Below, piece after piece: positions 1 to 64,000 of a DNA stretch of 64,000 bases. The DNA comes from Pseudomonas sp. RSB 5.4 (lineage in GTDB: Bacteria; Pseudomonadota; Gammaproteobacteria; Pseudomonadales; Pseudomonadaceae). Numbering within the stretch: position 1 is the first letter of the stretch; every line of letters starts with the position of its first letter. Where the stretch lies: the NCBI RefSeq assembly GCF_037126175.1, contig NZ_CP146986.1, positions 3,748,501 to 3,812,500 of the forward strand. Reading direction: 5' to 3'. Below the pieces are notes generated by a model that ran no database searches, had not been told where the DNA came from, and saw only the letters and a list, made by a program, of their open reading frames with translations. A program made the translations under genes and the position numbers.

Positions 1-1
1 G

Positions 2-349
2 GAAGACGACGGCTACATCTCGCGCCAGGTCGCCCTGCTCGATCGCAAGATGCTCGGCCTGAGCCTGACCGCCTACGTGCTGATCGGCATGGACCGGCAC
101 ACACCGGAGCGTTTCGAGAACTTCGAAGCGGCGATCCGCACTCTGCCGCAGGTGCTGGAATGCAGCCTGGTGACCGGCGTGGACGCCGACTATCAACTGA
201 AAGTGGTGGTGCCGGACATGGATCATTATCAGAAGCTACTGCTGGGGCATCTGACCCGGATTGAAGGCGTAACCAGCGTGCGTTCGAGTTTTGTGTTGAA
301 TCAGGTGCTCAATAGCACTGAACTGCCGCTGACCCATCTGCGCAGCTGA
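2..349 (+). CDS. Lrp/AsnC family regulator, C-terminal part (partial)
   Basis: The reading frame is open from the left edge of the window, so the N-terminal helix-turn-helix lies outside. The visible 115 residues match the ligand-sensing RAM domain of Lrp/AsnC regulators: a beta-alpha-beta-beta-alpha-beta pattern with the typical stretch about the probability of error and distance (residues around LPQVLECSLVTGVDADYQL) that forms the effector pocket and oligomer interface. Such proteins usually control amino acid metabolism or transport, often of a divergent neighbour, which is not in view. A REP pair follows directly after the stop. The family assignment is firm; the target is unknown. Confidence 0.85.
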   Translation, partial: EDDGYISRQVALLDRKMLGLSLTAYVLIGMDRHTPERFENFEAAIRTLPQVLECSLVTGVDADYQLKVVVPDMDHYQKLLLGHLTRIEGVTSVRSSFVLNQVLNSTELPLTHLRS

Positions 350-354
350 CATCG

Positions 355-424
355 CCTTCGCGAGCAAGCCCGCTCCCACAGGGAAATGCATTCCAACTGT
401 GGGAGCGGGCTTGCTCGCGAAGGG
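355..424. repeat. REP pair (family A, GGGAGCGGGCTTGCTCGCG)
   Basis: Two inverted copies of the 23-bp family A palindrome, separated by about 17 bp, lie in the gap between the Lrp-type gene and the DUF2788 gene. This arrangement is the REPIN unit of fluorescent pseudomonads, whose mobility depends on a RAYT transposase encoded elsewhere. Confidence 0.95.
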
Positions 425-540
425 GCCGGCACAGGCGACCACCATCACTGCGGCACACCGACACAGGTCAATGCGCCCGCAATCCCCCTCGGCGTATAAT
501 CGCCCAGCCCTTTCAGCCCTGTGCGCGCCGGAGATGCCCG

Positions 541-750
541 ATGGATCCTGCAGTATTCGAAGAGTGGATGATGACTGGCCTGGTCAGCATCCTGATCATT
601 TTCATGGGTTTCATCGTCTGGGATCTGGCGAAGAAGTCCAAGGCCGGGCGTTTCGGCTCGTTCATCCTGTTCTTCGTCCTGGGCCTGGGCGTGGCCGCAT
701 TCATCATCAAGAGTGTGGTGATCGGCCTGATCGAATCCGGCGCTCTATAG
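541..750 (+). CDS. DUF2788 family small membrane protein
   Basis: A 69-residue protein with two hydrophobic segments (about residues 11-28 and 40-60) separated by a basic loop (KKSKAGR), consistent with a two-helix inner-membrane hairpin. It matches the DUF2788 family known from gamma-proteobacteria; no function has been assigned. A TATAAT hexamer at 495-500 could serve as its -10 element. The stop codon lies inside the hexamer CTATAG (745-750), whose other half is the stop codon of the convergent rluE, so the two genes overlap by 6 bp. Confidence 0.85.
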
Positions 751-1386
751 ACGCGCCGGCACTTCTTTCCACTGACCCTGATCGAGCCCTTCGAGCGTCC
801 AGTCGCCAATCCGCACCCGCACCAGCCGCAACGTCGGCAGCCCTACCGCAGCGGTCATCCGCCGTACCTGACGGTTGCGCCCTTCACGAATCACCAGTTC
901 CAGCCAACTGGTCGGCACCGTCATGCGAAAGCGCACCGGCGGATTGCGCGGCCACAACTGCGGCTCATCCAACTGCCGGGCTTCGGCGGGCAGGGTCATG
1001 CCGTCATTCAACTCGACACCTTCGCGCAGACGCTGCAATTGCTCGGCAGTCGGCACGCCTTCGACCTGCACCCAGTAAGTCTTCGCCAGTTTGTGTTTCG
1101 GATCAGCGATGCGCGCCTGCAACTGGCCGTCGTTGGTCAGCAACAACAAGCCTTCGCTGTCGCGATCAAGGCGTCCGGCCGGATAGATACCGGGCACGTC
1201 AATGTAATCCTTGAGCGTCGCCCGCCCGCTTTCGTCGCTGAACTGCGTCAGCACATCGAACGGTTTGTTGAACAGGATCAGCTTCGGCTCGGCCGGCGGC
1301 GCCTTGGCGACACGACGTGGAGCTGAGGAGGATGGCTTCGCACCGGGACGGCGGGAAGGAGGACGCGGAGGACGGGACATGGGCAA
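745..1386 (-). CDS. rluE: 23S rRNA pseudouridine(2457) synthase RluE-like
   Basis: A 213-residue protein of the RsuA/RluE/RluF branch of pseudouridine synthases. The catalytic motif GRLDRDSEG gives Asp74 as the nucleophile, and the C-terminal [11 protein letters not shown] motif is typical of the family. The N-terminus (about residues 1-30) is a Pro/Arg/Ser-rich basic tail, with no S4 domain, as in RluE. In E. coli RluE modifies U2457 of 23S rRNA; the same site is inferred here. The gene converges on the DUF2788 gene and shares a 6-bp overlap holding both stop codons. Confidence 0.85.
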
Positions 1387-1452
1387 AACAACATCTGGCG
1401 ATCTGGGCTGACAATGCTAGTGCCCCGACCGCCAAATGACCACGACTAACCG

Positions 1453-2916
1453 TTAACGGAACGGCGGCTCGTCGAAGCTGCGCAGTTTGCGCGAGTGCAG
1501 CGAGTTGAGTTCGGTGCGCAGCAGATCCACCGCCTCGATGCCGATCTTCAAATGCTGGCTGACCGCACGCTCGTAGAACGCGTTGGCCGAGCCCGGCAGC
1601 TTGATTTCACTGTGCAGCGGTTTGTCCGACACGCACAGCAGCGTGCCATACGGCACCCGCAGGCGATAACCCTGGGCGGCGATGGTGCCGCTTTCCATGT
1701 CCACCGCCACGGCGCGGGACAGATTGATCAGCGGACGTTCCTGCGCCCAGCGCAGCTCCCAGTTGCGGTCGTCGTAAGTCAGCACGGTGCCTGTGCGCAG
1801 GCGCTTTTTCAGCTCCTCGCCCTTCTCGCCGGTGATATTGGCCGCGGCTTGTTGCAGCGCCAGCTGCACTTCGGCGAGTGCCGGGATCGGGATGTTCGGC
1901 GGCACTACGCGATCGAGAATCCCGTCGCGACGCATGTAGGCGTGAGCCAGCACGTAGTCGCCGATAGTCTGCGACTGCCGCAGGCCGCCGCAGTGACCGA
2001 TCATCAGCCAGCAATGCGGACGCAGCACCGCCAGGTGGTCGGTGATGTTCTTGGCGTTGGATGGGCCGACACCGATGTTGACCAGGGTCACACCGTGGCC
2101 GTCATTGGCGATCAGGTGATAGGCCGGCATCTGGTAGCGGTGCCAGACCACGCCAGCGGCAATCGCCGACGCTTCGCCGTGATCCATGCCCTTCTCGATG
2201 ATCACGTTGCCCGGCAAAACCATGCGCACGAAACGCGGGTCGTTGCGCAGTTGTTCCAGGCCATGAACGATGAACTGGTCGACATAGCGGTGGTAGTTGG
2301 TCAGCAGAATCCACGGCTGCACATGGCGCCAGTCGCTGCCGGTGTAGTGCACCAGGCGACGCAGGGAAAAGTCGACGCGCGCGGCATCGAACAGCGCCAG
2401 TGGCAGCGGATCGGTGTTTTCCCAATCGTAGAGACCGTCGGCGATGCCATCGGTGGCGGCGGACAGGTCGGTACTCGGGAACACCCGCGCCAGCACCGCA
2501 GCGGTAACGCCGGAGCCGGCCAGTTCATCGCCCTGCTCGACCACGTACGGATACGGAATGTTCTGCTGACTGACGCCGACTTCCACGGTCACGGTGAAGT
2601 CGTGCATCAACGGCACCAGCTGTTCCAGCAGGTATTTGCGGAACGCCTTCGGATGGGTGACGGTGACGCTGTAGGTGCCCGGCAATTGCACCTTGGCGTA
2701 GGCGCGGGTGGTCTGCGGCACTTCGCCCTGACACAGGTAGGTCAGACGCAGTTCGGGGTAACGAAACAGAGCACGCTGTTCGGCGTCGGGCTCGACGCGA
2801 TCCTTGAGATACCGCTTGAGCGCCGAATTCAGCGCAGTGGTGGCCCGCTCATGCAGCTCGGCCAGACGATCCACGGCTTGTTCGGCGGTTTGAACGACAA
2901 TAAACGCTTCGGTCAC
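1453..2916 (-). CDS. amn: AMP nucleosidase
   Basis: AMP nucleosidase hydrolyses AMP to adenine and ribose 5-phosphate and so helps control adenylate levels. The protein aligns along its whole length with E. coli Amn, including NIGVGPSNAK, LMIGHCGG, DMES and the C-terminal SRKLRSFDEPPFR. An ATG at 2952 would add 12 residues but has only a weak ribosome site; GTG at 2916 is preceded at 6 nt by AGGAAG (2923-2928) and gives 487 residues, close to the 484 of E. coli Amn, so I chose GTG. The gene stands alone, with a REP pair upstream. Confidence 0.9.
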   Translation of the reverse strand: MTEAFIVVQTAEQAVDRLAELHERATTALNSALKRYLKDRVEPDAEQRALFRYPELRLTYLCQGEVPQTTRAYAKVQLPGTYSVTVTHPKAFRKYLLEQLVPLMHDFTVTVEVGVSQQNIPYPYVVEQGDELAGSGVTAAVLARVFPSTDLSAATDGIADGLYDWENTDPLPLALFDAARVDFSLRRLVHYTGSDWRHVQPWILLTNYHRYVDQFIVHGLEQLRNDPRFVRMVLPGNVIIEKGMDHGEASAIAAGVVWHRYQMPAYHLIANDGHGVTLVNIGVGPSNAKNITDHLAVLRPHCWLMIGHCGGLRQSQTIGDYVLAHAYMRRDGILDRVVPPNIPIPALAEVQLALQQAAANITGEKGEELKKRLRTGTVLTYDDRNWELRWAQERPLINLSRAVAVDMESGTIAAQGYRLRVPYGTLLCVSDKPLHSEIKLPGSANAFYERAVSQHLKIGIEAVDLLRTELNSLHSRKLRSFDEPPFR

Positions 2917-3023
2917 GATCAGCTTCCTGTGTTCTGACTTGCAGAGCTTCATCTTGCCTGCAACATCGCGTCACGGGAACAGTGGCGTTGTGGCTGTACC
3001 CAAATCTCCCTGTCAATGGAGAT

Positions 3024-3124
3024 CCCCCTGTGGGAGCGGGCTTGCTCGCGAATGCGCAGTGTCAGTCGACCTATCCATTGACTGACACACCGCATTCGCG
3101 AGCAAGCCCGCTCCCACAAGGGGA
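3024..3124. repeat. REP pair (family A)
   Basis: Two inverted family A REP copies flank a spacer of about 35 bp that itself contains a smaller inverted repeat (GTCAGTC ... GACTGAC). The pair fills the gap between amn and the aidB-like gene. Confidence 0.95.
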
Positions 3125-3135
3125 TTTGTGTTGAG

Positions 3136-4785
3136 TCAGAAACCCTGCGGGGTTGAGCGGGCGACGATGGCTTCGACGTCCAGGCCGCGCGGCAGTGCAC
3201 CGTAGACCCGGCCGCCACCGCTCAAACGGCTGGCGATAAATGCATCACTCACTGCTGAGTTTCCGGCCTCCAGCAACAGCTTGGCCTGCAGCCCCAGCGC
3301 AATGTCCTCGGTCAACTGCCGCGCCCGATACTGAATGTCGCTGGTGTCCTTGAACTGTGCCTGCAACTGCTGGATATGCGCGGCCAAGCGCTTATCGCCA
3401 TGGCCATCGCCCAATTCGCTGAACAACACATCGAGCACACCCGGTTCTTTCGATAGCGCACGCAATACGTCCAGGCACTGCACGTTGCCCGAGCCTTCCC
3501 ACGTCGAGTTGACCGGCGCCTCGCGATACAGGCGCGGCAGAATGCTTTCCTCGACATACCCCGCGCCGCCCATGCATTCGGCAGCTTCATTGATCATTCC
3601 GGGGGCGCGTTTGCAGATCCAGTATTTGCCCACCGCCGTCACCAGCCGGGCGAATTGCGCTTCATGGCGATCATCCAGATGATCCAGCGCCTTGCCCATG
3701 CGCAGACTCAGGGCCAGCGCGGCTTCGCTTTCCAGGGCCAGATCGGCCAGCACGTTCTGCATCAACGGTTGCTCGCTGAGCAGTTTGCCGCCGACCTTGC
3801 GGTGCGCGCAGTGGTGGCTGGCTTGGGTCAGCGCCTGACGCATCAAGGCGCTGGAGCCGACCATGCAATCGAAACGGGTCATCGCCACCATCTCGATGAT
3901 GGTCGGTACGCCGCGCCCCTCTTCGCCGACCATCCACGCCAGCGCGCCGCGAAACTCCACTTCACTGGAGGCGTTGGACTGGTTGCCGAGTTTGTTTTTC
4001 AGGCGCTGGATGTAGAACTGATTGCGCGTGTCGTCCGGGCGATGGCGCGGCAGCAGGAAGCAGGTCAGGCCCTTGTCGGTCTGCGCCAGCGTCAGGAACG
4101 CATCGCACATCGGCGCCGAGCAGAACCACTTGTGCCCGAGCAGTTCATAAGCCTGCCCCGGGCCGCTGGCACCCACCGGATAGGCCTTGGTAGTGTTGGC
4201 CCGCACGTCGGTGCCGCCCTGTTTTTCGGTCATCGCCATGCCGATGGTCACACCGGCCTTGTGCGCCATGCCGACGTTGCGCGGGTCATATTCGGTGGCG
4301 AGGATCTTCGGTAGCCACTGTTCGGCCAGATCCGGCTGCAAACGCATGGCCGGAACGCTGGCGAAGGTCATGGTCAACGGGCAACCGCTGCCCGCCTCGG
4401 CCTGGCTGTGCAAATAGCTCATGGACGCGCGGGCGACATGCGCGCCGTCCTGCGGATGCGCCCACGGCAACGAGGTCAAGCCATGTTCGATCGCGGTGCG
4501 CATCAGCTCGTGATAAGCGGGATGGAATTCCACCAGATCGATGCGATGACCGTAGCGGTCATGGCTGACGAATACCGGTTTGTTCTGATTGGCGAGGAAC
4601 CCGGCTTCCATCAGCGGCCCACCGGCCAGAGCGCCGTAGGTGTCGATCCGCGACTCGGCCCAACCGGCGCCAAAACGGCGCGACCACTCCTGCAGCGGCA
4701 GATCAATGCGGTACAGGTTGGCGCCGTCCAGCGACGGTGGCTGGTTGGTGACTTCGTGGGTTTCGGCGAACTGATGCAGGTTCAT
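3136..4785 (-). CDS. aidB: AidB-family acyl-CoA dehydrogenase
   Basis: A 549-residue flavoprotein of the acyl-CoA dehydrogenase superfamily that matches AidB, the alkylation-induced protein of E. coli (541 residues). Visible family motifs are AMTEKQGGTDVRAN in the flavin region and TWEGSGNVQCLDVLRAL, with Glu430 at the usual catalytic-base position. E. coli AidB binds DNA and FAD and is thought to protect promoters from alkylation; whether it has a true dehydrogenase substrate is unclear. I chose the ATG at 4785 because AAGGAG lies 7 nt upstream; an in-frame ATG at 4809 lacks such a site. No ada or alk gene is adjacent, so control by Ada cannot be inferred. Confidence 0.88.
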   Translation of the reverse strand: MNLHQFAETHEVTNQPPSLDGANLYRIDLPLQEWSRRFGAGWAESRIDTYGALAGGPLMEAGFLANQNKPVFVSHDRYGHRIDLVEFHPAYHELMRTAIEHGLTSLPWAHPQDGAHVARASMSYLHSQAEAGSGCPLTMTFASVPAMRLQPDLAEQWLPKILATEYDPRNVGMAHKAGVTIGMAMTEKQGGTDVRANTTKAYPVGASGPGQAYELLGHKWFCSAPMCDAFLTLAQTDKGLTCFLLPRHRPDDTRNQFYIQRLKNKLGNQSNASSEVEFRGALAWMVGEEGRGVPTIIEMVAMTRFDCMVGSSALMRQALTQASHHCAHRKVGGKLLSEQPLMQNVLADLALESEAALALSLRMGKALDHLDDRHEAQFARLVTAVGKYWICKRAPGMINEAAECMGGAGYVEESILPRLYREAPVNSTWEGSGNVQCLDVLRALSKEPGVLDVLFSELGDGHGDKRLAAHIQQLQAQFKDTSDIQYRARQLTEDIALGLQAKLLLEAGNSAVSDAFIASRLSGGGRVYGALPRGLDVEAIVARSTPQGF

Positions 4786-4882
4786 GACGGGGCTCCTTTG
4801 GTCAGCCAAGGAATCCAGTTAAGCACCGGTCCGCTGCCGATCAAAGTGTCATATGCGCCGAACTTCCGGCGCTTTCACCCTG

Positions 4883-7237
4883 TTACGCGCTAAGCAACCG
4901 ACGCTCCAGCGCCGTTTGCAGGTCTTCGAATTTCACCGGCTTGTTCAGGTAATCGATGCGCGTGCCCGGTGCGCAATGCTCGCGATCCGTGCCCAGGGCC
5001 AGCATGAACACCGGCAGATTGGCGCAGCCGGGCAACCCATGAATCTGGCAGCACAACGAGGCCCCTTCGTGGCTGGGCAACTGGCAATCGATCAGCACCG
5101 CATCGAAGGCCTCGCGCTGCAGATAATCCAGCGCCGCCGCGCCGTTGTCCGCCGTGCGTACGCGGAACCCCAGTTTGAGCAGCATGCCGCGCATCACCAG
5201 TTGGTTGACGCTGTTGTCATCCACCAGCAACACCGTGCAATCCTGCGGCGCACGGCTGCGCTCGTGCAGCGCGTCCGCGGTTGGCGCCGCTTCGACTTCC
5301 GGCAGCTCGAACTCGACATCCAGTTGAAAACGGCTGCCGCTGCCAGGTTGGGAGCGGTGCGTGAGCTTGCCGCCGAGCAGTTCCACCAGTTGCCGACAGA
5401 TCGCCAGCCCCACGCCCAGCCCACCGTATTCGCGGGTCATCGAACCATCGAGCTGGAAGAAGCGCTGATACATCGTCGCCTCGCCCAGATCGGTGAAACC
5501 GATGCCGGTGTCGATCACCGCAAACGACAGCGCCAAGCGATTGCCCGCCGACGGTTTGCCGGTCACTCGCAGCGCGAGACCACCGACCCGGGTGAACTTG
5601 ATCGCGTTGTCCAGCAGGCACTCCAGGCACTGCGCCAGTTTGGCGCTGTCGCCGTGCAAGCGATCCGGCAGGGTCGGCAGTACCTCGACCTTGAAGTCCA
5701 GCGACTTGCTCGCCGCGTTGCCATCGAACTGCACGCGCAAGGCCTCGACCACCGCGCGCAGGCTGAAGCTGCCCGGCGTCGCCTTGAGCTTGCCGGCCTG
5801 CAGTTCGGTGAGGGTGAGGATGCCGTTGACCATGCGCATCATGTCCCGGGCGGAACCGGCGGCGGTTTGCTGGTATTGCTCCAGTTCAGGTTCCAGCTCG
5901 ACGGTCTGCATCAGCTCCAGCGAACCGATCACGCCGTTCATCGGCGTGCGCAATTCGTGGGTCAGCGTCGCAAGGAATTCATCCTTGAGCTTGTTGCTGT
6001 GGGCCAGTTGCTGGTTGAGCACTTCAAGTTTCTGCCCGGCATCGAACAGAGTCTGCGCCTGTTGCTCGCGCATCGCGTTGATGCGGTCGGCCAGCGCCAG
6101 CGACAGCAGCGCCACTTCGATCGCCGAACCGATCTGGCTGGCGTACATGGTCAGGAACACGTTCGGCAGCAGGCCGAGCACCATCAGCGTATTGACGATG
6201 CCGCCGAGCAGGAATGCCGACCAGGCAATGATGAAATAACGCGCCACCCGCAAGCCGCGCCACCAGGCGAGAATCCCGGCGGCGAAGATCACCACGGTGA
6301 ACACCAGCGCCAACAGGGTCGCCAGGCGCAGCGACAAGGCGTAACTGGTCATCAGCGACAGCCCGACCACCAGCGCGCCGAATGCGATCAGGGCGATCAA
6401 TAAATAGTCGAGCCAGCGGCTGTGGGTTCTTGTCTGCAGGAAACTGCGGGCGAACTGGCTGCCGAACAGGCCGGCGCAACCGATGAAAAATGGTGTGGCG
6501 GCGTTGGCCCACCACGGATTGTCCGGCCAGAAATACTCGACCGCCGCGCCGTTCACCGACAGTTGATAAAGGCCGAACGAAGCGATGTAGAAGATGTAAT
6601 AGAGGTAACTGGTGTCGCGCACGCTCAGGTAGATGAACAGGTTGTAGACCAGCATCCCCAGCAGCACGCCATAAATGATCCCCAGCACATACAGGCGCAC
6701 CGGCTGATCCTCGAGGTACGCGGTGCTCGACCATAAGGTCACCGGCGCCTGGATCGAACCCTCACTGGCCAGGCGCAGGTACACGGTGCGTTGTTGCTCC
6801 GGCTTGAACTCAAGGTCGAACAGGTAGTTGTTCTGGCGGATCTCGCGACTGGCGAACGGCAAGGCGTCGCCGGTTTGCCGGATCAGCCGGTAGTCGCCAT
6901 TGGCATCGGCCATATAAAGGTCGAGGTGATCGAGCGGCGGATACGCCAGTTCCAGCAGCCAGGTGCGCTGGGCGGCCGGGTTGTTCGGACGGTAATGCAG
7001 GTCGATCTTCAGCCAGAACGCCGAGCGCGAGTAACCGGCATTGAGCGTGGCTTTGTCGTGAGGTTTGAAATTGCCCGCCGCCGCTTGAGCGCGGACGTCG
7101 GCGATGCTCGCCTGACCGCTTGGGTCCTCGAACACTTGCAATGAGCGGCCCAGGGGAAGGCTCTGGGTATTTTCGTCGAACTCGACGGCGCTTGCGAAGA
7201 GGGGCAAGCAGAACAGCAACATCAGCAAATAGCGCAT
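4883..7237 (-). CDS. ladS: LadS-like hybrid sensor histidine kinase (7TMR-DISM)
   Basis: A 784-residue hybrid kinase. In order: signal peptide (1-17), extracytoplasmic 7TMR-DISMED2 domain (about 20-170), seven transmembrane helices (about 180-385), a short coiled coil, HisKA with the phosphoacceptor in FLATLTHELRTPMNG (His427), ATPase boxes (N box near 543, DTGIG 576-580, GLGVGL 606-611), and a C-terminal receiver with Asp717 and Lys766. The architecture and its position beside thiD match LadS (PA3974) of P. aeruginosa, which responds to calcium and feeds the GacS/GacA-RsmY/RsmZ pathway governing biofilm and virulence. The calcium response is inferred from that homologue only. Confidence 0.85.
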   Translation of the reverse strand: MRYLLMLLFCLPLFASAVEFDENTQSLPLGRSLQVFEDPSGQASIADVRAQAAAGNFKPHDKATLNAGYSRSAFWLKIDLHYRPNNPAAQRTWLLELAYPPLDHLDLYMADANGDYRLIRQTGDALPFASREIRQNNYLFDLEFKPEQQRTVYLRLASEGSIQAPVTLWSSTAYLEDQPVRLYVLGIIYGVLLGMLVYNLFIYLSVRDTSYLYYIFYIASFGLYQLSVNGAAVEYFWPDNPWWANAATPFFIGCAGLFGSQFARSFLQTRTHSRWLDYLLIALIAFGALVVGLSLMTSYALSLRLATLLALVFTVVIFAAGILAWWRGLRVARYFIIAWSAFLLGGIVNTLMVLGLLPNVFLTMYASQIGSAIEVALLSLALADRINAMREQQAQTLFDAGQKLEVLNQQLAHSNKLKDEFLATLTHELRTPMNGVIGSLELMQTVELEPELEQYQQTAAGSARDMMRMVNGILTLTELQAGKLKATPGSFSLRAVVEALRVQFDGNAASKSLDFKVEVLPTLPDRLHGDSAKLAQCLECLLDNAIKFTRVGGLALRVTGKPSAGNRLALSFAVIDTGIGFTDLGEATMYQRFFQLDGSMTREYGGLGVGLAICRQLVELLGGKLTHRSQPGSGSRFQLDVEFELPEVEAAPTADALHERSRAPQDCTVLLVDDNSVNQLVMRGMLLKLGFRVRTADNGAAALDYLQREAFDAVLIDCQLPSHEGASLCCQIHGLPGCANLPVFMLALGTDREHCAPGTRIDYLNKPVKFEDLQTALERRLLSA

Positions 7238-7678
7238 TGAAGCCCCAGCGTGGCTCGTCCGGTTGTGTCAGGAAGCCCCCCATTCCCTTTGAGTAGACGT
7301 AAAACCGGTATTACCTGTTATTGGTTTGGATCCACACTAGCATAGCCGTTGATGGCCATTGAGCACCATCGAAATTTTTCCTACAAAGGCTCTAGAACGG
7401 GCGTTTCAGAGCAAAGCAGCGAGCTAGAGCTGTTGAGTTGGTCAGCTCAATCATTGCGATCCGCTTTTGTGGCGAGGGAGCTTGCTCCCGCTCGGCTGCG
7501 CAGCAGTCGTAAAACCTGTAAATGCGCGGTGCCTGAATAAATGCAGGGGGCTGCTTCGCAACCCAGCGCGAGCAAGCTCCCTCGCCACAATGATAGCTGC
7601 AGTGTTGTCCGACAATCTGCTCGCAAACACCGTCAGGACTGAACCCCAAAATCAGGTTTGGTGGTAAGCTCGCGCACC
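7238..7678. other. Intergenic region between ladS and thiD
   Basis: This 441-bp divergent gap must hold promoters for both ladS and thiD. It contains a family B REP pair (7467-7590). I searched for a TPP riboswitch before thiD and found no recognisable THI-box. No ORF here has coding character. Confidence 0.6.
7467..7590. repeat. REP pair (family B, GGCGAGGGAGCTTGCTCCC)
   Basis: Two inverted copies of a second REP family, with TGTGGCGAGGGAGCTTGCTCCCGC-like arms about 80 bp apart. The core resembles family A but the stem differs, so it is a separate lineage. Confidence 0.93.
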
Positions 7679-8476
7679 ATGAATATCTACAGCTCCCGCC
7701 CCGTTGTCCTCTGTCTCTCCGGCCACGACCCCAGTGGTGGCGCCGGCTTGCAGGCAGATATCGAAGCCCTGCTCGCGCAGGGTTGCCATGCGGCTCCGGC
7801 CGTCACCGCCCTGACCGTGCAAGACACCGTCAACGTCACTGACTTCCGCGTCCTCGACCGTGAGTGGGTACTGGCCCAGGCCAATGCCGTGCTCAACGAC
7901 TCCGAAGTCGCTGCGGTCAAACTGGGCATGCTCGGTTCGTTGGAAATGGTCGACACCGTTGTCGAACTGCTTTCGGCGCACCCGCACCTGCCAGTGGTCT
8001 GCGACCCGGTGCTGCGTGCCGGCGGCGGCGGACGCCTGGGCAAGGATGAAGTCGGTTATGCGATGCGCGAGCGTCTGCTGCCGCTGTCGATCATTGCCAC
8101 CCCCAACCTTCCCGAAGCGCGGATTCTCGCCGAATTGCCCGAAGGCACGGCGGACGAGTGCGCGGAAAAACTCTTGCCGTTCGTCAAAAACCTGCTGATC
8201 ACCGGCGGCCATGGCGACGAAACTGAAATCCACAATCGCCTGTACAGCCGTGACGGCCTGCGTGAAACCTTCTATTGCCAGCGTTTGCCGGGCAGTTATC
8301 ACGGTTCCGGCTGCACATTGGCCAGCGCCCTCGCCGGTCGGCTGGCCCAGGGTGAAAACCTTGCCAGCGCCGTGCGTACCGCACTGGATTACACCTGGCG
8401 CACCCTGCGCGACGCCGAACAACTGGGCAAAGGCCAGTTTGTGCCGCGTCGCCTGCCGCTGGATTTTTGCTCGTAA
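7679..8476 (+). CDS. thiD: Hydroxymethylpyrimidine/phosphomethylpyrimidine kinase
   Basis: ThiD phosphorylates HMP and HMP-P to HMP-PP, the pyrimidine half of thiamine. The 265 residues show the ribokinase-like fold: N-terminal LSGHDPSGGAGLQAD, the substrate loop with ALTVQDT, and the C-terminal GSYHGSGCTLASALA motif that forms the anion hole and catalytic loop. I chose ATG at 7679 because homology begins immediately after it; the longer start at 7658 would add seven residues without family support. It is followed by thiE after 18 bp, so the two are likely co-transcribed. Confidence 0.93.
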   Translation: MNIYSSRPVVLCLSGHDPSGGAGLQADIEALLAQGCHAAPAVTALTVQDTVNVTDFRVLDREWVLAQANAVLNDSEVAAVKLGMLGSLEMVDTVVELLSAHPHLPVVCDPVLRAGGGGRLGKDEVGYAMRERLLPLSIIATPNLPEARILAELPEGTADECAEKLLPFVKNLLITGGHGDETEIHNRLYSRDGLRETFYCQRLPGSYHGSGCTLASALAGRLAQGENLASAVRTALDYTWRTLRDAEQLGKGQFVPRRLPLDFCS

Positions 8477-8494
8477 CGTCGTGAGGTCTGCCTG

Positions 8495-9118
8495 ATGAAA
8501 CTCCGTGGCCTGTACGCCATCACCGACAGCCAATTGCTGGCGGGCAAGTTTCTGTCGTACGTGGAGGCGGCGCTGGAAGGCGGCGTCACCCTGCTGCAAT
8601 ACCGCGACAAAAGCAGCGACGAGGCCCGCCGTCTGCGCGAGGCCGAAGCGCTGCGTAACCTGTGCGAGCGCTACAAGACGCAGTTGATCATCAACGATGA
8701 CGCCGAGCTGGCCGCACGCCTCAACGTCGGCGTGCACCTGGGGCAGACCGACGGCCCGCTGTCGCCGACCCGCGCCCTGCTCGGCTCCAAGGCCATCATC
8801 GGTTCGACCTGCCACGCGCAGCTCGAACTGGCTGAACAGGCCGCCAAGGAAGGCGCGAGTTATGTCGCCTTCGGCCGCTTCTTCAATTCCAACACCAAAC
8901 CCGGCGCGCCAAGCTGCAGCCTCGATCTGCTCGACGAGGCCAAACGCAAGCTGCACCTGCCGGTCTGCGCGATTGGCGGCATCACCCTCGACAACGCCGC
9001 GCCGCTGGTGGCCCATGGGGTCGACCTGCTGGCGGTGGTCCACGGCTTGTTCGGTGCAGAGAGCACCGCCGAAGTGACCCGCCGCGCCCGCGCCTTCAAC
9101 GAACTTCTGAAAATCTGA
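8495..9118 (+). CDS. thiE: Thiamine-phosphate synthase
   Basis: ThiE condenses HMP-PP (the product of the upstream ThiD) with thiazole phosphate to give thiamine phosphate. The 207-residue TIM barrel shows LLQYRDKSS near residue 30, [21 protein letters not shown] for pyrophosphate and Mg2+ binding, [11 protein letters not shown], and AIGGI near residue 165. A GAGG ribosome site precedes the ATG. thiD, thiE and hemL follow one another with gaps of 18 and 15 bp, indicating one transcript. Confidence 0.93.
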
Positions 9119-9133
9119 TTTGAGAGCCCGATC

Positions 9134-10417
9134 ATGTCTCGTTCCGAAACCCTGTTTGCCAATGCCCAGAAACACATTCCCGGTGGCGTGAACTCGCCGG
9201 TTCGCGCGTTCAAGAGCGTGGGCGGCACACCGCTGTTCTTCAAGCATGCCGAAGGCGCCTACGTCACCGACGAAGACGACAAGCGCTATGTGGATTACGT
9301 CGGTTCGTGGGGGCCGATGATCCTCGGCCACAGCCACCCGGATGTGCTCGACGCGGTGCGCAATCAGCTGCAACACGGCCTGTCCTACGGCGCGCCGACC
9401 GCGATGGAAACCGAGATGGCCGATCTGGTCTGCTCGCTGGTGCCGTCGATGGACATGGTGCGCATGGTCAGCTCCGGCACCGAAGCGACCATGAGCGCGA
9501 TTCGTCTGGCCCGTGGTTACACCGGTCGGGACAGCATCATCAAGTTCGAAGGCTGCTACCACGGCCACTCCGACAGCCTGCTGGTCAAGGCCGGTTCCGG
9601 CGCGCTGACCCAAGGTGTGCCGAGCTCCGCCGGTGTACCGGCAGCGTTCGCCAAACACACCCTGACCCTGCCGTTCAACGACATCGACGCAGTGGAAAAG
9701 ATGCTCGCCGAAGTCGGTCAGGACGTCGCCTGCATCATCGTCGAGCCAGTCGCGGGCAACATGAACTGCGTACCGCCGGCGCCGGGTTTCCTCGAAGGCC
9801 TGCGTGCGCTGTGCGACAAGCATGGCGTGGTACTGATTTTCGACGAAGTGATGACCGGTTTCCGCGTTGCCCTCGGCGGCGCCCAGGCGCACTACGGCGT
9901 GACCCCGGATCTGACCACGTTCGGCAAGATCATCGGTGGCGGCATGCCGGTCGGCTGCTTCGGCGGCAAGCGTGAAATCATGGAGCGCATCGCGCCGCTG
10001 GGTCCGGTGTACCAGGCCGGCACCCTGTCGGGTAACCCACTGGCGATGGCCGCCGGTCTGACCACCCTGCGTCTGATCAGCCGTCCGGGGTTCCACGCCG
10101 AACTGACCGACTACACCACGCGCCTGCTCGACGGCCTGCAACAACGCGCCGATGCGGCGGGCATTCCGTTCGTGACCACGCAAGCGGGTGGCATGTTCGG
10201 CCTGTACTTCAGCGGCGCCGACGACATCGTCACCTTTGAAGACGTGATGGCCAGCGACGCGGCACTGTTCGGTCGCTTCTTCCATCTGATGCTGGAAGGT
10301 GGCGTGTACCTGGCGCCGAGTGCATTCGAAGCTGGTTTCACCTCGATCGCCCACGGCGAAGCCGAGCTGAAAATCACCCTGGACGCTGCCGAACGCGCCT
10401 TCGCTGCATTGAAGTAA
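9134..10417 (+). CDS. hemL: Glutamate-1-semialdehyde 2,1-aminomutase
   Basis: HemL converts glutamate-1-semialdehyde to 5-aminolevulinate, the committed precursor of haem in the C5 pathway. The 427-residue class III aminotransferase carries the PLP lysine at Lys265 in [14 protein letters not shown], the Asp of the PLP-binding FDEVMTGFR, and the family motifs [10 protein letters not shown] and YHGHSD. It ends the thiDE-hemL unit and is followed by a strong hairpin. Confidence 0.95.
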
Positions 10418-10427
10418 TCGCCGTACC

Positions 10428-10459
10428 GCTGACGTTGGCCATGGCCAGCGTCAGCTTTT
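10428..10459 (+). terminator. Terminator after hemL
   Basis: A near-perfect 28-nt inverted repeat (GCTGACG...CGTCAGC) lies 10 bp after the hemL stop and is followed by TTTTA, which fits an intrinsic terminator for the thiD-thiE-hemL transcript. Confidence 0.75.
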
Positions 10460-10554
10460 ACCTACACCCACGCCGTTTTTCCCACGCCTCTGCTAAAAAT
10501 CCGCCAGAAAGTGGGCGATATATTCCCCGCGCAGCAGAAAAACGAGTAAAGACT

Positions 10555-10584
10555 TTGTAAGGTTGGCCCCGCTTATTTCATAAT
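10555..10584 (+). promoter_or_regulatory. Candidate sigma-70 promoter of the Sel1-repeat gene
   Basis: TTGTAA at 10555 and CATAAT at 10579 are separated by 18 bp and lie about 60 bp upstream of the chosen start at 10643. The hexamers fit the consensus moderately well; no experimental support. Confidence 0.45.
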
Positions 10585-10642
10585 GCGCGCTTATTGGATC
10601 CCTCGATGGGTCCGCGTGCCCTTCAGAGGTAAGTCGATTCCC

Positions 10643-11197
10643 ATGAACCGCACCGGCCGCACCCTTGCCTTGGGCTGCCTGTTGCTCCTTCAGCCCCTGC
10701 TCGCGCATGCACAAGCAGGCGGCAACTCGTTGTTGATCCCGGCGATGGGTCGTTGCACCCTCAATACTCAGCCGCAAGACGTCACGCAGGCACTGGCTGC
10801 CTGCCAGAAAGCGGCGGATGAAGGGGATGCGCAAGCGCAATACGAGTTGGGTGAGTTCTACTACGACGGCAAGAATGCGCCGCGCGACCTCAATCAAGCC
10901 CTGAGCTATTTCGAAAAGGCCTCGTTGCAAGGCCATGCTCAGGCACAGTTCAAGCTCGGCACCATGTTCTTCCACGGCGAAGGCGTGCAGGCCAACAACA
11001 TTCAGGCGTACATCGTGCTGAAGATGGCCGCGGTCAACGGCGCCGAAGATGCGCTGGACACCGCCGACGAGGTCTCGGAAAAAATGTCCCGCGAAGACCT
11101 CGAAACCGCGACCCAGGTGCTCGGGCAAATTTTCCGTAAATACCTGATGGAACTGCAGAGCGCGGATGGGCGTACGCCGTTTTCGCCGCTTCCCTGA
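10643..11197 (+). CDS. Exported Sel1-like repeat (TPR-like) protein
   Basis: A 184-residue protein with a signal peptide (about 1-23, ending AHA-QA) and two to three Sel1-type helical repeats, seen as AQAQYELGEFYYDG, ALSYFEKASLQGHAQAQFKLGTMFFHGEGV and IVLKMAAVNGAEDA (residues 65-150). Sel1 repeats mediate protein-protein contacts in the periplasm; no specific partner is evident. The ATG at 10643 was preferred to the one at 10583 because it places the signal peptide at the N-terminus. The same gene lies after hemL in other pseudomonads. Confidence 0.75.
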   Translation: MNRTGRTLALGCLLLLQPLLAHAQAGGNSLLIPAMGRCTLNTQPQDVTQALAACQKAADEGDAQAQYELGEFYYDGKNAPRDLNQALSYFEKASLQGHAQAQFKLGTMFFHGEGVQANNIQAYIVLKMAAVNGAEDALDTADEVSEKMSREDLETATQVLGQIFRKYLMELQSADGRTPFSPLP

Positions 11198-11220
11198 TTT
11201 TTGCGCCGACCTTTCCGGCC

Positions 11221-11313
11221 CCTTCGCGAGCAAGCTCGCTCCCACAGTAGATCTCCAGTGTTCAGAAGATCCCCTGTGGGAGCGACGGTGCGACGATTCG
11301 ACTTGCTCGCGAA
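11221..11313. repeat. REP pair (family A) with an apex insertion in the right copy
   Basis: The left copy is a normal reverse-oriented family A REP. The right copy starts as GTGGGAGCGA and ends as CTTGCTCGCGAA, but the two halves are split by CGGTGCGACGATTCGA (about 11289-11304). A related insertion occurs in a different REP family at 49900-49915. Confidence 0.85.
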
Positions 11314-11335
11314 TGAGACGACTCGGTTTTGCGGC

Positions 11336-11665
11336 TTACTTCTCAGGCATCGGCATCGGAAACGGCATCACATTGCCGACCGCGCCACGGGCTTCGCTGA
11401 TTTTCGGGGTGCCCAGACGCTCCACCTCGTCGATGCGCACGATCGAATGCATCGGCACAAAGCTGCGCACCACGCCTTCGAACTGCGCCTTGAGCTTCTC
11501 TTCGCTCGGATCGACGACCACTTGCGTGCGCTCGCCAAAGACGAACTCTTCCACTTCCAGAAAACCCCACAGATCACTTTGATAGATCTGCTTGGCGTAC
11601 ATTTCGAACACCTGGCCCTGGTTGAGGAAAATCACCTTGTAGATTGGAGCTTCGCGTTTGGTCAT
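11336..11665 (-). CDS. DUF1820 family protein
   Basis: A 109-residue cytoplasmic protein matching the DUF1820 family (KVIFLNQGQVFEMYAKQIYQSDLWGFLEVEEFVFGE). There is no signal peptide or membrane segment, and the C-terminus is a short Pro/Met-rich tail. I start at the ATG at 11665; an upstream in-frame TTG at 11704 would only add a low-complexity leader. The gene is transcribed towards the Sel1-repeat gene and divergently from miaB. Function unknown. Confidence 0.8.
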   Translation of the reverse strand: MTKREAPIYKVIFLNQGQVFEMYAKQIYQSDLWGFLEVEEFVFGERTQVVVDPSEEKLKAQFEGVVRSFVPMHSIVRIDEVERLGTPKISEARGAVGNVMPFPMPMPEK

Positions 11666-11757
11666 GGCGGGGGGATAACATCGGGGATAAAAATGAGGGC
11701 GCAAACTATAGCATAGCCGCCGGACGCACAGCGGTAGGAACCTGAGGGCTTGTTCCC

Positions 11758-11763
11758 TATAAT
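11758..11763 (+). promoter_or_regulatory. Candidate -10 element of miaB
   Basis: A perfect TATAAT lies 36 bp before the miaB start. No good -35 hexamer is seen at the right spacing, so the promoter is only tentative. Confidence 0.4.
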
Positions 11764-11798
11764 GCGCGGTTCTTTGAATCAGGTGACGACCCTACTCC

Positions 11799-13127
11799 AT
11801 GGCCAAGAAGCTTTACATCGAAACCCACGGTTGCCAGATGAACGAGTACGACAGCTCGCGCATGGTCGATCTGCTGGGCGAACATCAGGCCCTGGAAGTC
11901 ACCGCGCGTGCGGAAGACGCCGACGTGATTCTGCTCAACACCTGCTCGATCCGCGAACGCGCCCAGGATCGGGTGTACTCGCAACTCGGCCGCTGGCGCG
12001 AACTGAAACTGGCCAACCCGGACATGGTGATCGCCGTCGGTGGTTGCGTGGCCAGCCAGGAAGGCGCGGCGATCCGTGATCGCGCCCCGTATGTCGACGT
12101 GGTCTTCGGCCCGCAGACCCTGCACCGTCTGCCGGAAATGATCGACGCCGCACGCAGCAGCAAGTTGCCGCAAGTCGACGTCTCGTTCCCGGAAATCGAA
12201 AAATTCGACCACCTGCCCGAGCCGCGCATCGATGGACCGAGCGCCTACGTGTCGGTGATGGAAGGTTGCAGCAAGTACTGCACATTCTGCGTGGTGCCCT
12301 ACACCCGTGGCGAAGAAGTCAGCCGGCCGTTCGATGACGTGATTGCCGAGATCATCCACCTCGCGGAAAACGGCGTGCGTGAAGTGACCTTGCTCGGGCA
12401 GAACGTCAACGGCTATCGCGGCCTGACCCACGACGGGCGCCTGGCCGATCTGGCCGAGCTGATCCGTGTGGTCGCTGCCGTCGATGGCATCGACCGCATT
12501 CGCTACACCACTTCGCACCCGCTGGAGTTCTCCGACAGCCTGATCCAGGCCCACGCCGAAGTGCCGGAGCTGGTCAAACACCTGCACTTGCCGGTGCAGT
12601 CGGGTTCCGACCGGATCCTCGCGGCGATGAAGCGCAACCACACGGCGCTGGAGTACAAGTCCAAACTGCGCAAACTGCGCGCTGCGGTGCCGGGGATCTG
12701 CATCAGCTCGGACTTCATCGTCGGCTTCCCCGGCGAGACCGAAAAAGATTTCGAGCAGACCATGAAGCTGATTGCCGACGTCGGTTTCGACTTCTCCTAT
12801 TCCTTCGTCTACAGCCAGCGCCCGGGCACCCCGGCGGCCGATCTGGCCGACGACACCCCGGAAGAGCTGAAAAAAGAACGCCTGAACGCCTTGCAGCATC
12901 GTTTGAATCAGCAAGGGTTCGAGATCAGCCGACAAATGGTCGGCTCGATCCAGCGCATTCTAGTCACCGACTATTCGAAGAAGGACCCGGGCGAGCTGCA
13001 AGGGCGCACCGAGAATAATCGTATCGTCAACTTCCGCTGCGATAATCCGACCCTGATCGGCCAGTTCGCCGATGTGCACATAGACGCGGCGCAACCGCAC
13101 TCGCTGCGCGGCTCGCTGGTCCAGTAA
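11799..13127 (+). CDS. miaB: tRNA-2-methylthio-N6-dimethylallyladenosine synthase
   Basis: MiaB is a radical-SAM methylthiotransferase that adds the 2-methylthio group to i6A37 of tRNAs reading UNN codons. The 442 residues show the N-terminal UPF0004 domain with three cluster cysteines (Cys12, Cys49, Cys83), the radical-SAM CxxxCxxC motif (Cys157, Cys161, Cys164) and the C-terminal TRAM domain (about 375-440). Both [4Fe-4S] cluster sites are complete. A family B REP pair separates it from the phoH operon. Confidence 0.95.
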
Positions 13128-13148
13128 ACGTAAGGCGTCAAAGTGCCT

Positions 13149-13282
13149 CTGTGGCGAGGGAGCTTGCTCCCGCTCGGTTGCGAAGCAGCCGCAAACCAGA
13201 CACCTCGATCATCCTGAATGATCGAGGCTGGAGGACTTGGGAGCGCTGCGCACTCCAGCGGGAGCAAGCTCCCTCGCCACAG
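13149..13282. repeat. REP pair (family B)
   Basis: Two inverted family B copies (GGCGAGGGAGCTTGCTCCC) about 90 bp apart lie between miaB and phoH. Confidence 0.93.
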
Positions 13283-13377
13283 TTATCCAGTGAGACCGTT
13301 TTAAGAGCTTTCGCACCCACGCCACTGGCGTTATCCTTGATTTCATCTTAATTGCCCCAGGGCGGCTAAATACGACC

Positions 13378-14376
13378 TTGAACGCACCCATAGAACCACA
13401 TCGTTTTATCCTCGAGCCCTTTGAGGCTCGCCGCTTCGCCAATCTGTGCGGGCAATTCGACGAGCACCTGCGCTTGATCGAACAACGCCTAGCCATCGAG
13501 ATCCGCAATCGCGGAAACCAGTTCGAGCTGATCGGCGACCCCAAGCACACCACGTCTGCGGAAAACCTGCTGCGCCGCCTGTACCGCGAAACCAAGGGTA
13601 CCGAGCTGTCGCCGGACATGGTGCACCTGTTCCTCCAGGAATCGGCCGTCGTCGAACTGGACAACCACGCCCCCGCCGAAGCCTCCGTCGCCCTGCGCAC
13701 CAAGAAAGGCATGATTCGCCCACGTGGCTTGAATCAGCTGCGCTACGTGAAGGAAATCCTCGGCAACGACATCAACTTCGGCATCGGTCCGGCCGGTACC
13801 GGCAAGACCTATCTGGCCGTGGCTTGCGCCGTTGATGCCCTGGAGCGCGAGCAGATCCGCCGCATCCTGCTGGTGCGTCCGGCGGTTGAAGCGGGTGAAA
13901 AACTCGGCTTTTTGCCCGGCGACCTGAGTCAGAAGATCGACCCGTACCTGCGCCCGCTGTACGACGCGCTGTACGAAATGCTCGGCTTCGAATACGTGGC
14001 CAAGCTGATCGAACGTCAGGTGATCGAAGTCGCGCCGCTGGCCTACATGCGCGGTCGGACGCTGAACAACAGCTTCATCATTCTCGACGAAAGCCAGAAC
14101 ACCACCGTCGAACAGATGAAAATGTTCCTGACCCGGATCGGCTTTGGGTCCACCGCCGTCATCACCGGCGACATCACCCAGGTCGACCTGCCGCGCGGCA
14201 CCAAGTCCGGGCTGCACCATGTGATCGAAGTGCTCAAGGACGTTCCGGGCATCAGCTTCACGCACTTCCAGCCCAAAGACGTTGTGCGTCACCCGTTGGT
14301 GCAGCGGATCGTCGAGGCCTACGAGCGCTTCGAGACCCGTGCCGAAGCCGCCAAGGAAACCTCGCGCGATGCTTGA
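13378..14376 (+). CDS. ybeZ: PhoH-like ATPase (YbeZ)
   Basis: A 332-residue PhoH-family P-loop ATPase with Walker A GPAGTGKT at 137-144 and a Walker B-like FIILDESQN; the region before it holds an N-terminal KH-like domain. YbeZ is linked to YbeY in ribosome and RNA maturation, and ybeY here overlaps its 3' end by 8 bp. Translation seems to start at TTG 13378, because the conserved N-terminus ([15 protein letters not shown]) follows immediately and no in-frame ATG lies nearby. It heads the phoH-ybeY-corC-lnt operon. Confidence 0.9.
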
Positions 14377-14863
14377 GCTGGATCTGCAAATCGCTACCGA
14401 AGCGAACGCCCCGAGTGAAGCCGACTTCCGCGAATGGTGCGAATTGGCCCTGCGCCAGCGCACCGCCGACTCGGAAATGACCATTCGCCTGGTCGACGAG
14501 GAAGAAGGTCGCGAACTCAATCACACCTGGCGCCACAAGGATTACGCGACCAACGTTCTGTCGTTCCCGGCCGAAGTCCCGGACGAGTTTCTCGACATCC
14601 CGCTGCTCGGCGATCTGGTGATCTGCGTGGCTGTGGTCGAACGCGAAGCTGCCGAACAAGGCAAGGAACTCCAGGCCCATTGGGCACATCTAGTCATTCA
14701 CGGCTGCTTGCATCTGCTCGGTTACGACCATATAGATGACGACGAAGCCGAAGAAATGGAAGCACTGGAGCGCGAGTTGCTTGCCGAACTCGGCTATCCC
14801 GATCCGTACGCGGACGACGAAGCCGAAACCTCCCCTATCGTTACAACAAAGGATTCAGAGTAA
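14369..14863 (+). CDS. ybeY: Endoribonuclease YbeY
   Basis: YbeY is a zinc-dependent endoribonuclease needed for 16S rRNA 3'-end maturation and late 70S quality control. The 164 residues end with the metal motif [11 protein letters not shown] (HxxxHxxxxxH), and the conserved [10 protein letters not shown] precedes it. The ATG lies inside the end of ybeZ (8-bp overlap), which implies translational coupling. The acidic C-terminal extension after the metal site ([12 protein letters not shown]...) is usual in pseudomonads. Confidence 0.93.
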
Positions 14864-14868
14864 TCGCT

Positions 14869-15708
14869 ATGAGCGAAGATCGATCGAGCAACGGGCAGAA
14901 GTCATGGCTGGGTAAACTGACCCAGGCTTTTGCCCACGAGCCGAAGAACCGTCAGGAGCTGCTTGAGCTGCTGCGTGATGCACATCAGAACAAACTGCTG
15001 GACAGCGAAGCGCTGGCCATCGTCGAAGGCGCCATTCAGGTGGCTGACCTGCAAGTACGCGACATCATGGTCCCGCGCTCGCAGATGATCAGCATCAAGG
15101 CGACTCAGACCCCTCGTGAATTCCTGCCGGCCGTGCTCGACTCGGCCCACTCGCGCTACCCGGTCATCGGCGAAAGCCACGACGACGTGATGGGCGTGCT
15201 GCTGGCCAAGGATCTGCTGCCGCTGATCCTCAAGGAGAACGGCGACAGCTTCAACATCAAGGACCTGCTGCGCCCGGCTACGTTCGTGCCGGAGTCCAAG
15301 CGTCTGAATGTGTTGCTGCGTGAATTCCGCGCCAACCACAACCACATGGCCATCGTCATCGACGAGTACGGCGGCGTGGCCGGTCTGGTGACGATTGAAG
15401 ACGTGCTGGAGCAGATCGTCGGCGACATCGAAGACGAGCACGACGTCGAAGAAGACAGCTACATCAAACCACTGCCCAGCGGTGACTTCCTGATCAAGGC
15501 CCTGACGCCGATCGAGAACTTCAACGAGTTCTTCGACAGCGAATTCTCCGACGACGAGTTCGACACCGTTGGCGGTCTGGTGATGAGCGCGTTCGGGCAC
15601 TTGCCAAAACGCAACGAAATCACTGAAATCGGCGCCTATCGTTTCCGCATCCTGAACGCCGACAGCCGTCGGATTCATTTGCTGCGACTGACCCCTATCG
15701 CCCGGTAA
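14869..15708 (+). CDS. corC: CorC/HlyC family CBS-domain protein (YbeX)
   Basis: A 279-residue soluble protein with two CBS domains (about residues 65-190; motifs RDIMVPRSQM, SRYPVIGES and HMAIVIDEYGGVAGLVTIEDVLEQIVGDIEDE) followed by the CorC_HlyC transporter-associated domain. It has no membrane segment. Homologues are linked to Mg2+/Co2+ efflux and, as YbeX, to ribosome metabolism. It starts 5 bp after ybeY and precedes lnt by 17 bp, so it belongs to the same operon. Confidence 0.9.
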   Translation: MSEDRSSNGQKSWLGKLTQAFAHEPKNRQELLELLRDAHQNKLLDSEALAIVEGAIQVADLQVRDIMVPRSQMISIKATQTPREFLPAVLDSAHSRYPVIGESHDDVMGVLLAKDLLPLILKENGDSFNIKDLLRPATFVPESKRLNVLLREFRANHNHMAIVIDEYGGVAGLVTIEDVLEQIVGDIEDEHDVEEDSYIKPLPSGDFLIKALTPIENFNEFFDSEFSDDEFDTVGGLVMSAFGHLPKRNEITEIGAYRFRILNADSRRIHLLRLTPIAR

Positions 15709-15725
15709 GAAATCTAAGGACTGAA

Positions 15726-17249
15726 ATGCGCTGGACAACCCGCCCCGGCTGGCCCGGTAACCTGCTGGCCGTGGCGGCCGGTGCAATCACCACCTTCGCC
15801 CTGGCCCCGTTCAACATCTGGCCGCTGGCTTTGCTCGCGGTCGGCCTGTTCTATGCCGGCCTGCGCGAGCTGAAGCCGCGTCAGGCACTGGGCCGTGGCT
15901 GGTGTTTCGGTTTCGGCCTGTTCGGCGCGGGGACCAGCTGGATCTACTACAGCATTCATCATTTCGGTGGCGCCTCGGTGCTGCTGGCCGGGTTCCTGAT
16001 GCTGCTGTTCACCGCAGCGATCGCGCTGTTCTTCGCCCTGCCCGCGTGGGTCTGGGCACGCTGGTTGCGCCGCAACGAGGCGCCGCTGGCCGATGCGCTG
16101 GCGTTTGCCGCACTGTGGGTCGGTCAGGAAGCGTTTCGCGGCTGGTTCCTCACCGGTTTCCCGTGGCTCTACTCCGGTTACAGCCAGCTCGACGGCCCAT
16201 TGGCCGGGCTCGCGCCGATCGGTGGCATGTGGCTGGTGTCCTTCGTTCTGGCACTGACTGCCGCGCTGACCTGCAACGCACCGCGTCTGCTGCAATCCGG
16301 TCGCAAAGGTTTTATCGCGGCCGGTTTGGTGTTGCTGGTCGGACCTTGGGTGGCGGGCATTGCGCTCAAGGGTCACGCCTGGACCAGTCCGGCCGGTGCA
16401 CCGCTGACTGTCGCGGCGATTCAGGGCAACGTCGAACAAAGCATGAAATGGGATCCGGCGCAGCTCAACGCGCAACTGGCGCTGTACCGCGACCTGAGTT
16501 TCCGCTCAAAACCGGTGGACCTGCTGATCTGGCCGGAAACCGCGGTACCCGTGCTCAAGGAGTCCGCCGAGGGCTACTTGAACATGATGGGCAACTTCGC
16601 CGCCGAGCGTAAATCGGCGCTGATCACCGGCGTGCCGATCCGCGAGACGGTGCGCCACGAAAAACGCTTCTTCAACGGCATCACCGTGGTCGGCGAAGGC
16701 GATGGCACCTATCTCAAACAGAAATTGGTGCCGTTCGGTGAGTACGTGCCGCTGCAGGATCTGCTGCGCGGTTTGATTGCGTTCTTTGACTTGCCGATGT
16801 CCGACTTCGCTCGCGGCCCGGCGGATCAGCCGTTGCTGCAGGCCAAGGGTTATCAGATCGCGCCGTTCATCTGCTACGAAGTGGTGTACCCGGAGTTCGC
16901 CGCCGGTTTGTCGGCACGCAGCGATCTGCTGCTGACGATCAGCAACGACACCTGGTTCGGCACCTCGATCGGCCCGTTGCAGCACCTGCAAATGGCGCAG
17001 ATGCGCGCACTTGAGGCGGGCCGCTGGATGATCCGTGCTACGAACAACGGCGTGACCGGACTGATCAACCCGTTCGGGCAGATCACCGAGCAGATTCCGC
17101 AGTTCGAGCAGGGCATTCTGTATGGCGAAGTGGTGCCGATGCACAACCTGACGCCGTACCTTGAATGGCGTTCGTGGCCGCTGATTATTCTGTGCGTGCT
17201 GCTGTTTGGCTGGGCACTGATGGCGAGCCGGATGTCGAAAACCCTTTAA
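15726..17249 (+). CDS. lnt: Apolipoprotein N-acyltransferase
   Basis: Lnt transfers the third acyl chain to the N-terminal cysteine of lipoproteins in the inner membrane. The 507 residues comprise N-terminal transmembrane helices (about 12-215), a periplasmic nitrilase-like domain (about 225-480) and a final helix (about 483-500). The catalytic triad is in place: Glu271 (WPETAVP), Lys331 (YLKQKLVPFGE) and Cys383 (FICYEVVYPE). It is the last gene of the phoH operon and would mature the several lipoproteins encoded nearby (LptE, RlpA, the MORN protein). Confidence 0.95.
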   Translation: MRWTTRPGWPGNLLAVAAGAITTFALAPFNIWPLALLAVGLFYAGLRELKPRQALGRGWCFGFGLFGAGTSWIYYSIHHFGGASVLLAGFLMLLFTAAIALFFALPAWVWARWLRRNEAPLADALAFAALWVGQEAFRGWFLTGFPWLYSGYSQLDGPLAGLAPIGGMWLVSFVLALTAALTCNAPRLLQSGRKGFIAAGLVLLVGPWVAGIALKGHAWTSPAGAPLTVAAIQGNVEQSMKWDPAQLNAQLALYRDLSFRSKPVDLLIWPETAVPVLKESAEGYLNMMGNFAAERKSALITGVPIRETVRHEKRFFNGITVVGEGDGTYLKQKLVPFGEYVPLQDLLRGLIAFFDLPMSDFARGPADQPLLQAKGYQIAPFICYEVVYPEFAAGLSARSDLLLTISNDTWFGTSIGPLQHLQMAQMRALEAGRWMIRATNNGVTGLINPFGQITEQIPQFEQGILYGEVVPMHNLTPYLEWRSWPLIILCVLLFGWALMASRMSKTL

Positions 17250-17265
17250 AAGCGATCCATAAACA

Positions 17266-17399
17266 CTGTGGTGAGGGGATTTATCCCCGATCGATGACGC
17301 AGTCATCGCAAATCCATTGCACTCGATTTACCTGAAAGACCGAGATGCAGGTTTTGGGGCGGCTTCGCCACCCATCGGGGATAAATCCCCTCGCCACGG
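17266..17399. repeat. REP-like pair (family C, GAGGGGATTTATCCCC)
   Basis: Two inverted copies of a third REP family, recognised by the AT-containing core GATTTATC within a GGGG/CCCC stem, lie between the convergent lnt and ydcF-like genes. Confidence 0.88.
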
Positions 17400-17421
17400 A
17401 AGCCCTCTCAAAACAGTGCTC

Positions 17422-18183
17422 TTAGCGGTAAAACAGCGAATACCCCACCTGCCCCACCGCCTCATTCAGCAACTGTCCGCTCTGCCAGATCGACTTGAAC
17501 TCCGGCAGCCAGCCACCAAACGGTCGTGCATTGTCGGTCCCGAGAAACCCTACGGGTGCCGGTACCACTTCAAACCCTGCCTGCTGAAAACACCAGACGG
17601 CGCGCGGCATATGCCAGGCCTGGGTCACCACCACGACGCGTTTGATCCCCTGTGGCAGCAACATATCGGCGCTGAATTTGGCGTTCTCCCATGTGGTACG
17701 GCTCTCGCCCTCCTGCCAACGCGTGGTCACGCCGAAATCATCGCGCAGCGAATCGGCCATCAGCTTCGCTTCCGTCGGCGGTGTACCGTAATGCAAACCA
17801 CCACTGGTCAGGATCGGCAAGCCGGACGCCTTGGCCAGCCGCGCCGCATAGCGCTGACGCTCCAGTCCAACGCCGGTCGGCTGATCCTCGCCCCAGGCCA
17901 GATCGCCGCGCTCACGCCCGGAACCCAATACCACGATGGCGTCAGCCCGCTGCGCCAGCATCGACCACGCGTCACGGGGCAGCGGCAGCTCACGCTCCAG
18001 CGCCTTGGCGCCCCACTGCACCACCACTGGCAGGCTCATCAGCCAGAAACCACCCAGACCAATGGCGAAACACGCAGCGGCCAGCCGCGGACGGGAGCGG
18101 CGCAGCCACCAGGCGACCAACAACAGCAGCAAAAGAATGCCGGGCGGCAATAAAAGTTGTTTGATGAAGTAACGAAAAGGCAT
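17422..18183 (-). CDS. YdcF/ElyC-family membrane protein (DUF218)
   Basis: A 253-residue protein with two N-terminal transmembrane segments (about 8-27 and 34-55) and a periplasmic DUF218 domain. The DUF218 hallmarks are ADAIVVLGSGRERGD, PILTSGG, ESRTTWENA and VVTQAWHMPRA. The closest E. coli relative by layout is ElyC (YcbC), which affects peptidoglycan and the lipid carrier pool; that role is inferred only. It converges on lnt. Confidence 0.8.
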   Translation of the reverse strand: MPFRYFIKQLLLPPGILLLLLLVAWWLRRSRPRLAAACFAIGLGGFWLMSLPVVVQWGAKALERELPLPRDAWSMLAQRADAIVVLGSGRERGDLAWGEDQPTGVGLERQRYAARLAKASGLPILTSGGLHYGTPPTEAKLMADSLRDDFGVTTRWQEGESRTTWENAKFSADMLLPQGIKRVVVVTQAWHMPRAVWCFQQAGFEVVPAPVGFLGTDNARPFGGWLPEFKSIWQSGQLLNEAVGQVGYSLFYR

Positions 18184-18287
18184 CGGGGCATCTCCAGAGA
18201 TGCCCGAAGCCTAAGAGTGTTAATAGAGCGTTACAACCGATAGGGTGGGATCCTGTTGAAAAAGATCCGTTTCCTGCTGCCTTGCGC

Positions 18288-18611
18288 TTACTTGGCCTGC
18301 AAAGAGCGAACCTTGACGGTGTCTTTGCCGGGCGCCTTGTCCTTGAGCCAGATGACCTTGGCCGATTGTGGTGCATCGAGCTGCTTCACTGCCTGTGACA
18401 AGCTTCCATGCGTTTCACGTTCACAGCGATCCAGATAGGCCTTGACCAGTTTGAACTCGGCGGGGCTCAAGCCACGCAATTCCAGTTCCAGGGGGCGCTC
18501 GTCGCGCAGCCGGCCAGCGGTTTTGGCAGCGTCGAGGGCCATGCCCAGACGATCCATCAACCGTTCGTACAACTCGGGTTTCGTCACGTTTTTTTGCCGT
18601 TGCTCCACCAT
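18288..18611 (-). CDS. Conserved hypothetical protein
   Basis: A 107-residue, charged, helical protein without signal peptide or membrane segment. It has an N-terminal part rich in Lys/Arg/Glu (YERLMDRLGMALDAAKTAGRLRDERPLELELRGLS is its most structured stretch) and a basic C-terminal tail. I do not recognise a domain. It sits upstream of the ydcF-like gene and divergently from leuS, and coding bias is normal, so it is probably real. Its charge distribution would fit nucleic-acid or ribosome binding, but that is a guess. Confidence 0.6.
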   Translation of the reverse strand: MVEQRQKNVTKPELYERLMDRLGMALDAAKTAGRLRDERPLELELRGLSPAEFKLVKAYLDRCERETHGSLSQAVKQLDAPQSAKVIWLKDKAPGKDTVKVRSLQAK

Positions 18612-18746
18612 CCCTCACCTCATTGAAGATAAGACTCACTCCCCAATAAGAGCTTAGCTTCGCTGCACAAACCGGCTGAACGCCGCGACCAACGGCCCTC
18701 GCCACGGTTTTCCGGGGCCAGACAGCTGTAATCAGGGTTTCCCTAG

Positions 18747-21473
<2,727 letters not shown>

Positions 21474-21561
21474 ATTGGATTGGGCGTCAGGTTCGCCTGA
21501 CGCACTGTAAAACCTTTCGGGCCGCAAGGTCGGCCCACATGGTTTCAAGGGGAGCAACACA

Positions 21562-22167
21562 ATGATCAAACGCAATCTGCTGGTGATGGGCCTCGCTGTT
21601 CTGCTGAGCGCCTGCGGTTTCCAGCTGCGTGGCACTGGCACCACCGAACTGGCAATCAAGGAACTCGACCTGAGCGCCCGTAACGCCTATGGCGATACCG
21701 TCACCCAGCTGCGTCAGGTGCTGGAGTCCAGCGGCGTCAAGGTCTACAGCGGTGCACCGTACAAGCTGTATCTGGCTGACGAGCAGGAAAACCAGCGCAT
21801 CCTCAGCTACGCCGGCGCCGGCCGTACTGGCGAATACCAGGTCAACACCGTGCTGAACTACAACATCGTGGGCGAACACAATCTGAACCTGCTGAGCGAC
21901 AAGCTTGAAGTGCAGAAGGTGTTCATTCACGACGGCAACAACCTGGTCGGCTCCGATCAGGAAGCTAACGACGCCCGCACTGAAACCCGCCGTGAACTGG
22001 TTCAGCGCATGATGCTGCGCCTGCAACAGCTGACTCCGGGTCAACTGGAGAAACTGCAGCAAGCGGCCAACGACCGCGCCCGGGCCGAAGCCGACGCGCT
22101 GAAGGCGGCACAGAAGGCTGAAGCGGAAACGCCGCGTCAGTCGCCGCTCGAACTGCCGCAGCAGTAA
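21562..22167 (+). CDS. lptE: LPS-assembly lipoprotein LptE
   Basis: LptE plugs and assembles the outer-membrane translocon LptD, which inserts lipopolysaccharide. The 201-residue protein starts with a lipoprotein signal whose lipobox LLSAC gives Cys18, followed by the family motif GFQLRGTG. The C-terminal third (about 160-200) is an Ala/Glu/Lys-rich helix, longer than in E. coli, as usual in pseudomonads. A GGGGAGC ribosome site precedes the ATG. The leuS-lptE-holA order is conserved in gamma-proteobacteria. Confidence 0.93.
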   Translation: MIKRNLLVMGLAVLLSACGFQLRGTGTTELAIKELDLSARNAYGDTVTQLRQVLESSGVKVYSGAPYKLYLADEQENQRILSYAGAGRTGEYQVNTVLNYNIVGEHNLNLLSDKLEVQKVFIHDGNNLVGSDQEANDARTETRRELVQRMMLRLQQLTPGQLEKLQQAANDRARAEADALKAAQKAEAETPRQSPLELPQQ

Positions 22168-22170
22168 GAC

Positions 22171-22196
22171 GTACGGGGCGCTCAGGCGCCCCGTAC
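22171..22196 (+). terminator. Perfect hairpin between lptE and holA
   Basis: An 11-bp perfect stem (GTACGGGGCGC/GCGCCCCGTAC) with a 4-nt TCAG loop begins 3 bp after the lptE stop and ends 10 bp before the holA ATG. It is followed by CTCTCTT rather than an uninterrupted T tract. It could end part of the transcription (attenuation), protect the upstream message or limit holA translation. Confidence 0.65.
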
Positions 22197-22206
22197 GCCC
22201 TCTCTT

Positions 22207-23244
22207 ATGAAGCTCGCTCCCGCTCAACTCGGCAAACACCTGCAAGGCGCTCTTGCGCCCGTCTATATCATCAGCGGCGATGACCCGCTGTTGTGCCAGG
22301 AGGCCGCCGACGCCATCCGCAGCGCCGCCCGGCAGCAAGGTTTCGACGAACGCCAGGTGTTCGCCGCCGATGCCAATTTCGATTGGGGTACCTTGCTGCA
22401 GGCCGGCGCCAGCATGTCGTTGTTCGCTGAAAAGCGCCTGCTGGAGCTGCGTTTGCCTTCGGGCAAACCCGGTGACAAGGGTGCTGCCGCACTGATCGAA
22501 TACTGCTCGCGCCCCGCCGAAGACACTGTGCTGCTGATCAGCCTGCCCAAGCTCGATGGCAGTGCGCAGAAGACCAAGTGGGGCAAGGCGCTGGTCGAAG
22601 GCCAGCAGACCCAGTTCATTCAGATCTGGCCGGTGGATGCCAATCAGCTGCCGAGCTGGATTCGCCAACGCCTCTCGCAGGCCGGATTGTCGGCCAGCCA
22701 GGACGCGGTTGAACTGATCGCCGCGCGCGTCGAGGGCAACCTGCTCGCCGCCGCGCAGGAAATCGAAAAGCTCAAGCTGATGGCCGAAGGTGGGCAGATC
22801 ACCGTCGAAACCGTGCAGGCCGCGGTGGCCGACAGTGCGCGCTTCGACGTGTTCGGCCTGACCGACGCCGTGCTCAACGGTGAACCGGCCCACGCCTTGC
22901 GCATGCTCGAAGGCCTGCGCGGTGAGGGTGTCGAGCCTCCGGTGATTCTCTGGGCGCTGGCGCGGGAGTTGCGCCTGCTGGCCAATATCTCGCTGCAGTA
23001 CAGCCAGGGCACGCCGCTGGACAAGTGCTTCAGCCAGGCGAAACCACCGGTCTGGGACAAGCGCAAACCGCTGATGAGCAAAGCCCTGCAACGCTATTCG
23101 GCACAACGCTGGGCGCAGTTGCTGCTCGAAGCCCAGCGCATCGATGCGCAGATCAAGGGACAAGCCGCCGGTTCGCCGTGGATGAGCCTGAGCCGGTTGG
23201 CGTTGTTGATGTCCGGCCAGCGTCTTTCACTGCCCGCCGAGTAA
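22207..23244 (+). CDS. holA: DNA polymerase III subunit delta
   Basis: HolA is the clamp-loader wrench that opens the beta sliding clamp. The 345 residues match the family throughout: N-terminal LAPVYIISGDDPLLCQEAAD, the clamp-binding MSLFAEKRLLELRL region (near residues 70-85), and the collar domain with LRLLANISLQYSQG and YSAQRWAQLLLEAQRIDAQIKG. The immediate upstream sequence (CCTCTCTT) has no Shine-Dalgarno motif and a stable hairpin lies just before it, so translation is expected to be low, in keeping with the few clamp loaders per cell. Confidence 0.93.
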   Translation: MKLAPAQLGKHLQGALAPVYIISGDDPLLCQEAADAIRSAARQQGFDERQVFAADANFDWGTLLQAGASMSLFAEKRLLELRLPSGKPGDKGAAALIEYCSRPAEDTVLLISLPKLDGSAQKTKWGKALVEGQQTQFIQIWPVDANQLPSWIRQRLSQAGLSASQDAVELIAARVEGNLLAAAQEIEKLKLMAEGGQITVETVQAAVADSARFDVFGLTDAVLNGEPAHALRMLEGLRGEGVEPPVILWALARELRLLANISLQYSQGTPLDKCFSQAKPPVWDKRKPLMSKALQRYSAQRWAQLLLEAQRIDAQIKGQAAGSPWMSLSRLALLMSGQRLSLPAE

Positions 23245-23264
23245 GACGTTCAACCGCATAACGC

Positions 23265-23351
23265 CCTTTCGCGAGCAAGCCCGCTCCCACAGTCGACCGA
23301 GTTCTATCATGTGAATGCGATCGACTGTGGGAGCGGGCTTGCTCGCGAAGG
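23265..23351. repeat. REP pair (family A)
   Basis: Two inverted family A copies with an internal inverted repeat (ACAGTCGA...TCGACTGT) lie between holA and arfA. Confidence 0.95.
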
Positions 23352-23444
23352 CGTCGGAATGTTCCTACGCAATAGAGACTGGACAGACGCACGGCTTCGG
23401 CAGATTATTTCCCCCGCAAAAACCACTCACTCGAGAGATCCATC

Positions 23445-23609
23445 ATGAGCAAAAAGCCATCGAAACATGGCCCGAACAAGGCCAAATCCATCATCGCCCA
23501 ACCCCTGTTCCGCAGCCGCCAGGAACGACCAACCAAGGGTAAAGGCAGCTACCGCCGCGAAGCCTTCCAGTCTGATAGCTGGGAGGCTTCTTACTTTCTG
23601 GCTGCCTGA
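23445..23609 (+). CDS. arfA: Alternative ribosome-rescue factor ArfA
   Basis: A 54-residue basic protein, below usual length cut-offs. It contains PLFRSRQERPTKGKGSYRR, matching the PLFRQRVEK-KKGKGSYMRK core of E. coli ArfA, which places the tail in the empty mRNA channel and recruits RF2 to stalled ribosomes when trans-translation fails. A GAGAGA motif precedes the ATG. The 3' part of the coding region contains a strong hairpin (23559-23590), as in E. coli arfA, where truncation of the mRNA yields active ArfA released only when tmRNA is lacking. The full-length C-terminus ends SYFLAA. The gene overlaps no other credible CDS. Confidence 0.85.
   Translation: MSKKPSKHGPNKAKSIIAQPLFRSRQERPTKGKGSYRREAFQSDSWEASYFLAA
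23559..23590 (+). terminator. Hairpin inside the arfA coding region
   Basis: GAAGCCTTCCAG (23559-23570) pairs with CTGGGAGGCTTC (23579-23590) through 12 positions, with one G-U wobble and an 8-nt loop, and TTACTTT follows. It lies over codons 39-48. It can act as an intrinsic terminator or an RNase III site that makes a non-stop arfA mRNA. Confidence 0.75.
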
Positions 23610-23670
23610 AGCACAGTACCCCCCGGTCATGTTAAGGTTTGTACCTGATTCGTATCCCCTGGAACTGTGC

Positions 23671-24993
23671 ATGCCCTTCAGTCTTTCCCGTCGTTGGCCC
23701 GTTCGCCAACTGATCGCTGCCTCCAGCTTCATTCTGCTTGTCGCCTGCGCGGAAAAACCTACCGCCGCCGATGCGCAACCATTACAGACCGTTCCTGCCG
23801 TCACGGCCCCAGCGATCATCCCGCCGGTAGTGCCGTCCGCCGACTCTCTCGACTTGCAGCCAACCCAGACCTTTGCCGAATGGCAGGCAGGTTTCCGCAA
23901 GGATGCGCTGGCAGCCGGTATCCGTGCAGATGTGTTCGACCGCGCGTTTGCCAATGTCAGCTTCGATGCCAGCGTGATCAAAGCCGACCGCAGCCAGCCG
24001 GAATTTTCCCGTCCGGTATGGGAATACCTCGACGGCGCCCTGTCGCCGCTGCGGGTGCGCAAGGGGCAGGCGCTGATCAGTCAGTACGCCGACATCCTGC
24101 AAAGCATCGAACAGCGTTATGGCGTGGATCGCCAGGCACTGGTGTCGGTATGGGGCATGGAAAGCAACTTCGGTCAGTTCCAGGGCACCAAATCGGTGAT
24201 CAATTCGCTGGCGACCCTGGCCTACGAAGGCCGTCGTCCGGGCTTTGCCCATGCGCAACTGATCGCGGCCCTGCAGATCCTGCAGCAGGGCGATATCACC
24301 CCAGAGAAAATGCTCGGCTCGTGGGCCGGTGCGATGGGCCAGACCCAGTTCATTCCGACCACCTACAACACCCACGCCGTGGATTTCGACGGTGACGGTC
24401 GCCGCGACATCTGGGGCAGCCCGGCCGATGCGCTGGCCTCTACCGCCCACTACCTGCAAAGCTCAGGCTGGCAGCGTGGTCAGCCGTGGGGCTTCGAGGT
24501 GCAACTGCCAAACGGTTTCAACTACACCCTGGCCGATGGCGCGATGCGCAAGACCGTTGCCGAATGGCGTCAACTGGGCGTGATCCTGCCCAATGGCGGT
24601 CAGGCCCCTGCCGGCTCGGAACAGCTGTCTGCCGCCCTGCTGCTGCCGGCCGGCTACCGTGGCCCGGCGTTCCTGATCCTCGATAACTTCCGGGCGATCC
24701 TCAAGTACAACAACTCGTCGTCCTATGCACTGGCGGTCAGTCTGTTGTCCGAGCGTTTCAATGGCGCAGGCCTGATCAACGGCACATGGCCGAAAGACGA
24801 TCTGCCACTGAGCCGTTCCGAACGCATCGAATTGCAGAACCTGCTGAGCGCGCGTAATTACGATGCGGGCACGGCGGACGGGATTATCGGCGCCAATACC
24901 CGCAAGGCGATCCGCAGTGCCCAGCAGTCGTTTGGCTGGCCGGCGGACGGGTATCCGACGCATAAGCTGCTTGAGAGCCTGCGCTCCCAATAG
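23671..24993 (+). CDS. sltB3: Lytic murein transglycosylase, MltB family with peptidoglycan-binding domain (SltB3-like)
   Basis: A 440-residue family 3 lytic transglycosylase that cleaves MurNAc-GlcNAc bonds with 1,6-anhydro formation. The N-terminus looks like a lipoprotein signal (FILLVAC, Cys26), the catalytic domain (about 75-350) has Glu in WGMESNFGQF, AGAMGQTQFIPTTY and VDFDGDGRRDIW, and the C-terminus (about 375-440) is a PG_binding_1 domain (LQNLLSARNYDAGTADGIIGANTRKAI). Layout and location match SltB3 (PA3992) of P. aeruginosa. The ATG at 23671 is preferred; earlier in-frame starts would overlap arfA and bury the signal. Confidence 0.85.
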   Translation: MPFSLSRRWPVRQLIAASSFILLVACAEKPTAADAQPLQTVPAVTAPAIIPPVVPSADSLDLQPTQTFAEWQAGFRKDALAAGIRADVFDRAFANVSFDASVIKADRSQPEFSRPVWEYLDGALSPLRVRKGQALISQYADILQSIEQRYGVDRQALVSVWGMESNFGQFQGTKSVINSLATLAYEGRRPGFAHAQLIAALQILQQGDITPEKMLGSWAGAMGQTQFIPTTYNTHAVDFDGDGRRDIWGSPADALASTAHYLQSSGWQRGQPWGFEVQLPNGFNYTLADGAMRKTVAEWRQLGVILPNGGQAPAGSEQLSAALLLPAGYRGPAFLILDNFRAILKYNNSSSYALAVSLLSERFNGAGLINGTWPKDDLPLSRSERIELQNLLSARNYDAGTADGIIGANTRKAIRSAQQSFGWPADGYPTHKLLESLRSQ

Positions 24994-25016
24994 AAAGATC
25001 GTCGTATGGCTGATGC

Positions 25017-25096
25017 CGCCTTCGCGAGCAAGCCCGCTCCCACATTGGTTCTGTGTACGACACGAATCCAATGTGGGAGCGGGCTTGCTCGCGAAG
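25017..25096. repeat. REP pair (family A)
   Basis: Two inverted family A copies with an inner inverted repeat (CCCACATTGG...CCAATGTGGG) separate the convergent sltB3-like and LD-carboxypeptidase genes. Confidence 0.95.
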
Positions 25097-25119
25097 ACTG
25101 CCTCACTGGCAACCAAACC

Positions 25120-26070
25120 CTAGCGTCTGATCACTACATCCTGTTCCAACATCAATTCCTTCTTCCCGGCATCCAAGCGAACCAGCGCTCCCATCGGCAG
25201 CGTCAGGTTCGGATCACAATGCCCGCTGCGCCACCCCGACAGCACCGGAATCCGTAACGGCTCGAAGGTCTGCTTGAGCAAGCGATTCAACGCCTCGACA
25301 TCCACCCCGGCGACATCACCGACCAGCACCCCACGCAATCTGGCCAGTTTGCCGGCCAGGCGCATCTGCGTGAGCAAACGGTCAATCCGATATAGCGGCT
25401 CGTTGACGTCTTCGATCAGCAGAATCACGCCCTCGACGTCAATCTCATAAGGTGTGCCCAGCGTCGAGGCAATCATCGCCAGATTGCCGCCAAGCAAACG
25501 CCCGTGAGCGATGCCGGGTTCGACCGTGGTCAATGGATAAGCCACCGGATGGCTCAACACACTCCCCGCCTTCAACTGACCGCGCAACATGGCGAAGAAT
25601 GAGGTGACGGTGGGTGGCTCCTTGTCGCCCAGCAGATCGGCATTGAGCAGCGGGCCATGGAAGGTCACGAACCCTGCGTAGCGACTGATCGCCAGATGCA
25701 GTGCGGTGATGTCGCTGTAGCCGACAAACGGCTTGGCGTGACGACTCAGCAAGTCGTAATCGATCCGGTCCAGCAGGCGCGGCGTACCGTAGCCGCCGCG
25801 CAGGCAGATGATCGCGTCGACTTCAGGGTCGACGAAAGCGGCGTGCAGGTCGTTGAGGCGTACGTCATCGCTGCCGGCCAGATAGCCGTCCTTCTCGTAG
25901 ACACCGGGGAACACCTTCAGCGCATAGCCGCGGGCACGCATCCACTGCACAGCCTTGTCAGTGTCCAGTGCACCGGGACCGGCAGGGGCAATCACACCGA
26001 TCAGTCCTTCGGACGGCAGCGCCGGCACAGGCTTATGCGGAAAAAGGGTGTGAGTCGGTCGAACGGTCAT
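25120..26070 (-). CDS. ldcA: LD-carboxypeptidase (LdcA/MccF family, S66)
   Basis: A 316-residue serine peptidase that removes the terminal D-Ala from cytoplasmic tetrapeptides during murein recycling. The S66 triad can be placed at Ser119 (FVGYSDIT), Glu220 (LLIEDVNE) and His284 (SGHCDPNLTLP). The ATG at 26070 has GGGAG 8 nt upstream; ORF starts further upstream cross the lipA terminator and are not credible. It is oriented with the lipA cluster but is separated from it by a strong terminator. Confidence 0.88.
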   Translation of the reverse strand: MTVRPTHTLFPHKPVPALPSEGLIGVIAPAGPGALDTDKAVQWMRARGYALKVFPGVYEKDGYLAGSDDVRLNDLHAAFVDPEVDAIICLRGGYGTPRLLDRIDYDLLSRHAKPFVGYSDITALHLAISRYAGFVTFHGPLLNADLLGDKEPPTVTSFFAMLRGQLKAGSVLSHPVAYPLTTVEPGIAHGRLLGGNLAMIASTLGTPYEIDVEGVILLIEDVNEPLYRIDRLLTQMRLAGKLARLRGVLVGDVAGVDVEALNRLLKQTFEPLRIPVLSGWRSGHCDPNLTLPMGALVRLDAGKKELMLEQDVVIRR

Positions 26071-26150
26071 CCATGGGTCTCCCTGTGAATTCATGAACAC
26101 ACAGTAGTCAGGTACGGAGACAAACAAAAGAGTGCTCGGCAGGCCCAAAC

Positions 26151-26178
26151 AAAAATACCCGCCGAGGCGGGTATTTTT
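26151..26178 (-). terminator. Bidirectional terminator after lipA
   Basis: AAAAATACCCGC pairs perfectly with GCGGGTATTTTT around a CGAG loop. It has a U tract in either direction and lies 20 bp past the lipA stop, so it ends the lipB-lipA transcript and insulates ldcA. Confidence 0.9.
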
Positions 26179-26197
26179 GGAGGCTATCAGCGCCGAA

Positions 26198-27220
26198 TCA
26201 GGAACCGAGCAGCTCGGCCTTGACCAGTTTCGCCTGCTCGTCAGCGTGATACGAAGAACGTACCAGCGGGCCGGAAGCAACGTTCTTGAAGCCCATCTTG
26301 TAACCTTCCTCGGCGAACCAGGCGAAGGTGTCCGGGTGCACGAAACGCTGCACCGGCAAGTGGCTGCGCGACGGTTGCAGGTACTGGCCGAGGGTCAGCA
26401 TGTCGATGTCGTGTTCGCGCATGCGCTTCATGACTTCGATGACTTCTTCGTCAGTCTCGCCCAGCCCGAGCATCAGGCCGGATTTGGTCGGGATGTGCGG
26501 CATCATCTGCTTGAAGCGTTGCAGCAGGGTCAGCGACCACTGGTAATCCGAACCCGGACGCGCAGCCTTGTACAGGCGCGGCACGGTTTCCAGGTTGTGG
26601 TTGAACACATCCGGCGGCTCGGCGGCAGTGATTTCCAGGGCGATGTCCATGCGGCCACGGTAGTCCGGGACCAGGGTTTCCAGCTGCACGTTCGGCGACA
26701 GCTTGCGGATTTCGCGAATGCAGTCGGCAAAGTGCTGGGCACCGCCGTCACGCAGATCGTCGCGGTCAACCGAGGTGATCACCACGTACTTGAGCTTAAG
26801 GTCGGCAATGGCGATCGCCAGGCTTTCAGGCTCGTTGACGTCCAGTGGCTTCGGACGGCCATGGCCAACGTCGCAGAACGGGCAGCGACGGGTGCAGATG
26901 TCACCCATGATCATGAAGGTCGCGGTGCCGCCGGAGAAGCACTCGCCAAGGTTCGGGCAGGACGCTTCTTCGCAGACGCTGTGCAGCTTGTGCTTGCGCA
27001 GCAGGCTCTTGATCCGGTCGACTTCCGGCGAAACCGGGATACGTACACGAATCCAGTCAGGTTTCTTCGGCAGTTCGGTGGTCGGAATGATCTTGACCGG
27101 AATGCGTGCAACCTTCTCGGCGCCGCGCAGCTTGACGCCGGCTTCAACCTTGGGACGCGGGGCCGGGCGCTCGGTCACGTCGAGCGTCGGGATCATGGTT
27201 TGCACTGCATCAGTAGTCAT
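26198..27220 (-). CDS. lipA: Lipoyl synthase
   Basis: LipA inserts two sulphurs into octanoyl-bound E2/GcvH domains. The 340 residues hold the auxiliary-cluster cysteines Cys83, Cys88 and Cys94 ([12 protein letters not shown]) and the radical-SAM cysteines Cys109, Cys113 and Cys116 (CTRRCPFC). A C-terminal SSYHADEQ matches the conserved Ser ligand region. It starts 1 bp after the lipB stop, indicating coupling with the octanoyl transferase that makes its substrate. Confidence 0.96.
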
Positions 27221-27221
27221 A

Positions 27222-27869
27222 TCAGTCGATTCCGCCCGTCAGGGTCGTCTGCTCAGCATAGTCGAGGTGTTTGACGAGCTGCGCGCGCAGCCGGGCACTT
27301 ACCTCGGCAAATTCAATCGATCCTGCGTGATCGCTCAGCTGGGTCATCGCCAGCCCGGCATAGCCGCAGGGATTAATCCGTCGAAACGGCTCCAGGTTCA
27401 TATCCACGTTCAGGGCCAGGCCATGAAAGGAGCAACCGTGGCGAATCCGCAAACCCAGAGAAGCGATTTTCGCTCCGTCGACGTAGACGCCGGGAGCATC
27501 TGGCTTGGCTACAGCGGTCACGCCGTAGCTGGCCAGCAATTCGATCAGGCAGTGTTCCATGCGACTGACCAGATCACGTACGCCAAAGCCCAGCTTGCGC
27601 ACATCCAGCAACAGGTAAGCCACCAATTGGCCGGGGCCATGATAAGTCACCTGTCCGCCGCGATCGACCTGTACCACCGGGATATCCCCCGGCAGCAGCA
27701 AATGTTCGGCCTTGCCGGCCTGGCCCTGGGTAAACACCGGGGGGTGCTCGACCAGCCAGATTTCGTCGGCGGCATCGCTGCCGCGTTCGTTGGTGAAGCG
27801 TTGCATGGCATGCCAGACGGGCTCGTAAGCCATCTGGCCAAGTTCGCGAAAGCCCAGCGTGCCCGGCAT
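27222..27869 (-). CDS. lipB: Octanoyl-[acyl carrier protein]:protein octanoyltransferase
   Basis: LipB moves octanoate from acyl carrier protein to lipoyl domains. The 215 residues show Lys134 ([12 protein letters not shown]) and Cys168 (RINPCGYAG), which form the catalytic dyad, plus [15 protein letters not shown]. The ATG at 27869 shares its A with the stop of the upstream ybeD (TGATG); a GTG one codon earlier is also possible. The dacA-ybeD-lipB-lipA order is as in E. coli. Confidence 0.95.
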
Positions 27870-28144
27870 CACAACACCATGTGTACGAAACCGGTCGCCC
27901 GCAGTTCGCTGTTGATGTTGTACAGCTGATCCTGATCGGTCGCGACGATGTGCAACTGGATGGTGGTGTACTTGCCGTTGCTGCTCGAGCGTTCGTCGAC
28001 ACGCTCATCGTTGATGGTCGCGAATTTCTTCACGATCTCGATGATCTTGTCTTTGTGCCCGACGCCCGTATCGCTGATTACCTTAACCGGATAATCAACC
28101 TGGGGGAATTCGATCTTTGGCGCCTTTACTTCGGTATCGGTCAT
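27869..28144 (-). CDS. ybeD: DUF493 family protein YbeD
   Basis: A 91-residue protein with an ACT-like ferredoxin fold ([29 protein letters not shown] ... [33 protein letters not shown]). It has no catalytic motif; a role in small-molecule sensing near lipoate synthesis has been suggested for the family but is not shown. The ATG at 28144 fits the E. coli length of 87. Its stop overlaps the start of lipB. Confidence 0.88.
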
Positions 28145-28230
28145 GGCGTAACGGCCTCGTAAGCGTAAGCCGTGGTAACGCACATGGCCCCGCGCCGGAT
28201 CGGGGCGGGGCCATGCAGGTCAACACTCAA

Positions 28231-29388
28231 TCAGTTGAACAAGCCGTAGAAGAATAGACGGATGCTATCCCACATGCGACGGAAGATACCACCCTCCTCG
28301 ACAGCGTCCAGAGCGATCAGGTCGGCGCTGTGCACTACCTTGTCGTCCAGTTTCACTTCGACTTTACCGATCACGTCGCCCTTGGCGATTGGCGCGGTCA
28401 GTTGCGGGTTCATGGTCATGCTGGCAGCGAGCTTTTTCAGCTGGCCTTTTGGCAGGGTCATGGTCAGGTCTTCAGCCAGGCCGGCCTTGACTTGGCTGGT
28501 GGTGCCTTTCCACACCGGGGCCTGAGCCAGTTCGGTGCCCTTCTGGTAGAAGGTCTGGGTTTCGAAGAAACGGAAACCGTAGGTCAGCAGCTTCTGGGTT
28601 TCAGCAGCACGGGCCACTTCGCTGTTGGTGCCGAACACCACGGCGATCAGACGCTGGCCATCACGTACAGCCGAGGACACCATGCAGTAGCCGGCTTCGT
28701 CGGTGTGACCGGTTTTCAGACCGTCAACGGTCTTGTCGCGCCACAGCAACAGGTTGCGGTTAGGCTGCTTGATGCCGTTCCAGAAGAACTCTTTCTGCGA
28801 GTAGATCGCGTAGTGAGCCGGGTCTTCGTGGATGATCGCGCGCGCCAGGATCGCCATGTCGTGAGCCGACGAGTAGTGCTCAGGGTTCGGCAGACCGGTC
28901 GGGTTCATGAAGTGGGAGTTGGTCATGCCCAGATCGGCGACCGTCTTGTTCATCAGGTCGGCGAACGCGTCTTCGCTGCCGGCGATGTGCTCGGACAGCG
29001 CCACGCTGGCGTCGTTGCCGGACTGGATGATGATGCCGTGCAGCAGGTCGCTGACGGTCACTTGCGAGCCGACTTTGATGAACATCCGCGAACCGCCGGT
29101 ACGCCAGGCGTTTTCGCTGACGGTCACCGGGTCGTTTTCACCGATCTGGCCACGACGGATTTCCAGCGTAGCGATGTACGCGGTCATCAGTTTGGTCAGG
29201 CTGGCTGGCGGCAGACGCTGGTCACCGTTGTTCTCCACCAGCACGTTGCCGCTGCTGGCGTCCATGAGCACGTAGGCTTTTGCAGCCAGTTGAGGTGGCG
29301 ACGGCATCATCTCGGCCGCGAAGGCGGCTGGCGAGAGGAGCAGCGGGACTAGCAGACACAGGCGTTTGGCAAAGGTGGTGATGTTCAT
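28231..29388 (-). CDS. dacA: D-alanyl-D-alanine carboxypeptidase (PBP5/6 type)
   Basis: A 385-residue penicillin-binding protein that trims the terminal D-Ala from murein pentapeptides. It has a signal peptide (1-24), the motifs SxxK (Ser63-Lys66 in ASLTKLMTAY), SGN (123-125) and KTG (225-227), a C-terminal beta domain, and an amphipathic C-terminal helix (IFRRMWDSIRLFFYGLFN) for membrane anchoring. The P. aeruginosa counterpart in this location is named dacC, or PBP5. The 187-bp gap to rlpA suggests its own promoter. Confidence 0.93.
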   Translation of the reverse strand: MNITTFAKRLCLLVPLLLSPAAFAAEMMPSPPQLAAKAYVLMDASSGNVLVENNGDQRLPPASLTKLMTAYIATLEIRRGQIGENDPVTVSENAWRTGGSRMFIKVGSQVTVSDLLHGIIIQSGNDASVALSEHIAGSEDAFADLMNKTVADLGMTNSHFMNPTGLPNPEHYSSAHDMAILARAIIHEDPAHYAIYSQKEFFWNGIKQPNRNLLLWRDKTVDGLKTGHTDEAGYCMVSSAVRDGQRLIAVVFGTNSEVARAAETQKLLTYGFRFFETQTFYQKGTELAQAPVWKGTTSQVKAGLAEDLTMTLPKGQLKKLAASMTMNPQLTAPIAKGDVIGKVEVKLDDKVVHSADLIALDAVEEGGIFRRMWDSIRLFFYGLFN

Positions 29389-29575
29389 CCGTCTCTCGAA
29401 ATCGCTAATGGAAACTTGCCCGAGGGCAAAACTATTCAGACAGCCTTCTAACGGGCCATCGCGTGTTCAGTTGCTCACTCCAGTCACCCTTGCCGGGCTT
29501 TTGTTCTTCGACGAGCCAACAACCTGGTTCACCCCCCAAAACCGCAAGTGAACCGTCAATCAAGTGCTACGTTTC

Positions 29576-30586
29576 TTACTCTGTGACCACACTCGGCGAA
29601 CCGAGGTTGGCCAGGCGCACGCTGTTCTGCACCTGGGCGATTTCACCCGGCGAACCGATCGGCCCCAGGCGTACCCGGTGCAGGGTCTGCTGATTGCGCA
29701 CGATCGAGCTGATGAACACCGGAGCGCTCACCATCCCGCTGAGCTTCGACCTCAGGAGTTCTGCAGCGTCCGGGTTGGCGAACGCGCCCACCTGCAGATA
29801 CTGGCCAGACGCTGGTGCAGAAGCGTTTTTTTTTGCGCTGATCTGTACAGGTACAGTGTCAGAGGCATGTTGCTGCGGCGGCGGGGTCCACTGCTCGATG
29901 GTACCGGCCGACGCCGTGATCACCGGGGCGCTATTCTGCGCGACTTGCGGCTCGTTGAGCATCAGAGGCGCCGGACGGCCCTTCGCGGCCCACCATTGCT
30001 GCGGATCGATGCCTTCGACCTTGACCCGCGCGGTGCCGATTTCGGCATAACCGAGCTTCTTCGCGGCCGCGTAGGACAAGTCGATGATCCGGTCCGAATA
30101 GAACGGCCCGCGATCGTTGACCCGCAGGATCACGCTCTTGTTGTTGTCCAGGTTGGTCACCCGAACGTAACTTGGCAGTGGCAGAGTCTTGTGGGCGGCA
30201 CTCATGCCGTACAGGTCATACACTTCGCCGTTGGCGGTATTCTGCCCGTGAAACTTGGTGCCGTACCAGGATGCCGTGCCCGAGGCGACGTAGGTCTTGG
30301 ATTCCTGCAACGGGAAATAGGTCTTGCCCAGCACGGTGTACGGGTTGGCCTTGTACGGGCCGGTGTGCAGGGTCGGCGTGGCATCCGGGATCCGCGAAAC
30401 GTCGACATCCCACCAAGGCGCGCCGTCTTTGTGGGCGCGGTTGATGTCCAGCCCCGGCTGCGCACGCACGGCGGTGGACGAGGTCTTCTGGGTCGGCGCG
30501 CGGCTGGTCGAACAACTGACGACCAGTACCGCCAACGCAGCGAAAGCCACCAGCTTCAGGGGTTTATTGATAGGCAATGCCCGCAT
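29576..30586 (-). CDS. rlpA: Septal-ring lytic transglycosylase RlpA
   Basis: A 336-residue lipoprotein (lipobox LVVSC, Cys25) with a double-psi beta-barrel domain (about 100-185) and a C-terminal SPOR domain (about 255-335). In P. aeruginosa RlpA cleaves denuded glycan at the septum, and His132 and Asp158 here correspond to its active residues. The SPOR domain recruits it to glycan without stem peptides. Its ATG overlaps the mltB stop (TAATG). The stretch between DPBB and SPOR is Ser/Pro-rich and probably flexible. Confidence 0.93.
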   Translation of the reverse strand: MRALPINKPLKLVAFAALAVLVVSCSTSRAPTQKTSSTAVRAQPGLDINRAHKDGAPWWDVDVSRIPDATPTLHTGPYKANPYTVLGKTYFPLQESKTYVASGTASWYGTKFHGQNTANGEVYDLYGMSAAHKTLPLPSYVRVTNLDNNKSVILRVNDRGPFYSDRIIDLSYAAAKKLGYAEIGTARVKVEGIDPQQWWAAKGRPAPLMLNEPQVAQNSAPVITASAGTIEQWTPPPQQHASDTVPVQISAKKNASAPASGQYLQVGAFANPDAAELLRSKLSGMVSAPVFISSIVRNQQTLHRVRLGPIGSPGEIAQVQNSVRLANLGSPSVVTE

Positions 30587-31596
30587 TACTTGACGCCCCG
30601 TGCTTTTACCAGCTCTTCAGACAGTTGATATACGGCCATGGCGTACATCACGCTGCGGTTATAACGCGTGATCGCGTAGAAATTCTTCAGGCCCATCCAG
30701 TATTCAGGGCCGTTATCGCCTTCGAGGCGAAATGCAGTAACCGGCATATCATCGCGCAGCGCATCATGACTTGACCAGCCCAGCGCCCGCAACTCTCCAA
30801 CCGTCTTCGTCGGCTCGATGCCGGTGGTCAGGCCTTCATCGACCTGCTCGCCGCGGACATCGGCGCGGCTGACCACCGGTTCCCCGGCGACCCAGCCATG
30901 CCGTTTGAAGTAACTGGCAACGCTGCCGATCGCATCGTCAGGATTGGTCCAGATATTGATGTGACCGTCACCGTCGAAATCCACCGCGTAGGCGCGAAAG
31001 CTGCTCGGCATGAATTGCGGCAGGCCCATCGCCCCGGCGTACGAGCCTTTGAGGGTCAATGGATCAACTTGTTCTTCACGGGCCAGCAGCAGGAACTCAC
31101 GCAATTCCTTGCGGAAAAATTCGGCACGGGGAGGATAGTCGAAACCGAGCGTGGACAACGCATCAATCACCCGGTAATTGCCGGTATTACGTCCGAAAAA
31201 GGTCTCGACGCCGATGATCGACACGATGACTTGTGCCGGCACGCCGTATTCCTGCTCGGCACGGGCCAGTACGGCCTCGTGCTGGCGCCAGAAGTCCACG
31301 CCACGGGCGATGCGCGCGTCGGTGATGAACATCGGGCGATATTCTTTCCACTGTTTGACCCGCTCGGCGGGCTTGGAAATCGCGTCGAGAATCGCCTGTT
31401 TGCGCTGGGCCTCGCGAAACACCGCCATCAGTTGCTCACCGGCAAAACCGTAGTCGCGGGTCATTTCACCGACGAATTCGGCCACCTGCGGCGAGCCTTC
31501 GTAATCGCCGGCCAGCGCTTCCTGCGCGCTGCCAAGGATGCCGACCAGGCCGACCCACGGCGCGTAACGAGTCGCCCAGCTGCGCATGACTTGCAT
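30586..31596 (-). CDS. mltB: Lytic murein transglycosylase B (SltB1-like)
   Basis: A 336-residue family 3 lytic transglycosylase with Glu131 (IIGVETFFGRNTG) as catalytic acid/base and the motifs GAMGLPQFMPSSF, VDFDGDGHINIW and LKNFYAITRYNRS. It has an N-terminal hydrophobic signal (about 12-28) with cleavage after ALA and no lipobox cysteine, so it should be soluble and periplasmic, like SltB1 (PA4001) of P. aeruginosa. The ATG at 31596 has AAGGTG upstream and lies after the rodA stop. It is co-transcribed with rodA and rlpA. Confidence 0.9.
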   Translation of the reverse strand: MQVMRSWATRYAPWVGLVGILGSAQEALAGDYEGSPQVAEFVGEMTRDYGFAGEQLMAVFREAQRKQAILDAISKPAERVKQWKEYRPMFITDARIARGVDFWRQHEAVLARAEQEYGVPAQVIVSIIGVETFFGRNTGNYRVIDALSTLGFDYPPRAEFFRKELREFLLLAREEQVDPLTLKGSYAGAMGLPQFMPSSFRAYAVDFDGDGHINIWTNPDDAIGSVASYFKRHGWVAGEPVVSRADVRGEQVDEGLTTGIEPTKTVGELRALGWSSHDALRDDMPVTAFRLEGDNGPEYWMGLKNFYAITRYNRSVMYAMAVYQLSEELVKARGVK

Positions 31597-31613
31597 TGAA
31601 CTCTTCACCTTAT

Positions 31614-32756
31614 TCAAACCTGTGCGATCCACTTGCGATGCGTATGAATCGACATCAAAACCCCAAACGCTGACAGCAGTGTCACCAGCGAAGTTCCTCC
31701 GTAGCTAATGAACGGCAACGGCACCCCCACCACCGGCAACAGGCCACTGACCATACCGATGTTGACGAAAACATAAACAAAAAACGTCATGGTCAACGCG
31801 CCGGCGAGCAATTTGCCGAACAGCGTCTGCGCCTGGGCGGTAATCACCAGCCCGCGACCGATCAACAGCAGATAGATCAGCAGCAGCGCGCAGATGCCCA
31901 CCAGACCGAACTCTTCGCCGAGGACGGCGATGATGAAGTCGGTGTGGCTTTCCGGCAAAAAGTCCAGGTGCGACTGGGTGCCCAGCAGCCAGCCCTTGCC
32001 GAACACACCGCCGGAACCGATCGCGGCTTTCGACTGGATGATGTTCCAGCCGGTGCCGAGCGGATCGCTTTCCGGGTCGAGGAAGGTCAGGATCCGCTGT
32101 TTCTGGTAGTCGTGCATGATGAAGAACCACATGGCGATCGCCACCGGCACGGCGGCGGCCAGCACGCTGAGGATCCAGCGCCAGCGCAGCCCGCCCATGA
32201 ACAGCACGAATGCGCCGCCGGCCAGAATCAGCAACGACGTACCGAGGTCGGGCTGGCGCACGATCAGAATGAACGGCACACCGATCAGCAACAGGCTGAT
32301 GCCCACATGCTTGAGCTGCGGCGGCAGTGTGCGCTTGGACAGATACCAGGCAATCGTCGCCGGCATCAGAATCTTCATGAACTCCGAGGGCTGGAAGCGG
32401 ATCACCCCGGGGATGTTGATCCAGCGCGTCGCGCCCATGGCGTTGTGGCCCATGATGTCCACCACCATCAGCAGCACCACGCCGACCACGTAACCGAGCG
32501 GCACCCAGCGCGCCATGAAACGCGGTTCGAACTGGGCGATGACGATCATCGACACCAGGCCGATGCCGAACGAAGTGGCTTGTTTGCCCAGCAGATCCCA
32601 GCTCTTGCCGCTGGCCGAATACAGCACGAACAGACTGCCTGCGGCGAGGATCAGCAGCAGGATCAACAGCGGGCCATCGATATGCAGACGTTGCAGCAGC
32701 GTCGCGCGGCGACGCATCACATCCTCGCTGGAGAGCATGCGATCAAAATTATTCAT
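31614..32756 (-). CDS. rodA: Peptidoglycan glycosyltransferase RodA
   Basis: A 380-residue SEDS protein with about ten transmembrane helices that polymerises lipid II during elongation together with PBP2. Family motifs include GHNAMGATRWINIPGVIRFQPSEFMKI, in which the later part is typical, KRRTL-type loops, FLPESHTDFI and PFISYGGTSL. The ATG overlaps the end of pbpA by 8 bp (ATGAATAA), so the partner proteins are translationally coupled. Confidence 0.95.
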   Translation of the reverse strand: MNNFDRMLSSEDVMRRRATLLQRLHIDGPLLILLLILAAGSLFVLYSASGKSWDLLGKQATSFGIGLVSMIVIAQFEPRFMARWVPLGYVVGVVLLMVVDIMGHNAMGATRWINIPGVIRFQPSEFMKILMPATIAWYLSKRTLPPQLKHVGISLLLIGVPFILIVRQPDLGTSLLILAGGAFVLFMGGLRWRWILSVLAAAVPVAIAMWFFIMHDYQKQRILTFLDPESDPLGTGWNIIQSKAAIGSGGVFGKGWLLGTQSHLDFLPESHTDFIIAVLGEEFGLVGICALLLIYLLLIGRGLVITAQAQTLFGKLLAGALTMTFFVYVFVNIGMVSGLLPVVGVPLPFISYGGTSLVTLLSAFGVLMSIHTHRKWIAQV

Positions 32757-34644
32757 CACGGGCCGTAGCCTCCGCACTGATAGGACCGGCGTATTCGGCC
32801 TTCAACCGACCATCCTGGTCCAGAAGCCAGGCATCCATGACCTGACGCACCACTGGCGCGGCGACACCCGAGCCGGACTCACCGTTCTCGACCATCACCG
32901 AGACCACGATTTTCGGGTTGTCGGCCGGGGCGAAACCGACGAACAAGGCGTGGTCGCGGTGGCGCTCCTGAACCTTGGAGCGGTCGTATTTCTCACCTTG
33001 CTTGATCGCGACCACCTGAGCCGTACCGGACTTGCCGGCGATGCGGTATTGCGCACCGATCGCCGCCTTGCGCGCCGTACCCCGGGCGCCGTGCATAACC
33101 TGTTGCATGCCGTGGTTGACCTTGGTCCAGTCCGACGGATCGCGCAGGACAATATCCGGCATCGGGTTTTCGTCTACCGGTTTGGCGCCTTCGATGGTCT
33201 TGGCCAGGTGCGGCCGGTTCCAGATGCCTTTGTTGGCCACCAGCGCCGTAGCCTGCGCCAGTTGCAACGGGGTGGACTGCATGTAGCCCTGGCCGATCCC
33301 CAGAATCAGGGTTTCGCCCGGGAACCACGCCTGTTTGCGCGTCGCGCGTTTCCACTCGCGGGACGGCATCAGGCCGGGGGATTCTTCGAACATGTCCAGC
33401 GAGACCTTCTGGCCGATGCCGAACTTGTTCAGGTAGGCCGACAACCGATCGATACCCAGCTTGTGCGCCAGGTCGTAGAAGTAGGTGTCGTTGGAACGCA
33501 TGATCGCCGTGTCGAGATCGACGAAACCGTCACCGGTGCGGTTCCAGTTGCGGTACTTGTGATCGTAGTTGGGCAGCATGTAATAACCGGGGTCAAACAC
33601 CCGGCTCGACGCTGTCACCACACCGGCATCGAGACCGGCAATCGCCACCGCTGGCTTGATCGTCGAACCCGGCGGGTACAGACCGCGCAGCACCCGGTTG
33701 AACAGCGGCCGGTCGATGGAATCGCGCAGCTCGGCATAGGCCTTGAAGCTGATGCCGGTGACGAACAGGTTCGGGTCGAAACTCGGCTGACTGACCATCG
33801 CCAGCACTTCGCCGGTGTTCGGATCGAGCGCTACCACCGCGCCACGGCGCCCGCCCAGCGCGGCCTCGGCCGCTTCCTGCAGCTTGATGTCCAGGCTCAG
33901 GACGATGTCCTTGCCGGGAATCGGATCGGTACGCTTGAGCACGCGTAATACGCGGCCTCGGGCGTTGGTCTCGACTTCCTCGTAACCCACCTGGCCGTGC
34001 AATTCCGGCTCGTAAAAACGCTCGATGCCGGTCTTGCCGATGTGGTGAGTGCCGCTGTAATTGACCGGGTCGAGGGTCTTCAGCTCTTTCTCGTTGATGC
34101 GCCCCATGTAACCCACCGAGTGCGCAAAGTGCGCGCCCTGCGGGTAGTGGCGCACCAGCTGCGCGACCACTTCCACCCCTGGCAGGCGGAACTGGTTCAC
34201 CGCGATCCTGGCGATCTGCTCTTCGGTCAGCTCGAACAGGATCGGCACCGGCTCGAACGGCCGGCGCCCCTGACGCATGCGCTTTTCGAAGATCACCCGG
34301 TCCTCGGGCGTCAGCTGCAGCACTTCGACGATCACGTCAAGCACTTGCTGCCAGTCGCCGGAACGCTCGCGGGTCATGCTCAGGCTGAAGCTCGGGCGGT
34401 TGTCCGCCACCACCACGCCGTTGCGGTCGAAGATCAAGCCGCGGGTCGGCGGAATCGGCTGCACGTGGACGCGATTGTTTTCCGAGAGCGTCGAGTGGTA
34501 CTCGTACTGGATCACCTGCAAGTAGTACAGCCGCGCAATCAATACGCAGATCAACAGCATGACCGCAATGGCCCCGAACACGACGCGGCTACGCACCAGG
34601 CGGGCGTCCTTTTCGTGGTCCTTGATGCGGATCGGCTGAGACAT
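32749..34644 (-). CDS. pbpA: Penicillin-binding protein 2
   Basis: The elongation-specific transpeptidase (PBP2/MrdA), 631 residues. It has one N-terminal transmembrane helix (about 20-42), a PBP dimer domain (about 65-235) and a transpeptidase domain with SxxK (Ser327-Lys330 in PPGSTIKPA), SND (384-386) and KSG (538-540). It follows rlmH by about 10 bp and overlaps rodA. It is the target of mecillinam-type antibiotics in other bacteria. Confidence 0.96.
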   Translation of the reverse strand: MSQPIRIKDHEKDARLVRSRVVFGAIAVMLLICVLIARLYYLQVIQYEYHSTLSENNRVHVQPIPPTRGLIFDRNGVVVADNRPSFSLSMTRERSGDWQQVLDVIVEVLQLTPEDRVIFEKRMRQGRRPFEPVPILFELTEEQIARIAVNQFRLPGVEVVAQLVRHYPQGAHFAHSVGYMGRINEKELKTLDPVNYSGTHHIGKTGIERFYEPELHGQVGYEEVETNARGRVLRVLKRTDPIPGKDIVLSLDIKLQEAAEAALGGRRGAVVALDPNTGEVLAMVSQPSFDPNLFVTGISFKAYAELRDSIDRPLFNRVLRGLYPPGSTIKPAVAIAGLDAGVVTASSRVFDPGYYMLPNYDHKYRNWNRTGDGFVDLDTAIMRSNDTYFYDLAHKLGIDRLSAYLNKFGIGQKVSLDMFEESPGLMPSREWKRATRKQAWFPGETLILGIGQGYMQSTPLQLAQATALVANKGIWNRPHLAKTIEGAKPVDENPMPDIVLRDPSDWTKVNHGMQQVMHGARGTARKAAIGAQYRIAGKSGTAQVVAIKQGEKYDRSKVQERHRDHALFVGFAPADNPKIVVSVMVENGESGSGVAAPVVRQVMDAWLLDQDGRLKAEYAGPISAEATARDE

Positions 34645-34654
34645 GAGGGCAGGA

Positions 34655-35122
34655 CTACTTGTGGTAAGGGTGACCGGACAGCACGGTCCAGGCACGGTAC
34701 AGCTGTTCGCCGATCAGGATCCGCACCAGCGGGTGCGGCAAGGTCAACGGCGACAACGACCAGCGCTGATCGGCGCGGGCGCAGACTTCCGGCGCCAGCC
34801 CTTCGGGGCCGCCAACCATGAAGTTGACCGTGCGCGAATCCAGCCGCCAACGGTCGAGTTCGACCGCCAGCTGCTCGGTACTCCAGGGCTTGCCGTGGAC
34901 TTCCAGCGTGACGATCCGCTCGTTCGGCCCGACCTTGGCCAGCATGGCTTCGCCTTCCTGACGGATGAAACGGGCCACGTCGGCGTTCTTGCCACGGGTA
35001 TTGAGCGGAATTTCCACCAGTTCCAGCGCCAGCTCGGACGGAAGACGCTTGGCATATTCATGCCAGCCTTCTTCCACCCACTTGGGCATGCGTGAACCGA
35101 CGGCGATCAGTCGCAGTCGCAC
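34655..35122 (-). CDS. rlmH: 23S rRNA (pseudouridine1915-N3)-methyltransferase RlmH
   Basis: A 155-residue SPOUT methyltransferase that methylates pseudouridine 1915 in helix 69 of 23S rRNA. The SAM knot is seen as [27 protein letters not shown] and the C-terminal [24 protein letters not shown], with YHK at the end. It lies 9 bp after rsfS and just before pbpA, the conserved order in proteobacteria. Confidence 0.95.
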
Positions 35123-35131
35123 AGCAATCCC

Positions 35132-35626
35132 TTACAGCTGGTCTTTGTTGAGCTTGGTGAAATGCTCGTGGGTGTTTTCCGGGCTGTGGTGCCTGGCGTC
35201 TGCCGCACGGCTTTGCTCGGCACCGGCCCACAGGCGTTCCAGGTCGTAGAACTGACGCGCCGAGGCAGTCATCATGTGCACGATCACCAGATCGAGGTCG
35301 AGCAGCACCCAGTCGCTGTCGCCCTTGCCTTCTTCGCCCAGCGGCTTGGCGCCCTGCTTTTTGACTTCTTCACGGACCTTGTCCAGCATCGCGTTGATCT
35401 GGCGATTGGACGTACCGGTAGCGATGATCATGTAGTCGGTGATGCTCTGCTTGTCGCGAACATCGATGATCTGGATGTCTTGTGCCTTGACGTCTTCCAG
35501 GGCGGCCACGGCAACCTTGACCAGTTCGTCGCCTTTCAGCGGCTCGTTGGTGTTGGCCACTTCCGGCAGCGGCGCGCTCTTGAACGTGCCTTTACGCTTA
35601 ACTTTGCTTACATCTTTGTCAGTCAT
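35132..35626 (-). CDS. rsfS: Ribosomal silencing factor RsfS
   Basis: RsfS binds ribosomal protein uL14 and blocks subunit joining when nutrients are scarce. The 164 residues contain the Iojap domain (about 35-140) with KAQDIQIIDVRDKQSITDYMIIATGTSNRQ and VLLDLDLVIVHMM. The N-terminal basic extension (about 25 residues) and the His-rich tail are longer than in E. coli (105), as in other pseudomonads. It precedes rlmH. Confidence 0.93.
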   Translation of the reverse strand: MTDKDVSKVKRKGTFKSAPLPEVANTNEPLKGDELVKVAVAALEDVKAQDIQIIDVRDKQSITDYMIIATGTSNRQINAMLDKVREEVKKQGAKPLGEEGKGDSDWVLLDLDLVIVHMMTASARQFYDLERLWAGAEQSRAADARHHSPENTHEHFTKLNKDQL

Positions 35627-35698
35627 ATAAAACTCGTTTTGCTCATGTATTCGGCGGCTTGGCGATACGTGGATTCGTATCAGTGAAGCACGCCTTGT

Positions 35699-36424
35699 TC
35701 AGTTCGACGCACGGTACAGACCGTGCGCATCGATGTAGGCCAGGACCGCGTCGGGCACCAGGAAACGTACCGACTTACCGCTGGCCAGCAGTTGACGGAT
35801 CTGGGTGGCGGAAACCGCGAGCGGTGTCTGCCAGACGAATGCAATCTGTCCGCTCGGCCCTTTCAGGGCCAGCGGGTCGCTCACCGAACGCGCTGCCAGC
35901 AGGTTGCGCAAGGCATCCGGCGGTTCGCTGTCGGCGTCCGGGCGCTGTAGCACCAGGATGTGGCAATGCTGGAGCAACTCTTCCCAGCGGTGCCAAGTGG
36001 GCAGGCCGCAAAATGCGTCCCAGCCCAAAAGCAGAAAAACCTGGGTCTCGGCGGCCATTTCGGCACGCATCAACTCCAGGGTATCGATGGTCCAGGACGG
36101 CTTGTCCCGCTGCAATTCGCGGGCGTCCACCACCAGCGGCGGCACTCCGGCCACCGCGCATTCAACCATTGCCAGCCGATCCTGCGCCGACACTTGCGGC
36201 GTATCGCGATGCGGCGGCCGAGCGCTGGGCATCATGCGCAGCTCGTCGAGCGTCAGCGCTTCGGCGACTTCCAGCGCACCGCGCAAATGGCCGATGTGCA
36301 CCGGATCGAACGTGCCACCCAGTACGCCGATGCGCCGGGGTCGGAGTTCGCTGTCAGGCAGCGGCGCTGTCAGGTCGAGGTCGGTCAAGTCAGACCGTCG
36401 CCTGGCCGCGCAACTGGCCATCAC
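35699..36424 (-). CDS. nadD: Nicotinate-nucleotide adenylyltransferase
   Basis: NadD adenylates nicotinate mononucleotide to deamido-NAD. The nucleotidyltransferase motifs are [16 protein letters not shown] near residue 33 and the C-terminal SATQIRQLL. The start is uncertain: a GTG/ATG at 36424/36421 gives 241 residues and overlaps proA by 35 bp, whereas a TTG at 36388 lies 1 bp after the proA stop and removes 12 residues that lack family support. The longer form is given here only as the outer limit. Confidence 0.88.
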
Positions 36425-37661
36425 CGACCACGATGTACTTCTCGCAGGTCAGTCCTTCGAGGCCCACCGGGCCGCGGGCGTGCAGCTTATCAGTAGAAAT
36501 GCCGATCTCGGCACCCAATCCGTATTCGAATCCATCGGCGAAGCAGGTCGGGGTGTTGATCATCACCGACGCCGAGTCGACTTCCGCGACGAAACGCCGG
36601 GTGTCCGCCAGGTTTTCGCCGACGATCGAGTCGGTGTGATGCGAGCCGTAATGGTTGATGTGTTCAATGGCCTGGTCCAGCCCGTCGACCACGCGGATCG
36701 ACAGGATCGGCGCCAGATACTCGGTGCTCCAGTCGTCTTCGCTGGCCTGCACCGCGTCGATGATCGCCCGGGTGCGCTCGCAGCCACGCAGCTCGACGCC
36801 TTTTTCGCGGAACTGGGCCGCCATCGACGGCAGGAAATCCTTCGCAACACTTTGATCGACGAGCAAGGTCTCCATCGCACCACAGATGCCATAACGGTAG
36901 GTCTTGGCATTGAAGGCGATGCGCTGGGCTTTCGCCAGATCCGCGTGCTCGCTGACATACACGTGGCAGATGCCGTCCAGATGCTTGATCACCGGCACGC
37001 GGGCATCGCGACTGATGCGCTCGATCAGGCCCCGACCACCGCGCGGCACGATCACGTCGACATACTCGGGCATGGTGATCATCGCGCCGACGGCGGCGCG
37101 ATCCGTGGTTTCGACCACTTGCACCACGGCTGCCGGCAACTCGGCCTCGGCCAGACCGCGCTGGATGCACGCAGCAATCGCCCGGTTGGAATGAATCGCC
37201 TCGGAACCACCGCGCAGGATGGTCGCGTTGCCGGACTTCAGGCACAGGCTGGCGGCATCGATGGTCACGTTGGGCCGGGATTCGTAGATGATCCCGATCA
37301 CGCCCAGCGGCACGCGCATCTTGCCAACCTGAATGCCGGACGGACGAAAGCTCATGTCGCGGATCGCCCCGACCGGGTCGGGCAGTGCCGCGACCTGACG
37401 CAGGCCGACGATCATCCCGTCGATCCGTGCCGGGGTCAGTTCCAGACGTTCCAGCAAGGCCGGCTCCAGACCATTGGCGCGACCGGCGGCCAGATCCTGT
37501 TCATTGGCTGCGGCCAGCTCGGCGCGCGCGGCGTCCAGCGCATTGGCAGCAGCCTGCAGGGCGCGGTTTTTCTGCGCGGTGCTGGCACGGCCGATGACCC
37601 GGGAAGCTTCGCGGGCGGCGCGACCCAATCGGGTCATGTAGTCAAGAACGGACTCAGTCAT
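36390..37661 (-). CDS. proA: Glutamate-5-semialdehyde dehydrogenase
   Basis: ProA reduces gamma-glutamyl phosphate to glutamate-5-semialdehyde in proline synthesis. The 423 residues align throughout with the family, with catalytic Cys260 in [13 protein letters not shown] and the conserved [17 protein letters not shown]. The ATG at 37661 matches the family start; the open frame upstream to 37760 has none. It appears to head the proA-nadD-rsfS-rlmH-pbpA-rodA-mltB-rlpA series and is divergent from mpg. proB is not adjacent. Confidence 0.95.
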
Positions 37662-37838
37662 GGTCTGCTGGGGTCTTGGCAAAGAGGAAAGCGGCAGATT
37701 ATAGCTGTCGCGTCCCGGGACTAACAGCGGTGACAGGCGGATGGTCGAAATGGACTGCAATTTGCCGACGTTCAGCCGTAATTAAGCCTCGGATTGCTAT
37801 CATCACGACCTCTTTCGCCTGGATAAACCTCGTTTGCC

Positions 37839-38537
37839 ATGTCCAACCTGACCGTTCGCGCCACCGCCGAGCGCCTGCCACTGGGCCTTCCGGACGCTTT
37901 TTTCGACCGTGACGCGCAAGTGCTGGCCCGCAATCTGCTCGGCAAAGTCATCCGCCACCGGGTCGGCGATCTGTGGCTCAGCGCCCGGATCATCGAAACC
38001 GAAGCCTATTACTGCGCGGAAAAAGGCAGTCATGCGTCGCTCGGTTATACGGAAAAGCGTAAGGCTTTGTTTCTGGACGGTGGGCACATCTATATGTACT
38101 ACGCCCGGGGCGGCGATTCGCTGAACTTCAGCGCCCAAGGGCCAGGCAACGCGGTGCTGATCAAGTCCGCCTACCCGTGGGTCGATGAAATCAGCGGGCA
38201 GGCAAGTCTGGCGCAAATGCTGCTGAACAACCCTGACACTCAGGGTCGGCCGCGCCCTTCGCAAAAGCTTTGCGCCGGACAGACGCTGCTGTGCAAGGCG
38301 CTGGGGTTGAAGGTGCCGATGTGGGACGCCAAGCGTTTCGATCATGAACGGATACTGGTGGAAGACACCGGGCCGGCGCCGACGCAGATTATCCAGACCA
38401 CCCGTCTGGGCATCCCCCATGGCCGCGACGAACACCTGATGTACCGCTTCGTCGACGCCACATACGCCCAATGGTGCACACGGAACCCGCTGCGCCGGGG
38501 CCAGGTCGAAGGTCGCGATTATTTTTTGCTGCCCTGA
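37839..38537 (+). CDS. mpg: 3-methyladenine DNA glycosylase (AAG/MPG type)
   Basis: A 232-residue member of the eukaryote-like AAG/MPG family that excises alkylated purines. It shows ARIIETEAYY (catalytic Glu), GHIYMYYARGG and the C-terminal GIPHGRDEHLMYRFVD. The N-terminal leader (about 15 residues) is short. It is transcribed away from proA and is followed by a REP pair. With the aidB-like gene it is the second alkylation-linked gene in the window. Confidence 0.9.
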   Translation: MSNLTVRATAERLPLGLPDAFFDRDAQVLARNLLGKVIRHRVGDLWLSARIIETEAYYCAEKGSHASLGYTEKRKALFLDGGHIYMYYARGGDSLNFSAQGPGNAVLIKSAYPWVDEISGQASLAQMLLNNPDTQGRPRPSQKLCAGQTLLCKALGLKVPMWDAKRFDHERILVEDTGPAPTQIIQTTRLGIPHGRDEHLMYRFVDATYAQWCTRNPLRRGQVEGRDYFLLP

Positions 38538-38563
38538 AGTGACGGATTTGAAATAGATGAAAT

Positions 38564-38662
38564 CCCCCTGTGGGAGCGGGCTTGCTCGCGAAGGGGCCGT
38601 GTCAGGAGCGGATGAGTTGAATGACACAGCGCATTCGCGAGCAAGCCCGCTCCCACAGGGGA
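38564..38662. repeat. REP pair (family A)
   Basis: Two inverted family A copies about 45 bp apart lie between mpg and the DedA-PAP2 gene, with an inner inverted repeat (GTGTCA...TGACAC). Confidence 0.95.
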
Positions 38663-38728
38663 ACTGAGTGCTGTTGAAAATAGCCTGCACCCTTTGAGGC
38701 CAATTGAAGATTTGATGGAGTTGCTTGT

Positions 38729-40045
38729 ATGGGCCCATGGCTCGATAGCGTGACCGGGTGGCTCGCCGCCAATCCGCAGTGGCTGGCCGCTGCGGTGTTT
38801 ATCGTCGCATTCGTGGAGTGTCTGGCGATTGCCGGAATTATCGTGCCCGGCACTGTGTTGTTGTTTGCCGTGGCCGTACTAGCCGGCAGCGGCGCACTGT
38901 CGTTGAGTGAAACCTTGCTGCTGGGTTTTCTCGGCGGGATTCTGGGCGATGCGGTTTCGTATTACCTGGGCCGTCATTTCCACCAGAACATCCGCCGTTT
39001 GCCCGGCCTGCGCCATCACCCGGAATGGATGGCCGGGGCCGAAACCTACTTCCAGCGTTACGGTATTGCCAGCCTGCTGGTCGGCCGTTTCATTGGCCCG
39101 CTGCGGCCAATGCTGCCGATGGTCGCCGGCATGTGCGACATGCCCTTCCCACGCTTCGCCGCCGTCAGCCTGCTGGCCGCTGCCGGCTGGAGCGTCGCCT
39201 ACCTGCTGCCGGGTTGGGCCACCGGCGCGGCAATCCGCCTGCCACTACCGGAAGGTTTCTGGCTGCAAGCCGGGATCGTCGCCGGCAGTATCGCGGTGAT
39301 GGTCGGCCTGAGCGTCAACAGCAGCCTGCGTCAGCATCGCCGCGCCACGCTGTGGATCAGCAGCATGAGTCTGTTGATTCTGTTCGGCCTGTTCGTCGGC
39401 TATCCGTATCTGAGTGCGCTCGATCAGGGTGTGATGACGCTGGTGCAAGAGCACCGTCAACCCGTGCTGGATGAAATTGCGGTCACCTTCACGCTGATCG
39501 GTGAGTTCCGCAACATGTTCGTGTTCAGTGCATTGCTGACCGGCCTGCTGTTGCTGTGCAAGCAATGGCGACAGGCTATTTTCGTCGGCGGCACACTGCT
39601 GTTCACGGCGCTGGCAAACACCGCGACCAAGCAATTCTTCGCTCGTGTTCGACCGGAAGTTCTGACCGAACCGCTGACCAGTTTCAGCATGCCCAGCGGC
39701 CATGCGTCAGGGTCGTTTGCGTTGTTCCTGACCCTCGCCGTGCTGGCCGGACGCGGACAACCGCCGCGCATGCGCCTGACGTGGCTGCTGCTCGGCTGTA
39801 TTCCGGCCATGGCGATTGCGCTGTCACGGGTGTATCTGGGCGCGCACTGGCCGACCGATATTCTGGCCGGGGCGATGCTGGCAGCGTGCGTCTGCGCTGC
39901 TGCCTTGTGGCTGAGCCAGCGCAACACGCCGCTTGAACCCATGCCACAGAAAGTCTGGTGGCTGGTGCTGCCGGCACTGGTCGCGCTGTTCGGCTTCTTC
40001 GTTCTGCGGCATTTGCCGCATACGATGCTGCGCTACGCCTACTGA
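38729..40045 (+). CDS. DedA/VTT and PAP2 phosphatase fusion protein
   Basis: A 438-residue membrane protein joining two enzymes. The N-terminal half (about 1-195) is a DedA/VTT domain (GIIVPGTVLLF, GDAVSYYLGR, RFIGPLRPMLPMVAGM), a family that flips polyprenyl or phospholipids. The C-terminal half (about 205-438) is a PAP2 phosphatase with KxxxxxxRP (Lys301-Pro309), PSGH (322-325) and SRxxxxxHxxxD (Ser366-Asp377), all residues intact. The join suggests flipping plus dephosphorylation of a lipid carrier such as undecaprenyl pyrophosphate. It converges on the Lon-domain gene with a 3-bp gap. Confidence 0.85.
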   Translation: MGPWLDSVTGWLAANPQWLAAAVFIVAFVECLAIAGIIVPGTVLLFAVAVLAGSGALSLSETLLLGFLGGILGDAVSYYLGRHFHQNIRRLPGLRHHPEWMAGAETYFQRYGIASLLVGRFIGPLRPMLPMVAGMCDMPFPRFAAVSLLAAAGWSVAYLLPGWATGAAIRLPLPEGFWLQAGIVAGSIAVMVGLSVNSSLRQHRRATLWISSMSLLILFGLFVGYPYLSALDQGVMTLVQEHRQPVLDEIAVTFTLIGEFRNMFVFSALLTGLLLLCKQWRQAIFVGGTLLFTALANTATKQFFARVRPEVLTEPLTSFSMPSGHASGSFALFLTLAVLAGRGQPPRMRLTWLLLGCIPAMAIALSRVYLGAHWPTDILAGAMLAACVCAAALWLSQRNTPLEPMPQKVWWLVLPALVALFGFFVLRHLPHTMLRYAY

Positions 40046-40048
40046 CGC

Positions 40049-40645
40049 TCAGGCGAACAACTCGCCCTGCAGTTCATCAAGCAGCGCCTGGATCGCATCC
40101 AGCCGCTGCTGCGGATCGTCGAGTTGCAGCAGGTCGATCTTGTCCTCTTCGGCGAACGGCAGCAGATACGCCAGTTGATTGGCCAGTGACTGCTGGCCCA
40201 AGGCCTCAGTGCCCATGTTCAAAGCCTCGACCATCGGGTGCTCGGCCAAGGCCTTGAGCAGCGCCACCAGATCGGCGTCTTCGTCCTGCAGCGGTTGCTC
40301 CGGCTCATCGTCCAGCCACTCGACGTCAGCGAGTATCAACTGATCACGCTGCACTTCAGTGTGCAACACCTGAAAACGCCGCCCACCCTGCACGCGAATC
40401 CCCAGCAGACCATTGTCCTGTTGCTGGAAATCGGTGATCCGCGCCTCGCAGCCGACCAGGGCAAAGCCTTCTGGCGCAACGCCAACTTCGTGGCCGTCAA
40501 GGATGCACACCACGCCGAAACCGCCGCCCTGTTTCATACAGCGGCCGATCATGTCCAGGTAGCGCGCCTCGAAGATCTGCAAGTCGAGGTTGCAGCCGGG
40601 AAACAGCACTGTGTTGAGCGGAAAAAGCGGCAGACTCATAGACAT
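40049..40645 (-). CDS. Lon substrate-binding (LON N-terminal) domain protein
   Basis: A 198-residue protein with only the N-terminal domain of Lon protease (PLFPLNTVLFPGCNLDLQIFEARYLDMI ... LPFAEEDKIDLLQLDDPQQRLDAI). There is no ATPase or protease domain, so it is not a protease. Free-standing proteins of this type are common in proteobacteria and plants and may be adaptors; no target is known here. It lies just downstream of the lrgB-like gene, with a 4-bp gap, and is probably co-transcribed with it. Confidence 0.85.
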   Translation of the reverse strand: MSMSLPLFPLNTVLFPGCNLDLQIFEARYLDMIGRCMKQGGGFGVVCILDGHEVGVAPEGFALVGCEARITDFQQQDNGLLGIRVQGGRRFQVLHTEVQRDQLILADVEWLDDEPEQPLQDEDADLVALLKALAEHPMVEALNMGTEALGQQSLANQLAYLLPFAEEDKIDLLQLDDPQQRLDAIQALLDELQGELFA

Positions 40646-40649
40646 TTCC

Positions 40650-41366
40650 TTAGACCACCATCGACACCGCCAACGGCAGGAACACCGCCGTGGCCACGCC
40701 CATCAGACTCATCGCCAGCGCCGCGAAGGCGCCGCACTCATCGCTTTCCTGCAACGCCACCGAGGTGCCGACCGCGTGTGCGGTCATGCCCAGCGCCATG
40801 CCACGCGCCTCGGGGCTGTGGACACCGAGCCGGGTCAGCATGGCCGGGCCGAAGATCGCCCCGATCACCCCGGTGATCAGCACGAACACCGCAGCCAGCG
40901 CCGCGACGCCACCGATCTGCTCGGCCACCAGCATCGCAATCGGTGAAGTCACCGACTTCGGCGCCATGGTCATCAGGATCATATGATCGGCACCGAACCA
41001 CCATCCCAGCAAAACGCCCATGCCAGTGGCAACCACCCCGCCTATCACCAGCGTAGTAAAAATCGGCCAGAACAATTGGCGGATGCGTTTGAGGTTCAGA
41101 TACAGCGGCACCGCCAGTGCCACCGTGGCCGGGCCCAGCAGAATGCTGAGGATCTCTGTGCTTTTGCGGTACTCGGCGTAGGTCAGGCCACAGCCGACCA
41201 GCACGCCGATCACCAGCAGCATGGAGACCAGCACCGGTTGCAGAAAGATCCAGCGGGTTTTCTCGAACGCCGCCAGCACCAGTTGATAGGCACCGAGGGT
41301 GATGCCAATGCCGAATAGCGGATGATGGATGACCGAAGCCCAGGCCCCTTGCCAATCGAAGAGCAT
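40650..41366 (-). CDS. LrgB/CidB family protein
   Basis: A 238-residue polytopic membrane protein with about six helices, matching LrgB (PLFGIGITLGAYQL, SILLGPATVALAVPLY, APKSVTSPIAML, GMTAHAVGTSVAL). In staphylococci LrgAB opposes holin-like CidAB; in Gram-negatives the pair has been linked to pyruvate or glycolate export. The ATG overlaps the stop of the lrgA-like gene by one base. Confidence 0.88.
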   Translation of the reverse strand: MLFDWQGAWASVIHHPLFGIGITLGAYQLVLAAFEKTRWIFLQPVLVSMLLVIGVLVGCGLTYAEYRKSTEILSILLGPATVALAVPLYLNLKRIRQLFWPIFTTLVIGGVVATGMGVLLGWWFGADHMILMTMAPKSVTSPIAMLVAEQIGGVAALAAVFVLITGVIGAIFGPAMLTRLGVHSPEARGMALGMTAHAVGTSVALQESDECGAFAALAMSLMGVATAVFLPLAVSMVV

Positions 41367-41728
41367 CACGACTCCTCCGAGTGCGGCGCATGGCGCTTGA
41401 CCAGCCGTTGCATCAGCACCCCGGCGAACGCCATCGACAGAATCAGCGACAGCACCAGCGCACCGACAATCGCCCAGAAGTCGGCGGCAATCGCCGAGGC
41501 ATACACCATCACGCCCACCGCCGGCGGCACCAGCAGCAACGGCAGATAGCGCAGCAGGCTGCCGGCGGCGAGGTTCAGCGGTTCAGCGACTTCGCCGCGA
41601 ATGATCAGGAACACCAGCAACAGCAGCAGGCCGATGATCGGCCCCGGCAGCACCGGCAGCAGCAAGTGGTTGAGCGCGGTGCCGAGCAATTGGAACAGCA
41701 CCAGCATGGTCAGGCCACGTAACAACAT
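41366..41728 (-). CDS. LrgA/CidA family protein
   Basis: A 120-residue, four-helix membrane protein of the LrgA/CidA holin-like family (FQLLGTALNHLLLPVLPGPIIGLLLLL ... LVPPAVGVM). It is the partner of the overlapping lrgB-like gene. The C-terminal tail (LVKRHAPHSEES) is cytoplasmic and charged. No LysR-type regulator lies next to it. Confidence 0.88.
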   Translation of the reverse strand: MLLRGLTMLVLFQLLGTALNHLLLPVLPGPIIGLLLLLVFLIIRGEVAEPLNLAAGSLLRYLPLLLVPPAVGVMVYASAIAADFWAIVGALVLSLILSMAFAGVLMQRLVKRHAPHSEES

Positions 41729-41909
41729 CCGACATCCCCTGTGAAAAAGCGCCCCGCATTATAAGCACGCTGGCGCTATGCATCGGCATTCGCCAAAAGC
41801 ATGGTCGGTTGACCGGAGCAAATCGCCATGTTGATCTACAGTGGTTCGCAGGGCGGTCAAATCCCCCACCTGAAAAACTATAAAACCGATGAACCCAAGG
41901 AGAGTCTCA

Positions 41910-42365
41910 ATGCCCTATGTTCCAGTTGCAGAGCTCAAAGATTATGTCGGCAAGGAACTCGGACGTTCCGAATGGCTCACCATCGATCAGGAGCGCATCA
42001 ACCTGTTCGCCGAAGCCACCGGGGATTATCAGTTCATCCATGTCGATCCGGTCAAAGCCGCGCAAACGCCTTTCGGCAGCACCATTGCTCACGGTTTCCT
42101 GTCGCTGTCGCTGATCCCGAAACTGATGGAAGACATCCTCGTGCTGCCGCAAGGCCTGAAGATGGTGGTCAATTACGGCCTGGACAGCGTACGTTTCATC
42201 CAGCCGGTGAAGGTCAATTCGAAAGTTCGCCTGAAAGTCGATCTGGCCGAAGTGACCGAGAAAAAACCCGGTCAATGGCTGCTCAAGGCCACCGCGACAC
42301 TGGAGATAGAAGGCTCGGACAAACCGGCCTACATCGCCGAACCGCTGTCGCTCTGCTTCGTCTAA
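41910..42365 (+). CDS. MaoC-like (R)-specific enoyl-CoA hydratase
   Basis: A 151-residue hot-dog protein with the hydratase-2 motif: Asp39 and His44 (ATGDYQFIHVDP), followed by FGSTIAHGFLSLSLIP. It hydrates trans-2-enoyl-CoA, and such enzymes can feed PHA synthesis, but the in vivo substrate is not evident. AAGGAG lies 7 nt before the ATG. It is a single gene with a promoter gap on either side. Confidence 0.88.
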   Translation: MPYVPVAELKDYVGKELGRSEWLTIDQERINLFAEATGDYQFIHVDPVKAAQTPFGSTIAHGFLSLSLIPKLMEDILVLPQGLKMVVNYGLDSVRFIQPVKVNSKVRLKVDLAEVTEKKPGQWLLKATATLEIEGSDKPAYIAEPLSLCFV

Positions 42366-42467
42366 GTGCCCCGGATGCGAAGCGGCTCACGCTGTTTCGC
42401 GTTCCCTCTCTATATATGCGACACATAGCTGCGGCATACTCGGTCGCCTAATTGCCCGGATCCCGCT

Positions 42468-44195
42468 ATGCGCCCACTCGCTTCTCTTGCACCCATTGCC
42501 CTGACCCTGATGCTCACCGCTTGCGGCGACGGCGAATCGCTGCTGCCCCCGGATGCACGGCTGCCGGATGGCGGACGCTATCGCGGCGAACTGGTCAACG
42601 GTTTGCTGCAAGGTCAGGGTCGCGTCGACTACCCCAACGGCAGCTGGTACGCCGGCCAGTTCGACAAGGGTCAGTGGCATGGTCAGGGCGAGTGGCACGG
42701 CAGCAATGGCGAGGTCTATCGCGGCCAGTTCCAGCAGGGACTGTTCGACGGTCAGGGCAGCCTGACCACCAACGCCAGCAGTTACACCGGCGGTTTCAAG
42801 CAGGGCCGACGCGATGGCGAAGGCACGCTGAAAGAAAACGCCATGACCTACCGTGGCGAGTTCAAGGCTGACCAGTATTCCGGGCTGGGCCGTCTGGAAA
42901 TGGACGACGGCAGCTCCTATCAGGGCCAGTTCGCCCATGGCAAACCCAACGGCGAAGGCCAGCGCGGCGACTCTAGCGGCAATACATTCAGCGGCCACTT
43001 CGTCAACGGCCAACTCGAAGGCAATGGCACCTTCAACAGTGCCGATGGCGACATCTATGTCGGCGGCTTCAAGAACAGCCAGCTGCACGGCAAGGGCCGC
43101 TATGAAAACGCCGACGGCGATGTCTGGCTCGGCCAATTCAAGGAAGGCGCACTGACCGGCAAGGGTGAACTGATCGGTGCCGACGGCAGCCATTACGTCG
43201 GCTACTTCAACGACTGGCGCTTCAGCGGACAGGGCCGTTTGAACCTGGCCGACGGCAGTTTCTACATCGGCGAATTCGACAGCGACAGCTACGCCGGACG
43301 TGGCACTCTGGTGCTGACCGACGGCACCGTCCTCAGCGGCACCTGGATCAACGGCCAGCGCGTACGTGACGCCGACGGCAAGCTGTTGCCCGACACCCTC
43401 GAACTCGGCCTGCTGGCCCAGGGTCGTCTGCTGGACGAGGCGCTGGCCGCCGTGCCCGCCTCAACGCCTGCGGTGGAGTTGTACACCCTGACCCTCGGTG
43501 GCGACGGCAAGCAAAGCGTGTTCCTGCGCGAGTCAGATTATGTCGCCAACATGCTCTCCACGCGGTTTGGCGCCTATGGACAAATCCGCCTGGTGAACCA
43601 TCGCGACCATCTCACCGACCGACCGATGGCCACCCGCGAAAACCTGCGCCGCGCCGCGCAGACCCTGGCCGAGCGCAGCGGCCCGGAAGACCTGGTGTTC
43701 ATCTACCTGACCAGCCACGGCACCGCCGAACACGAACTGGTGCTCGACCAGCCGCGCATGGAGCTGGCCGACCTGCCCGCCGACGAACTTGCCACGGTGC
43801 TGGCCCCGCTGAAAAATCGCGACAAGGTGATCGTGATTTCCTCGTGCTATTCCGGCGGCTTCATCCCCGCGCTGAAAGATGAGCGCACCCTGATCATGAC
43901 CGCCTCGCGCGCCGACCGCGTGTCGTTCGGTTGCTCGGAAGAAGCCAACTTCACCTACTTCGGCGACGCCTTGTTCGCTCAGGCCCTGAACCAGACCGAT
44001 GATCTGGAGCAAGCGTTCAAACTGGCCAAGGCCACCGTCGCCGAGCGCGAACTGGCGGACAACTTCGAAGCCTCGGAGCCGCAGATCTGGGCACCGAAAA
44101 CCGTACTGGCGCACTGGCAACTGCTGCGTAAACAGCAAGCGAGAAAAGCGTTGCAGAGTGCTGCATTGAACGACGGAGCAACAAACAGCAACTAA
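42468..44195 (+). CDS. MORN-repeat lipoprotein with C13/caspase-like peptidase domain
   Basis: A 575-residue protein with lipobox LTAC (Cys19). About eleven MORN repeats (residues 37-295) follow one another at 22-24 residues (YxGxFxxGxxxGxGxxxxxDG). Then a C13-type domain (about 335-550) shows FIYLTSHGTAEHELVL with His417 and VIVISSCYSGGF with Cys460, the dyad of legumain and caspase-like peptidases. Lipidation should anchor it to a membrane facing the periplasm. Its substrate is unknown; the MORN array may bind lipid or glycan. The 3' neighbour begins 27 bp later. Confidence 0.85.
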   Translation: MRPLASLAPIALTLMLTACGDGESLLPPDARLPDGGRYRGELVNGLLQGQGRVDYPNGSWYAGQFDKGQWHGQGEWHGSNGEVYRGQFQQGLFDGQGSLTTNASSYTGGFKQGRRDGEGTLKENAMTYRGEFKADQYSGLGRLEMDDGSSYQGQFAHGKPNGEGQRGDSSGNTFSGHFVNGQLEGNGTFNSADGDIYVGGFKNSQLHGKGRYENADGDVWLGQFKEGALTGKGELIGADGSHYVGYFNDWRFSGQGRLNLADGSFYIGEFDSDSYAGRGTLVLTDGTVLSGTWINGQRVRDADGKLLPDTLELGLLAQGRLLDEALAAVPASTPAVELYTLTLGGDGKQSVFLRESDYVANMLSTRFGAYGQIRLVNHRDHLTDRPMATRENLRRAAQTLAERSGPEDLVFIYLTSHGTAEHELVLDQPRMELADLPADELATVLAPLKNRDKVIVISSCYSGGFIPALKDERTLIMTASRADRVSFGCSEEANFTYFGDALFAQALNQTDDLEQAFKLAKATVAERELADNFEASEPQIWAPKTVLAHWQLLRKQQARKALQSAALNDGATNSN

Positions 44196-44222
44196 GCTGA
44201 ACAGTATCAAGGGAGAAACACT

Positions 44223-44864
44223 ATGTACTTGACGCCTCAGCACGTTTTGCTTGCCGGAGCCACCGGACTGACCGGTGAGCATCTGCTCGACCGTTTGCTC
44301 AACGAGCCGACGATCACCCGCGTGCTCGCGCCGTCCCGTCGGCCGCTGGCGGAACATCCGCACCTGGAAAACCCGGTGGGCGACCCACAGACCTTTCTGC
44401 CGCAACTGAGCGGACGCGTCGATATTGCCTATTGCTGCCTCGGCACCACGATCAAACAGGCCGGTTCCGAAGCCGCTTTCCGCGCGGTGGATCTGGACAT
44501 GGTCGTGGCCTTCGCCAAACGCGCGCGGGAGATGGGCGCGCGGCACTTGATCGTGATCAGTGCGCTGGGCGCCGATCCGAAATCGTCGATTTTCTACAAC
44601 CGGGTCAAAGGCGAGATGGAGCAGGCATTGCGCGCTCAGGACTGGCCGCAACTGACCATCTGCCGGCCATCGCTATTACTGGGAGATCGCAGCGAACCGC
44701 GCCTGGGCGAACAGCTTGCGGCGCCGTTTTCCAAGCTGATTCCCGGCAAGTACCGCGGCATCGAAGCCTGCCAACTGGCCCGGGCGATGTGGCGTCTGGC
44801 GCTGGAAGAACAGGACGGGGTGCGGATCGTCGAGTCGGATGAATTGCGCAAGCTCGGCAAATAA
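44223..44864 (+). CDS. NAD(P)-binding Rossmann-fold protein (NAD-dependent epimerase/HTATIP2-like)
   Basis: A 213-residue atypical short-chain dehydrogenase. The nucleotide-binding loop is [18 protein letters not shown] at residues 7-24, and other family features are [26 protein letters not shown] and [13 protein letters not shown], with the Tyr-x-x-x-Lys equivalent in YNRVK. It resembles HTATIP2/YwnB proteins, whose role is uncertain. A GGGAGAAA ribosome site lies upstream. Confidence 0.8.
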
Positions 44865-44875
44865 CAGCGGGACTT

Positions 44876-45010
44876 TGTGGCGAGGGAGCTTGCTCCCGCT
44901 CGACTGCGCAGCAGTCGCCAACCCTGAAAGATGCGGTGTATCTGAAGGATTTAATCGCGGGGTTTTGGGGCCGCTTCGCAGCCCAGCGGGAGCAAGCTCC
45001 CTCGCCACAG
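44876..45010. repeat. REP pair (family B)
   Basis: Two inverted family B copies separate the convergent Rossmann-fold and yceK-like genes. Confidence 0.93.
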
Positions 45011-45027
45011 GAGTGCGACACACTCCC

Positions 45028-45312
45028 CTACAACCCGCCAGTCGCCTGAAATCCCACGCCAATCACGGTCAGCAATGACAACGGCAACAGCAGCGTATCG
45101 AGCAACGCACTCGCCGGCAGATCCACGCCCGGATAGCTCGGCGCTTCAGCGCCGAAGCGATCCATCGCGCAGCACCCGCCATTCATCGCATACAAATCCA
45201 GGCGCGTCCCGGAATACACCACCGGCGCCCCCGGTTTGGCCGCATCCAGCGTGCGCGCGGTGGCGCAGCCGGCCAGTTGCAGGGCCAGCACAATTGCCAG
45301 CAGCTTATTCAT
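45028..45312 (-). CDS. YceK/YidQ family lipoprotein
   Basis: A 94-residue lipoprotein (lipobox LAGC, Cys16) matching the YceK/YidQ family by [13 protein letters not shown]...[22 protein letters not shown], where the last part is a hydrophobic segment. The function is unknown. Its start lies inside the end of ubiX (8-bp overlap), so it is probably in the mpl-ubiX unit. Confidence 0.8.
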
Positions 45313-45952
45313 CGCTGCTCAGATGATGTTCGCCCCAGCGCGGCAGCATGTCCTGCGGAATGCCCAACAGATTGAGAATCCGCGCGACGACGAAATCGAT
45401 CAGGTCGTCGATGGTCTGCGGCTGGTGATAGAAGCCCGGCGAGGCCGGCAGGATGGTCACGCCCATGTTCGACAGCTTGAGCATGTGTTCCAGATGAATG
45501 CTCGAATACGGCGCCTCGCGTGGCACCAGAATCAACTGGCGACGTTCCTTCAAGGTGACGTCCGCCGCGCGCTCGATCAGGTTGTTGCACGCGCCCGTGG
45601 CAATCGCCGACAAGGTACCCGTGGAACACGGCACCACGACCATCGCGGCCGGTGCGCCGGAGCCCGAGGCTACCGGCGACATCCAGTCTTCCTTGCCGTA
45701 CACACGGATCTGCCCGGCAGCGGCGCCGGTGTATTCGGTGAGGAACGCCTGCATCATCTGCGGCTTGGGCGGCAGCGTGACATCGGTTTCGGTGGCCATC
45801 ACCAGTTGTGCGGCCTTGGAGATCAGGAAGTGCACTTCGCGATCTTCACGCACCAGACAATCGAGCAGGCGCAAACCGTACTGCGCGCCGGACGCGCCGG
45901 TCATCGCCAGCGTGATGCGTTCCGGGCCGCCGTTCTGGGAAAAAGTGTTCAT
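45305..45952 (-). CDS. ubiX: Flavin prenyltransferase UbiX
   Basis: UbiX prenylates FMN to make the cofactor of the UbiD decarboxylase in ubiquinone synthesis. The 215 residues have [15 protein letters not shown] for FMN binding, [13 protein letters not shown] and [14 protein letters not shown]. The ATG at 45952 forms an ATGA overlap with the mpl stop. The upstream in-frame region is inside mpl and has no family similarity. Confidence 0.94.
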
Positions 45953-47298
45953 TGCAGTGCCTCGGCGAGTTTGCCGTGCAGACCGCCGAAGCCGCCGTTG
46001 CTCATGATCACCACGTGAGTGCCAGGCTGGGCCTGACTCTTCACGCGTTCGATGATGCCTTCGAGCGAGTCGCTGACAATCGAGGGCACGCTGCACAGTG
46101 CGGCGGTGGCTGCCAGATCCCAACCGAGATTGGCCGGGGCGTACCAGATCACCTGATCGGCATCGACCACGCTGTCCGGCAGACCGTCACGGTGCGCGCC
46201 GAGCTTCATCGAGTTGGAGCGCGGCTCGATGATCGCGATCAACGGGGCGTCGCCGATGCGCTTGCGCAAGCCATCGAGGGTGGTGGCGATGGCGGTCGGG
46301 TGGTGGGCGAAGTCGTCGTAAATGGTGATGCCGCGCACTTCGGCGACTTTCTCCATCCGGCGTTTGACGTTCTTGAATGCGCTCAACCCGGCGATGCCCA
46401 TCGACGGCACCACACCGACATGCCGCGCCGCTGCCAGCGCAGCCAAGGCGTTGGCGACGTTGTGCTGACCGGTCAGCTCCCATTCGACAGTGCCCTGGGA
46501 CACGCCTTCGAACATCACTTCGAACGCCGAACCGTCATCCTTGAGCAACTTGACCTGCCACTGACCGCCGACACCGGTGGTCTGCACCGGGGTCCAGCAG
46601 CCCATTTCGATCACACGCTGCAGGGCAGGCTCGGTGGTCGGGTGGATCACCAGACCTTCGCTCGGGATAGTGCGGACCAAGTGGTGGAACTGCCGCTCGA
46701 TCGCCGGCAGGTCGGGGAAGATGTCGGCGTGATCGAACTCAAGGTTGTTGAGGATCGCGGTGCGCGGGCGGTAGTGGACGAACTTCGAACGCTTGTCGAA
46801 GAACGCGCTGTCGTACTCATCGGCCTCGATCACGAAGAACGGCGTACCGCCCAACCGCGCCGACACCGAGAAGTTCTGCGGCACCCCGCCGATCAGGAAC
46901 CCCGGGCTCATGCCGGCGTGTTCCAGCACCCAGGCGAGCATGCTGCTGGTGGTGGTCTTGCCGTGCGTACCGGCAACCGCCAGCACCCAGCGCCCTTGCA
47001 GCACGTGATCGGCCAGCCATTGCGGGCCGGAGACGTAGGGCAGACCTTTGTTCAGCACATATTCCACCGCCGGATTGCCGCGGGACATGGCGTTGCCGAT
47101 CACCACCAGATCCGGCGCCGGATCGAGCTGGGCCGGATCGTAGCCCTGGGTCAGCTGAATGCCCTGGGCCTCAAGCTGCGTGCTCATCGGCGGATAGACG
47201 TTGGCGTCGGAGCCGGTCACGTGATGGCCCAGCTCTTTGGCCAGAACCGCCATCGAGCCCATGAAAGTCCCGCAGATACCCAGAATATGAATGTGCAT
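45949..47298 (-). CDS. mpl: UDP-N-acetylmuramate:L-alanyl-gamma-D-glutamyl-meso-diaminopimelate ligase
   Basis: Mpl joins recycled murein tripeptide to UDP-MurNAc. The 449 residues show the Mur-ligase ATP loop GTHGKTT (110-116), the N-terminal [14 protein letters not shown] nucleotide motif and the C-terminal [10 protein letters not shown] motif. The ATG at 47298 is the family start; the open frame upstream to 47514 reads through REP DNA. Together with LdcA and the transglycosylases it makes this a murein-recycling neighbourhood. Confidence 0.95.
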
Positions 47299-47830
47299 AG
47301 TCGACCTCGTAAAACATGGCCGCAGGTTAGCGTAGGGTGGGAAAAATCGCACCTTGTGTTTCGTCTGCACCGACGCCTTCGCGAGCAAGCCCGCTCCCAC
47401 AAGGATGGCGCCAATCCTGTGGGAGCGGGCTTGCTCGCGAACGGCGCGACGCGGTTTAACGGGAGATCGCGTGCTTACGCAGCTTTCTATAGAGGGTGTT
47501 GCGGCTGACCCCAAGCTGCTCCCACAAGGATGGCGCTAATCCTGTGGGAGCGGGCTTGCTCGCGAATGGCGCGACGCGGTTTAACGGGAGATCGCGTGCT
47601 TACGCAGCTTTCTATAGAGGGTGTTGCGGCTGACCCCGAGCTGCTCCCACAAGGATGGCGCTAATCCTGTGGGAGCGGGCTTGCTCGCGAATGGCGCGAC
47701 GCGGTTTAACGGGAGATCGCGTGCTTACGCAGCTTTCTATAGAGGGTGTTGCGGCTGACACCGAACTGCTCCCACAAGGATGGCGCCAATCCTGTGGGAG
47801 CGGGCTTGCTCGCGAATGGCGCGACGCGGT
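47299..47830. other. Intergenic region between mpl and eatR
   Basis: The 532-bp gap is occupied almost wholly by one REP pair and the tandem array that copies the eatR 3' end. I see no separate gene, and the three extra eatR tails lack any start codon or upstream reading frame. Confidence 0.8.
47377..47455. repeat. REP pair (family A) at the start of the tandem array
   Basis: A reverse copy (GCGAGCAAGCCCGCTCCCAC) and a forward copy (GGGAGCGGGCTTGCTCGCG) flank a short spacer. Only this left arm is complete; the following units repeat the part from CTCCCAC onward. Confidence 0.9.
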
Positions 47831-47893
47831 TTAACGGGAGATCGCGTGCTTACGCAGCTTTCTATAGAGGGTGTTGCGGCTGACACCGAGCTG
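47394..47893. repeat. Four tandem 125-bp units of REP plus eatR 3' end
   Basis: Units start at 47394, 47519, 47644 and 47769. Each holds CTCCCACAAGGATGGCG, a forward family A REP, a spacer and 63 bp identical or nearly identical to the last 20 codons and stop of eatR. The fourth unit carries the real gene end. The units differ at only a few sites (for example 47411/47536, and the GACCCCAAG/GACCCCGAG/GACACCGAA variants near each 3' junction). Period and identity were read by eye. Confidence 0.93.
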
Positions 47894-49738
47894 CTGCGCG
47901 GTCTGGGTCATATGCCAATGTGTCTGTTCCAGCGCGTTGAGTAGCGCCACACGTTCAGCGTCTTCCAGCGGATGCTCGGACTCAACCGACTTCAGCTCCA
48001 GCGTCGGCCGCGCCTGCCGAATCATCGCCGGCAAATCCTCCAGCCCGATCCGCCCCTCATCGCACAACGCCGCCAATGTGCGCAGCACATTGCGCAACTG
48101 CCGCACGTTGCCCGGCCAGTTGAAGGTCAGTAACGCCTGACGCGCCGGTTCGTCGATCACAATCACTTCGCCATCCGCCTCCTCGGCCAGCAGGAAATCC
48201 AGCAACTGCGACTTGTCGCTGCGCTCACGCAACGCCGGCAACGCGACCTCCAGGCCATTGAGCCGGTAATACAGATCTTCGCGGAAACTGCCGTCCGCCA
48301 CGCGCTCCAGCAGATTACGGTGAGTGGCGCTGATGATCCGCACGTTGACCGCTTCCGGCTCGCCGCCGATCGGCACCACCTGCCGGTCTTCCAGCACCCG
48401 CAACAAACGGGTTTGCAGCGCCAGCGGCATGTCACCGATTTCATCCAAAAACAGAGTACCGCCATCGGCCTGCTGCAACTTGCCGCGCATGCCGTCCTTG
48501 CGCGCACCGGTGAAACTTCCGCCGCGATAACCGAACAGTTCGCTCTCGATCAGGCTTTCGGGGATCGCCGCGCAGTTGAGGGCGACGAAGGCTTTGTTGG
48601 CGCGCTGGCTGGCGTGATGCACAGCCTTGGCAAAGGCTTCCTTGCCCGAGCCGGTTTCGCCATTGATCAGCAGCGGCACGTCGCGTTCGAATACCCGCAA
48701 CGCCTTGCGGAAATCCGCTTGCAGCGTTGCGTCACCGAGGCAAATGCCCGCCAGTGGCTGGGCCTTGGCCACAACTGGGGCCGGGGTGATCGGCGCCGGT
48801 TTACGCGATTCGCCGCGCAACAAGGCAAACAGATGTCGCCCGTCGCGGGTGCGCAGCGGCCAACTGGCGCTGGCATTGGCGCTGGCACGACCGAGCAATT
48901 CATCCAGCGAACAATCGAAAAACGCTTCCACCGGTTTGCCGAGCAAACCACCGCGAATATGCCCCAGCAGATTCAACGCACTCTGGTTGACCGCGCTGAT
49001 CCGCCCTTCCCCGTCAAACGCCAGCAGCCCTTCGCTGAACAGGCCGACCGATTCGGCCTGAAGATGGAACCGCAGCAGCCACTGATTATCGAAGCAACGC
49101 AGGAAATAGCAGCTCTCGATCATCTTCGCCGACAGATTGACCAGCGCCATGGTGTGGAACTGGCTCTGCCGCGAGACGTCATGGCGCGCCGAGGACACGT
49201 CGAGCACCGCCAGCAGTTCGCCGTGCGGGTCGAACACCGGGCTCGCCGAGCAGGTCAGGCCGGTGTGGCGGCCGCGAAAGTGTTCGTCCTGATGGATGGT
49301 CAGCGCCTGGCGTTCGACCAGGCAGGTGCCAATGCCGTTGGTGCCTTCGCAGGCCTCGCTCCAGTCGGCGCCGAGCCAGAGCCCGGCCCGTTCGAAAATC
49401 TTGCGCTCGGCAGGTGCGGTGACGCAGTTGAGGATCACCCCGCGCGCATCGGTCAACAGCACCGCATGACCGGCGCCGGACAGCTGCTGATGCAGGCTGC
49501 TCATTTCATTGCCGGCGATCTGCAGCACCTGTTGCAGGCGTTCGCGACTTTCGAGCACGCGTCCGTGCTCAAGCACGGTGGGCGCCATGGTCAGGGCCGG
49601 ATCGAGGTGATAGTCCTCAAGACAGCGCAGCCACGAACGGGCAATCGAAGGGTCGGCACCGGGCCCGTGCAGGTGCGGCTTGCCCTGAGTGACGGTGAGC
49701 ACCTGTTGGGCATGGCGACTCAAATGGTTGTCGTGCAT
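47831..49738 (-). CDS. eatR: Sigma-54-dependent regulator of ethanolamine catabolism (EatR/AcoR type)
   Basis: A 635-residue enhancer-binding protein with an N-terminal GAF sensor (about 60-215; CEGTNGIGTCL), a PAS-like region (about 230-300), an AAA+ domain with Walker A GETGSGKE (360-367) and Walker B TLFLDEIG, and a C-terminal Fis-type helix-turn-helix (about 605-635). The sigma-54 contact loop reads GSFTGA (407-412) instead of GAFTGA. By position and neighbours it is the counterpart of EatR (PA4021), which with RpoN activates ethanolamine genes. It is divergent from exaC, and its 3' end is copied in the adjacent array. Confidence 0.88.
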   Translation of the reverse strand: MHDNHLSRHAQQVLTVTQGKPHLHGPGADPSIARSWLRCLEDYHLDPALTMAPTVLEHGRVLESRERLQQVLQIAGNEMSSLHQQLSGAGHAVLLTDARGVILNCVTAPAERKIFERAGLWLGADWSEACEGTNGIGTCLVERQALTIHQDEHFRGRHTGLTCSASPVFDPHGELLAVLDVSSARHDVSRQSQFHTMALVNLSAKMIESCYFLRCFDNQWLLRFHLQAESVGLFSEGLLAFDGEGRISAVNQSALNLLGHIRGGLLGKPVEAFFDCSLDELLGRASANASASWPLRTRDGRHLFALLRGESRKPAPITPAPVVAKAQPLAGICLGDATLQADFRKALRVFERDVPLLINGETGSGKEAFAKAVHHASQRANKAFVALNCAAIPESLIESELFGYRGGSFTGARKDGMRGKLQQADGGTLFLDEIGDMPLALQTRLLRVLEDRQVVPIGGEPEAVNVRIISATHRNLLERVADGSFREDLYYRLNGLEVALPALRERSDKSQLLDFLLAEEADGEVIVIDEPARQALLTFNWPGNVRQLRNVLRTLAALCDEGRIGLEDLPAMIRQARPTLELKSVESEHPLEDAERVALLNALEQTHWHMTQTAQQLGVSRNTLYRKLRKHAISR

Positions 49739-49794
49739 TTCTTATTATTCTCCCCGAGATCAGTGCCGCCTCTTTATTGGCTGGCACATACCTA

Positions 49795-49940
49795 GTGGTG
49801 AGGGGATTTATCCCCGATGGGGTGCGAAGCAGCCCCAATCAAACCAACGTGGCTTCTTAGATTCACCGCGTACACCGGATTTACGACTGCTGCGCAGCCG
49901 ATCGGGGCGGTGCGACGTTTCGCTAAATCCCCTCGCCACT
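49795..49940. repeat. REP-like pair (family C) with an apex insertion in the right copy
   Basis: The left arm is GAGGGGATTTATCCCC. The right arm should read GGGGATAAATCCCC but is broken by CGGTGCGACGTTTCGC (about 49900-49915), nearly the same sequence that interrupts a family A REP at 11289-11304. Confidence 0.82.
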
Positions 49941-50033
49941 AAGTTGCATCTGGACGATTGGCAGTCAGCATCCTCCAGCCATCGGCGCATTGCAATGCTG
50001 GCGAGACCACCCGGTCACAGGCCGTGCCAAAAG

Positions 50034-50062
50034 CGGTACAAACTGTCACCCGGTCTGTACCG
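50034..50062 (+). promoter_or_regulatory. Candidate EatR enhancer (inverted repeat)
   Basis: CGGTACA (50034-50040) and TGTACCG (50056-50062) form a perfect 7-bp inverted repeat with half-site centres 22 bp apart, about two helical turns. It lies about 75-100 bp upstream of the sigma-54 promoter, a usual distance for an enhancer-binding protein. Confidence 0.5.
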
Positions 50063-50136
50063 AAACCATCACAGGCGCCGTCCGCCCGTCCGACACAAAC
50101 CACGCAAGGTCTTGATTTGCCTGCCCTGCACGGCAG

Positions 50137-50152
50137 TGGCCCGACCTTTGCT
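50137..50152 (+). promoter_or_regulatory. Sigma-54 promoter of exaC
   Basis: TGGCCC-N5-TTGCT has the invariant GG and GC at the -24/-12 spacing. Transcription would start near 50163, about 54 bp before the exaC ATG. It differs from the consensus TGGCAC at one position. Confidence 0.75.
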
Positions 50153-50216
50153 CTACGCTTATAGCAAGCGCACTTGCGCGTTTCTCTAATAAGTACAAAG
50201 CCAAGGAGAACAAATC

Positions 50217-51737
50217 ATGCGTTACGCTCACCCCGGTACTGAAGGCGCCAAAGTCTCGTTCAAGAGCAAGTACGGTAACTACATCGGCGGCGAGTTCGTC
50301 GCGCCTGTCAAAGGTCAGTACTTCACCAACACCTCGCCAGTGAATGGCCAACCGATTGCCGAATTCCCTCGCTCCACTGCCGAAGACATCGACAAGGCAC
50401 TGGACGCCGCCCACGCCGCTGCCGATGCGTGGGGCGCGACCTCGGTGCAGGCGCGCTCGCTGATCCTGCTGAAAATCGCCGACCGCATCGAACAGAACCT
50501 CGAACTGCTGGCGATCACCGAAACCTGGGACAACGGCAAAGCCATCCGCGAAACCCTCAACGCCGACATCCCGCTGGCGGCCGACCATTTCCGCTACTTC
50601 GCCGGTTGCCTGCGCGCCCAAGAAGGCAGCGCGGCCGAAATCGACGGCAACACCGTGGCCTATCACATCCATGAACCACTGGGCGTGGTCGGCCAGATCA
50701 TCCCGTGGAACTTCCCGCTGCTGATGGCCGCGTGGAAACTCGCCCCGGCACTGGCCGCCGGCAACTGCGTGGTACTCAAGCCTGCCGAGCAGACTCCGCT
50801 GGGCATCTGCGTGCTGATGGAGTTGATCGGTGATCTGCTGCCACCGGGCGTGCTCAACGTGGTGCAAGGCTTCGGCAAAGAAGCCGGCGAAGCGCTGGCC
50901 ACCAGTAAACGCATCGCCAAGATCGCCTTCACCGGCTCGACCCCGGTCGGTTCGCACATCATGAAATGCGCCGCCGAAAACATCATTCCGTCCACCGTGG
51001 AGCTGGGCGGCAAGTCGCCGAACATCTTCTTCGAAGACATCATGCAGGCCGAGCCGACTTTCATCGAGAAAGCCGCAGAAGGTCTGGTGCTGGCGTTCTT
51101 CAACCAGGGCGAAGTCTGCACCTGCCCGTCCCGCGCGCTGGTACAGGAATCGATCTACGACGAGTTCATGGCCGTGGTGATGAAAAAAGTCCTGCAGATC
51201 AAGCGTGGCGACCCGCTGGACACCGACACCATGGTTGGGGCCCAGGCGTCCGAGCAGCAATTCGACAAGATTCTTTCGTACCTGGAAATCGCCAAGGGCG
51301 AAGGCGCCGAGCTGCTGACCGGCGGCAAGGTGGAAAAACTCGAGGGCAATCTGGCGACCGGGTATTACATCCAGCCGACCCTGCTCAAGGGCACCAACAA
51401 AATGCGCGTGTTCCAGGAAGAAATCTTCGGCCCGGTGGTGAGCATCACCACCTTCAAGGACGAAGCCGAAGCCCTGGCGATCGCCAACGACACCGAGTTC
51501 GGCCTCGGTGCCGGCCTGTGGACCCGCGACATCAACCGCGCCTACCGCATGGGCCGCGCGATCAAGGCCGGTCGTGTGTGGACCAACTGCTACCACCTGT
51601 ACCCGGCGCACGCCGCGTTCGGCGGGTACAAGAAGTCCGGCGTCGGCCGTGAAACTCACAAGATGATGCTCGATCATTATCAGCAGACCAAAAACCTGCT
51701 GGTGAGCTACGACATCAATCCGTTGGGTTTCTTCTAA
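50217..51737 (+). CDS. exaC: NAD-dependent acetaldehyde dehydrogenase (ExaC/AldB type)
   Basis: A 506-residue aldehyde dehydrogenase with catalytic Glu262 (VELGGKSPN) and Cys301 ([11 protein letters not shown]), and the NAD-binding PWNFPLL. It should oxidise the acetaldehyde released by EutBC to acetate. The same enzyme in pseudomonads also serves ethanol oxidation. AAGGAG precedes the ATG by 8 nt and a sigma-54 promoter lies upstream. A REP pair follows before eat. Confidence 0.92.
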
Positions 51738-51780
51738 AACCCGAGGGCGATACAGATATTTCTGTTTCGCCCGTTCGACC

Positions 51781-51878
51781 GCCTTCGCGAGCAAGCTCGC
51801 TCCCACAGGGATCTGTATTCGATCTCAATATTGGGTTCACCACATAGACCTGTGGGAGCGAGCTTGCTCGCGAAGGCG
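51781..51878. repeat. REP pair (family A, GGGAGCGAGCTTGCTCGCG variant)
   Basis: Both copies carry GAGCGAGC rather than GAGCGGGC, so the hairpin stem is fully self-complementary. They lie 3' of exaC and end 33 bp before the eat sigma-54 promoter. Confidence 0.93.
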
Positions 51879-51911
51879 CCCTCAATGACACGACACATGG
51901 CCTGGCCGCTC

Positions 51912-51926
51912 TGGCACGGCCCTTGC
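51912..51926 (+). promoter_or_regulatory. Sigma-54 promoter of eat
   Basis: TGGCACGGCCCTTGC matches the -24/-12 consensus TGGCACG-N4-TTGC exactly. Transcription would begin near 51938, leaving a leader of about 100 nt before the eat ATG at 52041. Confidence 0.88.
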
Positions 51927-52040
51927 GTACCCGTCATTCAGGATTTGCGCGAAAACTGCCGCTGCGTGAACAGCATTCATCCACCCAACCCTTGCACCCG
52001 AAAGTCCAACAGATCGAACAATAAAAAACAGAGAGGACTT

Positions 52041-53411
52041 ATGACTTCCACCACACAGCTCAAACCCACACTCGGCACCCTGCACCTGTGGGGCATTGCC
52101 GTCGGCCTGGTGATTTCCGGCGAATACTTCGGCTGGAGTTACGGCTGGGGCACCGCGGGCACCCTCGGATTTCTGGTCACGGCGCTGATGGTCGCGACCA
52201 TGTACACCTGCTTCATCTTCAGCTTCACCGAACTGACCACCGCGATTCCCCACGCGGGCGGGCCGTTTGCCTACAGCCGCCGGGCGTTCGGCGAAAAAGG
52301 CGGGTTGATCGCCGGGATCGCCACGCTGATCGAATTCGTCTTTGCCCCACCGGCCATCGCCATGGCTATCGGCGCCTACCTCAATGTGCAATATCCGGGA
52401 CTCGACCCGAAAATCGCCGCAGTCGGCGCGTATTTCGTGTTCATGACCCTGAACATCCTTGGCGTCAGCATCGCCGCCACCTTCGAACTGGTGGTCACCG
52501 TGCTGGCGGTCGCCGAACTGCTGGTGTTCATGGGCGTAGTCGCGCCGGGCTTCAGCTTCAGCAACTTCGTGCTCAACGGCTGGTCGGGTGCCAACGAGTT
52601 CACCCTGGGCTCGATCCCCGGAATTTTTGCCGCGATTCCGTTCGCGATCTGGTTCTTCCTCGCCATCGAAGGCGCCGCCATGGCCGCCGAAGAAGCCAAG
52701 GACCCGAAACGCACGATTCCCAAGGCGTACGTCAGCGGCATCCTGACCCTGGTGTTTCTCGCCATCGGCGTGATGGTGATGGCCGGCGGCGTCGGCGACT
52801 GGCGCCAGCTGTCGAACATCAACGATCCGCTGCCGCAGGCGATGAAAGCGGTGGTCGGCAACAACTCATCGTGGATGCACATGCTGGTGTGGATCGGCCT
52901 GTTCGGTCTGGTGGCGAGTTTCCACGGGATCATCCTCGGCTACTCGCGACAGTTCTTCGCCCTCGCCCGCGCCGGTTATCTGCCAAAAAGCCTGGCCAAA
53001 CTGTCGCGTTTCCAGACCCCGCACCGGGCGATTCTGGCCGGCGGCGTGATCGGCATCGCGGCGATCTACAGCGACGGTCTGGTCAATCTGCAAGGCATGA
53101 CCCTGACTGCGGCGATGATCACCATGTCGGTGTTCGGCGCGATCGTGATGTACATCATCAGCATGCTCAGCCTGTTCAAACTGCGCAAAACCGAACCGAA
53201 CCTGGAACGCACCTTCCGCGCCCCAGGCTACCCGCTGGTGCCGGCGATTGCACTGTTTCTGGCGGTGGTGTGCCTGGTGGCGATGGCGTGGTTCAACACG
53301 CTGATCGGTTGTGTGTTCCTGGGGTTCATGGCCGCTGGTTATCTGTACTTTCAGCTCACCGCCAAACAACGCGCCGACGCCCCGGCAGACGCTATGCTCG
53401 AAAGTATCTAG
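52041..53411 (+). CDS. eat: Ethanolamine permease
   Basis: A 456-residue APC-superfamily transporter with about twelve transmembrane helices. The N-terminal LWGIAVGLVISGEYFGWSYGWG, AHAGGPFAYSRRAFGEKGG, IEFVFAPPAIAMAIGAY and FFLAIEGAAMAAEEAKDPKRTIPKAY match ethanolamine permeases. It brings the substrate to EutBC. GAGAGGA lies before the ATG. A 10-bp hairpin follows the stop. Confidence 0.9.
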   Translation: MTSTTQLKPTLGTLHLWGIAVGLVISGEYFGWSYGWGTAGTLGFLVTALMVATMYTCFIFSFTELTTAIPHAGGPFAYSRRAFGEKGGLIAGIATLIEFVFAPPAIAMAIGAYLNVQYPGLDPKIAAVGAYFVFMTLNILGVSIAATFELVVTVLAVAELLVFMGVVAPGFSFSNFVLNGWSGANEFTLGSIPGIFAAIPFAIWFFLAIEGAAMAAEEAKDPKRTIPKAYVSGILTLVFLAIGVMVMAGGVGDWRQLSNINDPLPQAMKAVVGNNSSWMHMLVWIGLFGLVASFHGIILGYSRQFFALARAGYLPKSLAKLSRFQTPHRAILAGGVIGIAAIYSDGLVNLQGMTLTAAMITMSVFGAIVMYIISMLSLFKLRKTEPNLERTFRAPGYPLVPAIALFLAVVCLVAMAWFNTLIGCVFLGFMAAGYLYFQLTAKQRADAPADAMLESI

Positions 53412-53418
53412 TTGCACC

Positions 53419-53443
53419 GGCACCGGGCCTGTCGCCCGGTGCC
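53419..53443 (+). terminator. Hairpin after eat
   Basis: GGCACCGGGC pairs perfectly with GCCCGGTGCC around a 5-nt loop, 8 bp after the eat stop. No U tract follows, so it could stabilise the eat mRNA or reduce read-through into eutB. Confidence 0.6.
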
Positions 53444-53466
53444 CGCTATATAGAAGTGCATGAAAA

Positions 53467-53566
53467 TCCCCCTGTGGGAGCGGGCTTGCTCGCGAAGGCG
53501 TCGTGTCATCCAACAACGATGTCGTCTGACACGACGCCTTCGCGAGCAAGCCCGCTCCCACAGGGA
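53467..53566. repeat. REP pair (family A)
   Basis: Two inverted family A copies with an inner inverted repeat (CGTCGTGTCA...TGACACGACG) lie between eat and eutB. Confidence 0.95.
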
Positions 53567-53603
53567 GACCGAGTTACCCACAGAATCAGGAGGACACCGC
53601 CCC

Positions 53604-54998
53604 ATGGCCGCATTTGCCCATTCCGTCGGCGCCCAGACCTACCGTTTCGACAGCCTCAAGGACGTCATGGCCAAGGCCAGCCCGGCGCGCTCCGGGGACT
53701 TTCTGGCTGGCGTTGCCGCGCTCAACGACGGCGAACGCGTGGCCGCACAAATGGCGCTGGCCGACATCCCGCTCACGCATTTCTTGCAGGAAGCGCTGAT
53801 TCCCTACGAAACCGATGAAGTCACCCGACTGATCATCGACACCCACGACAAACAAGCCTTTGCCGTGGTCAGCCACCTCACCGTCGGCGGCTTCCGCGAC
53901 TGGCTGCTCAGCGACGCCGCTGACGAAACCAGCCTGCGCGCCCTTGCCCCCGGCCTGACCCCGGAAATGGTCGCCGCCGTGTCGAAAATCATGCGCGTGC
54001 AGGATCTGGTGCTGGTGGCGCAGAAGATCCGCGTGGTCACAAAATTTCGCGGCACCCTCGGCCTGCGCGGACGCCTGTCGACCCGCCTGCAACCCAACCA
54101 TCCGACCGATGAGCCATCCGGCATCGCCGCGAGCATTCTCGACGGCCTGCTGTACGGCAACGGCGACGCGATGATCGGGATCAACCCGGCCACCGACAGC
54201 ATCGCCTCGATCTGCGCGATGCTGGAAATGCTCGACGCGATCATCCAGCGCTACGACATCCCGACTCAGGCTTGCGTGCTGACCCACGTCACCACCTCGA
54301 TCGAGGCGATCAACCGGGGGGTGCCGCTGGATCTGGTGTTCCAGTCGATTGCCGGCACCGAAGCGGCCAACGCCAGTTTCGGCATCAACCTCAATGTCTT
54401 GCAGGAAGGCTATGACGCCGGACTAAGCCTGAAGCGCGGCACCCTCGGGCAGAACCTGATGTATTTCGAGACCGGTCAGGGCAGCGCGCTGTCGGCCAAC
54501 GCCCACCACGGTGTTGACCAGCAGACCTGCGAAACCCGGGCCTACGCCGTGGCGCGGCACTTCAAGCCGTTTCTGGTGAATACCGTGGTCGGATTTATCG
54601 GCCCGGAGTACCTCTATAACGGCAAACAGATCATCCGCGCCGGCCTCGAAGACCATTTCTGCGGCAAGTTGCTCGGCGTGCCGATGGGCTGCGACATCTG
54701 CTACACCAACCATGCCGAAGCCGATCAGGACGACATGGACACCCTGCTGACCCTGCTCGGTGTGGCCGGGATCAACTTCATCATGGGCATTCCCGGCTCC
54801 GACGACATCATGCTCAACTACCAGACCACCTCGTTCCACGACGCGCTCTACGCGCGCCAGACCCTGGGCCTGAAACCGGCGCCGGAGTTCGAGCAATGGC
54901 TGGCGAACATGGGCATCTTCACCCAGGCGGACGGCAAGGTTCGCTTTGGCAACAACCTGCCGCCGGCCTTCCGCCAGGCGCTGGCGCAACTGGGATGA
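53604..54998 (+). CDS. eutB: Ethanolamine ammonia-lyase large subunit
   Basis: EutB and EutC form the adenosylcobalamin-dependent lyase that converts ethanolamine to acetaldehyde and ammonia. The 464 residues match the family in full, with [52 protein letters not shown] and [23 protein letters not shown] precedes the ATG. There is no reactivase (eutA) or microcompartment gene nearby. Its stop overlaps the eutC start. Confidence 0.95.
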
Positions 54999-55828
54999 GT
55001 GTTATGGAAAAACCGCCTGTCGACCCGCAAAACCCATGGCTGGAACTGCGCCGCCTGACCCCGGCGCGCATCGCCCTCGGCCGCACCGGCACCAGCCTGC
55101 CGACCAGCGCCCAGCTGGATTTCCAGTTTGCCCACGCTCAGGCACGGGATGCGGTGCATCTGCCGTTCGATCATGTCGGGCTCAGCGCGCAACTGCGCGA
55201 ACGCGGGCGCGAGAGCCTGTTGCTGCACAGCGCGGCAACGGATCGCAACAGCTATCTGCAACGGCCGGATCTGGGGCGCAAGCTCAGCGACGCGTCGGCA
55301 CAGACCCTGCGTGATTACGCTGCGGCGCACCCTGGCGGCGTCGATCTGGCGATTGTCGTGGCGGATGGATTGTCGGCACTGGCAGTGCATCGGCACACCC
55401 TGCCGTTTCTCGGCCGTCTGGAGGAACAAATGGCCGGCGACGGCTGGTCCGTTGCCCCGGTGGTGCTGGTGGAACAGGGCCGCGTTGCCGTCGGTGACGA
55501 AATCGGCCAGTTGCTCGGCGCGAAAATGCTCGTAATGCTGATCGGAGAGCGCCCGGGCCTCAGCTCGCCCGACAGCCTGGGGTTATATTTCACCTACAAT
55601 CCAAAGATCGGGCTGACCGATGCCTACCGCAATTGCATCTCCAACGTGCGGCTCGAGGGTTTGAGTTACGGGATGGCGGCACATCGCTTGCTGTATCTGA
55701 TGCGCGAAGCCTGTCGGCGGCAGCTGTCGGGGGTCAATCTGAAGGACGAAGCACAGGTTCAGACGCTGGAGTCGGACGCCGGTGCGGACATGAAGGGAAA
55801 CTTCCTACTCGATCCGCCCACAACCTGA
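54995..55828 (+). CDS. eutC: Ethanolamine ammonia-lyase small subunit
   Basis: The 277-residue partner of EutB. Family features are [31 protein letters not shown] cobalamin-binding sequence (here [14 protein letters not shown]), [18 protein letters not shown] and [10 protein letters not shown]. The ATG at 54995 forms an ATGA overlap with eutB, so expression is coupled; the ATG at 55004 is an alternative. Confidence 0.93.
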
Positions 55829-55942
55829 ACCGTTTCCGCATTGCGTTTCTGCGCTGCTTTCAGGCAGGATCGACGCACGGCCGCAGGGTTTCCCATCGCC
55901 GTCAGAGCAGTTGAAGACAGCCACTTGAAGACGAGACCTATC

Positions 55943-56404
55943 ATGCGGATTATTCAAGCGACCCTCGAACACCTGGATTTGCTGACCCCGTTGTTCGTCA
56001 AATATCGCGAGTTCTACGGTTCCCTGCCTTACCCGGATTCCTCCCGCGCGTTTCTCGAAAAACGCCTGCGCCGCAAGGAGTCGGTGATTTATCTGGCCCT
56101 GGCCGATGATGACGACAAGAAACTGATGGGTTTCTGTCAGCTGTATCCAAGCTTTTCCTCGCTGTCGCTCAAGCGCGTGTGGATCCTCAACGACATCTAT
56201 GTCGCCGAAGACGCCCGCCGCCAACTGGTAGCCGACAACCTGATCCGCACCGCGAAGAAAATGGCCAAGGAAACCCAGGCCGTGCGCATGCGCGTTTCCA
56301 CCAGCAGCAATAACGAAGTGGCGCAGAAGACCTACGAGTCGATCGGCTTCAAGGAAGACACCGAGTTCAAGAACTACGTTCTGCCGATCAGCGACGAGCT
56401 CTAG
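55943..56404 (+). CDS. GNAT-family acetyltransferase
   Basis: A 153-residue N-acetyltransferase. The acetyl-CoA loop motif A is VWILNDIYVAEDARRQLVADNLI and the C-terminal part has NNEVAQKTYESIGFKEDTEFKNYVL. The substrate is unknown. The gene lies 114 bp downstream of eutC, as in other pseudomonads, but could have its own promoter. Confidence 0.85.
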   Translation: MRIIQATLEHLDLLTPLFVKYREFYGSLPYPDSSRAFLEKRLRRKESVIYLALADDDDKKLMGFCQLYPSFSSLSLKRVWILNDIYVAEDARRQLVADNLIRTAKKMAKETQAVRMRVSTSSNNEVAQKTYESIGFKEDTEFKNYVLPISDEL

Positions 56405-56750
56405 CACTCATCAAGGGCCTGTTGTGGCGAGGGAGCTTGCTCCCGCCGGGCTGCGAAGCGGCCCCACCTCAGTCATCTCAACAGGTCAGGCAAATCAAGG
56501 CTTGGGAGTGCTCCGCCCTCCAGCGGGAGCAAGCTCCCTCGCCACACCCACCTTGCCGCCACCATCAATGCCTGCCTGACATTTGTTCACACCCCGACAT
56601 CCCTCGCTACAAAACCAACGCGCTTTTCACCTCTCAGCCCGTATAATCCCGAGCTTTCCGGCTTGTAAGAAAAACTACACCCCGCTGTAGGCTTACACCC
56701 GAATCATCCGCACAGGCTTGCCGAGTCAGGCCATCACCACAGGTGCCCCC
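56405..56750. other. Gap before the DedA gene
   Basis: The 346-bp gap holds the family B REP pair and then an AT-richer stretch (about 56600-56690, with CCCGTATAATCCCG near 56640) that probably includes the dedA promoter; TATAAT occurs at 56641-56646. No further gene is seen. Confidence 0.6.
56421..56546. repeat. REP pair (family B)
   Basis: Two inverted family B copies lie in the gap between the acetyltransferase and the DedA gene. Confidence 0.93.
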
Positions 56751-57401
56751 ATGGATTTCAACCCGCTCGACCTTATCCTGCATCTCGACGTGTATCTCGA
56801 TTTGCTGGTAACCAACTACGGGCCGTGGATCTACGCGATTCTGTTCGCTGTCATCTTCTGTGAAACCGGTCTGGTGGTGATGCCGTTCCTGCCGGGCGAT
56901 TCGCTGTTGTTCATCGCCGGTGCCGTAGCGGCGGGCGGTGGCATGGATCCGGTGCTGTTGGGCGGTCTGCTGATGCTCGCGGCGATCCTTGGCGACAGCA
57001 CCAACTATGTGATTGGACGAACCGCGGGTGAAAAACTCTTCAGCAACCCGAATTCGAAAATCTTCCGCCGCGACTACCTGCAGAAAACCCACGATTTCTA
57101 CGACAAGCACGGTGGTAAAACCGTGACTCTGGCGCGTTTCCTGCCGATCATCCGCACGTTTGCCCCGTTCGTCGCCGGCGTCGGGAAAATGCCGTACCCG
57201 CGCTTCTTCGCTTTCAGCGTGTTCGGCACCATCCTCTGGGTCGGCGGCCTGGTAACCCTGGGTTACTTCTTCGGCAACGTGCCGTTCATCAAGAAAAACC
57301 TGTCGTTACTGGTGGTCGGCATCATCCTGCTGTCGCTGATTCCGATGATCATCGGTGTGGTGCGCAGCCGTTTCGGCGGTGCCAAAGCCGAAACTCACTG
57401 A
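56751..57401 (+). CDS. DedA family membrane protein
   Basis: A 216-residue DedA/VTT protein with about five membrane segments (FCETGLVVMPFLPGDSLLFIAG, GDSTNYVIGR, HGGKTVTLARFLPIIRTFAPFVAGVGKMPYPRF). E. coli relatives YqjA/YghB recycle undecaprenyl phosphate or support membrane potential. It carries both conserved acidic and Arg residues (Glu and Asp in FCET and PGDS; Arg in RFLPIIRTF). It is followed by mtfA after 4 bp. Confidence 0.9.
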   Translation: MDFNPLDLILHLDVYLDLLVTNYGPWIYAILFAVIFCETGLVVMPFLPGDSLLFIAGAVAAGGGMDPVLLGGLLMLAAILGDSTNYVIGRTAGEKLFSNPNSKIFRRDYLQKTHDFYDKHGGKTVTLARFLPIIRTFAPFVAGVGKMPYPRFFAFSVFGTILWVGGLVTLGYFFGNVPFIKKNLSLLVVGIILLSLIPMIIGVVRSRFGGAKAETH

Positions 57402-57405
57402 TCCG

Positions 57406-58218
57406 ATGTGGTCACTGAGCGCCTGGCGTCGCCGGCGCATTCTGGCCAGGCACCCGATTGCCGACGAGATGTGGCAACGGGTGCGTCATCACCTGAGCTT
57501 TCTCGACGGCATCAGCGCCACCGAAGACCAGTGGCTGCGTGAAGCCAGCGTCCTGTTCCTCGAAGAAAAACACCTGACCGCCCTGCCCGGTGTCGAACTG
57601 CATCAGGAACAATGCCTGCTGCTCGCCGCCCAGGCCCAGTTGCCGTTGCTCAATCTGGGCGATTTGAACTGGTATCAGGGTTTCCACGAAATCGTCCTCT
57701 ACCCCGATGACTTCCTCAGCCCGCAACGGCATCGCGATGCCAGCGGGGTCGAGCACGAGTGGGACGGCGAGCACAGCGGCGAAGCCTGGCAACAGGGGCC
57801 GATCATCCTCGCCTGGCCGGGCGTGATGGCCAGTGGGGGCTGGGAAGGCTACAACCTGGTGATCCACGAACTGGCGCACAAACTCGACATGCTCAATGGC
57901 GACGCCAACGGCCTGCCACCGCTGCACGCCGACATGCGCGTCAGCGACTGGGCCGAGGTCATGCAACACGCTTACGATGACCTCAACCGCCAGCTCGACC
58001 GCAACCCCGATGCCGAAACCGCCATCGACCCCTACGCCGCCGAGAACCCGGCGGAATTCTTCGCGGTCACCAGCGAATATTTCTTCAGCGCCCCGGATCT
58101 GCTGCACGCGGCTTATCCACAGGTCTACTTGCAGCTGCAGCTTTTCTACCGGCAGGATCCGTTGGGCAGGCTGCGGCAACTTCAGGCCACAGACCCGGTC
58201 TATCAGGCGCACGAGTAA
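57406..58218 (+). CDS. mtfA: Zinc metallopeptidase MtfA
   Basis: A 270-residue M90 peptidase of the MtfA family, with HExxH at His154-His158 ([14 protein letters not shown]) and a downstream acidic ligand in [16 protein letters not shown]. In E. coli MtfA binds Mlc and has aminopeptidase activity. The ATG at 57406 is the first Met after dedA. It lies in one unit with dedA. Confidence 0.9.
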
Positions 58219-58263
58219 GCGCTGCACGACTTCTGGTACGTGGCGTCGGCTTAGGAATATGCC

Positions 58264-58269
58264 TATAAT
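58264..58269 (+). promoter_or_regulatory. Candidate -10 element of ppa
   Basis: A perfect TATAAT lies 61 bp before the ppa start, within a 112-bp gap. The -35 region is not clear. Confidence 0.5.
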
Positions 58270-58330
58270 CGCCGCCACTTTTTGGTCAATCCGGCCAAGT
58301 GTTTTTGGTCAACTACGGGGGCAACGCCCA

Positions 58331-58858
58331 ATGAGCTACAGCAAGATTCCGGCTGGCAAAGACCTGCCGAACGACATCTACGTCGCGATCGAGATCCCGG
58401 CCAACCACGCGCCGATCAAATACGAAATCGACAAAGACAGCGATTGCCTGTTCGTTGACCGTTTCATGGCCACCCCAATGTTCTACCCGGCCAACTACGG
58501 TTACATCCCGAACACCCTGGCTGACGACGGTGATCCCCTCGACGTGCTGGTTGTGACCCCTTACCCGGTTGCTCCAGGCTCGGTGATCCGCGCGCGTCCA
58601 GTCGGCATCCTGAACATGACCGACGACGGCGGCGGCGATGCCAAAGTCATCGCAGTCCCACACGACAAGCTGTCCCAGCTGTACGTCGACGTGAAGGAAT
58701 ACACCGACCTGCCACCGCTGCTGATCCAGCAGATCGAGCACTTCTTCGCGAACTACAAGGATCTCGAAAAAGGCAAGTGGGTCAAGATCGAAGGCTGGGC
58801 TGGCGCTGACGCCGCTCGCGACGCGATCACCAAGTCGGTTGCTGCCTACAAGGGCTAA
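58331..58858 (+). CDS. ppa: Inorganic pyrophosphatase
   Basis: A 175-residue family I pyrophosphatase that drives biosynthetic reactions by hydrolysing PPi. The metal-binding aspartates are Asp66, Asp68 and Asp71 ([10 protein letters not shown]), as in E. coli. It also has [16 protein letters not shown] and [15 protein letters not shown]. It has its own promoter region and terminator. Confidence 0.96.
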
Positions 58859-58886
58859 GCGCCCGCTGGCTGCATGACGCTTGAAG

Positions 58887-58913
58887 AAAACCCCGGTTGA
58901 TCCGGGGTTTTTT
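58887..58913 (+). terminator. Terminator after ppa
   Basis: AAAACCCCGG and CCGGGGTTTT pair around a 5-nt loop and are followed by TT, a strong intrinsic terminator 28 bp after the stop. Confidence 0.92.
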
Positions 58914-59037
58914 GTGCCTGAGAAATGGTGTCTTAAACAGTGTGTTTATCGCGGACTACAGAAAAGTTTCGAAGTGAGTGATTTCCCACAAGCACGTCTT
59001 ACATCCAGTCGCAAAATACAGCCTTTTTTTGAACACC

Positions 59038-59053
59038 CGGTTTATTCAAACCG
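59038..59053. promoter_or_regulatory. Candidate operator of the S24 repressor
   Basis: CGGTTTATTCAAACCG is a perfect 6+6 palindrome with a 4-bp centre, 28 bp before the repressor's ATG. It suits a dimeric CI/LexA-like protein that represses its own gene. Confidence 0.5.
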
Positions 59054-59081
59054 CTCTGGCACGGCCGTAGACTCGGTGTTT

Positions 59082-59828
59082 ATGAGAAAGAACACTAGCG
59101 GTCCAAGATTCAAGGCACTCCTGGAAGCAGCGAACATCACCACCACGGGATTCGCAAAGTTCTGGGGCACGGAAGCCCAAAATATTCATAACTGGTACAC
59201 CCGGGGCGTCCCGGCGTACCGCATGGAGGAAGTCTCACGCCTGCTCTCGGTCAACAGCGACTGGCTGAAAACCGGCGAAGGCACCAAGGAGTCACCCCGC
59301 CTGCACACCCCTGCCAGCAACGGCGACATCTTTGACGCGCAGTCCGTCAACGGCGTCTATTCGATCATCGACCCCAACGACATCGAACTGCCGTTTTTCA
59401 AGGAAACACCGCTCAGCGCCGGCGCCGACAAAACCCACGTCATCCTCGACCCCGAACATACCGTCCGCCTGCCCCGCGCCCACCTCGCCCAACTGGAAAT
59501 CCGCCCCGGCGACGCCATCTGCGCACACATGATCGGCAACAGCATGGCCGAGCGCATCGAAGACGGCTCGATCATCGGCATCGACCGCGGCCTGACCCAG
59601 GTGGTCGACGGCGAAATCTACGCCATCGAACACGACGGCATGCTGCGCATCAAATACCTGCACCGCATGCCCGGCAACGCCCTGCGCCTGCGCAGCCACA
59701 ACAGCGCCGAATACCCGGACGAAATCTTCCGCGCAGCGCAGATCGATGAGCAGCGGATCCATATTCTGGGCTGGGTATTCTGGTGGTCGACCCTGGGCAA
59801 ACGCCGGCCGGTGGTGCCGTTTCTCTGA
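59082..59828 (+). CDS. LexA/CI-like repressor with S24 peptidase domain
   Basis: A 248-residue regulator. Residues 8-65 hold an XRE-like helix-turn-helix (FKALLEAANITTTGFAKFWG ... NIHNWYTRGVPAYRM). The linker contains an Ala113-Gly114 pair, the usual self-cleavage bond, and the C-terminal S24 domain has Ser154 (GNSMAERIEDGS) and Lys191 (MLRIKYLHR). It should be inactivated by RecA-driven autolysis. Its targets are unknown; no phage or pyocin genes are adjacent. The start is chosen because the HTH begins just after it. Confidence 0.85.
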   Translation: MRKNTSGPRFKALLEAANITTTGFAKFWGTEAQNIHNWYTRGVPAYRMEEVSRLLSVNSDWLKTGEGTKESPRLHTPASNGDIFDAQSVNGVYSIIDPNDIELPFFKETPLSAGADKTHVILDPEHTVRLPRAHLAQLEIRPGDAICAHMIGNSMAERIEDGSIIGIDRGLTQVVDGEIYAIEHDGMLRIKYLHRMPGNALRLRSHNSAEYPDEIFRAAQIDEQRIHILGWVFWWSTLGKRRPVVPFL

Positions 59829-59860
59829 TCGGATACGGATCTTCAACCCTGCACCAAACC

Positions 59861-59887
59861 CTGTGGGAGCGAGCCCGCTCGCGGAGA
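59861..59887. repeat. Single degenerate REP (family A)
   Basis: TGTGGGAGCGAGCCCGCTCGCG is a lone REP arm without an inverted partner; its core has CCCG in place of TTG. Confidence 0.75.
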
Positions 59888-60022
59888 GGCCCCGAAAATC
59901 AGTACAAATTACAAATATCGACCGCCGCAGTGGCTCTATTCCGCAGTTGAGACTGGGAATCCCCAACAAAACTCAGTATCCTGCGCCCCACATTTGCGCA
60001 TCGTCCCGCTCCCGCGGCTCAG

Positions 60023-60121
60023 ATGACGCCTGACGCGGCAGACCAACGTCTGACCAAGTCCCACAGCCGGTCGCAGATCCGGGTGTACGTTTTGAAGGCT
60101 GGCGCGGTTTACCAAAAATAA
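60023..60121 (+). CDS. Possible 32-residue small protein
   Basis: ATG at 60023 opens a 32-residue basic ORF (MTPDAADQRLTKSHSRSQIR and 12 more residues ending AVYQK) that stops 18 bp before a clear terminator. No strong ribosome site is present (GCGGCTCAG). It could be a small protein or chance coding within a small RNA. I do not recognise it. Confidence 0.3.
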   Translation: MTPDAADQRLTKSHSRSQIRVYVLKAGAVYQK

Positions 60122-60139
60122 ACCAAGCCAGTCCCCGAG

Positions 60140-60163
60140 AAGCCGGCCACAAGCCGGCTTTTT
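60140..60163 (+). terminator. Intrinsic terminator in the repressor-lipoprotein gap
   Basis: AAGCCGGC and GCCGGCTT form an 8-bp stem with a 5-nt loop followed by TTT. Because it precedes the lipoprotein gene and follows no annotated CDS at close range, it implies a short upstream transcript. Confidence 0.8.
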
Positions 60164-60219
60164 AATGCCTGAAAGAAAGTGCTCCGGCAGTCCACACACG
60201 CTTACAAGGAAAGTAAAAC

Positions 60220-60654
60220 GTGCAGCTCGACAGTTACCGCTCTGCTCTGAAATCAGTCGTTTTGACTGCCGCTTTAGGCGTTTGCCTATCCGGCTGCGTC
60301 GGTGCCATCGTGGCCCTGCCGGAGAAAACCACGCTTAGAACAGATGAGCACAAAGCCCTCAGCGCACGCTCGATTAATCCGAATATCACCAGGACCGAAA
60401 GATCGACACCTACTCGAGAATGGTGCGGTATCACGGTTTGGGCTCTGGTGATTCCTGTGCCGTTGAAGTTGCCAGTGTGTACCTCGTACTTCGAGCAGTC
60501 CTTCGGCAGCGACGAATTCGGCAAAGAAGTGGTCTTGCTCAACTCAGAGCAAAAAGTGGCGTCCCAGTTCTACGCTTGCGGTCCATTGATGGTCCTGGCG
60601 CCGGTAGTTCACGAATATCAGGGCAATGCGTTCTGCGGTGTGTTCCCCAAATAA
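60220..60654 (+). CDS. Putative lipoprotein of unknown function
   Basis: A 144-residue protein starting at GTG 60220, with AAGGA 9 nt upstream. The N-terminus is a lipoprotein signal with lipobox LSGC (Cys26). The mature part has several cysteines (near residues 69, 87, 119 and 138), possibly disulphide-bonded, and no recognised domain. It converges on the yfaP-like gene with an 8-bp gap. Codon usage is slightly less GC-biased than that of its neighbours. Confidence 0.6.
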   Translation: MQLDSYRSALKSVVLTAALGVCLSGCVGAIVALPEKTTLRTDEHKALSARSINPNITRTERSTPTREWCGITVWALVIPVPLKLPVCTSYFEQSFGSDEFGKEVVLLNSEQKVASQFYACGPLMVLAPVVHEYQGNAFCGVFPK

Positions 60655-60662
60655 CCGGAGCC

Positions 60663-61475
60663 TCACGGATAACTGAACGACTTCACCAGCGTCAACTCCC
60701 CCACCGCCCGCATCGGCACCACAAACGTCTCCATCTTCTCACTCGGCGTGCCTTCCTCGGTAATCACCGTCACCTGCGCCGTGGTCAGCGGCTGCACCGC
60801 CTCTTCCCCACCCTCGTCATCCCCGCGATACCCACCGCCGAAATAATTCACGTACACCAGATACTGGCCCTTGATCGGCGCCGGCATGGCGAAGATTTCC
60901 GGGCCATAACCTGTGGTGACGTCGACGTCGAGCGTACCGCCGTTGGGCGCGACGCGGTCGCCATACCAGATGTGCGCGCCATCGGGGGTGATCAGGTGCA
61001 GGTCGAGGTCGGTGCCGTCGCTGTCCCACGACAGCAGCACGCGCAGTTTGGCCGGGGTGGCGCCGCCGCTGGCGTTGATGAATTGGGTGCGATGGCGTTG
61101 CTGACCGTCAGGGCTGCGTACTTCGACGCTGTTGCTGCCGTTGGGGAAGGAGAACGGACGGTCGAAGTGGCCGCTGTCGTCGATTTTCAGCGGCATGCTG
61201 ACGCCGTTGACGATCAGTCGGCCCGGCTCCTTGCTCTTGGGGGTGGCTTTGATTTCACCGCTGATGCGTGCGGTGTTGGCCTGGCCAACCGGTGTATTGA
61301 CCGAGGAGGCCGGGTAGTTGACGGTCTGGCGGAAGTTTTCGCCTTCGCCCTCGGGCGCGCCGGAGCGCCAGCCGCCGACCGGGGTGTCGAGTTTGACGCT
61401 GTCGGCGGCCATTGCCATCGGCAATGCATGGAACGCGCAGAGCAACAGCAAGACCTGTGGATAACGGAGTGTCAT
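60663..61475 (-). CDS. yfaP: YfaP-like protein (DUF2135)
   Basis: A 270-residue exported protein (signal peptide about 1-23, ending AMA). The C-terminal DUF2135 domain (about 140-235) has VLLSWDSDGTDLDLHLITPDGAHIWYGD and LVYVNYFGGGY, a calcium-type beta-sandwich look. In E. coli yfaP sits in the yfaS-yfaT-yfaA-yfaQ-yfaP cluster; here it is the last gene after yfaQ and the macroglobulin, in the same order. It starts 3 bp after yfaQ. Confidence 0.82.
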   Translation of the reverse strand: MTLRYPQVLLLLCAFHALPMAMAADSVKLDTPVGGWRSGAPEGEGENFRQTVNYPASSVNTPVGQANTARISGEIKATPKSKEPGRLIVNGVSMPLKIDDSGHFDRPFSFPNGSNSVEVRSPDGQQRHRTQFINASGGATPAKLRVLLSWDSDGTDLDLHLITPDGAHIWYGDRVAPNGGTLDVDVTTGYGPEIFAMPAPIKGQYLVYVNYFGGGYRGDDEGGEEAVQPLTTAQVTVITEEGTPSEKMETFVVPMRAVGELTLVKSFSYP

Positions 61476-61478
61476 GGT

Positions 61479-63098
61479 CTATTCCAGCAAGAGGTGACGG
61501 GCGAGCCCTTCAATGTAGGTTTCATCCTGGCCATTGGGATGTGCTTCAAAGGCCAGGTGCAGGTATTCGTGAGTCAGGTCGAGGCGGTCCTGCAGCGTCA
61601 GCACGCCACGCACGTAAATACGTTGGCGTTCGCGATCGACAAAGGGGCGACCGAAAGCGAGTTTGCACACGGCGAAGGTGCTGACTTCGTTGTAGCCGGT
61701 TTCGCTTTCAAGCTTAGGACGCCAGCCACGACGCTGCTTTTGCAGCCAGTCTTGCGCGGCGGGCAGTGCTTCGCAGGAGGCGACCGGGTTGTCCCAGCGG
61801 CTGAGGCTGGCGCGCGGATAGGCGTGCAGCAGAATCGCGTCGTAGCGCTGACCGGCATTGGCCTGCTCGACGGCCTGTTGCCATGCGAGTTTGTCCGGGC
61901 CGGGCTGGTCGGAGTGATAGGTGACGGTGCTGCCGGCCAGCACCAGATCCGCTGTCCACGCCGCGATGTTGCGCGACTCGGCGGAAGCCGGGCGTGGGGC
62001 GACGCGCTGACGGTTACTGCTGTCGTCGATACTCAGACAATCGCCATTGCGCGTGGCGTTTTGCAGCAAGTAGGTGCGGATCGCCACGGCCAGCGCCTTG
62101 GCGGCTTCGGCGGGTTCGGGTTTGGCTTCACGCTCAAGGACGCGGGCGACGTATTCTTCGCGATCGAGCCGTGCGACGAGTTTGTCGTTGAGCAGAAACA
62201 GTTCGCCGGCGCTGTGGATATCCAGCGCATTGCCATTGGCGAATTCGACGCGGTAGTCGCCCTGCAAAGGCCCGGAGCCAGCAACGCGCTCACCCGACAG
62301 GACTCGCGAAACCGGATACCGCGAGAACAGTCCGACCTCAACACAACGCCCCGCCTCGGCCGGCCATGACGCTGGCAACACCGTCGCCAACGCCTGCCCG
62401 TAATGGCGCAAAACCATCTGACTGGTGCCACGCCCACCGGCCCAGATCGGCGAACCGTCTGCCGTCCAACCGGCGAAACCACCCTGCCGCGATTGCGGAT
62501 CCTGATCGCCGAGCCAGCTCCAGGTTTTCACCCGCAGGCGTCCGCCCAGCTCACCGACGACATTGCCGTCCGCCGCATTCAGCACAACGTCGAGCAACAC
62601 CCGGCGCGTCTGCTCCTGCGCCGGCAGCACCGACAACACCTTCAGCAAGTCAGCCACGGAAACCCGGGTAGCCGGTTGCACGGTTGGCAAATACAGCAAC
62701 CACGACGGTGCCTGCCGCGCTTGCCAATACGTGCGCCAATCGGCAGCAGCAATGCCCAATCGCGCCGGCTCAAAGTACAAGCCGCAGGATTTCACCAACG
62801 CCTGATCGCGCTCGATCTTGCCGCCCGCCGAGCAGCAATAAACCTCCTCCTTCGACTGCCCGCGACATTCATACGCTGGCTCGCGCGCGCCGGTATCCAC
62901 CAGCCACGCATAGACGAACAATTTCCACAGACTGCCCAGCGGCGTATCCAGCGTCGACGGCAAGGGCTCGCGGGCGATCAGTTGCGTCTGATTCAACGAC
63001 AGCAACTCGCCCTTGTACGCCAGCCGCAACGGCTCATCCTGCGCCGTCGCCAGCGCAGGCATCACACACATCAGCAGCCACAGCAGCGGCCGGTTCAT
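61479..63098 (-). CDS. yfaQ: YfaQ-like protein (DUF2300)
   Basis: A 539-residue exported protein (signal peptide about 1-19). Three regions are visible. The N-terminal part (about 45-230) resembles a degenerate penicillin-binding domain: SLWK (Ser56-Lys59), SCG (104-106) and KTW (191-193) replace SxxK, SxN and KTG. The middle (about 310-350) reads DREEYVARVLEREAKPEP...ALAVAIRTYLL, like SpoIID/LytB. The C-terminal DUF2300 has HEYLH (510-514), a zinc-type HExxH. It lies 1 bp after the macroglobulin gene. Function unknown; the domain reading is inference. Confidence 0.75.
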   Translation of the reverse strand: MNRPLLWLLMCVMPALATAQDEPLRLAYKGELLSLNQTQLIAREPLPSTLDTPLGSLWKLFVYAWLVDTGAREPAYECRGQSKEEVYCCSAGGKIERDQALVKSCGLYFEPARLGIAAADWRTYWQARQAPSWLLYLPTVQPATRVSVADLLKVLSVLPAQEQTRRVLLDVVLNAADGNVVGELGGRLRVKTWSWLGDQDPQSRQGGFAGWTADGSPIWAGGRGTSQMVLRHYGQALATVLPASWPAEAGRCVEVGLFSRYPVSRVLSGERVAGSGPLQGDYRVEFANGNALDIHSAGELFLLNDKLVARLDREEYVARVLEREAKPEPAEAAKALAVAIRTYLLQNATRNGDCLSIDDSSNRQRVAPRPASAESRNIAAWTADLVLAGSTVTYHSDQPGPDKLAWQQAVEQANAGQRYDAILLHAYPRASLSRWDNPVASCEALPAAQDWLQKQRRGWRPKLESETGYNEVSTFAVCKLAFGRPFVDRERQRIYVRGVLTLQDRLDLTHEYLHLAFEAHPNGQDETYIEGLARHLLLE

Positions 63099-63099
63099 G

Positions 63100-64000
63100 T
63101 CAGTTGACCGTGACCTGACCGAGGGCAGCTTGCGCTTCCTGGGCCTGATGCTGCGGGGCGTAGACCTGAGTGAAGCGCACCGGCGGCAGGTTGAACTGAC
63201 CCTTCTGCGAGAAACGCACCAGATGGCGCAGACGCAATTCGCCACTCAGCGCATCCACCGGCACCGCGTAAGCCAGTTGCCCCGGCTCGAAGCGCGCCTT
63301 CTCCAGCGCGGTCGGTTCGGTGCCGTCCTTGCCCTGCAACTTGATACCCCAGGTGGTGCGCTCGACATCGGCGCCCGGTGGCAGCGGCACTTCAAGCATG
63401 CCGTAGCGCAGCGGTTTCGGCGCCTTGCTGGTGAGGATCACTTCGTCCAGGTACAGACTGTCGCTGGACAGCGGCTTGGTGCCCACCGGCTCCAGTTTGA
63501 AGGTGAAGGCTTCGTCGCCCGGCACCAGTCGCGACAGGCGCCGGGTGATGGTCACGGCCATTGGATCGACCGCCGGTTGCCGGGTCTGGAAGCTCAGCGC
63601 CGCCCGCAGCGGACGCTCCTGAGTGCCGGACACCGACAACACGCTCGGCACCGGCGTCGCCCCCTGCCACGTCCAGAACATCTCGCCGGTCGCGCCGTAG
63701 TTTTTCTTCCAGCCTTCACCCGGCATCAGCGCGATGGTCGGCGAGGCCTGGGCGATGCTGCGTTGCAACCAGCTCAGCGCCAGGGCGCGTTCGAGGGTCG
63801 ATTGCTGTGGCAGCAGACGTTGCAGCAACGCCGTCGCACGGGCCTGATCGAACGCTTGCAGCGACAGGTTCAGCGCTTCGGCAAACGGCTGCGAACTGAC
63901 CGCCAGACGCTGTTGCGCCGCGCCAACCTGACGATTGAATGCGTCCGGCAACGCGACTTTCGACTGAGTCGCCAGCGCCGCGGTCAACACCCGCGCCGCC
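63100..64000 (-). CDS. Alpha-2-macroglobulin family protein, C-terminal part (partial)
   Basis: The frame is open to the right edge, so only about 300 C-terminal residues are visible. They include a bait/thioester-distal region and the receptor-like domain (TFKLEPVGTKPLSSDSLYLDEVILTSKAPKPLRYGMLEVPLPPGADVE ...). The neighbours yfaQ and yfaP mark it as the YfaS/MagD type, a periplasmic protease trap. The thioester region lies outside the window and could not be checked. Confidence 0.82.
   Translation of the reverse strand, partial: AARVLTAALATQSKVALPDAFNRQVGAAQQRLAVSSQPFAEALNLSLQAFDQARATALLQRLLPQQSTLERALALSWLQRSIAQASPTIALMPGEGWKKNYGATGEMFWTWQGATPVPSVLSVSGTQERPLRAALSFQTRQPAVDPMAVTITRRLSRLVPGDEAFTFKLEPVGTKPLSSDSLYLDEVILTSKAPKPLRYGMLEVPLPPGADVERTTWGIKLQGKDGTEPTALEKARFEPGQLAYAVPVDALSGELRLRHLVRFSQKGQFNLPPVRFTQVYAPQHQAQEAQAALGQVTVN

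Follow-up and report, generated by a model that had tools for sequence, protein, structure and literature searches.

Known tandem REP and REPIN arrays

In enteric bacteria, REP sequences are known to lie at the joins of tandem duplications, and BIME-2 elements form tandem REP-containing arrays. The array analyzed here, located behind a regulator gene of Pseudomonas sp. RSB 5.4, resembles these systems in having a REP at its joins and in its tandem, REP-containing layout. In the genome of P. fluorescens SBW25, the main text of the original description reports 16 ordered tandem REPIN clusters in which the flanks are repeated along with the REPINs, the largest consisting of four REPINs and one REP, and Bertels and Rainey propose there a second mechanism for REPIN clusters (PMC3116915).

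The RSB 5.4 array shares with the SBW25 clusters an abundant REPIN class (the 22-base REP core has 1049 exact copies in the genome) and near-identical units that include the flank (98% matches over 125 bp, of which 63 bp are gene sequence). It differs in that its repeated flank consists of coding sequence from the end of a gene, and in that a REPIN is not present in every unit: in three of the four, most of one REP is gone, so that one REP and a stub are kept and a single complete REPIN is left. Neither coding flanks nor a recurrent join are mentioned in the main-text account of the SBW25 clusters (PMC3116915), and the titles and abstract openings covered from part of the open-licence literature contain no mention of gene tails in REPIN arrays. 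Compared with that main text, the new features are the coding tails, the truncation and the recurrent join, tandem REPIN clusters with flanks being already known (PMC3116915).

Anatomy of the array

The window, i.e. the whole 64-kb stretch of the chromosome that was analyzed, contains one tandem array, which Tandem Repeats Finder (TRF) places at 47393–47895 with a period of 125, 4.0 copies, 98% matches, 0% indels and a score of 957. TRF and the unit alignment agree with the original prediction on four 125-bp units, at 47394–47518 (unit 1, the farthest from the gene), 47519–47643 (unit 2), 47644–47768 (unit 3) and 47769–47893 (unit 4); in the chromosome, which is assembled as a single contig of 6.24 Mb, they occupy positions 3795894–3796393. 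Only 5 of the 125 columns vary among the four units, a similarity far beyond chance.

Each unit consists of a full REP, 8 bp left over from the partner REP, a 14-bp spacer and a 63-bp gene tail, the last being, as predicted, the 3' end of the gene (20 codons and the stop). The predicted REP half in each unit has to be refined. Unit 1 starts part-way into the left arm of the only complete REPIN in the array (47378–47441, 64 nt; two inverted 24-nt REP arms with 16 nt between them); units 2–4 carry one whole REP each, and of the partner REP just the 8 bases GCTCCCAC are left as a stub. Read in the direction of the gene, a unit runs through the 20 codons and the stop, the spacer, the whole REP, 16 nt and GTGGGAGC, and then returns to the tail; only past the last unit does the REPIN carry on with GGGCTTGCTCGCGAA. 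With a relaxed motif, the array counts four REPs on one strand and one on the other. Folded as DNA, the complete REPIN forms a long, strong hairpin (−37.1 kcal/mol, z −11.2), compared with −10.4 kcal/mol for the truncated form at 47519–47566. A simple scan of 47200–48000 revealed neither a terminator-like nor a sigma-70 promoter-like site.

Unit 4 combines a truncated REPIN with the real 3' end of the gene, and the other three units hold extra copies of the tail on the minus strand: a synonymous CTT GGG GTC variant at 47456–47518, a CTC GGG GTC variant at 47581–47643 and, in unit 3, a TTC GGT GTC variant with a leucine-to-phenylalanine change at 47706–47768. The original prediction suggested that a short shared GCT/CTC may have seeded the duplication; a tandem duplication joined at shared bases stands, with the shared stretch now narrowed to the 3 bp GCT (AGC on the opposite strand). 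This trinucleotide, common to the gene tail and the REP arm, lies at 47518–47520 (join 1), 47643–47645 and 47768–47770 (joins 2 and 3), with donor sites at 47393–47395 and 47893–47895; because it is shared, the TRF boundaries extend beyond the units.

The regulator gene and its product

The gene at 47831–49738 (minus strand) is an intact open reading frame for a sigma-54-dependent regulator of 635 amino acids with AAA+ and Fis-type helix-turn-helix (HTH, residues 591–631) domains, which probably represents EatR. No family model match supplies this name. It is likely because the neighboring gene, transcribed divergently from that of the regulator, has an above-cut-off match to acetaldehyde dehydrogenase ExaC, and eatR of P. 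aeruginosa is, in the portion of the source available, likewise placed immediately upstream of the eut operon in the opposite orientation (PMC5821096). The next gene downstream of the regulator, on the same strand, is mpl (45949–47298; 449 amino acids, TIGR01081 above the cut-off). Elsewhere in the window, a 575-aa open frame at 42468–44195 (plus strand) begins, by eye, like a lipoprotein, contains MORN-like repeats and ends in a caspase-like part.

The captured tail corresponds to residues 616–635 and spans the second half of the HTH, and it had been suggested that recombination among the units could lengthen, shorten or alter the DNA-binding end of EatR. The comparison of sequences speaks against this: an effect on EatR is unlikely because the gene is whole and its stop codon precedes all the extra tails, and their differences are synonymous except for the one leucine-to-phenylalanine change, at a position that is leucine in all 32 orthologue loci examined. 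Furthermore, every tail difference lies within 10 bases of a join, so that the last 17 codons would come out of an unequal exchange as they were. On this reading, the tail copies are not translated and EatR keeps its form; neither the tail copies, nor the position of the stop, nor the comparison of orthologues gives a sign that the array serves EatR, and its alteration by the array was rejected as an explanation. At most, the array would change the 3' untranslated region between the regulator and mpl, where it could possibly act on transcript stability or on mpl; it is probably neutral.

A single-copy state in the closest relative found

A 78-base query made of the tail and spacer, searched in 298 genomes of the genus, matches 147 of them. 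Four tails appear in this genome only, with the proviso that four others (G207, G235, G071 and G088) have two matches each, the second lying elsewhere in G207 and G235 and being weak and unlisted in G071 and G088. The best match among the 298 genomes (95%) belongs to G254, a different species, where a single tail and a single, complete REPIN occupy the same place, as would be expected of the ancestral state. The proposed comparison of copy number among related strains gives a single copy in the closest relative found, i.e. four tails against one in the two genomes compared. In all 32 orthologue loci examined (29 from the 78-base query and three from another search), the tail is present once, and Pseudomonas sp. 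PB120 carries a different REP class in the same gap.

The codons CTC GGG GTC of G254 are those of unit 2, whereas the gene and unit 3 have GGT at the middle codon; this match hints that the duplication may have preceded a change in the gene, the GGG/GGT site being a variable wobble position among the orthologues. The pattern of variants was also considered as proof of exchange between units and dropped. Within units, every one of the four possible combinations occurs at columns 47412 and 47510, yet by eye they are linked when phased across the join, and therefore exchange between units is not required; the ancestral states of the two columns are uncertain.

Recurrence behind other genes

In the RSB 5.4 genome, a census of same-strand pairs of exact REP cores at gaps of 60–121 and 153–183 bases gave 29, 2 and 11 pairs. 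These hits, together with loci found by truncated-array patterns, comprise 13 distinct arrays called by TRF, and in five of the 13 a composition test places the stop of a coding-like frame inside the array. Besides eatR (125 bp × 4), the five tail arrays involve an MCP gene (113 bp × 2, at 3.024 Mb), a glycosyltransferase gene (108 × 3, 5.637 Mb), an isochorismatase-type gene (183 × 3, 5.985 Mb) and a gene without a Pfam match (117 × 2, 6.147 Mb). TRF does not call a sixth, old tail array, which follows a DeoR-type gene at 2.248 Mb. Several of the arrays beyond the five have unequal REP counts, the per-unit counts coming from the relaxed motif. At locus L159 (G000:C1:3188323-3191373), the interior of a REPIN is seemingly repeated after GTGGGAGC and joined to bases that are not a gene tail.

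Five of the six tail arrays (four of those called by TRF and the DeoR-type one) join at the same point of the REP, after GTGGGAGC and before GGGC (between GGGAGC and GGGC). The bases shared at these joins are AGC, GAGC, GGGAGC, AGC and GGAGC (3, 4, 6, 3 and 5, respectively); in the 6.147-Mb array, the join falls in the REPIN loop and has no clear shared bases. No condition on the join was needed to find the eatR, MCP and glycosyltransferase arrays; the isochorismatase-type array was found first with a pattern that imposes the join and then without it, and the DeoR-type array only through a pattern imposing the join point. Under equal use of all matches of at least three bases that the REPIN has with the 250 bp preceding it, the common point is expected at 0.7–2.7% of the joins per locus, a crude model that serves as a guide only and yields no P value. 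Duplications of this kind behind several genes look like a repeat-driven copying accident rather than a protein switch, as far as sequence comparison can tell.

Related genomes

At four of the five other tail loci (the glycosyltransferase, isochorismatase-type, MCP and 6.147-Mb genes), G254 is single-copy, and therefore these arrays most likely arose separately in the RSB 5.4 lineage. The DeoR-type locus has four tails in G254 compared with two here, so that an array of the same kind does vary in copy number between two related genomes, as had been suggested for the eatR array. In G254, one join of this locus differs and two contain G runs: at G254:C1:3751200-3752900 there are 7 and 10 G where the RSB 5.4 genome has TGTGGGAGC, which could reflect either mutation or homopolymer sequencing.

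The exact REP core is present in 154 of the 298 genomes, and six REP-rich relatives have many same-strand REP pairs (between 5 and 98 in each genome, counted at gaps of 91–121 and 153–183 only, with part of the hits turned into loci). Among 17 arrays from relatives, the composition test flagged four for a coding-like stop. Two are convincing by eye, a 178 bp × 3 array in G256 and a 195 bp × 2 array in G254; the stops at loci L182 and L184 are doubtful by eye and were not counted as tail captures. The two accepted arrays resemble that of eatR in carrying gene 3' ends in a REPIN array but differ from it in keeping both REPs in their units and in joining outside the REPs. Gene-end capture is therefore not limited to the RSB 5.4 genome. 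A strict truncated-array pattern with the common join, which misses altered arrays such as the DeoR-type one of G254, hits two of the 298 genomes, this one (5 hits at 3 loci) and G067 (1 hit). The G067 locus (G067:C41:50115-51890), in another species, is a 137-bp × 3 array with the identical truncated REP join that reaches the contig end; up to that end, the composition test finds no coding-like stop.

Origin of the array

The explanation that we favor, with somewhat more confidence than doubt, is a tandem duplication seeded by the REPIN through template switching at its hairpin, leaving an array that is probably neutral. The starting point would be a REPIN 14 bp behind the stop of the sigma-54 regulator gene, probably eatR. 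In a copying error, the outer REP, broken after GTGGGAGC, would have been joined back into the gene tail at the shared AGC, duplicating 125 bp; since REPINs sit close behind genes, the final 20 codons with their stop would have become part of the unit. The first join may represent a nascent strand switching template at the REPIN hairpin, primed by a 3-base match at its 3' end; the shared bases are the 3' end of the strand that had just copied the REPIN, the position that template switching at the hairpin would need. Later rounds of slippage or unequal exchange between long direct repeats, a process that can take 125-bp repeats from two copies to four, would account for the present four. The strong hairpin of the complete REPIN and the single tail in G254 and in all 32 orthologue loci fit this course of events, as do the bases shared at the five recurrent joins and the single copies of G254 at four of the other five tail loci. 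Against it are the 6.147-Mb join in the loop, the joins of the relatives' two accepted tail arrays outside the REPs, the DeoR-type locus, known only through the join-imposing pattern, and its one deviating join in G254. In addition, the recurrence of one REP position is unexplained by microhomology alone, and a site-specific step may have contributed.

Such a step could be provided by a REP-associated tyrosine transposase (RAYT) that made the first join, cutting single-stranded DNA between C and T on both sides of a REP (between CGC and TCCCAC in the partner REP and between GC and T in the gene tail) and rejoining the strand beside the original to give a tandem copy. The candidate enzyme exists: of the four Y1 transposase family matches in the genome, the one at 156841–157149 matches NF047646 (REP-associated tyrosine transposase, NCBIfam) above the cut-off and is flanked on both sides by REPs of the same class, whereas no relaxed-motif REP occurs in the 3.3 kb surrounding each of the other three. 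TnpAREP enzymes are described, in the part of the report available, as cleaving and joining at C–T located 5' or 3' of a REP and at some distant sites (PMC8266576), which fits, and each of the five recurrent joins has C–T at one and the same position of the REP. Under microhomology, though, this C–T is equally expected, and the sharing of 3, 4, 6, 3 and 5 bases is unexpected if C–T is all that is needed. In the same partial source, moreover, one tested enzyme with the guide GTGG, which is also found in the REP studied here, shifted its cutting to CC or CA (PMC8266576), and the REPIN excision footprints in SBW25 seem, as far as the available text shows, to end elsewhere in the REP. Involvement of a RAYT in the first join is rather unlikely, and more unlikely still is the wider proposition that in this lineage gene 3' ends are copied into tandem arrays again and again by a site-specific process, most likely a RAYT acting at the C–T of the partner REP. 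A contingency locus, where recombination between units alters the DNA-binding end or the expression of EatR and is kept by selection, draws on the capture of the second half of the HTH and on the variable copy number of the DeoR-type array (2 vs 4). It is highly improbable given that the copies are downstream of the stop rather than inside or upstream of the gene, that the sole non-synonymous difference affects a leucine kept in all 32 orthologue loci, that unrelated genes have the same kind of array behind them, and that four tails occur in one of the 298 genomes (two genomes having a weak, unlisted second match). Least credible of all is an assembly artefact, for which the repetitive nature of the locus speaks and nothing else. 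It was rejected because the units differ: as originally argued, the substitutions show that these are not simply duplicated reads, and 500 bp is short for a one-contig assembly, while arrays with other unit lengths are found at other loci and in other genomes.

Implications

For the question of how REPIN clusters originate, the RSB 5.4 genome offers six gene-tail arrays, five of them with a common join. The question is testable since a close relative has a single-copy orthologue of the eatR array and of all but one of the five others. If the duplication seeded by the REPIN is the true account, many genes would have short stretches of their coding ends duplicated by REPINs; if the RAYT reading is true, REPINs together with their transposase would duplicate the ends of the genes that they sit behind.
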